From positions 1 through 43,490 of the forward strand of contig JALSMA010000053.1 in NCBI GenBank assembly GCA_026988015.1: DNA of 43,490 bases. The letters run 5' to 3'. The notes beneath the pieces are model-generated. The model was given only the letters and a program-made list of their open reading frames with translations. It was not told the origin of the DNA and did no database searches. Each line of letters opens with the position of its first letter. The first letter of the stretch is position 1. Shown here piece after piece: positions 1 to 43,490 of this stretch. Both the position numbers and the translations under genes were made by a program. This DNA comes from Desulfobulbaceae bacterium. Lineage in GTDB: Bacteria; Desulfobacterota; Desulfobulbia; Desulfobulbales; Desulfocapsaceae.

Positions 1-94
<94 letters not shown>

Positions 95-103
95 TTCTTA
101 TAG

Positions 104-144
104 AAAAGGCCCCAATCAGTTTCTCTGATTGGGGCCTTTTTTTT
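104..144 (+). terminator. Rho-independent terminator of the rRNA operon
   Basis: A perfect 16-bp stem (104-119 with 125-140, core GGCCCCAATCAG/CTGATTGGGGCC) closes on a five-base loop and runs into eight or more T residues. It follows the 5S rRNA immediately. Confidence 0.93.
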
Positions 145-220
145 GTCATGATATTCTACAGATATGATCGACTCTCCCCCTTCCTACACTGACAAAACCT
201 TCCGCAAGATAGCCTGTTAC

Positions 221-239
221 CAAGCAGGCATTCTGCTTG
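221..239. repeat. Small perfect hairpin CAAGCAG-N5-CTGCTTG
   Basis: A 7-bp perfect inverted repeat with a five-base loop lies between the rRNA terminator and the kinase gene and is followed by a T-rich stretch. It could be a weak second terminator or an operator half; nothing in the sequence decides. Confidence 0.4.
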
Positions 240-278
240 AGAAGCAATGTGCTTTTATTTGTTATTTTTTTGTCGCTA

Positions 279-312
279 ATTTATTTCCAGATTAGTATGA
301 TTGGAAATAAAT
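279..312. promoter_or_regulatory. Inverted repeat upstream of the sensor kinase (candidate operator)
   Basis: ATTTATTTCCA at 279-289 and its exact reverse complement TGGAAATAAAT at 302-312 are separated by 12 bases. The pair ends 62 bp before the kinase start codon, in AT-rich DNA. The spacing of about two helical turns between arm centres suits a dimeric DNA-binding protein. The protein that would bind is unknown; the downstream response regulator is one possibility. Confidence 0.4.
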
Positions 313-374
313 CTATTTTTTCCAGTATTTACAAATAAATTTTTCAGTTTACATGCCCTTGGCCAATCCACCAC

Positions 375-2852
375 ATGGGTTCTAAACCGCATAAAACACT
401 CAGCATACTACTTTTCATTCCAATAGGCGTAGTGTGCTTCTTTGTCATCGCCGCCTTTTTACAAGGTAATACCGGGTTCCGTGTTGACAAAACCCAACAG
501 GGACTGCTTATCTCCCATATCGCCTCCCCTCTCAATCCAGTGAAAAAAGGAGATTTGATTGTTGCTGTTGATGGTGTCAAATACAACCGTGTCCTTGGTT
601 TTTTACTCCTCCCTGCCGACAGACCTGCCCCCCGGACTATCACGATTCTGCATGGCAACGAACGTTTCACTTTTTCAGTAAAGACTACCCCATTCACACT
701 GACTCAACTGTTAAGCACCACCTGGCCCAAATTACTCCTCATCACTTTTTTTCTCACCCTTGCTGCTCTCCCACGCTATCGTGCTCCAGACTCAGTCCAG
801 GCGAGACTGTTTTTTTTGATGCTCTGCGGCTTCTCTTCTTCCATAGCCGCCACCTTGGCATCTTCACTAATGTTGTTGCACCCCGCTTACATATCAAGCA
901 GTCTTCTGTTACTCACACTTTCAAACTGGTTTTCATTTTCAGCATGGTTGCATTTCGCAGCAAGATTCCCTGCAAGTTGTGATATCCTTGGTCAAACAAA
1001 ATGGCCTCTTTTCCTTATATACCTCTTTTTTCCCGTTCTCATTATCATACTCTCCCTTTTATTCAGTAATGCTGGTCCCGATTTTTGGTGCTGGCTGCAA
1101 CGACTCAGAAATATTCCTCTTCCAATCAGCATAATTCTTGCTTTTGTAAAACATCTCTGGGATTACCGCAGAACAAATTCTCCCCTTGCTAAAAACCAGA
1201 TCAAATTACCACTTATTGCCTACTGGCTCACATTTACACCATACTTTTTTCTCTACCTTCTCCCTAATCTATTTACTGATCGGCCACTCATATCCTTTCG
1301 AATCGTGGTCTTTGCTTTTTTTATCCTACCACTTGCGTATTATACCAGTCTTGGTCGTTACAGAACTCTTGATGTGGATAAATTGATAGCCAGAACTATC
1401 ACTTTTGTCCTGTTGATAGCGTTACTAGGACTGATTTACTCAGTTTTCCTCACATTCCTCAAGCGTTTTCTTTTCGGTAATCAAGTCCTCTCCGAAGAAT
1501 TATTTCTCATCTTCTTCATTGTAATGCTTTTTATATCCAGACCTTTTGCTACCTACCTTGAACGCTGGATTAATAAGATATTTTTCAGATACCGTCCCGT
1601 ATCCACCACCCTGTTGCATTACTTTAGTGATAAAATTACGTCCACCCTGTTCATTTCAGATATTGTACAGACCATGATTGAAGAATTCCCTGAAAATATC
1701 AATGTAAACAAGGTCGCTCTGATGCTGTTACATGAGAAACAATCAAAAATCTACCCAGAACAGCTTCGATTCGGGAGTAGCCCATGGATCAACAGTGATC
1801 TTGTCAGCGAGTTTCATGATTTTTCTCCTGTCTGTATACACACCAATTATCCTGCCAGAACTCAACAAATGGAAAAGGAATTATTAGAAATTCGTCAGGC
1901 CGGGTTTTCCCTCATTTTCCCTATGAAATCACTAGCCACTGTTTCCGGGCTTCTATTCATAGGATATAGAAACGATGGAAGACGTTTTTCCAAAGAGGAT
2001 ATTCACCTCATTGCCACCCTTGCAAATCAGGGAGCCATAGCCGTTGAGAATGCTACACGATATGAAACCCTCCTTGCCAACAAAGAAGAAATTGAGTTTC
2101 TTTTTTCAGAACGGGTACAACAGCAAAAACTTGCCATTCTAGGTGAAATGACCGCCATGATTGCACATGAATTAAAAAATCCACTGGGAGTTATAAACAG
2201 CTCAGCACAATATCTTGCAACAGGGAAACAATCAAAAAGTGTTCAGGACGAAGTAATTCAATATATTCTTGATGAGACACAACATCTCAACGAGGCGATA
2301 AACAACATCCTGGGACTGGCAAAGCAAAGGCCTCCCCACTTTGAACAGATGGATATTACACAACATCTTTCCGGGTTCATAGAACGCTGGTTGCAAAACA
2401 ACGATCATAATCCTCTTATTTCAATCGAAGTTCAGATCGAAGAGTACCTTCCACAGTTATATGCAGATCAGCGGCAACTGAACCAGGTTTTTTTTAATCT
2501 TATTCGCAACAGTGAAGAAATGATGCCTGAGGGAGGCTATATTCTTTTTCGTGCAACAAGTGATAAAAAGAATATCACCATCTCCATTCTGGACAATGGC
2601 CCTGGAATCTGTGAGAATAACGTAGAAAAACTCTTTAATAACTTTTTTACGACAAAGAAAGATGGAGTTGGCTTAGGATTGGTTATCTGCCAACAGATCA
2701 TTCAAGCCCATAAGGGAAGTATCAGCATTAACAACAGAGAAGAAGGTGGAGCTGTTGTCACCATAGATTTACCCTTAAAACCCCTTAGCAGCATTAATTT
2801 TCCAGTGGTCCAAGGAAAAATAGAGAACAAGAGAATAAAGAATGACCGTTAA
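375..2852 (+). CDS. Multi-pass membrane sensor histidine kinase (PDZ-like, GAF, HisKA, HATPase_c)
   Basis: An 825-residue inner-membrane histidine kinase. An N-terminal membrane segment (about 10-30) is followed by a PDZ-like extracytoplasmic stretch (about 35-105, GDLIVAVDG) and then eight or nine further hydrophobic segments to about residue 397. A GAF-like domain covers about 440-580. The phosphoacceptor is H598 in AHELKNP; the ATP-binding domain shows an N box (NLIRNSEE), DNGPGI and GVGLGL, so it looks active. The class resembles NtrB-type kinases and the layout recalls PrsK of PEP-CTERM systems, although PrsK proteins are not known to me to carry a PDZ-like region. Its stop codon lies inside the next gene (11-bp overlap), so kinase and regulator are translationally coupled. 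No good Shine-Dalgarno precedes the ATG at 375; a slightly different start is possible. Confidence 0.9.
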   Translation: MGSKPHKTLSILLFIPIGVVCFFVIAAFLQGNTGFRVDKTQQGLLISHIASPLNPVKKGDLIVAVDGVKYNRVLGFLLLPADRPAPRTITILHGNERFTFSVKTTPFTLTQLLSTTWPKLLLITFFLTLAALPRYRAPDSVQARLFFLMLCGFSSSIAATLASSLMLLHPAYISSSLLLLTLSNWFSFSAWLHFAARFPASCDILGQTKWPLFLIYLFFPVLIIILSLLFSNAGPDFWCWLQRLRNIPLPISIILAFVKHLWDYRRTNSPLAKNQIKLPLIAYWLTFTPYFFLYLLPNLFTDRPLISFRIVVFAFFILPLAYYTSLGRYRTLDVDKLIARTITFVLLIALLGLIYSVFLTFLKRFLFGNQVLSEELFLIFFIVMLFISRPFATYLERWINKIFFRYRPVSTTLLHYFSDKITSTLFISDIVQTMIEEFPENINVNKVALMLLHEKQSKIYPEQLRFGSSPWINSDLVSEFHDFSPVCIHTNYPARTQQMEKELLEIRQAGFSLIFPMKSLATVSGLLFIGYRNDGRRFSKEDIHLIATLANQGAIAVENATRYETLLANKEEIEFLFSERVQQQKLAILGEMTAMIAHELKNPLGVINSSAQYLATGKQSKSVQDEVIQYILDETQHLNEAINNILGLAKQRPPHFEQMDITQHLSGFIERWLQNNDHNPLISIEVQIEEYLPQLYADQRQLNQVFFNLIRNSEEMMPEGGYILFRATSDKKNITISILDNGPGICENNVEKLFNNFFTTKKDGVGLGLVICQQIIQAHKGSISINNREEGGAVVTIDLPLKPLSSINFPVVQGKIENKRIKNDR

Positions 2853-4158
2853 AATTTTACTTGCTGAAGATGACGAGAGACTGAGACGACTTTTACAGCT
2901 CGTTCTTAACGACGCTGGATATGAGGTACAAACAGCTGCTGACGGGGGAAGAGCCATTGAGTATTGGAAAAAATGGCACCCTTCTCTGGTCTTTACCGAT
3001 CTGATGATGGAACCATTGAACGGACTGCATGTTCTACGATTTGGGCAGGATCATTATCCTGATATACCTTGTATTATTCTTACAGCCTTTGGAACCGTAG
3101 AAGCTGCTGTTGATGCAATGAAAAAAGGTGCCTTTGATTTTTTAACAAAACCCATTGACCACACCCAGCTCCTTGAGGTAGTGAAGCAGGCCATTGAAGC
3201 AAACCTCCAAACCAAACACCATTACCAGGACCTACTCGGATCGTCCGAAGTGATGCAGGCGCTCCGTAATGATATTAATTCACTTGCATCCACAGACAGT
3301 ACAGTCCTTATTTTAGGTGAATCCGGCACAGGAAAGGGACTTGTCGCCAAGGAAATCCACAAAGCCTCAAAACGACACAATGGCCCTTTTGTACATCTTA
3401 ATTGTGCCTCCATACCAGCAGAACTTCTCGAAAGTGAGCTGTTTGGTCATAAGAAGGGATCCTTTACCGGATCGACAGGAAATCATGATGGCGCATTTAC
3501 AAGAGCTGATGGAGGCATCCTTTTTCTGGACGAAATAGGCGACCTGCTCCTGTCGTTGCAACCGAAACTACTTCACGCAGTTGAAGAAAAAGAGTTTCTC
3601 CCCCTGGGTGGGACAAAACCCCAAGCAGTATCCTTAAAGATTCTTTCATCCACCAATCTTGATCTCAAGGAAATGGTCAACAGAAAAGAATTTCGTATGG
3701 ATCTCTTTTATCGCCTCAATACCATGCAGGTTACCCTCCCTCCTCTCCGGAACAGAGGAAATGATATTATAGAACTTACCAATACATTCCTGACATTTTT
3801 TTCTAACGAATTTGATTGTCAGGAATGTACATTGTCAGAGGAAGCTTTTAAGATCATTGAAACATACTCCTGGCCCGGAAATGTCAGAGAACTCCGTAAT
3901 ACTATAGAACGTGCAGTATTGCGATGCCCGGGAAAGGCGATCACAGCCGACTGCATATCTGAGATTTGTTCAACAAACGATCACACCCAACCGGAAAACC
4001 CCAAGACAAACCTTGATCTTGTCGCCAAGGAACAAGAGTTTCTCCTCGCTGCACTGAAACTACATAACTGGAACAAAACCAAAGCTGCCAAAGAATTAAA
4101 AATAAGCCGCAGTGCCTTACGCTACCGATTGAAAAAATATGGTATAACCAACTCCTGA
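2842..4158 (+). CDS. Sigma-54-dependent response regulator (REC-AAA+-Fis HTH)
   Basis: A 438-residue NtrC-family activator, the evident partner of the overlapping kinase. The receiver domain (1-120) has the acidic pair D10/D11, phosphoacceptor D53 (FTDLMM) and the conserved KP near 105. The AAA+ domain has Walker A GESGTGKG, Walker B GGILFLDEIGD and the sigma-54 contact loop written as GSFTGS rather than the usual GAFTGA. A Fis-type helix-turn-helix ends the protein (NKTKAAKELKISRSALRYRLKKYGI). In this family phosphorylation drives oligomerisation and ATP-dependent opening of sigma-54 promoters. Targets are not shown by the sequence; the PEP-CTERM gene 455 bp downstream is the nearest candidate, with only a poor sigma-54-like site in front of it. 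Confidence 0.93.
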   Translation: MTVKILLAEDDERLRRLLQLVLNDAGYEVQTAADGGRAIEYWKKWHPSLVFTDLMMEPLNGLHVLRFGQDHYPDIPCIILTAFGTVEAAVDAMKKGAFDFLTKPIDHTQLLEVVKQAIEANLQTKHHYQDLLGSSEVMQALRNDINSLASTDSTVLILGESGTGKGLVAKEIHKASKRHNGPFVHLNCASIPAELLESELFGHKKGSFTGSTGNHDGAFTRADGGILFLDEIGDLLLSLQPKLLHAVEEKEFLPLGGTKPQAVSLKILSSTNLDLKEMVNRKEFRMDLFYRLNTMQVTLPPLRNRGNDIIELTNTFLTFFSNEFDCQECTLSEEAFKIIETYSWPGNVRELRNTIERAVLRCPGKAITADCISEICSTNDHTQPENPKTNLDLVAKEQEFLLAALKLHNWNKTKAAKELKISRSALRYRLKKYGITNS

Positions 4159-4245
4159 TTGACCCAGCTTACCACTCCCCCCCAGCACAATATCAGCCCC
4201 GACAAATCAGTAAAACAAACACAGGATACCCTCACCAACTTTTAC

Positions 4246-4293
4246 AAGTGGCGGTTTAAAACAACCGGTGCAACCGGTTGTTTTGAACCACTT
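4246..4293. terminator. Strong hairpin after the kinase-regulator operon
   Basis: AAAACAACCGGT (4258-4269) pairs perfectly with ACCGGTTGTTTT (4273-4284) over a three-base loop. After an internal loop, AAGTGG (4246) pairs with CCACTT (4288). There is no long T tract beyond the T residues of the stem itself. A terminator or mRNA-end stabiliser for the two-component operon is the simplest reading. Confidence 0.55.
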
Positions 4294-4415
4294 AGCCAAT
4301 CAAGGTCTCCCTCCCATTTTCCAGTAAAAATTATTTCTATAAAATCAACCAGTTCTACACACCGTATTGTTGGCATATTTATTGATTACCTTTTTTCAAA
4401 TTAGAACTGTTAAAA

Positions 4416-4427
4416 GCTCGCAAAAGG
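4416..4427 (+). repeat. Short extragenic repeat, copy A (GCTCGCAAAAGG)
   Basis: The core CTCGCAAAAGG matches, allowing few differences, the elements at 4574-4590 (reverse orientation) and 13064-13080. It forms an inverted pair with the 4574 copy, bracketing about 145 bp. Confidence 0.35.
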
Positions 4428-4573
4428 CTGAAATAATAGATGGCTAAGTAACAAACTTCATATCCGAGACAAAGCAATATTCTATCTTTTCGGCGTACTA
4501 AGGTACTTGATAAGATAAGAAATTTATACCCCAAGGGTACTTCCTACGGGGCGCATTACGAAGGAAATGATAA

Positions 4574-4590
4574 GTTTTTACGAGTCCATC
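4574..4590 (-). repeat. Short extragenic repeat, copy B
   Basis: Read on the minus strand this is GATGGACTCGTAAAAAC. It aligns with GACGGCTTCGCAAAAGG at 13064-13080 at 11 of 17 positions, most differences being transitions. It sits 24 bp before the PEP-CTERM start. Confidence 0.35.
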
Positions 4591-4613
4591 AAACTTTTTT
4601 AAAGGAGGAGTAA

Positions 4614-5534
4614 ATGATGGTGCAGAAAAACAAGATTTCCCTGTTTCTGGGAGTAGCTCTATCAGGACTACTACCGTTGCAATTACATGCTGCTGGGGTG
4701 GTGACAGATACGATGATCCAACTCGGTGATGCTGGTACGTCAACCTCTCCTGCCGAGTGGTGGCTTGACCATAACACAGTCAGCCCCGCCACTGACCCCT
4801 TTACCATCGGAGGATATGCTAGATCCTACAACCATCTAACCATTGACCAGAATCATTCGTTTACTGCCTCAAATGGTTTGGTTGTCGGTCCTTCATATTC
4901 TTTCAGGAATCTTATGGATATCCAGACGGGTGGCAATGTCTCTGTTACTGGAGATGTAAGAGTTGGTACTGGGAGTATCTCCTATTATAGCACCTACAAC
5001 GGAATCAATATCTCAGGAGAGAACGCCACTCTCTCCATCAGCGGCGTACTTGACATGTACAATGGCTACAATGCAATGAATAATTATCTGACACTGACAG
5101 ATGGGGGCAAGGCGGTGGTTGAAGATGCTTTTTCTCTCTACTATCACTGGGCATACGGGAACAACTGGCTGGAACTTGGTGGTGGGTCCCTGTTCTTAGC
5201 TGGTGATAAAACAAGTGATTTCGCTGAAGGAAATGGCATACTGAGTTCTATCAAGGTGTGGGATGACGACACGAATGCCTTCGAACGCGTATCTTATTAC
5301 AGCAGCACAACATTATATTCAACGCCATACCTGAACTGGCTGGCAGTTGATTATATAGAAGACGCTGCTCAGGCTGCGGCACTTGGTTATTCGGATGATT
5401 TTATCGGCTATACTATTCTTCACGATATTAATCCCGTTCCGGAGCCTGCAACACTACTACTGTTTGGTACGGGATTGGCCGGATTAGTGAGTACCAGGAT
5501 TCGCCGGAAAAATATGAGACGTTGTAACGAATAA
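4614..5534 (+). CDS. PEP-CTERM sorting domain-containing exported protein
   Basis: A 306-residue secreted protein. It has a Sec signal peptide (about 1-27: charged MMVQKNK, hydrophobic core, AHAA-like cleavage region LHAAG) and a C-terminal PEP-CTERM signal: PVPEPATLL, a hydrophobic helix and the basic tail RIRRKNMRR. In known systems this tail is cut by an exosortase and the protein is delivered to the surface or extracellular matrix with exopolysaccharide. The middle is rich in Gly, Asn, Ser and Thr with short repeating strands (GGNVSVTG, ENATLSISG), suggesting a beta-helix-like fold. AGGAGG lies five bases before the ATG at 4614; the ATG at 4617 is an equal alternative. No exosortase is in the window. 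Function beyond surface display is unknown. Confidence 0.9.
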   Translation: MMVQKNKISLFLGVALSGLLPLQLHAAGVVTDTMIQLGDAGTSTSPAEWWLDHNTVSPATDPFTIGGYARSYNHLTIDQNHSFTASNGLVVGPSYSFRNLMDIQTGGNVSVTGDVRVGTGSISYYSTYNGINISGENATLSISGVLDMYNGYNAMNNYLTLTDGGKAVVEDAFSLYYHWAYGNNWLELGGGSLFLAGDKTSDFAEGNGILSSIKVWDDDTNAFERVSYYSSTTLYSTPYLNWLAVDYIEDAAQAAALGYSDDFIGYTILHDINPVPEPATLLLFGTGLAGLVSTRIRRKNMRRCNE

Positions 5535-5550
5535 ACAGGATCCCTCAAAA

Positions 5551-5590
5551 AAAAAGGTCCTTGCAGAGAATACCTGCAAGGACCTTTTTT
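5551..5590. terminator. Bidirectional Rho-independent terminator
   Basis: A 16-bp perfect stem (AAAAAGGTCCTTGCAG at 5551-5566 with 5574-5589) closes on a seven-base loop, with A and T tracts on the two sides. It ends the PEP-CTERM transcript and can also stop transcription of the convergent HTH gene. Confidence 0.92.
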
Positions 5591-5698
5591 TACGACCCGC
5601 CAATTTCATACTGCCAGGGTACCCAGAGGCAGGCATACCATGGAATTTCCCAGAATACTCTCCCAAATCAGCCACTCGTTGATGAAAAAGAGTAACGG

Positions 5699-6073
5699 CT
5701 ATTTCAACAGAGCGTTAAGAATATCACATTTCCTGCAGATATCCATTTTCTCCCGAACATCAATGTCTTTAGTACACTCACATTTCGTTCCGCTGATAAA
5801 CCAGCACATGTCACCACACTGAAACTCCCAGGCAGGGCACTCATTCTTGAATTCGCAGCCCTTTCTCTCCCAACAGGGTTGTGGATGTCTGTCTTTTTTA
5901 TGTTTTTTCTGGTAAATAAGGAACCAGAGTTGCCGCTCGATGTGTAATGGGATTTTCCTCCATCCCTGTTCGTAACTGTGTATTGCCTTCAATGAAACAC
6001 CAAGCAATTGCGCAAGCTGTTTCTGGGTCCGGCCCAATTTCTTCCGAATGACTACAAAGGCTTCTTTTTCCAA
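5699..6073 (-). CDS. Small helix-turn-helix protein with Cys-rich two-CW C-terminus
   Basis: A 124-residue protein. Residues 1-50 carry an XRE-type helix-turn-helix (GRTQKQLAQLLGVSLKAIHSYEQGWRKIP). The second half is Cys-rich with two CW motifs (CWERKGC and CWFISGTKC) and a further C..C pair near the end, nine cysteines in all, consistent with a metal site (zinc or iron-sulfur) in the family called two-CW. A DNA-binding regulator sensing metal, redox or oxygen is a reasonable inference, not shown. The start is a TTG (6073): no ATG or GTG exists before the HTH, and a weak AGG lies about seven bases upstream. It is convergent with the PEP-CTERM gene across a terminator and has no operon partner. 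Confidence 0.75.
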   Translation of the reverse strand: MEKEAFVVIRKKLGRTQKQLAQLLGVSLKAIHSYEQGWRKIPLHIERQLWFLIYQKKHKKDRHPQPCWERKGCEFKNECPAWEFQCGDMCWFISGTKCECTKDIDVREKMDICRKCDILNALLK

Positions 6074-6378
6074 AATAGTACCTGAGACTTTTTGTTTTTT
6101 TGTAACAACTTAATTTAATTATCGAAACGCCAACCACCAAAACATACTCTCGTAACGATACCAGAAAATAATATTTTTTTCAGTAAAGAATTCCATTAAA
6201 CCACTCCAACCTTAACTATCATTCTCTTTTTTTATTCTTTGCCATCTCTTAAGGAATATAATTATATTTTTTATTGCTTTTACGGTATCCTTTCGTTGAG
6301 TTTAAACAATAATTTTTGTATGTATCTCTCAGTACTACCCCCCTGCCAATTCTATCCATTATTATCTAAGGAGTCACC
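6074..6378. other. AT-rich intergenic region upstream of upp
   Basis: This divergent spacer holds the start regions of the HTH gene (leftward) and upp (rightward). It is AT-rich with several T tracts. TTGAGT at 6296 with TATGTA 17 bp later is only a poor sigma-70 match. A clear Shine-Dalgarno AAGGAG (6368-6373) precedes upp. I see no riboswitch-like or coding content. Confidence 0.5.
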
Positions 6379-7005
6379 ATGGCCCTGCATGTTGTAGATC
6401 ACCCCCTCATCCGTCACAAAGTAGGACTTCTGCGAGAAAAAGACATATCCACCAAGGACTTCAGAGCACTGGCTTCCGAAATTGCACGACTTCTGGGATA
6501 TGAAGCCACCAAGGACTTTCCGACTGAATCTAAAACGATCGAAACCTGGGCCGGGCCTGCAGAGGTAGAAAAAATCAAAGGTAAAAAAATCACCTTCGTT
6601 CCCATTCTGCGTGCAGGACTCGGTATGATGGATGGCGTTTTTGATCTGATTCCATCCGCTAAAGTATCCATCGTGGGCTTTTATCGGGACGAGGACACCC
6701 TGCTCCCAGTTCAATATTACGTAAAACTCGCTAAAAATATCGAGCAGAGAACAGCGCTTATTCTTGATCCCATGCTCGCCACAGGTGGTACATTGAATGC
6801 AACCATCACTCTTTTAAAGGAAGCTGGCTGCACCTCCATTAAAGGACTTTTTCTGGTCTCAGCACCTGAAGGTATAAAAAAAGTGCAGGATCTTCACCCG
6901 GACGTGGACATCTATACTGCCGCTCTCGATGACAGGTTGAATGAGAACGGATATATCCTTCCCGGCCTGGGCGATGCCGGTGACAAACTCTTTGGCACTA
7001 AATAG
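6379..7005 (+). CDS. upp: Uracil phosphoribosyltransferase
   Basis: This 208-residue cytoplasmic enzyme converts uracil and PRPP to UMP in pyrimidine salvage. Length equals the family norm. The PRPP-binding loop appears as [12 protein letters not shown] and the uracil-binding C-terminal segment as [18 protein letters not shown]; the flexible-loop region RAGLGMMDG is also conserved. The start is fixed by AAGGAG five bases before the ATG. It lies 137 bp ahead of a uracil permease in the same direction, the usual upp-uraA pair, so uptake and salvage are probably co-expressed. Confidence 0.97.
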
Positions 7006-7039
7006 TTTGTTTCCATTGAAAACCTGGAGGGTGTCACCA

Positions 7040-7054
7040 TCGAACGCTCACGGA
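7040..7054 (-). repeat. Extragenic repeat, copy 1 of the TCCGTGAGCGTTCGA family
   Basis: This 15-base stretch is the exact reverse complement of 18920-18934, and similar TCA trinucleotides flank both copies at matching distance. It lies between upp and uraA. A single 15-base match in a 43-kb window can arise by chance, so the matching flanks and intergenic placement carry the argument. Confidence 0.35.
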
Positions 7055-7142
7055 CTCAGGGAAAACTGCAACCCTGCGGCCTTGTAGGATTTCGCAAATA
7101 CTCATCACAATAACTCTTAACGATTAAGGAGCTGACTCGCTT

Positions 7143-8396
7143 ATGGACACGCAATCCATTGACAGTGATTATAATTTTCGGTTGAAAGACATCATTCTCG
7201 GTGCACAGATGCTTTTCGTTGCCCTTGGGGCCTTGGTTCTTGTACCACTGCTCACCGGACTAAACCCTAACGTTGCACTCTTCACTGCAGGCGCCGGAAC
7301 GCTGCTCTTTCAAATAGTTACCAAGGGTAAGGTCCCCATCTTCCTCGCCTCCTCTTTTGCCTTTATTGCTCCGATTATTTATGGCGTGCAGACCTGGGGG
7401 ATAGCCGGGACCATGTGCGGCCTCCTGGCTGCTGGGCTTTTTTATGTTCTGCTCTCTATTCTTATTTATTTTCAGGGTGGTGAAGTTCTCCACACCATCC
7501 TACCTCCCATCGTAACCGGTCCTGTTATCATGGTTATAGGGCTCATCCTGGCACCAGTTGCTGTTTTCATGGCAACGGGTATGACAGGTAACGGTTCTTT
7601 GGAACTGGTACCCCGAAACACTGCTCTAATAGTCTCCGCAACCTCCCTTGGAGTCACCCTGGCAGTAACTCTCCTTGGAAGGGGCATGTTCAAACTCATC
7701 CCCATTCTCTGTGGAATCATTGCCGGGTACCTGATTTCCATTCCATTTGGCCTAGTTGACTTCACCCCTGTTAAAGAAGCATCCTGGTTTGCAATGCCTT
7801 CCTTCACATACCCCGAATGGAACCTTGAGGCCATACTCTTTATTGTTCCTGTGGCTATCGCACCAGCTATTGAGCATTTCGGTGACATTCTGGCAATCGG
7901 ATCCGTTACCAATAAAGATTACATAAAAAACCCCGGTATCCATCGCACCATGCTTGGTGATGGTCTGGCAACAAGTCTTGCAGCACTCTTTGGTGGACCA
8001 CCAAACACAACCTATTCCGAAGTAACCGGAGCCGTTACTCTTACCAAAACCTTTAATCCTGCCATTATGACCTGGGCCGCCATTGTTGCAATCGCTCTTG
8101 CATTTATTGGAAAAGTTGGTGCGATGCTCCAGACTATTCCCTCCCCAGTCATGGGAGGAATTATGCTGCTTCTCTTTGGTGCTATTACTGTTGTCGGCCT
8201 TAATACCTTAGTGAGAGCTCAGGATGATCTTACAGAACCACGTAACCTTGTTATTATTTCTCTTATCATGGTACTTGGAATTGGTGGAATGAGTTTTTCC
8301 GCTGGTGCGTTCACAGTAAAAGGTATCGGGCTTGCTGGAATTTCAGGAGTTCTACTTAACCTTTTGCTGCCTCGCAAAAAGAAAAAACAATCCTGA
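7143..8396 (+). CDS. uraA: Uracil permease (NCS2 family)
   Basis: A 417-residue inner-membrane uracil:proton symporter of the nucleobase-ascorbate (NCS2) family. Hydrophobic segments fill the whole length, consistent with the family's 14 helices. Signature regions are visible: AIEHFGDILAIGSVTNKDY, with the conserved Glu/His in helix 8, and GGPPNTTYSEVTGAVTLTK, matching the substrate-binding helix 10 region. The C-terminus is a short basic tail (RKKKKQS). AAGGAG lies 11 bases before the ATG, a rather long spacing. It follows upp and precedes rsmI by six bases, so rsmI may be on the same transcript. Confidence 0.95.
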   Translation: MDTQSIDSDYNFRLKDIILGAQMLFVALGALVLVPLLTGLNPNVALFTAGAGTLLFQIVTKGKVPIFLASSFAFIAPIIYGVQTWGIAGTMCGLLAAGLFYVLLSILIYFQGGEVLHTILPPIVTGPVIMVIGLILAPVAVFMATGMTGNGSLELVPRNTALIVSATSLGVTLAVTLLGRGMFKLIPILCGIIAGYLISIPFGLVDFTPVKEASWFAMPSFTYPEWNLEAILFIVPVAIAPAIEHFGDILAIGSVTNKDYIKNPGIHRTMLGDGLATSLAALFGGPPNTTYSEVTGAVTLTKTFNPAIMTWAAIVAIALAFIGKVGAMLQTIPSPVMGGIMLLLFGAITVVGLNTLVRAQDDLTEPRNLVIISLIMVLGIGGMSFSAGAFTVKGIGLAGISGVLLNLLLPRKKKKQS

Positions 8397-8402
8397 TCCG
8401 AT

Positions 8403-9272
8403 ATGACAGACAAAGAAGAAAAATCCCCGGGTACCCTCTATATAGCAGCAACCCCCATAGGGAATCTGGAAGACATCACCCTTCGCTGTTTACGAGTATT
8501 GGGTGATGTCGATCTTATTGCGGCAGAAGATACCCGTCACACCCGCAAGCTCCTTACCCACTTTCAGATATCCACCCCCCTTATCAGCTACTACCGTGAG
8601 AAAGAAGCTATACGTGCATCCCAACTAATCAAACGTCTTCTTGACAGTGAATCCATTGCCCTAGTTTCCGATGCCGGGACGCCGGGGATTTCCGATCCCG
8701 GTGCCGTCCTTGTCGGTCTAGCCCATGCAAACAACATTCGAGTAGTTCCACTATCCGGGCCTTCAGCTGTCACCACAGCTCTTTCTGTCGCCGGGCTGAC
8801 AAACCCCCATTTTCTCTTTCTTGGCTTTGCTCCTTCCAAAAAATCCCAGCGAAGAACACTCCTCACCTCTCTCATAGACGCCCCTTGGCCGCTGGTATTT
8901 TACGAATCCCCGCGACGCATTGAAGGTCTGCTCGCTGACATCATGAATACCATGGGAGACCGCAACGCATTCTGGGCTCGGGAACTGACCAAATCCTATG
9001 AGGAACTTAAAAAAGGCTCCATCAGTTCATTTCTTGAACACGCAACCGCTACAACCAACCGTGGCGAATTCGTCCTGGTTGTTGAACCTGGAGAATCCGT
9101 GGAGGCCGAAGGTGCAAACCTCTCTGAACTGCTCCTATGGTATCGCGACAACACATCCCTGTCACTCAAAGACGTCAGCCGCAAACTAGCTGGAGATCTA
9201 GGACTCTCCAGGTCACAGGTTTACCAGAAGGCCCTTCATGTCTACAAAAAGAAAGCAGAGCCACAAAGCTGA
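8403..9272 (+). CDS. rsmI: 16S rRNA (cytidine-1402-2'-O)-methyltransferase
   Basis: A 289-residue SAM-dependent methyltransferase of the tetrapyrrole-methylase fold that modifies the ribose of C1402 in the 16S rRNA decoding site. Family motifs are intact: GTLYIAATPIGNLEDIT at the N-terminus, AAEDTRHTRKLL, LVSDAGTPGISDPG and PLSGPSAVTTALS; FYESPRR follows in the middle. The C-terminal SLKDVSRKLAGDLGLSRSQVYQKAL is the helical segment typical of RsmI. It starts six bases after uraA and its last codons overlap the likely start of the next gene. Confidence 0.95.
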   Translation: MTDKEEKSPGTLYIAATPIGNLEDITLRCLRVLGDVDLIAAEDTRHTRKLLTHFQISTPLISYYREKEAIRASQLIKRLLDSESIALVSDAGTPGISDPGAVLVGLAHANNIRVVPLSGPSAVTTALSVAGLTNPHFLFLGFAPSKKSQRRTLLTSLIDAPWPLVFYESPRRIEGLLADIMNTMGDRNAFWARELTKSYEELKKGSISSFLEHATATTNRGEFVLVVEPGESVEAEGANLSELLLWYRDNTSLSLKDVSRKLAGDLGLSRSQVYQKALHVYKKKAEPQS

Positions 9273-12200
9273 CACTATGCCTCCTGCAAACATCTGTTTT
9301 TCTATCGACCGTGGCGGTACATTTACTGATGTCTATGGAACTATCCCTGAGCAGGACATCGTCTACACTGAAAAACTCCTGTCATCGGATCCTGCCAATT
9401 ATCCTGATGCGCCCCGTGAAGGGATCAGGAGGATACTTGAGCGCCACCTGCAGAAACCCCTTCCACCATCATCTCCCCTAAACTCCGCAGGAATAAGGTG
9501 GATACGAATGGGTACCACCGTTGCCACCAATGCCCTGCTTGAAAGAAAAGGAGCAGATACTGCCCTTATTATCAGTAAAGGCTTTGCTGATCTTTTAGCC
9601 ATTGGTGACCAGACTCGACCCAATCTCTTTGATCTCGCAATCAGAAAACCCGAGCAGCTTTACAAGACAGTCCTGGAAGTGAATGAACGTATAAGACCTG
9701 TTCAACCTGGTGAAAAGGTTGCCCCTGAAAAAATTATCACCGGCACCAGTGGTGAAGAATTTCTTGTACTTGCACGTCCCGATGAAAAATCAATCCACCA
9801 TGGGCTTAAAAAGATCTACGCCAGCGGTATACGCAGTGTTGCTATCATCTGTATGCATGCATATGCCGTCTATGATCACGAAGTGCTCATCGGAAAGATT
9901 GCCACAGACATCGGCTTTAGCCAAGTATCCATGTCACACCAGACAATGCCCCAGGTTAAAATCGTTGCCAGAGGCGACACCACTCTGGTTGATGCCTACC
10001 TCAGCCCTCACATACAGCAATACCTCCTCTCTTTCAAAGCTGGTTTTAAGGACGGCCTACGCAATACCCCGCTGCTCTTCATGCAATCCGATGGAGGCCT
10101 CACTGTCGCAGAACGCTTCAAGGGGGCAAATGCCATTCTTTCCGGTCCAGCCGGTGGTGTTGTTGGTTGTGGCACCAGCGCTTACCCGGAGACTGGCAAC
10201 CGTCCTGTTATAGGTTTTGACATGGGGGGCACCTCCACGGATGTTTCAAGGTTTAACGGAGATTGCGAACTCACCCAGGAAACAGTAATAGCAGGAGTTC
10301 GAATTCAGGCACCACAGATGCACATTAAAACTGTAGCTGCTGGTGGAGGCTCGAGATTGTTCTATAGAAACGGTATGCTCCAGGTTGGTCCTCAATCAGC
10401 AGGATCTCACCCAGGCCCCATTTGTTACCGGAAAAACGGTCATCTCTCCATCACCGATGCGAACCTCTTTCTCGGCCGGATCCAACCAGATTACTTCCCC
10501 CGTATTTTTGGCCCCGATGAAAATCAACCGCTTGATCTCCAGTCAGTACGTACAGCTTTTAAAGAACTCACCAAGCGCATAAACAGTGATTACATCAAAC
10601 AGGATCTTCCCCCAAAAAGCCCTGAAGAGATCGCCCTCGGCTTTCTTGAGGTTGGTAACGAAACCATGATCCGGCCCATACGCGAAATTTCTGTAATGCG
10701 CGGTTATGATATTAAAGAGCATGTCTTTTCCTGTTTTGGTGGTGCTGGTGGACAACACGGTTGTTCCATAGCAGCAAAACTTGGAATGAAGACCGTTTTT
10801 ATCCACCGCCATGGTGGCCTCCTTTCTGCAATCGGCATATCACAGGCCCAAATCGTCGTAGACCGACAGGAAACAGCAGCAGACATCCTGACGTCTCAGT
10901 CTCTGCCCATCCTCCATGCACGTCTCCTGAAACTTGAGAAAAAATCCCTCCTTGAATTCAAACAACAGTGCAGTGACAACCTCACGGTTGAGGTTCACCA
11001 TTTTCTAAACCTCCGGTTTCAAGGAAGTGACAGTGCCATGATGACCCCCGTGATAAACAGGTCAGATCCAACTGAATCTTTTCTCAGTAAATATCAACAG
11101 GAGTTTGGATTTCTTTTGAATGACCGTAATATACTTGTTGATGACATTCGGGTCAGAATTTCAGGAAGCACCCCTTCCGCCCCGAGACAAACCCTGCCTG
11201 ATCCTGGCGAATCTCCGGCAGTAGGCATGGTGAAATGTTACTTTAAACAGGGGTGGCTGCAGACCCCTGTTTACCTGCTGGAGGAAATTTGCAAGGACAA
11301 ACAAATCCCCGGGCCTGCTATTATTATCCAGGACGGCTCAACTATCCTGATCGAACCGGATACCCATGCCCATCGGAACAAATATGGCGATATCCTCATT
11401 GAACTCAGCCGGGACAGCTCTGAAAGTATCACAACTGCAATGGACCCTATCCAACTATCCATTTTCAGTAATCTTTTTATGTCCATCGGCGAGCAAATGG
11501 GAAGGACTCTCCAGAAAACCGCTATCTCAACAAATATCAAGGAGCGACTGGACTTTTCATGTGCTGTTTTTGACAACCGTGGCGATCTGGTCGCCAATGC
11601 CCCCCACATCCCTGTTCATCTCGGAGCCATGGGAGAGGCCATAAAGAAACAGATTCAGATTCATGGCAACACTCTTAACCAAGGAGACGTTCTCCTTTCA
11701 AACCATCCTGCCGCAGGTGGATCTCACCTTCCGGATCTCACTGTCATAACACCTGTCTGGCACAATAAAAAGATTGTATTCTATGTCGCTAGCCGCGGCC
11801 ATCACGCTGACATTGGTGGAATTACTCCTGGCTCCATGCCTCCTTTCTCAAAAACACTGGCAGAGGAAGGGGCCGCCATCACCTCCCTTAAGGTGGTCAG
11901 CAAGGCCGAATTCCAGGAAGAACTGATCATCGCTGCTCTCACTAACTTTGCCGACCCAACCCACAAACCACCCATTGCCGCTGCACGCCATATTGCTGAT
12001 AATATCGCCGACATCAAGTCCCAGATAGCTGCCAATAGAAGTGGTATCCGGCTGCTCAACGAGATAATTGTCAAATATGGATTTACGGTGGTTAAGGCCT
12101 ACATGGGACATATTCAGACAAATGCGGAACAGGCCGTGCGTACAATGCTCATTGAGCTTTGTCGGAAAAGAGGTATACAGGATTCCCTGAAGCTGCACGG

Positions 12201-13029
12201 CGAAGACTTCCTTGACGATGCCACCGCAATCGAGTTAAGCATCACTATTTCTGCTAAGACAGGTGATGCCCTTTTTGATTTCCGGAAATCAGGGAACCAG
12301 CTTCCCGGAAACCTCAACTGTCCTCAAGCTGTGGTCAAATCAGCCATTCTCTATTGTCTCCGTTGTCTGATTGGAGAAGATATACCGTTGAATCAGGGCT
12401 GCTTAACTCCTATTACTATCAAGACTGCCAGCAACTCTCTTCTTAATCCAAACCAGGAAGCTGCAGTGGTAGGAGGAAATGTTCTCACCTCACAACGAAT
12501 CACAGATGTTATTTTCAAGGCATTTACAGCCGCTGCAGATTCACAGGGATGCACCAACAACCTCACCTTTGGAAATGAGAATTTCGGATACTATGAAACC
12601 ATTGGCGGAGGTGCCGGTGCAGGGCCTGGCTGGCACGGTCAGTCTGGTGTTCATACTCATATGACCAACACCCGTATCACAGATCCTGAAATACTGGAAC
12701 GCCGTTATCCGGTGCTGCTGAAAACATTTTCTTTTCGAAAAAACTCCGGTGGCAATGGTAAATACCGAGGCGGTGATGGCCTTATTAGAGAAATCCAGGC
12801 CCTTGCCCCGTTGCAAGTTTCCATACTTTCCGAGCGACGGACTTACGCACCAAATGGTATTCTGGGGGGGGGAAATGGGAAGAGCGGAAAAAATTACCTG
12901 ATCCGCAACAACTGCAAAACTGATATCGGTGGAAAAATTTCCATTGCCCTCCAGGACGGAGATGGTATTCGTATAGAAACACCAGGTGGTGGAGGATTTG
13001 GCACCACACAGCCCTCCTCTGCCACCTGA
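9238..13029 (+). CDS. 5-oxoprolinase (fused hydantoinase A/B type)
   Basis: A 1263-residue protein joining the two halves that are separate HyuA and HyuB subunits in many bacteria. The N-terminal half (about 17-700) has the ATP-grasping actin-like motifs FSIDRGGTFTDVYG and GFDMGGTSTDVSRF. The C-terminal half (about 735-1255) has the HyuB signature DFSCAVFDNRGDLVANAPHIPVHLGAMG and a Gly-rich tail GGGNGKSG...PGGGGFG. Full-length fusions of this size are ATP-dependent 5-oxo-L-prolinases that open 5-oxoproline to glutamate; hydantoin hydrolysis is the alternative. AAGG lies six bases before the ATG at 9238, inside rsmI; the ATG at 9277, just after the rsmI stop, is an alternative that removes 13 charged residues. 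Confidence 0.88.
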   Translation: MSTKRKQSHKADTMPPANICFSIDRGGTFTDVYGTIPEQDIVYTEKLLSSDPANYPDAPREGIRRILERHLQKPLPPSSPLNSAGIRWIRMGTTVATNALLERKGADTALIISKGFADLLAIGDQTRPNLFDLAIRKPEQLYKTVLEVNERIRPVQPGEKVAPEKIITGTSGEEFLVLARPDEKSIHHGLKKIYASGIRSVAIICMHAYAVYDHEVLIGKIATDIGFSQVSMSHQTMPQVKIVARGDTTLVDAYLSPHIQQYLLSFKAGFKDGLRNTPLLFMQSDGGLTVAERFKGANAILSGPAGGVVGCGTSAYPETGNRPVIGFDMGGTSTDVSRFNGDCELTQETVIAGVRIQAPQMHIKTVAAGGGSRLFYRNGMLQVGPQSAGSHPGPICYRKNGHLSITDANLFLGRIQPDYFPRIFGPDENQPLDLQSVRTAFKELTKRINSDYIKQDLPPKSPEEIALGFLEVGNETMIRPIREISVMRGYDIKEHVFSCFGGAGGQHGCSIAAKLGMKTVFIHRHGGLLSAIGISQAQIVVDRQETAADILTSQSLPILHARLLKLEKKSLLEFKQQCSDNLTVEVHHFLNLRFQGSDSAMMTPVINRSDPTESFLSKYQQEFGFLLNDRNILVDDIRVRISGSTPSAPRQTLPDPGESPAVGMVKCYFKQGWLQTPVYLLEEICKDKQIPGPAIIIQDGSTILIEPDTHAHRNKYGDILIELSRDSSESITTAMDPIQLSIFSNLFMSIGEQMGRTLQKTAISTNIKERLDFSCAVFDNRGDLVANAPHIPVHLGAMGEAIKKQIQIHGNTLNQGDVLLSNHPAAGGSHLPDLTVITPVWHNKKIVFYVASRGHHADIGGITPGSMPPFSKTLAEEGAAITSLKVVSKAEFQEELIIAALTNFADPTHKPPIAAARHIADNIADIKSQIAANRSGIRLLNEIIVKYGFTVVKAYMGHIQTNAEQAVRTMLIELCRKRGIQDSLKLHGEDFLDDATAIELSITISAKTGDALFDFRKSGNQLPGNLNCPQAVVKSAILYCLRCLIGEDIPLNQGCLTPITIKTASNSLLNPNQEAAVVGGNVLTSQRITDVIFKAFTAAADSQGCTNNLTFGNENFGYYETIGGGAGAGPGWHGQSGVHTHMTNTRITDPEILERRYPVLLKTFSFRKNSGGNGKYRGGDGLIREIQALAPLQVSILSERRTYAPNGILGGGNGKSGKNYLIRNNCKTDIGGKISIALQDGDGIRIETPGGGGFGTTQPSSAT

Positions 13030-13063
13030 CACAAGCATCAGTATTTCATCATCCAGTATCCAT

Positions 13064-13080
13064 GACGGCTTCGCAAAAGG
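13064..13080 (+). repeat. Short extragenic repeat, copy C (GACGGCTTCGCAAAAGG)
   Basis: This third copy of the element at 4416 and 4574 lies in the 156-bp spacer after the 5-oxoprolinase gene. The core TCGCAAAAGG is identical to copy A. Confidence 0.4.
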
Positions 13081-13185
13081 ATTATTATTAACACAATGAA
13101 ATATATTATGAATTTACACTCCGGTACGTTAAGAAAATCATTCACTGCCCTTTAGGGTCATGATAACAACAGATCAGGTACTCCT

Positions 13186-14820
13186 ATGAAACCCAGAAGC
13201 TGTGTCACTCCCCAAAAACAATTTATTTATGGTATCCACAAACCAGAATACTGCAGCAGGAATCTCCGAGAATCCACTCGAGAACGTTCTCTTGGCCACT
13301 TCAGTACCGGAGAAGTATTTACAAATGTAGCAAATTACCCTGAGGAAAATGTACTGGTCAATGATGCTGACTGGATTTTTGAAATCCCCAACCCACTCTC
13401 CTTTCGGGGCTCTACCTATATTGACAAAGAGTGGGCTGATGGCAGCGCCTTAACCCCGCAAAAGATCAGTCTTCCCGACCCAAAAGAAATTTCTTTTAAT
13501 AAACTGCTCAAAGAGGAAAAGATTCCTGCTGAATTCCTCCAATCTCTTCCTGCTCCCCTGCACCTCGCCCTTGCTACAACCTCCACAGATCCTGACGACC
13601 TGATGGCATTAGCTGAACTCTCCTGCCGTATTGAAAAGGATGACAAAGGTGTACCCACAGGGCTTACTTACCAGAAAAACTCACAGGGACGTGTCCGTGC
13701 TGTCATCTCAAATCACGCGCTTTTTGAAGCTGTAGCAAATAATCCGGTTTTACCTGACTCATACAAGGAAGTTATGGTACTTAGGCCAGGAGCACAGGGA
13801 GAAAGCGAAATAGTTGGGGAATTTACAGGTTCTGACAACAAAACCCATTCTTTTGAATATTTACGCAGAAACTCATACATAGCAGGTGGTCATTACGCCG
13901 CCAACATGGCAGACGATGCTGTTCGATACTCCATTGCCCAGCTCTCTATGGATGATATGACAGGATTACGGCATCTCTTTTACCAGAGAAGCTTTGTACG
14001 CATTGCCGACAAGATCGGGATTTCTGTAAAACAGAACCTGGAACCCTGCAGCGCTGACGCCCTGGAAGAGCTACGCGAAGCGATACTGAACGCACTCAAG
14101 CGCGACAACAGCCTGGCTGGTACGACCACCCTTTGGGGTTGGAATTTCGGGTTTGACTACGCCCCCACCAATTACCGCCTCCATGCCTCCCATCAACAGG
14201 TTCATCAGCAGTATGCTATGATTCCACGGGAAGTTGCAATACACTCCGGAAGCCTCAACAATTCCGAAGGCAGCATGCCCGCCTTTGGCTGCGGCGACAT
14301 GGTAGCTGAAGTCATTGAAAATTATTTCCGGGAGCACAACAGTGATTTCTTTGATGATTATCTTGGTTGTATCAGGAATAATATCCGGATGGACGAAAGA
14401 AAAGATCTGGAATCCAGCCTGATAATCTGGGAAGACAAAAACAGTATGCTGTTTGTCCCTAAAGCCCAGACCTCACAGTGGGAACTGCAGCTGATGGCAC
14501 TCCACAATAAGGATGGCGACATCATAGGAAATATCCTAGAGGCCGATACAGCCTCCAGAGCGTCACTTGACAAAGGAATATTTTTGGCCCAGAAGGTTCT
14601 TGCCGGACGTGGTGCCAGAATGGTCACATCAATAGAGTATCCCAAACGGATACAAAACGGCAAATCCCCAGCACAGCATCTGATTTACAGTTTTCTGCCA
14701 CGCCTGCCACAATCTCCAGGGGCCTTCAGCGAAGCGCAACTCCGCTATATCAATGGACACTATCCTGAAGACTTTGCCAGCGTCTGTAGAAAAGAGCTGA
14801 AAAAACTCGACATAGATTAG
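13186..14820 (+). CDS. Unassigned protein with HIT/GalT-like motifs
   Basis: A 544-residue soluble protein with no signal peptide or membrane segment; I do not recognise it as a named family. The centre holds WGWNFGFDYAPTNYRLHAS followed by HQQVHQQYAMIP, which resembles the His-x-Gln active-site strand of the galactose-1-phosphate uridylyltransferase and Ap4A phosphorylase branch of the HIT superfamily. About 85 residues on, SLIIWEDKNSMLFVP resembles the following strand of Ap4A phosphorylases. The canonical first His of HxHxQ appears to be Gln, so the chemistry may differ. A nucleotidyl-transfer or phosphorolysis role is inference. It stands alone: 156 bp after the oxoprolinase gene and convergent with fliW, the two stops only five bases apart. 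Shine-Dalgarno is weak (AGG, 10 bases before the ATG). Confidence 0.7.
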   Translation: MKPRSCVTPQKQFIYGIHKPEYCSRNLRESTRERSLGHFSTGEVFTNVANYPEENVLVNDADWIFEIPNPLSFRGSTYIDKEWADGSALTPQKISLPDPKEISFNKLLKEEKIPAEFLQSLPAPLHLALATTSTDPDDLMALAELSCRIEKDDKGVPTGLTYQKNSQGRVRAVISNHALFEAVANNPVLPDSYKEVMVLRPGAQGESEIVGEFTGSDNKTHSFEYLRRNSYIAGGHYAANMADDAVRYSIAQLSMDDMTGLRHLFYQRSFVRIADKIGISVKQNLEPCSADALEELREAILNALKRDNSLAGTTTLWGWNFGFDYAPTNYRLHASHQQVHQQYAMIPREVAIHSGSLNNSEGSMPAFGCGDMVAEVIENYFREHNSDFFDDYLGCIRNNIRMDERKDLESSLIIWEDKNSMLFVPKAQTSQWELQLMALHNKDGDIIGNILEADTASRASLDKGIFLAQKVLAGRGARMVTSIEYPKRIQNGKSPAQHLIYSFLPRLPQSPGAFSEAQLRYINGHYPEDFASVCRKELKKLDID

Positions 14821-14825
14821 GATTG

Positions 14826-15245
14826 TTAATGCTCGGTCACGGTATTCTTTCTCTTAAGGACTTTCTGAAGTCCAAGCTGTTCCTGAACATTGATAATCAG
14901 CGGCCCGCCAATATTAGCACCAAGCTGTACACTGTTTTTCTCCTCTTCTTTTTTCAAGATGAGGAAAACACCAATATCAAGGGGATTATTGGCCTTGATA
15001 ATCTGCTGCTCACTATCATCTAAGAAAATATCATAATTCAGATCATAGGCAGTTGGATCAACAAGAGTGAAGGTTACCACAGGCGATTTACATGATTCAA
15101 GCCAATATGCGGAAACTTTTCCATCATCCTTGTGAAAAATCTTAAAAGTAGTGTATTCTTCAAATCCGGGAATACCCTTGGGGAATGTGAAGATTTTTTC
15201 CGATTGAATAGATGGTTGTTGCGTCACTCTGCTTTGCATACTCAT
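14826..15245 (-). CDS. fliW: Flagellar assembly factor FliW
   Basis: A 139-residue protein. The N-terminal motif EKIFTFPKGIPGFEEYTTFKIF and the central YWLESCKSPVVTFTLVDP are typical of FliW, which binds newly made flagellin and, when free, antagonises the translational repressor CsrA. ATG at 15245 is chosen because GGGAG lies five bases upstream; a GTG six bases earlier would overlap that site. FliW genes normally sit beside csrA or flagellin genes; here the neighbours are an unassigned gene and trpB, so it is an orphan. It diverges from trpB across 110 bp. Confidence 0.92.
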   Translation of the reverse strand: MSMQSRVTQQPSIQSEKIFTFPKGIPGFEEYTTFKIFHKDDGKVSAYWLESCKSPVVTFTLVDPTAYDLNYDIFLDDSEQQIIKANNPLDIGVFLILKKEEEKNSVQLGANIGGPLIINVQEQLGLQKVLKRKNTVTEH

Positions 15246-15355
15246 GATCACTCCCTGATTATTGAAATTAAAAAAGTTGCCAATACTTGCTTTATCGGTA
15301 ACCTAGTGACTTTTTATTAGACTTTTGTTTATTGTTTTTTATTGGAGTTATTATC

Positions 15356-16588
15356 ATGGACACAAATGGATTTTTTGGAAACTGGGGTGGAGCCTATATC
15401 CCCGAGGTACTGCACCAGACCTTTCAAGAACTGAAAGAAGAATATGCCAGATGCCGGAAAGACCCGGAGTTCTGGCAAGAGTATCTAACCCTTATGTCAA
15501 CTTACTCCTGTCGCCCCACACCGCTCACCCACGCAGAAAACCTCAGTCGCCACTTCGGAGGAGCGGATATTTATATCAAGCGTGAAGACCTTAATCATAC
15601 CGGCGCTCATAAGGCAAATAATGTGATGGGCCAGGGATTACTGGTTAAACGTATGGGAAAAAAACGAGTAATCGCTGAAACTGGAGCTGGACAACATGGA
15701 ATGGCCACAGCCACCATGGCCGCCAAATTTGGCCTCGACTGTACTATATATATGGGGGAAGAGGATGTTCTAAGACAACGTCCCAACGTATTCTGGATGG
15801 AGAAAATGGGTGCCACGGTTGTGCCCGTGACAGATGGTTCTCAAACACTGAAAGATGCAATTAATGAAGCATTCAGAGACTGGGTCACCAATGTTGATGA
15901 CACCCATTATGTTTTTGGCACTGCCTGTGGTCCTGCCCCATTCCCGGAAATGGTGTCCTGGTTCCAGTCCATCATCGGCATAGAAGCAGCGGAGCAGATC
16001 GTAAAATATCATGGTAAAATGCCAAGAAGAGTCTATGCCTGTGTCGGTGGCGGTTCCAATGCCATGGGTGTATTCAAACGATTTCTCGATGAGGATGACG
16101 TGGAACTGGTGGGAGTTGAAGCAGGTGGCCACGGTGCCGACAGTGGTGCTCATGCCATCCGACTCTCAAGTCCCGACGCAACACCGGGTGTTGCTCAGGG
16201 GTATAAGACCATGTTTCTCCAGGATAATGATGGCCAAATGAAACAGACCCATTCCGTTGCTGCAGGACTTGACTATGTTGGAGTATCTCCCATTCTCAGC
16301 GATCTCTGGGAACAGAAAAAGGTGCGTTTTGAATCAGCCACAGATGATGAAGTCATGGCTGCCCTCGATCTCACCATGAAGCTTGAAGGAATCATTCCAG
16401 CCCTTGAGTCATCCCACGCCTTTGCAGGTGCATTCAAAGAGGTGGGCAAACTTTCCAAAGAGGATGCCATCATTATTAATCAGTCGGGACGTGGAGACAA
16501 AGATATTTTCACCATTGCCCACGCTTTTGAAGATCCATCCTGGAAAAAATTTATCATTGACCGCGGCAAAGAATACAGCTCAAACTAA
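15356..16588 (+). CDS. trpB: Tryptophan synthase beta chain
   Basis: A 410-residue PLP enzyme that joins indole to serine; it works as a complex with the alpha chain encoded next. The PLP lysine is in HTGAHKANN and the phosphate-binding loop is CVGGGSNAMG; IAETGAGQHGMATAT is conserved. Several usually strict positions differ: HKANN instead of HKINN, CGPAPFPEMVSWFQ instead of a GPHPYP-type motif, and GLDYVGVSPI instead of GLDYPGVGP. These point to a divergent TrpB lineage. The start at 15356 has GGAG nine to ten bases upstream and matches the family N-terminus (NGFFGNWGGAYIPE). No other trp genes are nearby. Confidence 0.93.
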   Translation: MDTNGFFGNWGGAYIPEVLHQTFQELKEEYARCRKDPEFWQEYLTLMSTYSCRPTPLTHAENLSRHFGGADIYIKREDLNHTGAHKANNVMGQGLLVKRMGKKRVIAETGAGQHGMATATMAAKFGLDCTIYMGEEDVLRQRPNVFWMEKMGATVVPVTDGSQTLKDAINEAFRDWVTNVDDTHYVFGTACGPAPFPEMVSWFQSIIGIEAAEQIVKYHGKMPRRVYACVGGGSNAMGVFKRFLDEDDVELVGVEAGGHGADSGAHAIRLSSPDATPGVAQGYKTMFLQDNDGQMKQTHSVAAGLDYVGVSPILSDLWEQKKVRFESATDDEVMAALDLTMKLEGIIPALESSHAFAGAFKEVGKLSKEDAIIINQSGRGDKDIFTIAHAFEDPSWKKFIIDRGKEYSSN

Positions 16589-16606
16589 TCGTTACAGGAT
16601 CATATC

Positions 16607-17371
16607 ATGCAGTTAGAACAACAGTTACAGGAAAAATTAGAAACCAGAGACATCCTCCTCATGACTCATATTGTACTGGGATATCCCTCTTTTGAGGTGA
16701 ACCGGGAGGTAATCAGACAGATGGTCAATGAAGGAGTTGACTGCATTGAGATGCAGATCCCCTTCTCAGAGCCAATGGCGGATGGCCCGGTGATTTTAAA
16801 GGCCAACCAGGACTCACTTGCCGCCGGAACAACGGTTGAGGAATGTTTTAGTTTTGGTGCTGAAATGGTGCAAAAACATACTATACCATTCCTCTTTATG
16901 ACCTACTACAATATCATTTTCAAATATGGTGAAGAGGCCTTTTTTAAAAGGGCGGCAGAGTGTGGCATCAGGGGTTTTATTGTTCCTGACCTTCCTCCGG
17001 AAATGGGCAAGACTTTTCTGGAACTGGCAGACAGATACGACATTGCTCCAATTCTTATTTTCGCCCCTACATCAACAGATGACAGAATGAAACAGCTGTC
17101 CGGGTATGGCCGTGGCTTTATTTACTGTGTAGCAAGGAGAGGGGTCACCGGAAAAAAATCAGACTTCGACCATGATTTCGATTCCTATCTTGCCAGGTGC
17201 AGAACTGCCACAGAGCTGCCACTGGCTGTGGGTTTTGGTATCCAGAGCAAAGAAGACATTGATGCCCTGAAGGGAAAAGCGGATATGGCAGTTATTGGAT
17301 CACGCACCATCAAGCTGGTTGCAACGGAAGGAGCAGATGCTGTGGGACCGTTCATTGCAGGCCTGCGCTGA
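16607..17371 (+). CDS. trpA: Tryptophan synthase alpha chain
   Basis: A 254-residue TIM-barrel enzyme that cleaves indole-3-glycerol phosphate and channels indole to TrpB. The catalytic Glu and Asp are kept in IEMQIPFSEP and MADGP. These differ from the usual E(L/I)GxPFSDP by having Q for G and SEP for SDP. FMTYYNIIFKYG, FIVPDLPPE and FIYCVARRGVTG match the family with further small changes, paralleling the divergence of the neighbouring trpB. It follows trpB by 18 bp with AGGA eight bases before the ATG, and the two are surely co-transcribed. Confidence 0.93.
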   Translation: MQLEQQLQEKLETRDILLMTHIVLGYPSFEVNREVIRQMVNEGVDCIEMQIPFSEPMADGPVILKANQDSLAAGTTVEECFSFGAEMVQKHTIPFLFMTYYNIIFKYGEEAFFKRAAECGIRGFIVPDLPPEMGKTFLELADRYDIAPILIFAPTSTDDRMKQLSGYGRGFIYCVARRGVTGKKSDFDHDFDSYLARCRTATELPLAVGFGIQSKEDIDALKGKADMAVIGSRTIKLVATEGADAVGPFIAGLR

Positions 17372-17381
17372 CATGGCTGAA

Positions 17382-17438
17382 CACAATGATGTAAAAAGGC
17401 CTCCCGGAACAGTTCTCGTAAGCCTTCACATCATTGTG
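17382..17438. terminator. Shared hairpin between convergent trpA and sigma-54 activator
   Basis: CACAATGATGT (17382-17392) pairs perfectly with ACATCATTGTG (17428-17438), and AAGGC pairs with GCCTT further inside. There is no long T run. It lies between two stop codons facing each other, so a bidirectional terminator or mRNA-end hairpin is likely. Confidence 0.7.
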
Positions 17439-17439
17439 A

Positions 17440-18804
17440 TCAGCAGTGTTTCCTCCAGTTTGGATGGGTGATCCCAAACTTCTTCACCTTGTAATTCAAG
17501 GCCCTGGGACTCACCCCAAGTTTCTCCGCAGCATTTTTCTGTACCCAGAGACACTCCTCAAGGGCACTTAAGATAAGTTCTTTTTCATGCCCTGCCAATG
17601 AACTGTTACCTTTTGGTGTAGCATTGCTATTCCCTCCATTTATACGTTTTTCAGTGGGAAGAGACAGGTTATAGCTATCAATCAGTTCATCATCCTCCAA
17701 AATCACCGCACGTTCAACAGTATTGGCAAGCTGCCTGATATTTCCAGGCCAGCTGTACTGCTGCAGTTGTTCAAGGGCGCTTTCGGTAAATCCCCGCACC
17801 TCACTCCCCAGCGAAGCTGAATATTTATTAAGGAAGTACTGGGCAAGGGGTAGCAGGCACTGGCGCCTCTCCCGAAGATCCGGGAGGCGAATGGGAAGGA
17901 CATTTATCCTGTAATAAAGATCTTCTCTGAATTTTCCAGCCTCAATCTGTTCCGGCAGATCTTTATTTGTTGCCGCAATCACCCGAACGTCAGCATAAAT
18001 TGTCTTATTTCCCCCTACCCTTTCAAATGATTTCTCTTCTAACACCCGAAGCAATTTTGTCTGCAGACCAAGGCTGATTTCACCAATCTCATCAAGAAAA
18101 AGAGTGCCGCCGCTGGCCTGCTCAAATCGCCCTATTCGTAATTTTTCGGCACTGGTAAAAGCTCCCTTCTCATGCCCAAAAAGCTCGGACTCGAGGAGAT
18201 CCTCGGGGATATTGGCACAGTTTATCTTGATAAATGGTTTCTGCCTTCTTGGACTGTTATAGTGGACGGTACCTGATAGAAAACTCTTTCCGGTACCTGT
18301 GGCTCCAGTGATAAGAATTGTTGAATCAGTCCGGGCAAATTTTTCCAGACTCTTAATGACCTGCTTCATGCCGGGGCTATAAGCAATTACATCATCAAAG
18401 TGATAGATAATATCCTGTCGATGTCGCAGATATGCGACTTCATTACGCAGTGCCTTATTTTCAAGAGCTTTATTCGTGGCAACTTCATAACGGGTAATCG
18501 ATGCCGGATGCACCAGATAGTCAAAGGCGCCACTTTTTAACACCTTGACCACCACCTCCGATTTATCTTCGGGACCAATGACAATTACAGGGGTGTGCGG
18601 TACACACCTGCAGGCATTCTCAAGTAGTGCTATGTTCGCCCTAGCAGCGAGAAAGAGAAAAATAAGATCATACTCATTTCCCTTTAACTCACTCAGTAAA
18701 TGATCTTTTCCACCGCAAAAACTGATCCTGGCCCTATCTGCAAGGGCTTGATGAATGGTTTTATGACTTTCTTCTGGAATTGCATACGCCAAGATTGTAT
18801 ACAT
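17440..18804 (-). CDS. Sigma-54 activator with a degenerate (non-phosphorylatable) receiver
   Basis: A 454-residue NtrC-like activator. The N-terminal 120 residues follow the receiver fold (YDLIFLF near 45-51, SGAFDYLVHP near 100), but the expected phosphoacceptor Asp is F51, the acidic pair is absent and the usual KP is HP, so it cannot be phosphorylated in the standard way. The AAA+ domain is intact: Walker A GATGTGKS, Walker B GGTLFLDEIGE, and the sigma-54 loop as GAFTSA instead of GAFTGA. A Fis-type HTH closes the protein (VQKNAAEKLGVSPRALNYKVKKFGI). Activity may be set by a ligand, a partner protein or expression level. GGAG lies four bases before the ATG. No kinase is adjacent; targets are unknown. 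Confidence 0.92.
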   Translation of the reverse strand: MYTILAYAIPEESHKTIHQALADRARISFCGGKDHLLSELKGNEYDLIFLFLAARANIALLENACRCVPHTPVIVIGPEDKSEVVVKVLKSGAFDYLVHPASITRYEVATNKALENKALRNEVAYLRHRQDIIYHFDDVIAYSPGMKQVIKSLEKFARTDSTILITGATGTGKSFLSGTVHYNSPRRQKPFIKINCANIPEDLLESELFGHEKGAFTSAEKLRIGRFEQASGGTLFLDEIGEISLGLQTKLLRVLEEKSFERVGGNKTIYADVRVIAATNKDLPEQIEAGKFREDLYYRINVLPIRLPDLRERRQCLLPLAQYFLNKYSASLGSEVRGFTESALEQLQQYSWPGNIRQLANTVERAVILEDDELIDSYNLSLPTEKRINGGNSNATPKGNSSLAGHEKELILSALEECLWVQKNAAEKLGVSPRALNYKVKKFGITHPNWRKHC

Positions 18805-18832
18805 ACTACTCCTTTACCGGAAAACGACTTGT

Positions 18833-18875
18833 ATTTCACATTTGTAACCCATCTACAAAAAATCATATGTGAAAT
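18833..18875. promoter_or_regulatory. Nested inverted repeat upstream of the sigma-54 activator
   Basis: ATTTCACAT (18833-18841) and ATGTGAAAT (18867-18875) are perfect complements. Inside them TTGTA (18842-18846) and TACAA (18854-18858) form a second pair. The structure ends 29 bp before the activator start codon. It may be an operator, for instance for autoregulation, or a 5'-UTR hairpin. Confidence 0.45.
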
Positions 18876-18915
18876 CAATTTTCAATGCAAATAAAAACAG
18901 GTTTTTTCAGAAAAA

Positions 18916-18944
18916 TGAATCCGTGAGCGTTCGACGCTGATTCA
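18916..18944 (+). repeat. Extragenic palindromic repeat, copy 2 of the TCCGTGAGCGTTCGA family
   Basis: The element folds as TGAATC-CGTG-AGCGT-TCG-ACGCT-GATTCA: a 5-bp inner stem with a three-base loop, a four-base bulge and a 6-bp outer stem. Bases 18920-18934 are identical to the reverse complement of 7040-7054. Confidence 0.45.
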
Positions 18945-18988
18945 GTGAAAACAAGAGACTTACAACCAGTGGTATCTACAGGGAATCA

Positions 18989-19456
18989 ATGGAATCAGAT
19001 ATACAATTTATGGAAAGGGCACTGTTACTGGCCCAGAAAGCTGCAATACAAAATGAGATTCCTGTGGGTGCCATCCTGACCCTGAACGGTGCCCTTATCT
19101 CCGAAGGACAAAATTCACCAATCAGCAGCTGCGACCCCTGTGCGCACGCCGAAATTATCGCATTACGAAGTGGCGCCACCCAACTTGGTAACTACAGGAT
19201 GCCAGGAACAACACTCTATGTAACCCTTGAACCCTGTATCATGTGCATGGGTGCAATTATTCATGCACGGGTCAAGAGACTGGTTTTCGGAGCATACGAC
19301 CCTAAGACAGGGGCGGCAGTATCGTGCTACAATATTGGACAGGACAATCTCCTCAATCACCATCTTGAAATAAGTGGCGGAATCTGTGAAATTCAATCTG
19401 CAGCCCTTCTTAAAAACTTTTTCAGAGAGATACGTAGAAAAAGAACCCTCTCATGA
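18989..19456 (+). CDS. tadA: tRNA-specific adenosine deaminase
   Basis: A 155-residue zinc enzyme that converts A34 to inosine in tRNA-Arg(ACG), needed for CGN decoding. The catalytic site is complete: H53-A-E55 with E55 as proton shuttle, and the zinc cysteines C83 and C86 in EPCIMCMGA. Length is normal. The start gives the usual FMERALLLAQKAA N-terminus. It lies upstream of tRNA-Ser and is separated from the divergent sigma-54 activator by a spacer with two palindromic elements. Confidence 0.95.
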   Translation: MESDIQFMERALLLAQKAAIQNEIPVGAILTLNGALISEGQNSPISSCDPCAHAEIIALRSGATQLGNYRMPGTTLYVTLEPCIMCMGAIIHARVKRLVFGAYDPKTGAAVSCYNIGQDNLLNHHLEISGGICEIQSAALLKNFFREIRRKRTLS

Positions 19457-19491
19457 AAGGTATTCTTTTTTACAGAAAATAGAGTTTTTGA

Positions 19492-19520
19492 TTGCGAAAT
19501 TTCCCGTCTCAGGCTAAATA
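19492..19520 (+). promoter_or_regulatory. Possible promoter of tRNA-Ser
   Basis: TTGCGA and TAAATA are 17 bp apart, 30 bp before the tRNA. Both hexamers are mediocre matches to sigma-70 consensus. Confidence 0.3.
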
Positions 19521-19549
19521 GGCTCCTTATCTTTAAAAAAGATGCTTCA

Positions 19550-19635
19550 GGAGGGGTGGCCGAGTGGCTTAAGGCGCACGCTTGGAAAGCGTGTGTACGC
19601 AAGTACCGTGAGTTCGAATCTCACCCTCTCCGCCA
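19550..19635 (+). tRNA. tRNA-Ser(GGA)
   Basis: A class II tRNA of 86 nt with encoded CCA. The acceptor stem GGAGGGG pairs with CCTCTCC (one G-U pair), discriminator G. The anticodon loop TTGGAAA gives anticodon GGA (19584-19586), a long variable arm follows, and the T arm is GTGAG-TTCGAAT-CTCAC. Confidence 0.97.
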
Positions 19636-19641
19636 ATTTAC

Positions 19642-19680
19642 AAAAACCACCATAACAAATATATGTTATGGTGGTTTTTT
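19642..19680. terminator. Bidirectional Rho-independent terminator
   Basis: A 16-bp perfect stem (AAAAACCACCATAACA at 19642-19657 with 19664-19679) over a six-base loop, with A and T tracts outside. It ends the tRNA-Ser transcript and also faces the 3' end of the convergent hybrid kinase. Confidence 0.92.
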
Positions 19681-19694
19681 TACAAGTCCATCAT

Positions 19695-22220
19695 CTATGA
19701 CAATTCTTCTTTAACTGCCTTTCCGATCTGATTCAAGCTATACGGTTTACGAATAAGCTGCTTCGCCCCCAGCTCAAGAGCCATCCGCACCTCATCACTT
19801 TCTGAAAACCCACTGACAACAATGGCTTTCAAGTCAGGCTGTATACTGATGGCCTGTTCAAAGGTCTTTCTGCCGTTGATACCAGGCTCCATGATCATAT
19901 CCAGGATCAGCAGGGATACCCGGTTACTTCTCAGGTACTCAAGGGCCTCTTCACCTGAACTTGCAGTAACCACCAGATACCCGAGTGCCGTCAGTATCTG
20001 ACTTGCAATTTCAAGTTGCTGAACTTCATCATCCACTATGAGCACAGTTTCTCCATTACCCACAAGATCATTAAAATTTTCCTCCTCAATCTGCTTACTC
20101 AGATCATCACGGGTGGCTGGAAAATAGAGATTAAAAACTGTTTCCTTATCATCACTTTCCACAGTTATCATACCATTATGATCTTGTACTGTATTCATCA
20201 CAACGGTCAGGCCAAGTCCGGTTCCACTCTTTCCCATTTTCTTTTTAGTATAAAAAGGCTCAAAAATATGATCAAGATCCTTCTGAGCTATGCCGCCTCC
20301 GGTATCAGACACAATTAACTGCACATATTCACCTTTTTTCATGTACTGATTATCATGTCCTGGCATATCTATATAGATATTACAGGTGGATACTGTCACA
20401 ACACCATCCTCCTTCACTGATTCCATGGCATTGGCCACCAAGTTCATAATGCACTTTCTAATATGAACAGGCGAACAGGAAATATTTAACAGATCGGCGG
20501 CAAGTTTCTGCTCACAGATAACTCCCTGATGATCCTGCTCGAGCTTTTCGTATTCAGGGGAGTTAACATAACCTTGAATAAGTGTATTAATATTAGCAGG
20601 TTCTCTTACTGCAGCTGCTCCCCTGGCAACCGTGAGCATATCTGCCACCACATCTGCAGCCCGCTTCCCTGATTCCTGAATAAGCTCCAGCGGTCGTCTC
20701 ATATCGCTGTCTTTGGGAACATTCATAAGCAGCAATTCCGGATAACTGACAATTCCAGACAGAATGTTGTTCAGGTCATGTGCCACCCCTCCTGCCATCA
20801 CTCCAACAGCCTCCATTTTCAAGGAACGATGCAGTTGCACCTCAAGTTCCTTCTGTTTACTGATATCTGTGAAAAAGGCAAAGCAGTAGGACTGACCATG
20901 ATACTCAAAATAACTGAGATACAATTCTGCCGGAAAGGTTGTTCCATCTTTACGACGATGTACGGTCTGCTTGGAAATTGATTCCTTTACCGGAGACCAG
21001 CCTTCATCACTCAGATCCAGATAAATATCTGCTATGCCGAGGGTGAGCAGTTCTTCTCGAGTGTAGCCAAGAATCTTTGCAGCAGCCTTATTAGCATTTA
21101 TAATCCTGGTGTCTTCCAGTTTGGCAGAAATCTGGGTCCAGATGATAGGATACGCACAGGAATCCACCGCATACTGAGTCAGCAGGAGTTGTTTTTCTGT
21201 TTCCTTTAACAGTTCAGCCTGTCGCGATATCTCCAGGTTCTGTTTCTTGAGTTTTTTATTATACTTCCCAAGGGTAAAAGACCTGAACAGTAACAACAAA
21301 ACAACAACGGTAAGGACCAGAAGGATTCGCCAGAATCTCGTAAGGTCAAAACTCTTTTCGTAGTTTACGGAAATCCACTTATTCAAGATCTCCTGATGCT
21401 GCGATTTTTCAATGGTTTTTATGGCCTTGTTAAAAATTTCCTTTAAAAGAGGCCAGTCGTTACGAGTGGCTACTCCAAGTTCCCAGCGCTCATCAAACTT
21501 GCCAACAATTTTCAGTTCATCTGAAAAACCTTTTTGAATACTATCGCTAACAGTCGCCAGGGTACCAATAAATCCATATATTTTCGCCTGTTCCACCATT
21601 TTTAAGCCTTCTGAAACAGATGGGACATCAACAATCTGCATCTCGGGATATTTATTACGAAGGATTTCCCCGAAGGCGTAGCCTGTAACAACGCCAAGGC
21701 GCTTATCTTGCACTGAGCTGATATCAGCAATAAAACGTTGATCATTTCTGGTTGCAAGAACCAGGGGGATAGAAAGATATGGCTCAGTAAAATCCATATA
21801 CATCAATCGCTCCGGCGTAGCCATTGCCAATGAAAAGATATCACACTTTCTTGCCTTGGCAACCGCGATACTCTCCGTCCAGTTCTCTGTTTGAACCAAC
21901 TCTATTGGAATTCCAACTTTTTCTTCCAAAATTGCCATATAATCTGCACTCATCCCAACATGTCTGCCGTTATCTATTTTTTCAAGGGGCATCCAGTCTG
22001 GATCCACACACATGGTAATTTTTTTCTTTTCCGTAAGAAATTCTTTTTCCTGAACAGTCAACAGAGACGCAAACTCCGAGCTTGAACTTGCTATATTGCG
22101 CCCCCCTTCAGCAATCGGAGTTACTGCAACAAGGGACTCCGCAGAGACCAGCAGCAGTGAGGCGACAAACAACAGCAAAAGACAGGATGGAAAACAAATC
22201 GTATTCAGATAAAAACGCAT
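19695..22220 (-). CDS. Hybrid sensor kinase with periplasmic solute-binding sensor (SBP_bac_3, PAS, HisKA, HATPase_c, REC)
   Basis: An 841-residue inner-membrane hybrid kinase. A signal/anchor sequence (about 10-28) leads to a family 3 solute-binding domain (about 65-285, ITMCVDPDWMPLEKI...YMDFTEPYLSIPLVLATR) that would lie in the periplasm and resembles amino-acid-binding proteins. A membrane helix follows (about 298-318), then a short coiled coil, a PAS domain (about 345-460), HisKA with H481 (GGVAHDLNN), an ATPase domain (DTGGGI, GTGLGLTVV) and a C-terminal receiver with D774 (LILDMIM) and RKPYS. It likely senses a small solute; the ligand is unknown. GAGGA lies five bases before the ATG. 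It has no output regulator beside it, so phosphotransfer targets are elsewhere. Confidence 0.93.
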   Translation of the reverse strand: MRFYLNTICFPSCLLLLFVASLLLVSAESLVAVTPIAEGGRNIASSSSEFASLLTVQEKEFLTEKKKITMCVDPDWMPLEKIDNGRHVGMSADYMAILEEKVGIPIELVQTENWTESIAVAKARKCDIFSLAMATPERLMYMDFTEPYLSIPLVLATRNDQRFIADISSVQDKRLGVVTGYAFGEILRNKYPEMQIVDVPSVSEGLKMVEQAKIYGFIGTLATVSDSIQKGFSDELKIVGKFDERWELGVATRNDWPLLKEIFNKAIKTIEKSQHQEILNKWISVNYEKSFDLTRFWRILLVLTVVVLLLLFRSFTLGKYNKKLKKQNLEISRQAELLKETEKQLLLTQYAVDSCAYPIIWTQISAKLEDTRIINANKAAAKILGYTREELLTLGIADIYLDLSDEGWSPVKESISKQTVHRRKDGTTFPAELYLSYFEYHGQSYCFAFFTDISKQKELEVQLHRSLKMEAVGVMAGGVAHDLNNILSGIVSYPELLLMNVPKDSDMRRPLELIQESGKRAADVVADMLTVARGAAAVREPANINTLIQGYVNSPEYEKLEQDHQGVICEQKLAADLLNISCSPVHIRKCIMNLVANAMESVKEDGVVTVSTCNIYIDMPGHDNQYMKKGEYVQLIVSDTGGGIAQKDLDHIFEPFYTKKKMGKSGTGLGLTVVMNTVQDHNGMITVESDDKETVFNLYFPATRDDLSKQIEEENFNDLVGNGETVLIVDDEVQQLEIASQILTALGYLVVTASSGEEALEYLRSNRVSLLILDMIMEPGINGRKTFEQAISIQPDLKAIVVSGFSESDEVRMALELGAKQLIRKPYSLNQIGKAVKEELS

Positions 22221-22394
22221 ATAAATCCTCGGAAATATGAAGAACAGGTAGGTACTCGTTGCTGGTTATAGTATTAGAAGAAGACAACAGAGTCAAATCC
22301 TGCTACGAATATACTCTCATCAATTAATAAAATCGTAAAAAAGGTCAAAACAAGATGGACTTGCAAAATAGCACTTGGATGCTCTGAAATAGTC

Positions 22395-22423
22395 TTGACG
22401 CCTTCTTTCTGTTTGTGTATAAA
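22395..22423 (+). promoter_or_regulatory. Sigma-70-type promoter of the SRP RNA gene
   Basis: TTGACG and TATAAA are separated by exactly 17 bp, close to consensus. Transcription would begin near 22430, about 46 bases before the mature SRP RNA. Confidence 0.7.
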
Positions 22424-22457
22424 GGCTTCTTGGTGGCGATATATCGCTGCCAGGCCT
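22423..22457 (+). other. Hairpin in the SRP RNA leader
   Basis: GCGATATATCGC (22436-22447) is a perfect palindrome. Pairing continues outward with G-U pairs and then TGG/CCA and AGGC/GCCT. It lies between the promoter and the mature RNA and could be a processing signal or simply overlap the start site. Confidence 0.4.
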
Positions 22458-22475
22458 CATACAAATTTTCGTTTT

Positions 22476-22576
22476 GATAGTCGGGTCCTGTACAATTAAG
22501 GATCATGAACTCCGCCAGGTCCGGAAGGAAGCAACGGCAATGAACCCCTTGATGTGTTACAGGGTGCCCGGCTATC
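22476..22576 (+). ncRNA. ffs: Signal recognition particle RNA (4.5S, small bacterial type)
   Basis: The diagnostic apical domain CCGCCAGGTCCGGAAGGAAGC followed by AACGGC is present, carrying the GGAA tetraloop and the Ffh-binding asymmetric loop. The ends pair as GATAGTCGGG with CCCGGCTATC, giving a hairpin of about 101 nt, and TCTTTT follows. There is no Alu domain. The RNA pairs with Ffh to target nascent membrane proteins. Its place just ahead of dnaX is common in proteobacteria. Confidence 0.94.
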
Positions 22577-22668
22577 ATCTTTTAATCAACTGACAGTATT
22601 GCTCTACTGCAGAATTGTTATTTTGATTCCAGTGTATATTTTCACAAACCTCTAGGTAGGTCTTTTCC

Positions 22669-24405
22669 ATGTCCTATTTGGTTCTTGCCAGAAAATCACG
22701 TCCCCAGGATTTTGACCAGGTTGTGGGCCAGACGCCAGTTGTCAAAACCCTGAAAAACAGCATTATACGAAAGAGGATCGCCCACGCCATTCTCTTCTCA
22801 GGTGTTCGCGGGGTAGGCAAAACCACCCTTGCCCGGATTATGTCCAAGGCAATCAACTGTGAACAGATAGAAAACGGTAACCCCTGTAACTCTTGCCAAT
22901 CCTGCATCGAGATAACTGCCGGATCCTCCCTTGACCTCTATGAAATAGATGGTGCTTCCAATCGTGGAATCCAGGAAATCCGTGAGCTCAAAGAAAAGAT
23001 ACGATTCCTCCCAACATCCTCCAAGTACAAAGTTATCATAATAGATGAAGTTCACATGCTCACCACCGAGGCCTTCAATGCCCTGCTCAAAACATTAGAA
23101 GAGCCCCCGGACCATGTCTACTTTATGTTTGCGACAACAGAGCTGCATAAAATTCCCATTACAATCCTCTCACGCTGCCAGCGCTATGAACTGAAAAGGG
23201 TTTCTGCTGAAGATCTTGCTGCTCATTTCAGGAGATTATCAGAGCAAGAGGGACTGAACATTGATGATGCTGCATTAAACCTGATTGTCAGGGAATCAGA
23301 GGGATCTGTCCGTGATGGTTTAAGTCTCCTGGATCAGGTATTCTCCTACGGTGAAAAAGATATATCTGTGGAGGACGTTATTGATGTCCTGGGCCTTGTC
23401 TCCCGTGACATCATCCTTTCCATCACCAGAGGGCTCCTTGACAAAGATTCAGGCAAGGCACTCCTTGCCCTGGAAGAAACATTTTCCTTCGGGGTAGATC
23501 TGAAACGATTCACCAGCGACCTGCTAAACGCATTTCGCACACTCATTCTCTGCAAAATCAAAGGCTGTCAGGAACTGATCAACATCCCCCCACAAGAGTT
23601 CGCTGAGTTCAAGGAACTTGCAGAATTACACAGTCACAGTACTATCCACATGAAGTTAAACATGCTTATGCAGGGGGTTGAAGAGATGCGCTACTCATCC
23701 CAGCCAAGGCTTGTGCTTGAAAACTGTTTTTTAAAAATCGTCCAAACTGATGAGGTGATTCCAGTCTCAAAGATACTTGGAAAACTCGATTCACTTATGT
23801 CCCAAAGTGATAATCCACCTGAAAATACTGCAGCAACTGTTCAGAAAAAAAAAATTCCTGAGCAACCAGAGAAACTTGAGACAAAATGTTCCCCCGTAAC
23901 CCCGCGCCCTACCTCACCTACTCCACAAGCTGAGATTGAAGAGCCTCCCCTGCCGGTGGAAAAGCAACCCACGCCCACAGTTCCCACCCCGAATTCCAAA
24001 TCAGTTCTACGTCCTCACCAGCGTGATGTGCGCAGAGACTGGGCTGGATTTATTGATCATGTAAAAGACCGTAAACTGTGGATGGCCCAGGATCTTCAGC
24101 GGGCTGAAAGAGTAAAAGAAAATGAAGGTGAACTGCACCTTCATTTCAGCGATCAGGCAAACTGTACCCTGCTCTGTCAAAAGGATAATGCCAGGCTTCT
24201 CACCGAATTTGTTCTTGATTTTTTCCAGAAGGATTTGAAACTTCGTTTTATCACTCCGGACAAGGAGGAAAGCAAAGCAACAGACAGTGAAGACAGCCCC
24301 CATAAATTACGACAGAAACTAGCCAATGACCCTCTGGTTCTCATGGCTACAGAAATATTCAACGGCCAGATCGGCGATATCCGGGTTGGTCCCAGAAGTC
24401 GATAA
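22669..24405 (+). CDS. dnaX: DNA polymerase III subunits gamma/tau
   Basis: The 578-residue tau form is the clamp-loader ATPase of the replisome. Walker A is GVRGVGKTT with K51, a four-Cys zinc module follows (CEQIENGNPCNSCQSC), and Walker B is IIIDEVHML; the sensor 1 region TTELHKIP and SRC motif are present. The AAA+ and collar domains end near 365. A Pro/Thr/Glu-rich linker (about 375-445) precedes a tau-specific C-terminal domain that would contact polymerase alpha and DnaB. A run of ten A residues (23845-23854) lies in the linker with a TGA stop two codons downstream in the -1 frame, so a 397-residue gamma form is probably made by slippage. It is followed by ybaB and recR in the conserved order. 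Confidence 0.96.
   Translation: MSYLVLARKSRPQDFDQVVGQTPVVKTLKNSIIRKRIAHAILFSGVRGVGKTTLARIMSKAINCEQIENGNPCNSCQSCIEITAGSSLDLYEIDGASNRGIQEIRELKEKIRFLPTSSKYKVIIIDEVHMLTTEAFNALLKTLEEPPDHVYFMFATTELHKIPITILSRCQRYELKRVSAEDLAAHFRRLSEQEGLNIDDAALNLIVRESEGSVRDGLSLLDQVFSYGEKDISVEDVIDVLGLVSRDIILSITRGLLDKDSGKALLALEETFSFGVDLKRFTSDLLNAFRTLILCKIKGCQELINIPPQEFAEFKELAELHSHSTIHMKLNMLMQGVEEMRYSSQPRLVLENCFLKIVQTDEVIPVSKILGKLDSLMSQSDNPPENTAATVQKKKIPEQPEKLETKCSPVTPRPTSPTPQAEIEEPPLPVEKQPTPTVPTPNSKSVLRPHQRDVRRDWAGFIDHVKDRKLWMAQDLQRAERVKENEGELHLHFSDQANCTLLCQKDNARLLTEFVLDFFQKDLKLRFITPDKEESKATDSEDSPHKLRQKLANDPLVLMATEIFNGQIGDIRVGPRSR
23845..23861 (+). promoter_or_regulatory. Candidate programmed slippage site in dnaX
   Basis: Frame 0 reads CAG AAA AAA AAA ATT CCT GAG. 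After a -1 shift on the ten-A run the reading becomes AAT TCC TGA, with the stop at 23859-23861. The product would be 395 normal residues plus Asn-Ser. Position and length match the gamma/tau switch known in E. coli (ribosomal) and Thermus (transcriptional slippage). Confidence 0.65.
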
Positions 24406-24505
24406 TAATACTTGCCAACAACCCTGAGCAGTCTTACATATGACTGCAGAACGAAAAGCCCGCAGGTTTCCCTTTTTACATCAACAGTACTCGACAGGAT
24501 ACAAA

Positions 24506-24826
24506 ATGGATATAAACTCTATCATGCAGCAAGCCCAGCAGATGCAGCAGAAAATGGCCACCATCCAGGAAGAACTGAAAACAAAAACTGCCACCGGCAC
24601 CGCCGGTGGTGGTATGGTCACAGTGACAGCCAATGGAAACAGTGAAATCATCTCCATTGATCTTGAAAAGGAGATGATCACAGTTGATGAAAAAGAAATG
24701 CTTCAGGACTTGATTGTCGCAGCCACCAATGATGCCCTGAGAAAAGTTAAGGTCATGAGCAAAGAAGAAATGGCAAAACTCACCGGAGGGATGAACCTGC
24801 CCGGCGTCTCGAACCTCTTTTCCTGA
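24506..24826 (+). CDS. ybaB: YbaB/EbfC family nucleoid-associated protein
   Basis: A 106-residue small dimeric DNA-binding protein. It starts MDINSIMQQAQQMQQKMATIQEEL, contains the conserved Gly-rich turn GGGMVTVTANGNSEI and ends NLPGVSNLFS. It is probably involved in nucleoid organisation or recombination support. The ATG at 24506 is chosen because AGGA lies eight bases upstream and the family begins at this methionine; an upstream in-frame ATG at 24440 would add 22 non-conserved residues. It lies between dnaX and recR as in most bacteria. Confidence 0.95.
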   Translation: MDINSIMQQAQQMQQKMATIQEELKTKTATGTAGGGMVTVTANGNSEIISIDLEKEMITVDEKEMLQDLIVAATNDALRKVKVMSKEEMAKLTGGMNLPGVSNLFS

Positions 24827-24867
24827 ACCACACCTTAGATCATATAATCGAGCAGAGCAGCAAGCCC

Positions 24868-25476
24868 ATGTCACCACAAGTCATCCCCGATGCACTGGAT
24901 CGTCTGATACAGGACCTCACAAAGCTTCCCGGCATAGGAAAGAAGACTGCGTCCCGACTGGCCCTAAACATTCTTAGAAGGCCAGCTACAGAAGCGCGCG
25001 AACTGGCGGCAGCACTAAATGATCTTCACAATGCGATCCAACTCTGCTCAAGTTGCTTCACCTTTTCCGAAAGTGACCCCTGCGCTATCTGTGCTGACCT
25101 TAAACGTGACTCATCGCTTATTTGTGTTGTGGAACAGCCCGGAGATCTCCTGGCCATAGAAAAGGCAGGGAATTATCTTGGACATTACCACATCCTCCAC
25201 GGAGTTCTCGCCCCGATGGATGGGATTGGGCCCAATGAGATAAAAATAACAGAACTTGAGGCTAGGCTGAACAGCGGTATCGTCACTGAGGTTTTCATTG
25301 CAACAAGTTCAACAGTTCCGGGTGAAGCAACTGCCAATTATCTCATTGATAGACTGCAGAACAGAAATATCCTTGTGAGTCGTCTTGCATGTGGTATTCC
25401 CATGGGCATGGATATTAAATATGCTGACAGGCACACTCTTGCACGTGCCATTGAGAGTCGATCACAAACCCGCTAA
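24868..25476 (+). CDS. recR: Recombination mediator protein RecR
   Basis: A 202-residue protein that acts with RecO (and RecF) to load RecA at gaps. It shows the helix-hairpin-helix (LPGIGKKTASRLA), a four-Cys zinc finger (CSSCFTFSESDPCAIC), a Toprim domain (ICVVEQPGDLLAIEKAG...YHILHG) and the C-terminal LACGIPMGMDIKYADRHTLARAI. Length and order are standard. It starts 41 bp after ybaB and closes the dnaX operon. Confidence 0.96.
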   Translation: MSPQVIPDALDRLIQDLTKLPGIGKKTASRLALNILRRPATEARELAAALNDLHNAIQLCSSCFTFSESDPCAICADLKRDSSLICVVEQPGDLLAIEKAGNYLGHYHILHGVLAPMDGIGPNEIKITELEARLNSGIVTEVFIATSSTVPGEATANYLIDRLQNRNILVSRLACGIPMGMDIKYADRHTLARAIESRSQTR

Positions 25477-25694
25477 ACATCACAGTATCAGACTCCACCA
25501 GCAACCCCGGTACCCAATTTCAGTTAATATCCTCTGAAAATGCTGCATTTCCCACCATTTCCCATAACACCTGCCTAAAACATTCATCATTCTGGAGAGT
25601 GCTTTATATCATCCCATTCAGGCTCTAATCGTGCTTATTTTTTCTTGACAGAACCGCCAGATATTGGTAATTGACACTGTTCATGCGTTCTCTT

Positions 25695-25723
25695 TTGACC
25701 CCGAACAGAGAATAGTGTATTAG
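25695..25723 (+). promoter_or_regulatory. Promoter of tRNA-Val
   Basis: TTGACC and TATTAG are 17 bp apart, ending 16 bp before the first base of the tRNA. The -35 is near consensus and the spacing is ideal. The 260 bp between recR and this point hold no gene; a second TTGACA lies near 25634 without a matching -10. Confidence 0.6.
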
Positions 25724-25739
25724 AACAAGAAGAAAACAC

Positions 25740-25814
25740 AGGCGCGTAACTCAGCGGGAGAGTGTCACCTTGACATGGTGGAAGTCGGCGGTTCGAAACC
25801 GCCCGCGCCTACCA
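25740..25814 (+). tRNA. tRNA-Val(GAC)
   Basis: A 75-nt tRNA including encoded CCA. The acceptor AGGCGCG pairs with CGCGCCT, discriminator A. The anticodon loop TTGACAT gives GAC. The T arm is GGCGG-TTCGAAA-CCGCC. It lies 69 bp before thrS. Confidence 0.96.
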
Positions 25815-25883
25815 GAATGACCTGGCTAAAGTTCTTACGGGCAAACAAGTGCCGTATCAATTTTAGCCTTTGCTTTTATATAG

Positions 25884-27821
25884 ATGCAACTTATGACCGA
25901 CATCGACATTGCCATAGAAGACGGTGAATCAATCGCTATCGCTGCCGGATCTACCGTGGGCGAGGCACTTTCCGAGCTGCTGTCCAACAAACAGCGCAAG
26001 AGAACTGTTGCGGTATCCCTTGACGGTGAGATCCTTGACCTTAGCCGTCAATTAAATAGTGATGCATCACTCTCTCTTATTCAGATCGGATCCGAAGAGA
26101 GCCTGGCAATCCTCCGCCACTCCACCGCCCATGTGATGGCAGAGGCAGTTCGCGAGATTTATGGCCCCGATATCAAGGTAGCCATAGGCCCTGCAATTGA
26201 TGATGGATTCTACTACGATTTCGAACGCAGCGAACCATTCACCCCTGAAGATTTCGAGCAGATTGAAGCTAAAATGACAGAAATTGTCAGGAAAGCTCTG
26301 CCCTTCAGCCGCGCTGAAGTTCCAAGTACAGAGGCCATCAAAAGGTTTGAAGCAGAGGGAGAAAAGTACAAGGTGGAACTTATTCAGGATCTGAATACCG
26401 ATTCTGTCTCCCTTTATCATCAGGGCGGATTCACCGATCTCTGTCGCGGCCCCCACCTGCCAAACACTTCCTGGATAAAGGCCTTCAAACTACAGCGGGT
26501 TGCCGGCGCATACTGGCGTGGTGATGAGAAAAATGCCATGCTCCAGCGAATTTACGGAACTGCATTTTTTGACAAAAAAGCCCTTAAGAAGTACCTGAAT
26601 GCCCTTGAAGAGGCCAAACTGCGCGATCACCGTAAACTTGGCAAAGAGCTGCAGCTCTTCACCATGCAGGATGAGATTGGCCCAGGGCTGATACTCTGGC
26701 AGCCCAAAGGAGCTCTCCTCCGTAAGCTCATTGAAGATTACTGGAAGGATGCACATTATCGAAACGATTACGAACTACTCTACACCCCTCATATTGCACG
26801 GCAAGATCTCTGGAAAACCTCCGGACATCTCGACTTTTACGGTGAAAATATGTACTCGGGGATGGATATCGACGATGTCCGTTATCAGCTCAAACCGATG
26901 AACTGCCCCTTCCATATTGGTATATACAACAGCAATAAACGCAGTTATCGTGAATTCCCTATCCGCTGGTGTGAACTTGGAACTGTTTACAGGTACGAGC
27001 GGGCCGGAGCCCTACATGGACTATTACGGGTACGAGGTTTCACTCAGGATGATGCCCATATATTCTGCATGCCGGAGCAGTTGGAAGATGAGATTTTCAA
27101 CATCCTTGACTTGAATCTTGAGATTCTCAAGACTTTTGGTTTCGATCAGTATGACATTTATCTTTCCACCAGACCTGAGAAATATGTAGGAACGGATGAA
27201 AACTGGGATCAATCCACAGAGGCCTTGAAGCTTGCCCTTGAAAAGAAAGATCTTGAATACAAACTTGATCCGGGTGAAGGTGTATTTTATGGCCCTAAAA
27301 TTGATATCAAAATAAAAGATCAGTTAGGTCGATCCTGGCAGTGCTCCACCATTCAGGTTGATTTCAATCTCCCTGAACGCTTCAAAATGACCTACACCGG
27401 AAGTGACAATCAGGAGCATCAGCCAATCATGATTCATCGTGCCCTTATGGGGTCCCTTGAACGCTTCATAGGAGTATTGATTGAACATTACGCCGGAGTG
27501 TTCCCACTCTGGTTCGCCCCGACTCAAGCCAGGATTATGAATATCACAGATGATCAGGCTGAGTATTGCGAAGAGGTTTACAGTAAACTGCGTAAAGGCG
27601 GAGTCCGTATTGAAAAAGATTTGCGTAATGAAAAATTGAACTATAAGATTAGAGAAGCACAAATGGCAAAAATCCCTTATATGCTTATAATAGGTGACAA
27701 AGAAAAGGATAACAACACCGTCACCGTAAGGCTTCGTAATGGAAAAAACATAGCAGATATGGCCGTAGATGATTTCATCAAAAAAGTAGCAGATGAGTGT
27801 CTTGAAGGACGCGGTATTTAA
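25884..27821 (+). CDS. thrS: Threonyl-tRNA synthetase
   Basis: This 645-residue class II synthetase charges tRNA-Thr. Domain order is standard: an N-terminal TGS-like domain (about 4-65), the editing domain with HSTAH and CRGPH, the catalytic core (about 245-535) with MNCPFHIGIY and the motif 2 region YRYERAGALHGLLRVRGFTQDD, motif 3 in the segment HRALMGSLERFIGVL, and an anticodon-binding domain at the C-terminus. Length matches E. coli ThrS (642). The ATG at 25884 and an ATG at 25893 are both possible; neither has a strong Shine-Dalgarno. It heads the translation cluster thrS-infC-rpmI-rplT-pheS-pheT-ihfA. Confidence 0.97.
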   Translation: MQLMTDIDIAIEDGESIAIAAGSTVGEALSELLSNKQRKRTVAVSLDGEILDLSRQLNSDASLSLIQIGSEESLAILRHSTAHVMAEAVREIYGPDIKVAIGPAIDDGFYYDFERSEPFTPEDFEQIEAKMTEIVRKALPFSRAEVPSTEAIKRFEAEGEKYKVELIQDLNTDSVSLYHQGGFTDLCRGPHLPNTSWIKAFKLQRVAGAYWRGDEKNAMLQRIYGTAFFDKKALKKYLNALEEAKLRDHRKLGKELQLFTMQDEIGPGLILWQPKGALLRKLIEDYWKDAHYRNDYELLYTPHIARQDLWKTSGHLDFYGENMYSGMDIDDVRYQLKPMNCPFHIGIYNSNKRSYREFPIRWCELGTVYRYERAGALHGLLRVRGFTQDDAHIFCMPEQLEDEIFNILDLNLEILKTFGFDQYDIYLSTRPEKYVGTDENWDQSTEALKLALEKKDLEYKLDPGEGVFYGPKIDIKIKDQLGRSWQCSTIQVDFNLPERFKMTYTGSDNQEHQPIMIHRALMGSLERFIGVLIEHYAGVFPLWFAPTQARIMNITDDQAEYCEEVYSKLRKGGVRIEKDLRNEKLNYKIREAQMAKIPYMLIIGDKEKDNNTVTVRLRNGKNIADMAVDDFIKKVADECLEGRGI

Positions 27822-27899
27822 GGTTAAGAAACAAAGTAATAATAAATATGTAGCAGGATCCCTTTGAATTCATCGTGTTCAGGGGCGGTCAAAAGAAAT

Positions 27900-27914
27900 T
27901 CCTAGCTTAGGAGG
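27900..27914 (+). promoter_or_regulatory. Shine-Dalgarno of infC inside a small hairpin
   Basis: AGGAGG (27909-27914) lies seven bases before the ATT start of infC. The preceding TCCTA (27900-27904) pairs with TAGGA (27908-27912) over a three-base loop, so the ribosome-binding site could be masked when the hairpin forms. Confidence 0.5.
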
Positions 27915-27921
27915 TAGTAAG

Positions 27922-28467
27922 ATTAAACGTCGAGGAAGAAGAGCCCCGGTTCAACGTGAAGTAAAAGTAAAAATCAATGAGGCCATTCGCCACCCGCAGA
28001 TTCGTCTCATTGGTAGTGATAGTTCCCAGCTAGGAATATTCAGTGCTGCAGATGCACTCGAAAAAGCCTACGATGAAGGATTAGATCTCGTAGAAGTTTC
28101 TGGCAATGCCAACCCGCCGGTATGCAGGATAATGAACTATGATAAGTTCAGATATGAGCAGGCGAAAAAATTGCAGGAAGCAAAAAAGAAGCAGACTACC
28201 GTCGAAACCAAAGAGATCAAGTTCCGACCAAAGACTGAAGAACATGACCTGAATTTCAAGATAAAACATATCAAAAAATTTCTTGGTCAGAAAAATAAAG
28301 TTAAACTTACCATGCGTTTCCGTGGGCGAGAAATCGTCTACTGCCAGACTGTTGGCCTGGAGGCCATGAACAAGATTGCAGCAGCCCTTGAAGATGATGC
28401 TGTCGTTTTACAGCCTCCCAAAATGGAAGGTCGCCAGATGGTTATGTTTGTCGGTCCCAAGACTTGA
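27922..28467 (+). CDS. infC: Translation initiation factor IF-3 (AUU start)
   Basis: The reading frame begins at ATT (27922), gives 181 residues and is preceded by a perfect AGGAGG seven bases upstream. No ATG or GTG gives a full-length protein: the first in-frame ATG (28132) would delete the N-terminal 70 residues. The rare AUU start is the well-known feature of infC in E. coli, where IF-3 discriminates against it and so represses its own synthesis; the same loop is expected here. The N-terminal domain (RRGRRAPVQREVKVKINEAI...VRLIG-like) and the C-terminal domain (EIKFRPKTEEHDLNFKIKHIKKFL...KVKLTMRFRGRE) match the family, and the length is close to E. coli IF-3 (180). Confidence 0.95.
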   Translation: MKRRGRRAPVQREVKVKINEAIRHPQIRLIGSDSSQLGIFSAADALEKAYDEGLDLVEVSGNANPPVCRIMNYDKFRYEQAKKLQEAKKKQTTVETKEIKFRPKTEEHDLNFKIKHIKKFLGQKNKVKLTMRFRGREIVYCQTVGLEAMNKIAAALEDDAVVLQPPKMEGRQMVMFVGPKT

Positions 28468-28539
28468 CAAGAATCATACTGGACAACAATTTTACATTAT
28501 TTATAAGAATTCCCTGTTACAGGATAAGGAGTAATAACA

Positions 28540-28737
28540 ATGCCTAAAATGAAAACAAAAAGGGGCGCGGCAAAGCGTTTCAGTAAAACCGGTTCTGGAA
28601 AGATCAAGCGCTCCAAAGCCTTTACCAGCCATATCCTGACCAAAAAATCAACAAAGAGAAAGCGTAATTTACGTAAATCTGGTTTGGTTGACTCGGCAAA
28701 TGCCCCAACTATCAGAAAGATACTGCCTTATCTCTAG
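28540..28737 (+). CDS. rpmI: 50S ribosomal protein L35
   Basis: A 65-residue basic protein of the large subunit. [24 protein letters not shown] is the family N-terminus and [12 protein letters not shown]...IRKILPYL the C-terminus. AAGGAG precedes the ATG by eight bases. It lies 72 bp after infC and 92 bp before rplT, the standard infC-rpmI-rplT operon. Confidence 0.97.
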
Positions 28738-28829
28738 GCCGCACCTGATACGTTTTCAACCAGCAGATATCTTTGTAAAGCTATATAATACCGGAGGAAT
28801 TATTCCTCTGATCTCAAAGGAGTATTAAG

Positions 28830-29186
28830 ATGCCACGCGTTACCAGGGGCTTTAAAGCCCGTAGAAGAAGAAACCGAGTCCTGAAACTTGCCAAAGGTTA
28901 CAGAGGTGGAAAATCTCGCCTTTATCGCACAGCCACAGAAGCTGTCGATAAAGCTTTATGCTACGCATACCGCGACAGACGCACCAAAAAACGTGACTTC
29001 CGTCGTCTCTGGATCACTCGCATCAGTGCTGGTGTAAAGATGAACGGAATGAACTATTCCAGATTTATCAGTGGATTGAAAAAAGCCAACATTGATCTGG
29101 ATCGTAAGGTTCTTGCAAATATGGCCATCCTTGACGCACCAGCTTTCTCCAGAGTTGTGGATCTTGCCAAAGCGGCAAACGCCTAA
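28830..29186 (+). CDS. rplT: 50S ribosomal protein L20
   Basis: A 118-residue large-subunit assembly protein. [26 protein letters not shown] and the central [18 protein letters not shown] are diagnostic. In other bacteria L20 represses its own operon by binding leader RNA; a small GGAGGAATTATTCC hairpin lies upstream (about 28794) but I cannot match it to a known L20 site. AAGGAG lies seven bases before the ATG. Confidence 0.97.
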
Positions 29187-29200
29187 CGCATATATCTTCC

Positions 29201-29287
29201 TACCTGCCATAGTAACGTGTCTTTCGTCAGGCAGGTAAGGATTGGATATCTTGATTGTGCCGGTTTCGATTCTTATTGGAACCGGCA
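29201..29287 (+). promoter_or_regulatory. Two tandem hairpins in the pheS leader
   Basis: TACCTGCC (29201-29208) pairs with GGCAGGTA (29230-29237), and TGCCGGTT (29258-29265) pairs with AACCGGCA (29280-29287). Both are perfect 8-bp stems between rplT and pheS. Neither is followed by a clear T run. They may be processing or attenuation structures; no Phe-rich leader peptide or T-box sequence was found. Confidence 0.5.
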
Positions 29288-29323
29288 TACTGTTTTAACG
29301 AGTACCTACCTTACAGATCGATC

Positions 29324-30340
29324 ATGGAGCAAGAACTAGTCAGTTTACAGACCAAGGCGAAGGAACAGTTAGCCGCTATCGAAAACAGCAGCCAACTCGA
29401 AGAATTCAGAATTCAATTTCTTGGCAGAAAAGGTCAGTTTTCCACCATAATGAAAAACCTTGGCCGGGTCCCTAAAGAGGACAAACCTCGCATGGGCCAG
29501 ATGGCCAATGGTGCCAGGAAAGAGATTGAGGCCCTGTATAGCGAAAAACAGACTGCCCTCGCATCTTGCGGCAAGAGCCCCTCACAAAGTAGTGATGCTA
29601 TAGATCTGACTTTACCTGGACGCAGGCCTGTTATCGGTAAACTGCATCCTGTCACCCAGATCATGAATGAAGTCTGTTCCATTTTTGAGGGACTTGGCTT
29701 TGCAGTAGCTGAAGGTCCTGATGTTGAGCATGACCACTACAATTTTGAGGCCTTGAATATCCCGGCACACCATCCAGCCCGTGATATGCACGACACCTTC
29801 TACGTAAGCGATTCAATTCTGCTGCGTACCCACACGTCGCCCATGCAGGCCCGAATAATGGAAACCCAGCAGCCCCCCCTTAGGGTGATCGCTCCAGGGA
29901 AGGTCTACCGTTGCGACTCTGACATCACCCACACCCCCATGTTTCATCAGGTTGAAGGATTTCTGGTTGACAAAAACGTATCCTTTGCAGATCTGAAAGG
30001 TATTCTTACCATCTTTACCCAGAAGATGTTTGATAAAGACCTTGAGCTGAGATTTCGCCCTAGTTTTTTCCCTTTTACCGAACCCAGCGCAGAGGTGGAC
30101 ATTGCCTGTGTGATTTGTGGCGGAAAAGGTTGTCGTGTCTGTAAACGTACAGGATGGTTAGAAATCCTTGGTGCTGGAATGATTGACCCCGAAGTATTTA
30201 AAAAAGTAGGTTATAACCCTGAAGTCTACAGTGGATTTGCCTTTGGTCTTGGAATTGAGCGAATCGCCATGCTCAAATACGGTATCGACGATATTCGGCT
30301 CTATTATGAAAACGATCTCCGTTTCCTCTCACAGTTCTAG
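29324..30340 (+). CDS. pheS: Phenylalanyl-tRNA synthetase alpha chain
   Basis: The 338-residue catalytic subunit of the alpha2-beta2 synthetase. An N-terminal helical arm (about 1-85) is followed by the class II core: motif 2 [26 protein letters not shown] and motif 3 [39 protein letters not shown] and the Cys-bearing [12 protein letters not shown] loop are typical of bacterial PheS. The ATG at 29324 is used because it begins the conserved arm; an in-frame extension to 29255 would read through a hairpin region and has no family support. Confidence 0.97.
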
Positions 30341-30381
30341 GTCATCTGCAGAAAGCTACACCATAAGATAGAGATACCCCC

Positions 30382-32826
30382 ATGAAGTTTACCCTCAATT
30401 GGTTAAAAGAATACGTTGATACCGGTGATTTAAGTCCGGAAGTACTTTCAGAACACCTGACCATGCTCGGTCTTGAAGTCGATAGTATAGCACCTCTGTT
30501 TCCCGAACTGCAGCCCTTTAAAACCGCAAAAGTGATCTCCGTCGAACAGCATCCCAATGCAGACAAACTCAAACTCTGCGAAGTAGTTGTTGGAGATGAA
30601 AGTTTTTCTATTGTATGCGGTGCACCCAATGTTCGGAAAGGCCTAGTGACTTCCATTGCCCTTGTTGGCAGTGTCATGCCCGATGGCATGAAAATCAAGG
30701 CATCCAAAGTTCGAGGGGTCAAATCCCACGGCATGCTCTGTTCTGAAAGAGAACTTGGTCTCAGCGAATCCCATGAAGGTATCATGGAGCTTGCTCCTGA
30801 TACTGACCACGGCATCTTTCTCCTTGAGGCGCTTGGAATGGATGATATCCTAATTGAAGTAGATCTCACCCCCAATCGCCCTGACTGCGCTTCAGTCATT
30901 GGTATTGCCAGAGAAGTTGCTGGAATTACCCGATCCGATCTCAGACTTCCTGTTAAATCCGCTACCCTTGAACATTCTAATCAGAATTTTTCTGTGGATG
31001 TAGAAAACTCTGAAGACAGTCCACGCTATGCTGCCAGACTCATACGAAACATCCAGATTGCACCATCTCCGTGGTGGCTTAGAAAACGGCTCCTTTCTAT
31101 TGGACTTCGGCCCATAAATAACGTTGTTGACATAACCAACCTGGTAATGATGGAATATGGCCAGCCCCTCCATGCTTTTGATTACGACAAAATAGCAGGA
31201 AAAAATATTCTTGTCAGACATCCACAGCAAAGCGAAAAAACCTTCACTACTCTTGATGGAGTAGAACGTAACATTGACCCCAGTATGCTCATGATCTGCG
31301 ACGCAGATGGGCCCATTGCCATTGCTGGTATTATGGGAGGAATGAACTCCGAGGTAAGCGACAACACAAGTTCCATACTCCTTGAAAGTGCCTGTTTTGA
31401 TGCCGTTTCTGTACGAAGAACCGCTCGAAAACTGAAACTTTCAACCGAGGCATCCTATCGTTTTGAACGCGGTGTTGATCCTGGTGGCTGTGTTACTGCC
31501 ATGGAGCGCGCGGTTTCTCTCCTCTGCGAGATCGCCGGTGGTGAAGCTGCTGAAGGTGGCGTTGACTATTATGGTGGCATCAGGCCCCTCAATTCACTGA
31601 AACTCAGAATCTCAAAGACATCTGCATTATTGGGTATTAAACTTGATTACGACCAAATAGCAGATGTTCTTCAATCCATCGGAATTCGTTGTAAACCAAA
31701 AGATGATGATACCATCTGGGTTAATCCTCCCACCTTCCGTATTGACATTGAGCGGGAAGTTGATCTGATCGAAGAGGTAGCACGGTTAATAGGCTATAAT
31801 AAAATACCAACCAGCCTGCCAACTGTTAACCTCAGCTACCCCGAACAGGATCCGAAAAGAAAACTACGGACACAGCTTTCAACACTATTGTGCGACCTCG
31901 GCTTTTCGGAAGCCATCAACTACAGTTTCGTTACTGACAAACACCATGATATGATGCAGCTTGATGAAGAGGACTCCCGCAGGCCTGTTGTCCGGCTGCT
32001 CAACCCTCTCAGCGAAGAGCAATCTGTCATGCGGACCATGCTCCTGCCCGGACTCCTTGAGAATCTCAAAAGAAATATTAACTTCCAGAAAAATAGTGTA
32101 AAACTCTTTGAAATTGGAAAGGTTTTCACTCCACAGGCTGACAATGAGCAACCAATTGAGCAAGAGCGGTTATGCTGTATCCTATACGGTCTCCGTGCAG
32201 GAGAGGCATCTCTATTGTATAACAACGAAGAAAAAGTTGATATATTCGATGCTAAAGGCATAGGCGAACTTCTCCTGGAAACCTTGCGCTTATCAGCCTG
32301 TGGCTCAGAAGATGCCGTGTATTTTCGGACACCTGATGAAAATGAGGCAGAGGCATACACTGATCTCTCACAATGCCTTCTTATGGATTCCGACCAGGGA
32401 GTTGTTGGACAGTTGTCCAAGCTCAATCCTGAAATAGCAAAACAGTTTGGTATCAAGCGTGATATCTTTTATGTTGATATTGACATTGAACTGCTCTGCA
32501 GCCTTACATCAGCTGTTAAAGATTTCAAATCTCTTCCCGTATTCCCCGCAGTCAAAAGAGACATCGCTCTTCTTGTTCCCGCCTCCGTCAAAGCCGGGGA
32601 TCTCCTCAACACAGTCCGCAGGAGTAAGGAGAAGTTTATTGAGCATTGTGAAATTTTTGATATCTACCAAGGAAAGCCTTTGAACGACGGAATAAAAAGT
32701 GTTGCCATATCTGTCACTTATCGTTCCCCGACAAAGACACTCACAGAGAAAAACGTAAGCAAGTCACATACAAAAATCATAAACACATTGACTTCCAAGT
32801 TTAATGGAAGTCTTAGAGAAGGTTAA
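30382..32826 (+). CDS. pheT: Phenylalanyl-tRNA synthetase beta chain
   Basis: A 814-residue partner of PheS. The usual domains can be read in order: an N-terminal segment with an EMAP-like tRNA-binding domain (about 40-150, QHPNADKLKLCEVVVG), the B3/B4 editing region (about 210-385, RPINNVVDITNLVMMEYGQPLHAFDYDKI), B5 (about 405-475), a core-like catalytic relic (about 480-680) and the C-terminal FDX-ACB anticodon-binding domain (about 715-812, FPAVKRDIALLVP). Length is normal. It follows pheS by 41 bp; Shine-Dalgarno is weak. Confidence 0.97.
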   Translation: MKFTLNWLKEYVDTGDLSPEVLSEHLTMLGLEVDSIAPLFPELQPFKTAKVISVEQHPNADKLKLCEVVVGDESFSIVCGAPNVRKGLVTSIALVGSVMPDGMKIKASKVRGVKSHGMLCSERELGLSESHEGIMELAPDTDHGIFLLEALGMDDILIEVDLTPNRPDCASVIGIAREVAGITRSDLRLPVKSATLEHSNQNFSVDVENSEDSPRYAARLIRNIQIAPSPWWLRKRLLSIGLRPINNVVDITNLVMMEYGQPLHAFDYDKIAGKNILVRHPQQSEKTFTTLDGVERNIDPSMLMICDADGPIAIAGIMGGMNSEVSDNTSSILLESACFDAVSVRRTARKLKLSTEASYRFERGVDPGGCVTAMERAVSLLCEIAGGEAAEGGVDYYGGIRPLNSLKLRISKTSALLGIKLDYDQIADVLQSIGIRCKPKDDDTIWVNPPTFRIDIEREVDLIEEVARLIGYNKIPTSLPTVNLSYPEQDPKRKLRTQLSTLLCDLGFSEAINYSFVTDKHHDMMQLDEEDSRRPVVRLLNPLSEEQSVMRTMLLPGLLENLKRNINFQKNSVKLFEIGKVFTPQADNEQPIEQERLCCILYGLRAGEASLLYNNEEKVDIFDAKGIGELLLETLRLSACGSEDAVYFRTPDENEAEAYTDLSQCLLMDSDQGVVGQLSKLNPEIAKQFGIKRDIFYVDIDIELLCSLTSAVKDFKSLPVFPAVKRDIALLVPASVKAGDLLNTVRRSKEKFIEHCEIFDIYQGKPLNDGIKSVAISVTYRSPTKTLTEKNVSKSHTKIINTLTSKFNGSLREG

Positions 32827-32827
32827 T

Positions 32828-33118
32828 ATGAATAAAGGTAATCTCACCCGTAAAGAACTCGCAGAAGCACTCACCACTCAACTTGGATATTCGCAGTCCA
32901 CCTGTTCCGAACTTATAGATACATTTCTTGACAGGATGAAAAACAGATTGTTGGAGGGTGAATCTATCAAACTTGTCCACTTTGGTACCTTTAACGTCAG
33001 AGACAAACAACCACGTCGTGGCCGTAACCCACGTACTGGTGAAACCATTACCATCAAACCTCGACAGATGATTTCCTTTCGTCCCAGTAAAAAGATGCGG
33101 GAACAGGTTAACGAGTAA
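32828..33118 (+). CDS. ihfA: Integration host factor alpha subunit
   Basis: A 96-residue DNA-bending HU/IHF protein. NLTRKELAEALTTQLGYS begins the helical dimer part, and the DNA-intercalating arm reads RRGRNPRTGETITIKPRQMISFRPS with the key Pro in NPRTGE. Its position directly after pheT (one base between stop and ATG) is that of ihfA in proteobacteria. AGAAGG, inside the end of pheT, serves as ribosome-binding site. IHF takes part in recombination and in leader recognition during type I-F CRISPR adaptation, which may matter for the locus 2 kb downstream (family knowledge, not seen here). Confidence 0.94.
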   Translation: MNKGNLTRKELAEALTTQLGYSQSTCSELIDTFLDRMKNRLLEGESIKLVHFGTFNVRDKQPRRGRNPRTGETITIKPRQMISFRPSKKMREQVNE

Positions 33119-33151
33119 TAATACTTTCACAGGGGGCAAATCGATAACTGA

Positions 33152-33499
33152 ATGAGCGTAGAGATACCCGACAAGCTCTATTTCAAAATCGGTGAGGTCA
33201 GTAAACTTGCCTCCGTGGCTCCCCATGTGCTCAGATTCTGGGAAGGAGAATTTAATGAAATCCAACCCAGACGTGCCAATTCCAATCAACGCCTCTACAG
33301 ACGCGATGATGTAAAGGTAGTTTTACAGATTAAGTCTCTTCTGCATGAACAGGGCTACACAATATCCGGAGCAAAAAAATACCTTTCGGAGCAGAAAGAG
33401 GTTCGGGACCCACTACAACCTGTCACAGACACCACTTATCTTGAAACAATCAAAAGAGAGTTGCTTGCTGTGAAGGATATTTTACAAAAAAAGAAGTAA
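33152..33499 (+). CDS. MerR family transcriptional regulator
   Basis: A 115-residue small MerR-type DNA-binding protein. The winged helix is clear: YFKIGEVSKLASVAPHVLRFWEGEF...IQPRRANSNQRLYRRDDVKVVLQIKSLLHEQGYTISGAKKYL. A short coiled-coil-like tail (TYLETIKRELLAVKDILQKKK) may dimerise. There is no Cys-based metal site. This type of MerR gene regularly follows ihfA in Desulfobacterota and gamma-proteobacteria; its target is not known to me. It ends 26 bp before the tRNA-Pro promoter. Confidence 0.92.
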   Translation: MSVEIPDKLYFKIGEVSKLASVAPHVLRFWEGEFNEIQPRRANSNQRLYRRDDVKVVLQIKSLLHEQGYTISGAKKYLSEQKEVRDPLQPVTDTTYLETIKRELLAVKDILQKKK

Positions 33500-33525
33500 G
33501 GGAGGCTTTTCCTGTCGAGCATTTA

Positions 33526-33554
33526 TTGACAGGTTCCCTACTCCGTGGTAAACA
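33526..33554 (+). promoter_or_regulatory. Promoter of tRNA-Pro
   Basis: A perfect -35 TTGACA and a weaker -10 TAAACA are 17 bp apart, 11 bp before the tRNA. The -35 forms the right arm of the inverted repeat CCTGTC...GACAGG (33511-33532), which may also terminate the merR transcript. Confidence 0.55.
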
Positions 33555-33565
33555 GAGTCACATTT

Positions 33566-33642
33566 CGGAACGTGGCGCAGTCTGGTAGCGCACTTGTCTG
33601 GGGGACAAGTGGTCGGAGGTTCAAATCCTCTCGTTCCGACCA
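33566..33642 (+). tRNA. tRNA-Pro(GGG)
   Basis: A 77-nt tRNA with encoded CCA. The acceptor CGGAACG pairs with CGTTCCG, discriminator A. The anticodon loop CTGGGGG gives anticodon GGG (33600-33602) and the T arm is GGAGG-TTCAAAT-CCTCT. Its 3' end marks the border of an accessory island: an eroded integrase gene pointing toward it begins within 20 bp. Confidence 0.97.
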
Positions 33643-33650
33643 GTAATTTC

Positions 33651-33687
33651 AAGCACTTAAGGTAACACCTCAAGTGCTTTTTTTTTT
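33651..33687. terminator. Rho-independent terminator after tRNA-Pro
   Basis: AAGCACTT (33651-33658) pairs with AAGTGCTT (33672-33679), with an inner GGT/ACC, and runs into nine T residues. The last codons and stop of the integrase remnant on the other strand lie within it. Confidence 0.88.
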
Positions 33688-33944
33688 ATTGCCGTGTGAG
33701 AAGCTTTTGTGGGACTCTTACAAATATCCATTGCACTACGGACTGAATTCCCTACAGTATGCACACAAATTTCAGTGGTCGAGCGATTTCCATGGCCTAA
33801 AATGCTCTGCATCGCTTCCAGCGTGACATTATTATGACCTATCACTGATGCACCGGCATGCCTGGGTACATGAAAACGAAAGTATCCCCCCGCTTTCCCA
33901 CATAGTGTCCTCATAAGTCTTTTACGATCTCTACAAGGTCCTTT
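33657..33944 (-). pseudogene. Truncated tyrosine recombinase (phage-type integrase), C-terminal remnant
   Basis: Only about 95 residues of a tyrosine recombinase remain. The frame reads KGPCRDRKRL then, from the ATG at 33914, a catalytic C-terminal region with FRFHVPRHAGASV (HxxR box), LEAMQSILGHGNRSTTEI and CVH. The nucleophile expected at TTEIxVH is Cys, so even this part could not work normally. A stop lies just upstream of the homologous stretch and the N-terminal and core domains are missing. The gene points toward tRNA-Pro, the usual arrangement for an integrase of an element that inserted in the tRNA 3' end. It is the relic of the entry of the accessory DNA to its right. Confidence 0.8.
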
Positions 33945-34113
33945 GGCAACAAGACTGACTCATGTACATTCTCACCATCAACGTTCTGCCTTCTCCAGAT
34001 AATCGGCTATATACAGCCAATCTCAGCCTGGAATGAGGAAAGACATTCAACCGCAGGAAACACACCATGAAGAAGGGATTTGTATCCTTTCTGATCATCC
34101 AGGCAGTCATCCT

Positions 34114-34338
34114 TCATCCCTCCACTGAGAACATTGCAAGCCAGTTATGGGCCTGACAAATAATTTCCGTATTTTCCGGGTAAGTCTTTTCCCGCTTTAG
34201 TTCTTTAACCAATTGAATTTTAATTATTCCTGAAAAACAATGATCAAATATATTGGCACAACCAAATATATTCTTGCCTGTCTTGGGATTTATAAAATCA
34301 TCGAGGCTACAAGTTGTAATCAGCGTTTCTCTTTCCAA
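34114..34338 (-). pseudogene. Possible relic open reading frame in the island border
   Basis: A 74-codon stretch from a TTG, without a visible Shine-Dalgarno, gives a plausible soluble sequence (for example DDFINPKTGKNIFGCANIFDHC) that I cannot assign. A neighbouring frame upstream also reads as protein-like (EIVAGVKAMKMMGNIPLILVGK), which suggests a frameshifted, decaying gene. It may equally be spurious. Confidence 0.25.
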
Positions 34339-34818
34339 CCAAAATCAGCGGGATATTTCCCATCATTTTCATCGCTTTAACCCCAGCCACTATTTCTCAT
34401 AGCAGTTTCTTGCTTTTTCTTTCCTCGTAAAGCCACCTTTTGCGCATTGAAAATTAAACCCAGATCAACTAACGAAAAAAACGGGAAACTTCAGTTAAAT
34501 TAATATCCTGAAAAAAACTAAGAAATAAACAATCTAATCGGTCCAAGAGAACCTCCTCCCATATCCTCCTGGAAACACGTTGTTTTTTTATTAAACTCGT
34601 GCCATTCTGTTCCTCTCGATTACTCACCGTTTCAGCTTTCGCGGTAATTTTGACTTTCAGTGTAAATGTAGGGGAATTGATCGTTCGATGGTTTTACTGC
34701 TTTTGGCGTTTTTCATATCTTTCTGAAATCAATGGAAAAGTTCAGTACAGGGGGTGGGCATTACAGGTTGATTTTAATTATTGATTCATTGCATGATTTT
34801 TTAAAGAGAAAAATGGAC

Positions 34819-34839
34819 GGTGCTCACTCAGTGAGCACC
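34819..34839. promoter_or_regulatory. Perfect 21-bp palindrome upstream of the cas operon
   Basis: Ten-base arms GGTGCTCACT and AGTGAGCACC flank a single central base. It lies 285 bp before the cas1 start codon in otherwise featureless AT-rich DNA. It has no T run, so it is more like an operator for a dimeric regulator or a cruciform-forming recombination site than a terminator. Confidence 0.5.
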
Positions 34840-35124
34840 TGGGTGTGTTAGAGTAAGAGATATGATAGAAAAATAAGACGTTATAAAACTGACCCGACAA
34901 GTCGGAAAACTTTTAGATTCGCTGGATAAGGGCCTTATAGGTACTTGTAACATTATGATAAAAATAGCAATTCAGAACTTCTCGGAGTCTCGTACCTCGC
35001 TTACCTGTTTTTTATTGCTGCTTTCATGGAGTAAGGTACTGATAGTCCTCTGCTTACAACAATCTTTGAATCATAGTTTTTGCTGTGCTTTTGTGTAACC
35101 ATTTTTTCTAACCAAAAGAGAGTT

Positions 35125-36072
35125 ATGGAAACTTTAACTGACCTAAAAGCTATACTGCACTCAAAACGGGCAAATATTTTCTATCTTGAAAAATGCCGTG
35201 TGATGCAAAAAGGCGGACGCGTTCTGTATCTTACAGAAAAACGAACAGCAAAACAGTACTGGAATATTCCCATTGCCAACACCACAGCGATATTACTTGG
35301 TGTTGGTACCTCCATCACCCAGGCAGCAATGCGGATGCTGGCTTCTGCCGGGGTGCTGGTAGGATTCAGTGGCAATGGCGGTACACCACTCATTGCTGCC
35401 AATGAAGTTGAATGGTTATCACCTCAAAGCGAATATCGACCAACGGAATATGTTCAAGGGTGGATGTCGTTTTGGTTTGAGGAAGAAAAACGCCTGGCAG
35501 TGGCTAAACGGTTTCAGCAGCTACGTATTGAATATTTGCAAAATATTTGGAGCAAAGATCGCGACCTGCACAGTGAAGGCTTTTTTGCAGATGATGTTGA
35601 TACTAGTAAGGCTCTCACAGGATTTCTAACAAGAATAGAACGTAGTCCAAATGTCACTGATTTACTCTTAACCGAAGCCCAGTTAACGAAAACTCTTTAT
35701 AAAATAGCTGCTAACCGTACCAAACTAAAAGATTTCGTCCGTAATTTTGATACGGTTGATGATGCTAATGCCTTTCTGAACCATGGAAATTATCTGGCTT
35801 ACGGCTTGGCGGCTACAACGCTTTGGGTATTGGGTATTCCCCATGGTTTTGCAGTTATGCACGGTAAAACCAGACGGGGGGCGTTAGTTTTTGATGTGGC
35901 TGATTTGATTAAAGACACTCTTATTTTACCCTGGGCATTTATCTGTGCCAAAGAAAAAGCGACTGAACAGGAGTTTCGCCAGCAATGTCTGCAGAATTTC
36001 ACTAAACATAAAGCGCTGGATTTTATGTTTAATGCAGTAAAGCAAATGAGTAGAGAAGGTGCCACGCTATGA
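35125..36072 (+). CDS. cas1: CRISPR-associated endonuclease Cas1 (type I-F)
   Basis: The 315-residue integrase of spacer acquisition. Metal-binding residues appear as E184 (LLTEAQLTK), H246 (AVMHGKTRRG), D257 and D260 (FDVADLIKD); the spacing closely matches the E/H/D set of the P. aeruginosa type I-F Cas1. NEVEWLSPQSEYRPTEYVQGW is a subtype hallmark. The ATG at 35125 gives the family-like N-terminus (METLTDLKAILHSKRANIFYLEKCRVM); an in-frame ATG at 35080 would add 15 unrelated residues. It overlaps the next gene by an ATGA junction, so Cas1 and Cas2-3, which form one complex, are coupled. Confidence 0.96.
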   Translation: METLTDLKAILHSKRANIFYLEKCRVMQKGGRVLYLTEKRTAKQYWNIPIANTTAILLGVGTSITQAAMRMLASAGVLVGFSGNGGTPLIAANEVEWLSPQSEYRPTEYVQGWMSFWFEEEKRLAVAKRFQQLRIEYLQNIWSKDRDLHSEGFFADDVDTSKALTGFLTRIERSPNVTDLLLTEAQLTKTLYKIAANRTKLKDFVRNFDTVDDANAFLNHGNYLAYGLAATTLWVLGIPHGFAVMHGKTRRGALVFDVADLIKDTLILPWAFICAKEKATEQEFRQQCLQNFTKHKALDFMFNAVKQMSREGATL

Positions 36073-39000
36073 TGGTCACCTTTGTTGCTCAATGCGAAAA
36101 AAAGGCTCTAGCAAAAACCCGTCGTGTCCTCGATGCCTTCGCCAACCGCATCGGCTCCCGCACCTGGCAGACCGTGATTACAAATGAAGGTGTGAAAGCT
36201 GTTAAAAAACTCCTGCGTCAAACCGCCACCAAGAACACCGCCGTTTCCTGTCACTGGCTGAGAAGTAGAAGTCGTAGTGAGTTGATGTGGATTGTGGGAA
36301 ATAGGGGCAAGTTTAATAGCGAGGGGGTGGTGCCGGTGAATTATACTGAGCAGGCTATTATGAATTGTCATTGGGAAAATGACTGGCATTATCTGCCACT
36401 TATTAAAACCTTAGTGGCCATGGCAGGTCTTTTCCATGATTGGGCCAAGGCTTCAGAATTTTTTCAAGCTAAACTTCGTGAGGCTAAGAATATTGGTGAT
36501 CCGCTGCGCCACGAGTGGTTATCTGTTGTTTTTTTGCAGCTCTTTATAAATGGGGAGAGTGACGATGAGCAATGGTTAACTAGGTTGGCAAACGGTGAGA
36601 TTGACTCGAAACTTTTGCAAACTGAGTTCGCGAATCTGGTCAAGAAAAATAAAAAGCCTTTGGCGAAGTTGCCCAAGGCGGCGTCCTTTATTGCCTGGCT
36701 CATAATTTCACATCATCGGTTGCCGGTTCCCCAAACGCTTGATGGCTGTATAGGGGAAAAAGTTACGGATTGCAAAGCACTTTTTAACGGGATAACAAAA
36801 AAATGGGGCTATGAAAATAAATTTGCGGACTATGATGAAGACTTGGAGCGTTGCCTTGAATTTCCCGTAGGGTTGCCCTGTGAGTCGGAAAAATGGCTAC
36901 GTTTTGCAAAGAAAACAGCCAGAAAGCTATTAGGTTGTCTTGATCTGCTGGAAAAATGTCTGGCAGATGGGAGCTGGCGTCTTGTTCTTCACCATTGTCG
37001 TTTGTCACTAATGTTGGCCGATCATTATCATTCTTCTCAGCCCAAGGATGTGCAGTGGCTGCAGGAACCAGAAATGTATGCCAATACCGATAGAGCCACA
37101 AAAAAGTTAAAACAGCGACTCACGGAACATCTTGTAGGTGTGGCCAGTCAGGCTCAACGCAATGCTCACCTTCTCCCTGCCTTTGAAGGGAAGCACAAAG
37201 AGTTACAGCGGGCATTTGATATTAAAATTCTCCAGAAGAAAAGTCCACAAGCCTTTTCTTGGCAAGATAAGGCCGTTCAAAAGATTAAAGATTGGCGAAA
37301 CAGGCATGACAATAACCTTGATCCTGACCAATATGGATTTTTTGCGGTTAATATGGCCAGCACCGGTAGGGGCAAGACCTTTGCCAATGCCAAGGTCATG
37401 CGTGCCTTATCGGTTGATCAAGAGAGTTTGCGTTATATTCTTGCCCTCGGTCTGCGGACTCTTACTTTGCAGACTGGTGACGAGTATCGAGAGCGGATCA
37501 ATCTCTCCCGAGATGAGGTTGCGGTGTTGATTGGTTCAAAGGCTGTTCTTGATTTGCACCGACAAGACAACTCGGACGATCAGGCCGAAAAGGATGAGTT
37601 CTTTGGCTCTGAGTCAGCAGAAAAATTACTGGAGAATGAACTGGTCTTTGCAGGGAATATCCCGGACAAGCAACTGGCAACAGTTTTGCCGGATCTGAAA
37701 AGTCGTAAATTTCTCTATGCCCCAGTTTTGAGTTGTACTATCGACCATCTTATGGGGGCAACGGAAACAAAACGAGGAGGGCGTTATATCTTACCCAGTC
37801 TTCGTCTCATGTCTTCTGATCTGGTAATTGATGAGATCGATGACTTTGACGGGACAGACCTCATTGCCATTGGTCGGCTGGTTCATTTGGCGGGAATGCT
37901 GGGGCGTAAGGTTATGATTTCGTCGGCAACTATTCCCCCTGATTTGGCTGAGGGTTACTTTAATGCCTATCAGGCTGGCTGGCGCATCTTTGCGACAATG
38001 CGCACACAAAAAAAGGTGATTGGATGTGCCTGGATTGATGAGTTTTCGACCAAGGTACATGACGTTGATGCTGGCGAAGAAAGTCCGGTAATGGCCTATG
38101 GTCAATATCATCAAAAATTTGCAGTTAGCAGGCAGGGAAAATTACAGAAAGAGGTCGTTAAGCGTAAGGCGGTTATTTGGCCCTGTGAGCCGCCCCAGGA
38201 TACAGATGACGAGGGTTGTCAAAAATATTTTAATTCGGTGATCCTTGACGCTATCCAAACAAAACATAACCTTCACCATAATATAGATGCCAAAACAGGA
38301 AAACAGGTGAGTTTTGGCCTGGTTCGGGTCGCTAATATTAAGCCGTGTATTGCTTTGACTCGCTCTCTTTTGGAAACAGAATTGCCCCAAGATATCAGTA
38401 TTCGTGCCATGGCCTATCATAGTCAGCAACTTCTTATTATGCGCCATGCCCAAGAGGAGCATCTTGATAAGGTCTTAAAAAGAAAAAAGGGCAGTCAAAA
38501 CTCCTTTGATCAGGAGATCATTCGTCATCATCTAGATAATACCTCAGCCCAGCAGGTGATCTTTGTTCTGGTGGCAACCCCGGTTGAAGAGGTTGGTCGG
38601 GATCATGATTTTGACTGGGCTGTTGTTGAGCCTTCTTCCTATCGCTCCTTTATTCAGCTGGCTGGTCGTGTCTTACGACATCACGAGTTGGTTGATGATA
38701 TTGGTTCAACCAATATTGCCCTTTTGCAGTACAACTTGAAAGGTTTGCTAAGAAAAAAAGAAGTCTTTTGTTACCCAGGTTATGAATCTGAGCAGAATCA
38801 GCTGGAAAGCCATGATCTGCGACAATTACTAGCCACTGAAGTCATCGAAGAGCGGCTTGATGCTGGCCCCCGTATTGTCAAAAAGAAAGACAGCTACCCG
38901 CAACGTAATTTAGCCGACTTAGAACATGAAGTCATTCACCATTTACTCACCAATTACCAGAAGCAAGGGCCGGAGTCGTTACAAGGTTGGCTTGATGGCT

Positions 39001-39356
39001 GCTGGTGGCTGACGGCAGTGCCGCAGGTGTTGGTGCAGTTTAGGAAGGGTAGCCTGCAATTGCCAGTGTATTTACTGCCAGAAGATGGAGTGTTCCGATT
39101 TGTTGAAAAAGACAGGTTGGGCAAACCTGTTCCCATTGAGGAAATTTACGAAATTAGCCGGGATGAAGAATTATCAGAGCAGGCCCATGAAAGGTTATGG
39201 CTTCATCGTGATTACGAAACATTGTTGAAAAAAATACCCAAGCGCAGTCTTGGTTCAGCGGCCCTGATTTATGGTGAAATTACCCTGCCCACTTATGGTG
39301 GCGATTGTGCCGGCCCTTTTATTTATTCGAGCCAGCTGGGATTGATGAGGAAATAA
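36069..39356 (+). CDS. cas3f: Cas2-Cas3 fusion nuclease-helicase (type I-F)
   Basis: A 1095-residue fusion found in type I-F. An N-terminal Cas2-like domain (about 1-80) is followed by an HD nuclease with H123-D124 (LFHDWAKASEFF), then an SF2 helicase with Walker A ASTGRGKT (K436), DEID at 588-591, SSATIPP, and a motif VI region FIQLAGRVLRH. The protein unwinds and degrades DNA recruited by Cascade and takes part in adaptation through its Cas2 part. The length is normal and no break is seen. It shares the ATGA junction with cas1 and is followed by a 131-bp gap before csy1. Confidence 0.96.
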   Translation: MMVTFVAQCEKKALAKTRRVLDAFANRIGSRTWQTVITNEGVKAVKKLLRQTATKNTAVSCHWLRSRSRSELMWIVGNRGKFNSEGVVPVNYTEQAIMNCHWENDWHYLPLIKTLVAMAGLFHDWAKASEFFQAKLREAKNIGDPLRHEWLSVVFLQLFINGESDDEQWLTRLANGEIDSKLLQTEFANLVKKNKKPLAKLPKAASFIAWLIISHHRLPVPQTLDGCIGEKVTDCKALFNGITKKWGYENKFADYDEDLERCLEFPVGLPCESEKWLRFAKKTARKLLGCLDLLEKCLADGSWRLVLHHCRLSLMLADHYHSSQPKDVQWLQEPEMYANTDRATKKLKQRLTEHLVGVASQAQRNAHLLPAFEGKHKELQRAFDIKILQKKSPQAFSWQDKAVQKIKDWRNRHDNNLDPDQYGFFAVNMASTGRGKTFANAKVMRALSVDQESLRYILALGLRTLTLQTGDEYRERINLSRDEVAVLIGSKAVLDLHRQDNSDDQAEKDEFFGSESAEKLLENELVFAGNIPDKQLATVLPDLKSRKFLYAPVLSCTIDHLMGATETKRGGRYILPSLRLMSSDLVIDEIDDFDGTDLIAIGRLVHLAGMLGRKVMISSATIPPDLAEGYFNAYQAGWRIFATMRTQKKVIGCAWIDEFSTKVHDVDAGEESPVMAYGQYHQKFAVSRQGKLQKEVVKRKAVIWPCEPPQDTDDEGCQKYFNSVILDAIQTKHNLHHNIDAKTGKQVSFGLVRVANIKPCIALTRSLLETELPQDISIRAMAYHSQQLLIMRHAQEEHLDKVLKRKKGSQNSFDQEIIRHHLDNTSAQQVIFVLVATPVEEVGRDHDFDWAVVEPSSYRSFIQLAGRVLRHHELVDDIGSTNIALLQYNLKGLLRKKEVFCYPGYESEQNQLESHDLRQLLATEVIEERLDAGPRIVKKKDSYPQRNLADLEHEVIHHLLTNYQKQGPESLQGWLDGCWWLTAVPQVLVQFRKGSLQLPVYLLPEDGVFRFVEKDRLGKPVPIEEIYEISRDEELSEQAHERLWLHRDYETLLKKIPKRSLGSAALIYGEITLPTYGGDCAGPFIYSSQLGLMRK

Positions 39357-39487
39357 GCTACCTGTTCGGTAGTAAACAGAAAAAATACTTTAATACATTT
39401 ATAAGCTACTTGTGATGAGGTTGGAGAATGTGTGAAGCAAAAGAAACGAGTTGAAAATGATGAATGCACATACTGAGGAGGAAGAGA
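39357..39487. other. Spacer between cas2-3 and csy1
   Basis: This gap separates the adaptation/interference genes from the Cascade genes. It holds a small hairpin CTACC-TGTTC-GGTAG (39358-39372) and AT-rich DNA, so a second promoter for csy1-4 could lie here, though no good -35/-10 pair stands out. GAGGAGG just before csy1 is its ribosome-binding site. Confidence 0.4.
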
Positions 39488-40738
39488 ATGTTAGATCCGG
39501 CAATTGAAGGTTTTCTCAATGAGCGCAAGGATGCATGGCTTAAAAAGAAAATTAAGAGCAACATGGCTGATGAGGAAAAACAGGCTTTTGAGGCGCAAAG
39601 TGCTACTGAATTTTCTTTGTCCGAGTGGTTACCTAGTGCAGCAAAAAGAGCCTGTCAGTTGTCACTTGTTAGTCATCCAGCAAAATTCAGCAACCCAAGT
39701 GCCAAGACCACAGCAATTATTGCCAGTGCTACGCCTGCTGCTGATGGTTTTCTTCGCACCGGAAATGTAAGTGCAGGGTTGGATGTCGTTGGTAATGCGG
39801 CAGCTCTGGATGTCTATAAGTTTTTGAGCCTTAAATTGGAAAACGGTGCAACTGTTCTGGAAAACTTGGAACAGCAAACATCGGTGATTAGACAACAGTT
39901 CGCTGTTTGTTCGGCTCCCTTTGCTGATATTTGCCAGGGTTTACTCGCTATCAAACAGAATGACGATAATGTTGCCAGGACTTCAGGGAGGGTGAAGCAG
40001 GTTTATTTCCCAGTGCAAGATAAAGAGTATCTTCTTTTATCCGTGATGACCCCGTCAACTCTGATGTTCAAAATGAAAGAGCGTATTCAGGAAATGCATT
40101 TTTCTGATGAAACAAAAGAAGCAAGGGAGGCGAGGAAAAACCTGAAACATCATGAAAAAGGGTTTGCTGAGATTTTTGGGCTGACCGTTGTCGGTTATGG
40201 TGGCACTAAACCGCAGAATATCAGTGTTCTCAATAGTCTAAATGGTGGCGCTGCTTATCTTTTGCCATCATCACCACCACAACTTGAGAGTCGTAATTTT
40301 CAGCCCCCTCGCTTTGATTTTTTCAAAAATTCCCTCTGGCTAAATAAGTTCAAAGATGATTTTCAGCAACTTCATAACCTCTTAGCCAAGAATGACAATA
40401 ATGTTCATATACGCAAAAAACGAGACTGGCATATTCGCTCAATTATATTTCAGGTTGCCGATCGTATGTGGACTGTTCGCAGCCTTCCCCCCGGTTGGTC
40501 AGAGTCCTACAATTATCAACACTTACCCGTGTACCAGAAAATGTGGCTAGATCAGTTGTACCGTGATGATCGGGAAAAAGATGACCGCTGGTTTGGGGAG
40601 GTGCAAAAGGAGTTAGCCCTCTGGTTTGTTCGGTCGTATCGGGAAATACTGGGTCGGTCTGTAGCTCTACCACTCGCTGACGATGAATTGCCCCATATCA
40701 GAAAAATAATTGTTGAATGCGAGGAGGCCTTACGATGA
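39488..40738 (+). CDS. csy1: Type I-F Cascade large subunit Cas8f (Csy1)
   Basis: A 416-residue subunit which with Cas5f caps the 5' handle end of the crRNA and helps recognise the PAM. Assignment rests on the start (AIEGFLNERKDAWLKKKIK), the segment TVVGYGGTKPQNISVLNS, the central DVVGNAAALDVYKFL and position in the operon. The ATG at 39488 has GGAGG seven bases upstream; an in-frame ATG at 39464 would add eight residues and bypass that site. The stop overlaps the csy2 start (ATGA). Confidence 0.93.
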   Translation: MLDPAIEGFLNERKDAWLKKKIKSNMADEEKQAFEAQSATEFSLSEWLPSAAKRACQLSLVSHPAKFSNPSAKTTAIIASATPAADGFLRTGNVSAGLDVVGNAAALDVYKFLSLKLENGATVLENLEQQTSVIRQQFAVCSAPFADICQGLLAIKQNDDNVARTSGRVKQVYFPVQDKEYLLLSVMTPSTLMFKMKERIQEMHFSDETKEAREARKNLKHHEKGFAEIFGLTVVGYGGTKPQNISVLNSLNGGAAYLLPSSPPQLESRNFQPPRFDFFKNSLWLNKFKDDFQQLHNLLAKNDNNVHIRKKRDWHIRSIIFQVADRMWTVRSLPPGWSESYNYQHLPVYQKMWLDQLYRDDREKDDRWFGEVQKELALWFVRSYREILGRSVALPLADDELPHIRKIIVECEEALR

Positions 40739-41646
40739 AATTACTACTTATTCCCCGCCTTAAAATTCAAAATGCCAACGCCTTGTCAAGCCCTTACACC
40801 ATAGGTTTTCCAGCCATGACGGCCTGGCTTGGCGCTGTTCATGCTCTAGAGAGAAAATTGGAAGGCAGCGATTACGAAGATGTCCGTTTTAAGAGCGTTG
40901 CTGTTGTCTGCCATACCATGAATCTACAAACTATCCGTGGCGATGGTGATTATGTCCATTCAATTATTGGTACGGGTAATCCTCTTGTGCCTAAAACAGC
41001 AAAAGGTAATCCGCAAAATGCTGTCAGGCCGCCATTTGTTGAAGAGGCTCGTTGTCATCTCACTGTTTCTTTGGTGGTTGAGTATGACGGCTTGGGGTTC
41101 GTTGATTTTGATGAGTTTACTGAAACCCTTAATGACCTGATTATCAGCCGAATGAAGTTTGCCGGTGGTGATATTCTGTCCTGCCAACCTGTTGAGTTGC
41201 ATACAGTTGAGGGCCGGGAGGAGCGAAGACCGTTTCTACGCCGACTTATGCCGGGTTACTGCCTTGTTGAACGGCGGGATCTTATGCAGCAGGCTATGCA
41301 GGATGGGAAGGACAGTCTTGATGCCTTGCTTGACTATCTTGCGGTACACCATTCGTCAACAGTGGATGAGCAAGGCAAGGTGGTCTGGACAAGTAAGCGC
41401 AAGGAAAAAGGCTGGCTTGTTCCCATTGCCACCGGTTTTCATGGCATTAGCGAGCTTGGCCAGGCCATAAATCAACGAGACCCCAAAACGCCTCATCGGT
41501 TTGCGGAATCTCTGGTGACATTGGGGGAATTTATTATGCCCTATCGTATTGAGCAACTCGATAACATGCTTTGGCAATATCAAACGGATCTGGAAAAGAA
41601 TGTATATCTTTGTCAGCAAAAACAAGCAATCCAACAGGATTCATAA
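40735..41646 (+). CDS. csy2: Type I-F Cascade subunit Cas5f (Csy2)
   Basis: A 303-residue RAMP-fold protein that pairs with Cas8f on the crRNA 5' handle. The N-terminus LLLIPRLKIQNANALSSPYTIGFPAMTAWLGAVHALERKL is typical of Csy2. The ATG at 40735 overlaps the csy1 stop by ATGA and is preceded by GAGG, indicating translational coupling. An 88-bp gap follows before csy3. Confidence 0.94.
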   Translation: MKLLLIPRLKIQNANALSSPYTIGFPAMTAWLGAVHALERKLEGSDYEDVRFKSVAVVCHTMNLQTIRGDGDYVHSIIGTGNPLVPKTAKGNPQNAVRPPFVEEARCHLTVSLVVEYDGLGFVDFDEFTETLNDLIISRMKFAGGDILSCQPVELHTVEGREERRPFLRRLMPGYCLVERRDLMQQAMQDGKDSLDALLDYLAVHHSSTVDEQGKVVWTSKRKEKGWLVPIATGFHGISELGQAINQRDPKTPHRFAESLVTLGEFIMPYRIEQLDNMLWQYQTDLEKNVYLCQQKQAIQQDS

Positions 41647-41734
41647 CCAAGTAGCTATTCACTCAGTAATTAATGATGCCTATTCACAGGTTGTGAATAA
41701 AAAATAAGTTCAATGCAATTTAAGGAGAATTATC

Positions 41735-42757
41735 ATGGCAAAAAAAGAAAATATCGCTTCCGTACTGGCCTTTGAAAAGAAACTTGTTCCCTCTGATGGC
41801 TTTATGTATGGCACGACTTGGGCTGATCAAGCCAAGGCAACACCGCTAACGCTCCAGGAAAAGTCTGTGCGTGGTACTTATTCAAACCGTTTGAAAGCCG
41901 CAATTCAAAAAGATCCATTAAAACTGAATGCTAAGGTCGAAAAGCCAAACTTGCAGCGGGTTGACAGCTGTGGCTTGGCTATGGATCAGGACACCTTAAA
42001 ACTTTCATTTACCCTGAAGGTATTGAGTGGTGTTCAGCAACCTTCTGCTTGTAATAATCAGGCGTTTAACGAGAGTTACACCAAGGCGGTAGAACAATAT
42101 ATTGCTGAAGAAAATTTTACAGAACTTGCCACAAGATATGCCGAGAACATAGCGAATGGCCGTTTTCTGTGGCGTAATCGGGTTGGTGCGGAGAAAATTG
42201 AAGTTCAAGTGAAAATGCTCAATGGTGATTCTGGTAAGGAATGGGTCTTTGATGCCGGCACTATGAGTACCAGAGGGTTTTCGCCATCTGTTGAGGTTAA
42301 GGAACTTGGTACAGAGATTGCCAAGGCGTTATCCGGTGAAACGGATTTCCTGCTTCTTGATATTGCCGCCTTTGCCTTGATTGGTAAGGCTCAGGATGTT
42401 TACCCCAGTGAGGAACTGGTACTTGATAAGGGCAATAGCAAAAGTAAGAAGAGTAAAATTCTTTATGCCATCAATGGCGTTGCCGGAATGCACTCGCAAA
42501 AGATAGGTAATGCTTTGCGCACTATTGATACCTGGTATCCCGATTTTAACGATGTTACAACTGGGCCGATTGCCATAGAACCATACGGCGCAATCACAAA
42601 TCTTGGCAAGGCATTTCGTAATCCTAAGGCAAAGGCCGATTTTTTCACGTTGTTCGATGATTTTGCCAGGGGTGAAGAACTGGCAAATAAAAATGACGAA
42701 CATTATGTTATGGCCGTTTTGGTGCGTGGCGGTGTCTTTGGTGAAAGTGATAAGTAG
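41735..42757 (+). CDS. csy3: Type I-F Cascade backbone subunit Cas7f (Csy3)
   Basis: A 340-residue protein that polymerises along the spacer part of the crRNA (six copies in the known complex). The N-terminus ENIASVLAFEKKLVPSDGFMYGTTW is diagnostic; later segments such as NGRFLWRNRVGAEKIEVQV match the family. AAGGAG lies eight bases before the ATG, the strongest ribosome-binding site of the operon, fitting the need for many copies. Confidence 0.95.
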   Translation: MAKKENIASVLAFEKKLVPSDGFMYGTTWADQAKATPLTLQEKSVRGTYSNRLKAAIQKDPLKLNAKVEKPNLQRVDSCGLAMDQDTLKLSFTLKVLSGVQQPSACNNQAFNESYTKAVEQYIAEENFTELATRYAENIANGRFLWRNRVGAEKIEVQVKMLNGDSGKEWVFDAGTMSTRGFSPSVEVKELGTEIAKALSGETDFLLLDIAAFALIGKAQDVYPSEELVLDKGNSKSKKSKILYAINGVAGMHSQKIGNALRTIDTWYPDFNDVTTGPIAIEPYGAITNLGKAFRNPKAKADFFTLFDDFARGEELANKNDEHYVMAVLVRGGVFGESDK

Positions 42758-42769
42758 GGGGCAAAAATT

Positions 42770-43345
42770 ATGAAACATTATATTGAATTAACCCTTTTGC
42801 CAAACTCTGAAATTCCCATCTATTTTATCTGGGAAAAACTCTACCAGCAACTGCATCTTGCCCTGGTCGAGGTGCAGGATGATAACGGTCAAGTGGCCAT
42901 TGGGGTGTCTTTCCCCGGCTATGATGGTAAAGGGTATCAGCTCGGTTGTAAGTTGCGTTTGTTTGCCAAGACAAAGCAAGAACTTAAGCAGCTTAACCTT
43001 GGTAAATGGCTTGCCCGATTGACTGATTATGTCCATATCACCAGCATAAAAGATGTTCCAGATGGTTGTGGTTTTGGTCTGTTTAAAAGGGTGCAGCCAA
43101 AGAGCAGCACTGCCCGCCTTGCAAGACGCAAGGCCAAACGGGAAGGGATAAGTGTTGAACAGGCCATGGCAAAACTAGCTGGTCATAAGGAGCAAACGAG
43201 TAAGCTGCCCTTTGTGCATATCAGAAGCCTTAATTCTGATAAACGCTATCGTCTTATGATTTGCTACAGTGCCACTTATCAGAGTAATGCAGGGACATTC
43301 AGCACCTATGGCCTTAGCCCTACCAGCACGGTTCCTGTTTTTTAA
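42770..43345 (+). CDS. csy4: CRISPR RNA endonuclease Cas6f (Csy4)
   Basis: The 191-residue pre-crRNA processing nuclease. H29 (QLHLALVE) coincides with the catalytic H29 of P. aeruginosa Csy4. IGVSFPGYD, the Arg-rich helix ARLARRKAKREGISVEQAMA that binds the repeat hairpin, LPFVHIRSLNSDKRYRLMI and the C-terminal YGLSPTSTVPVF are all family features. It starts 12 bp after csy3 and should stay bound to the 3' hairpin of each crRNA. Confidence 0.96.
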   Translation: MKHYIELTLLPNSEIPIYFIWEKLYQQLHLALVEVQDDNGQVAIGVSFPGYDGKGYQLGCKLRLFAKTKQELKQLNLGKWLARLTDYVHITSIKDVPDGCGFGLFKRVQPKSSTARLARRKAKREGISVEQAMAKLAGHKEQTSKLPFVHIRSLNSDKRYRLMICYSATYQSNAGTFSTYGLSPTSTVPVF

Positions 43346-43490
43346 GAGGAAGTTATTTTATTGGAACTCAAGTTTCTGACTTGATCTATTCTACTGTTAA
43401 AAGGTTATTATCTGGCAATAATCTCCGACTCGTTTGAAGGAAATCAATTGCAGTACTCATGACTGAATCAACAATAGCAAGTGCTACATC
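43346..43490. other. Probable CRISPR leader region, array not reached
   Basis: The last 145 bp contain no gene and no CRISPR repeat (no GTTCACTGCC-type start). TCAAGT-TTCTG-ACTTGA (43368-43384) may be a weak terminator for the cas operon. In type I-F loci the array usually follows cas6f, so this is likely the start of the leader. Confidence 0.45.

Follow-up and report, generated by a model that had tools for sequence, protein, structure and literature searches.

Introduction

The closest described counterpart of the locus reported here is dnaX of Thermus thermophilus, a single open reading frame (ORF) with a run of nine A's on its sense strand and nearby stops in both non-zero frames; tau is read in frame, while gamma is described as the product of slipped transcripts (PMC1088944, PMC5009743). 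The RNA-DNA hybrid held by Thermus RNA polymerase is given as 9–10 bp, and polymerase slippage in bacteria as efficient in vivo at nine A's or T's (PMC5009743). A second source puts the requirement at 7 or more T's and even more A's (PMC6260861). Systems of the Thermus type are further marked by mRNA that is heterogeneous in A-run length and by tau and gamma in a ratio of about 1:1.

In Escherichia coli, gamma is made by a -1 ribosomal frameshift at an A_AAA_AAG heptamer at codon 428, in a gene whose longest A-run has six A's, and the hairpin of this frameshift site is known. Another architecture comprises two ORFs with poly(A) at their junction, where tau needs a change of frame; ten A's were recorded in 9 of 17 two-ORF dnaX genes (Antonov et al. 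2013, PMC3711429). Outside dnaX, polymerase slippage on long A-runs has been proposed or shown to restore the frame of frameshifted genes in Blochmannia and Buchnera, AT-rich symbionts described as having many such tracts (PMC3017870). Our searches of the open-licence literature on dnaX, slippage, and Desulfocapsa or the deltaproteobacteria found no prior report of dnaX slippage in the order to which the present genome belongs.

Results and Discussion

Organization of the dnaX Locus

The window, meaning the whole 43,490-nucleotide stretch of DNA that was analysed, encodes the DNA polymerase III subunit gamma/tau on its forward strand (dnaX, 22669–24405) as a single ORF of 578 amino acids (aa), which corresponds to tau (TIGR02397, 439 bits). 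Pfam matches were obtained to DNA_pol3_delta2/AAA, to the lid, and to domain III (PF12169, residues 232–369). On the same strand, a bacterial small SRP RNA gene lies just 5' of dnaX (22479–22576; Rfam RF00169, 76.9 bits) and stands outside the mechanism considered here, while ybaB/ebfC (24506–24826; TIGR00103) and recR (24868–25476; TIGR00615), both above cut-off, lie on the 3' side. The order dnaX-ybaB-recR is common to the window and E. coli K-12. Elsewhere in the window, a 5' truncated 5S rRNA occupies positions 1–95 at the contig start (Rfam RF00001), so that an rRNA operon probably marks this end of the contig, and a T10 (33678–33687), perhaps within a terminator or spacer, is located soon after a tRNA-Pro (33566–33642).

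An earlier note on this DNA had pointed to ten consecutive A's in dnaX, preceded by CAG and followed by TTCCTGAG. The run is present exactly so on the forward strand at 23845–23854, where it comprises codons 393–395 and the first base of codon 396 (phase 0), with AAA AAA AAA ATT encoding KKKI. As the note had proposed, it is positioned in the linker after the ATPase/collar part, starting 24 codons past the end of the PF12169 match. This linker, between domain III and the tau C-terminal part, spans 23776–24015, from the Pfam end at residue 369 to a tau part beginning at about residue 449; its limits are alignment boundaries and its ends approximate.

Four bases 3' of the run, the -1 frame is closed by a TGA (23859–23861), which would be reached with 11 A's or by a -1 ribosomal shift. 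Translation to this stop predicts the gamma of 397 aa ending in KKKNS that the note had described, whereas its masses of about 43 and 64 kDa for gamma and tau have to be replaced by the computed values of 44.6 and 65.4 kDa. What the note had missed is a TAA (23897–23899) 42 bases 3' of the run, which closes the +1 frame as well. This second stop matters because polymerase slippage feeds both other frames; it would be reached with 9 or 12 A's and would give a predicted gamma of 409 or 410 aa, while 10 or 13 A's would give tau of 578 or 579 aa. The predicted gamma C-termini are KKKNS or FLSNQRNLRQNVPP.

In its layout, the window gene resembles dnaX of T. thermophilus: a single tau ORF, a sense-strand run of at least nine A's located between the gamma and tau-specific parts, and stops soon 3' of the run in both non-zero frames (TGA +4, TAA +42). 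It differs in carrying ten A's, in belonging to another phylum, in being known here from sequence, and in that, across an entire order, the run turns up again at changing positions and in changing phases. With the E. coli system it shares the gene, the position in the linker, and a gamma end just past the shift site. Unlike the E. coli gene, however, it has A10 followed by T, and its downstream region holds no hairpin above shuffles. The two-ORF architecture does not apply to the window gene, which is one ORF, although three relatives discussed below (G010, G336, and G037) have a split dnaX.

The absence of an obvious stem-loop and of an upstream Shine-Dalgarno (SD)-like stimulator, both reported in the earlier note, was borne out. 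In the search for a downstream hairpin in the window, 106 nt folded at -14.2 kcal/mol (z = +0.75), and in the first 59 run-bearing genomes of the order, on which the folding scores and SD counts are based, the mean z was +0.07 downstream and -0.33 upstream, where 10% of genomes fell below -2, with no structure above shuffles on average. The window value and the 59-genome means thus ruled out RNA structure on either side of the run as a stimulator. No SD-like element was seen by eye about 10 nt upstream in the window (AATACTGCAGCAACTGTTCAG), and an SD-like 5-mer was found upstream in 6 of the 59 genomes. An E. coli-type heptamer was likewise ruled out in the window dnaX, where no in-register A_AAA_AAG occurs and A_AAA_AAA is followed by ATT rather than by AAG. 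Anticodons read for 28 loci of 39 tRNA matches, together with three tRNAs in the window, revealed tRNA-Lys with both UUU and CUU, a combination that has been suggested as maybe relevant to the use of polymerase slippage by Thermus (PMC5009743).

Chance Expectation and a Control Run

Taken alone, the A10 of the window dnaX is weak evidence. Synonymous reshuffling with the protein fixed and the gene's own codon usage retained produced a run of nine or more A's in the gene with p of about 0.35, and the significance of the run therefore rests on the relatives. By arithmetic from the 36 runs of at least 10 A or T on both strands of the 3.15 Mb genome, a 282-nt linker would be expected to hold about 0.0016 runs on its sense strand. 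When the reshuffling was applied to the first 175 genomes, runs of nine or more A's were expected versus observed in 6.7 versus 17 genomes of the genus (n = 17), 7.2 versus 37 of the family (n = 66), 0.6 versus 5 of the order (n = 16), and 0.7 versus 2 of the phylum (n = 76). We relied on this test instead of the count of AAA and AAG lysine codons within runs, which is partly circular because the runs are defined by their A's.

Across the genome, a codon model with independent and identical draws predicted 39 runs of A10 or longer in 3 Mb of coding sequence, whereas three sense-strand A10 runs could be placed in genes, namely in dnaX, in proB, and within the opening codons of a gene called trpD-like by eye. 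As the model is crude and the gene calls were made by eye, this difference suggests, in a rough way, that A10 is avoided in genes. Ribosome sliding could be a cause too, and avoidance of AAA repeats has been tied to ribosomes (PMC4363877).

The second of these runs (G000:C76:29681-29690; L185 2482-2491) was used as a control. It lies on the sense strand about 75 codons into a gene with AA_kinase and PUA domains, which on these Pfam matches is probably proB. Twenty proB loci from 19 genomes were retrieved, of which L310 was unreadable at the site and one of the remaining 19 was the window genome's own. The A10 was absent from 18/18 readable relative loci, none of which had a run above A5. On account of this absence, A10 runs are evidently not kept in the genus in general, while the one in dnaX is. 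The proB run itself may slip and waste transcripts, or may be a recent change or an assembly error.

A-Runs in the dnaX Linker of Relatives

The named relatives found with the window DnaX came from Desulfocapsa and from other Desulfobulbaceae, with metagenome assemblies making up many of the records; many of the genomes surveyed are likewise draft or metagenome assemblies. Several of these named loci belong to genomes that also appear in the survey, and they were kept apart from its counts. The survey linker was defined as the residues aligned to 355 through about 449 of the window DnaX. Within the family, 84 of 93 genomes were matched and, with G105 left out as it is split over contigs, 17 genomes of the same genus and 66 others were used. 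For the order outside the family, 96 of 103 matched genomes were retained (G251, G254, G255, G259, G263, G301, and G327 were left out). The rest of the phylum was represented by 76 of 136 matched genomes, made up of 23 best hits and 53 picked by hand, approximately one per family, before their runs were seen. All counts refer to matched genomes, with G033 counted once.

The earlier note had named relatives devoid of the run and the -1 stop as an outcome that would refute its interpretation. On the contrary, A9–A12 was found in the dnaX linker of 17/17 genomes of the same genus (A10 in 14, A9 in two, A12 in one), in 37 of the 66 other family genomes, and in 46 of the 96 from the order outside the family (5/16 in the first sample and 41/80 in the second). 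This amounts to 100 of the 179 order genomes examined versus 2 of 76 in the rest of the phylum. The remaining 79 order genomes were run-less, most of them without any substitute among those looked for. In the first 354 codons of the same 179 dnaX genes, the longest A-run was A7.

Linker runs of five or more A's in the 179 order genomes numbered 95 for A5, 40 for A6, 21 for A7, and 7 for A8, then 36 for A9, 59 for A10, 7 for A11, and one for A12. The dip at A8 and the peak at A10 are unlike the decay of random runs. The longest runs of the 100 run-bearing genes were distributed over codon phases 0, 1, and 2 as 27, 48, and 25, and every phase had its minimum at A8 and an excess at 9 or 10. Specifically, the counts for A7, A8, A9, and A10 were 8, 1, 5, and 22 in phase 0; 4, 2, 26, and 19 in phase 1; and 9, 4, 5, and 18 in phase 2. 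Both other frames were closed within 60 nt in 81 of the 100 run-bearing genes, whereas among the 79 genes without a run the figure at matched positions was 16%, and among 74 such genes from the rest of the phylum it was 22% (positions taken from the first sample); the nearer stop tended to be the -1 one (medians 10.5 versus 18 nt). In contrast to the AT-rich symbionts mentioned above, the runs persist here in genes of about 53% G+C and with both frames closed.

Two further patterns were seen among the linkers. Three of them hold two long A-runs each (A10 and A9 in L007 of G003, A9 and A9 in L041 of the cultured Desulforhopalus singaporensis DSM 12130, A11 and A9 in L134 of G088), in different codon phases in L007 and L041. 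In one family of the order, nine loci (L322, L325, L335, L337, L341, L344, L348, L349, and L355; 55–61% G+C) have A10 followed directly by a -1 frame TGA, with the +1 frame closed 5 nt past the run in six of them and 8–26 nt past it in three.

To trace the history of the run, a quick maximum-likelihood tree was built from the N-terminal 354 residues; 65 of its 176 inner branches are weak, and change counts are therefore approximate. Run presence called for at least 31 gains or losses, 17 of them forced by starred branches, and in the 100 genes that carry a run, codon phase must have changed at least 21 times. Phase is also strongly clustered and inherited; phase 1 accounts for 35 of the 41 runs of the second sample (80 order genomes). 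We read this as a run site that is apparently inherited within lineages, yet free to move.

Split and Substitute Sites

The closest relative (G010, the same contig as JAJRQL010000094.1; L019/L038) carries A10 at the same codon, with a net loss of one base just past it that places tau in the -1 frame; the 0 frame is closed 35 nt beyond the A's. Between the tau halves of G010 and the window, first, second, and third codon positions show 4, 3, and 31 changes, and this preponderance of third-position changes indicates that the G010 half is still selected as protein. In G336 (L370/L402), from another family of the order, A9 is followed by a 0-frame stop 20 nt later and the tau half lies in the -1 frame. 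Compared with the in-frame tau half of G317, it shows 7 changes at first, 1 at second, and 20 at third codon positions. Five genomes of the G336 genus have A11 and an in-frame tau, and one has A8. Both genes, with A10 and A9, respectively, show the two-ORF layout described by Antonov et al. (2013, PMC3711429), in which tau needs a frame change, and each split comes from one assembly. Of the 80 second-sample loci, those of G336 and G334 ended before the tau half, and none of the others had it out of frame. The tau half of G336 was then located in the other frame and that of G334 on another contig, so that G334 is counted neither as in frame nor as out of frame.

Other sites were found among the run-less genomes. 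The dnaX of G037 (L179) is split at C10 (codons 391–394), and its tau half is out of frame yet conserved; this C10 could be a place of slippage on C's or an assembly error. Three of the 79 run-less relatives (G071, G060, and G292; a raw count) have an in-register A_AAA_AAG and, no more than two codons on, a -1 stop; in G071 (L177) and G060 (L181) this is a TGA one codon later. Just past the heptamer of G060 lies an 8-bp stem whose folding energy is not below shuffles. The bases after the G071 heptamer (GATGAACCGGCAGTCGCC) closely resemble E. coli AGTGAACCGGCAGCCGC (L261). In most run-less genomes, gamma may be absent or made otherwise; that of Caulobacter is described as arising by proteolysis (PMC5009743).

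Proposed Mechanism and Alternative Explanations

The best-supported reading, which we consider probable, is that the A10 is a programmed transcriptional slippage site of the Thermus type that would yield gamma. A pure rA:dT stretch filling the 9–10 bp RNA-DNA hybrid would let the transcript realign, with A's gained or lost. Transcripts with 10 or 13 A's would give tau (578/579 aa), whereas those with 9, 11, or 12 would run into TAA or TGA just past the run and give a gamma of 409, 397, or 410 aa, which would retain the ATPase and collar domains without the tau C-terminus. Selection would then keep about 9–11 A's in the linker irrespective of codon phase, and both other frames closed nearby. 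Slippage in the cell, as well as the gamma product with its amount and role, are predicted here from the run, its stops, their recurrence, and the accompanying statistics, and the slippage length thresholds are those of E. coli and Thermus. Run length, phase, closure, and the pattern of the tau half together favour Thermus-type slippage over a ribosomal event. The preference for transcriptional slippage already expressed in the earlier note thus appears sound, as it fits the comparative tests better than its rivals.

Production of gamma by translation, similar to E. coli, with the ribosome slipping -1 on A_AAA_AAA or sliding on poly(A) and stopping at the TGA at 23859, seems unlikely to us. 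It can draw on the in-register A_AAA_AAA of the window, on the generally nearer -1 stop, and on the three run-less relatives with A_AAA_AAG close to a -1 stop; moreover, A-runs are reported to make ribosomes slide, and even three AAA codons to yield some truncated product (PMC4363877). Since any A10 contains A_AAA_AAA in every phase, we dropped phase-independence as an argument against ribosomal slippage and used the length-by-phase counts. The heptamer needs nine A's in phase 0, eight in phase 1, and seven in phase 2, yet the excess is at A9 or A10 even where shorter runs would suffice (A8 2, A9 26, and A10 19 in phase 1; A7 9, A8 4, A9 5, and A10 18 in phase 2). A -1 ribosomal site needs a -1 stop only, whereas the +1 frame is closed too. 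The lack of a hairpin or SD stimulator and the presence of both tRNA-Lys species also weigh against it, and K3 reporters in an E. coli cell-free system are described as giving robust sliding and truncation at A11 but little at A9 or A10 (PMC4363877).

The two remaining explanations do without a programmed second product. That the run persists by chance or because its lysines form a basic patch in the linker, with tau alone being made, is very improbable: KKK is encoded in 57 of the 100 run-bearing linkers and the synonymous chance for the window gene is about 0.35, yet KKK occurs in 2/79 and KK in 25/79 run-less linkers, and neither the closure of both frames (81/100 versus 16%), the A8 dip and A10 peak, nor the non-conservation of the proB A10 would be expected. 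Protein-level selection for KKK was accordingly rejected as the main cause on the order-wide linker survey. We give hardly any credence to phase variation at the DNA level, by which replication slippage would alter the homopolymer length and switch tau on or off. Homopolymers do mutate, tau is out of frame after the run in G010 and G336, and the A9 of G336 contrasts with A11 in five genomes of its genus. However, these are the only 2 run-bearing genes with a readable tau half that are out of frame; the run of G010 is unchanged at A10, and a change from A11 to A9 alone would not produce the frame of G336. Stops in both frames are unnecessary for a switch, and dnaX is expected to be essential.

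Implications for the Order

Transcriptional slippage at dnaX, a mechanism known from Thermus, is thus probably found here in another group, as judged from sequence comparison. For the order as a whole, we lean slightly towards a broader reading, in which polymerase slippage would set the tau:gamma ratio and a run of 9–11 A's would be selected for its effect on the polymerase alone, disappearing and arising again at other positions and in other frames. Tau would then move into and out of frame in the genome, as in G010 and G336. An E. coli-like ribosomal site would have taken the place of the run in lineages such as those of G071 and G060, and a C10 with tau out of frame in that of G037.

These results bear on an unsettled question, namely whether bacteria other than enterobacteria and Thermus make gamma as a genuine product under selection. 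With 100 of the genomes examined carrying a run, 79 lacking one, and the run itself shifting frames, the order offers a natural experiment in which selection acting on RNA polymerase can be told apart from selection acting on the ribosome or the protein, and cultured strains allow direct testing. For annotation, the locus serves as a warning that a single-ORF dnaX can hide a second product and that a split dnaX is not always broken. Most bacteria are held to keep no dnaX frameshift signature (PMC3290774); if the order-wide reading is true, gamma would be far more widely maintained than this current view of most bacteria implies.
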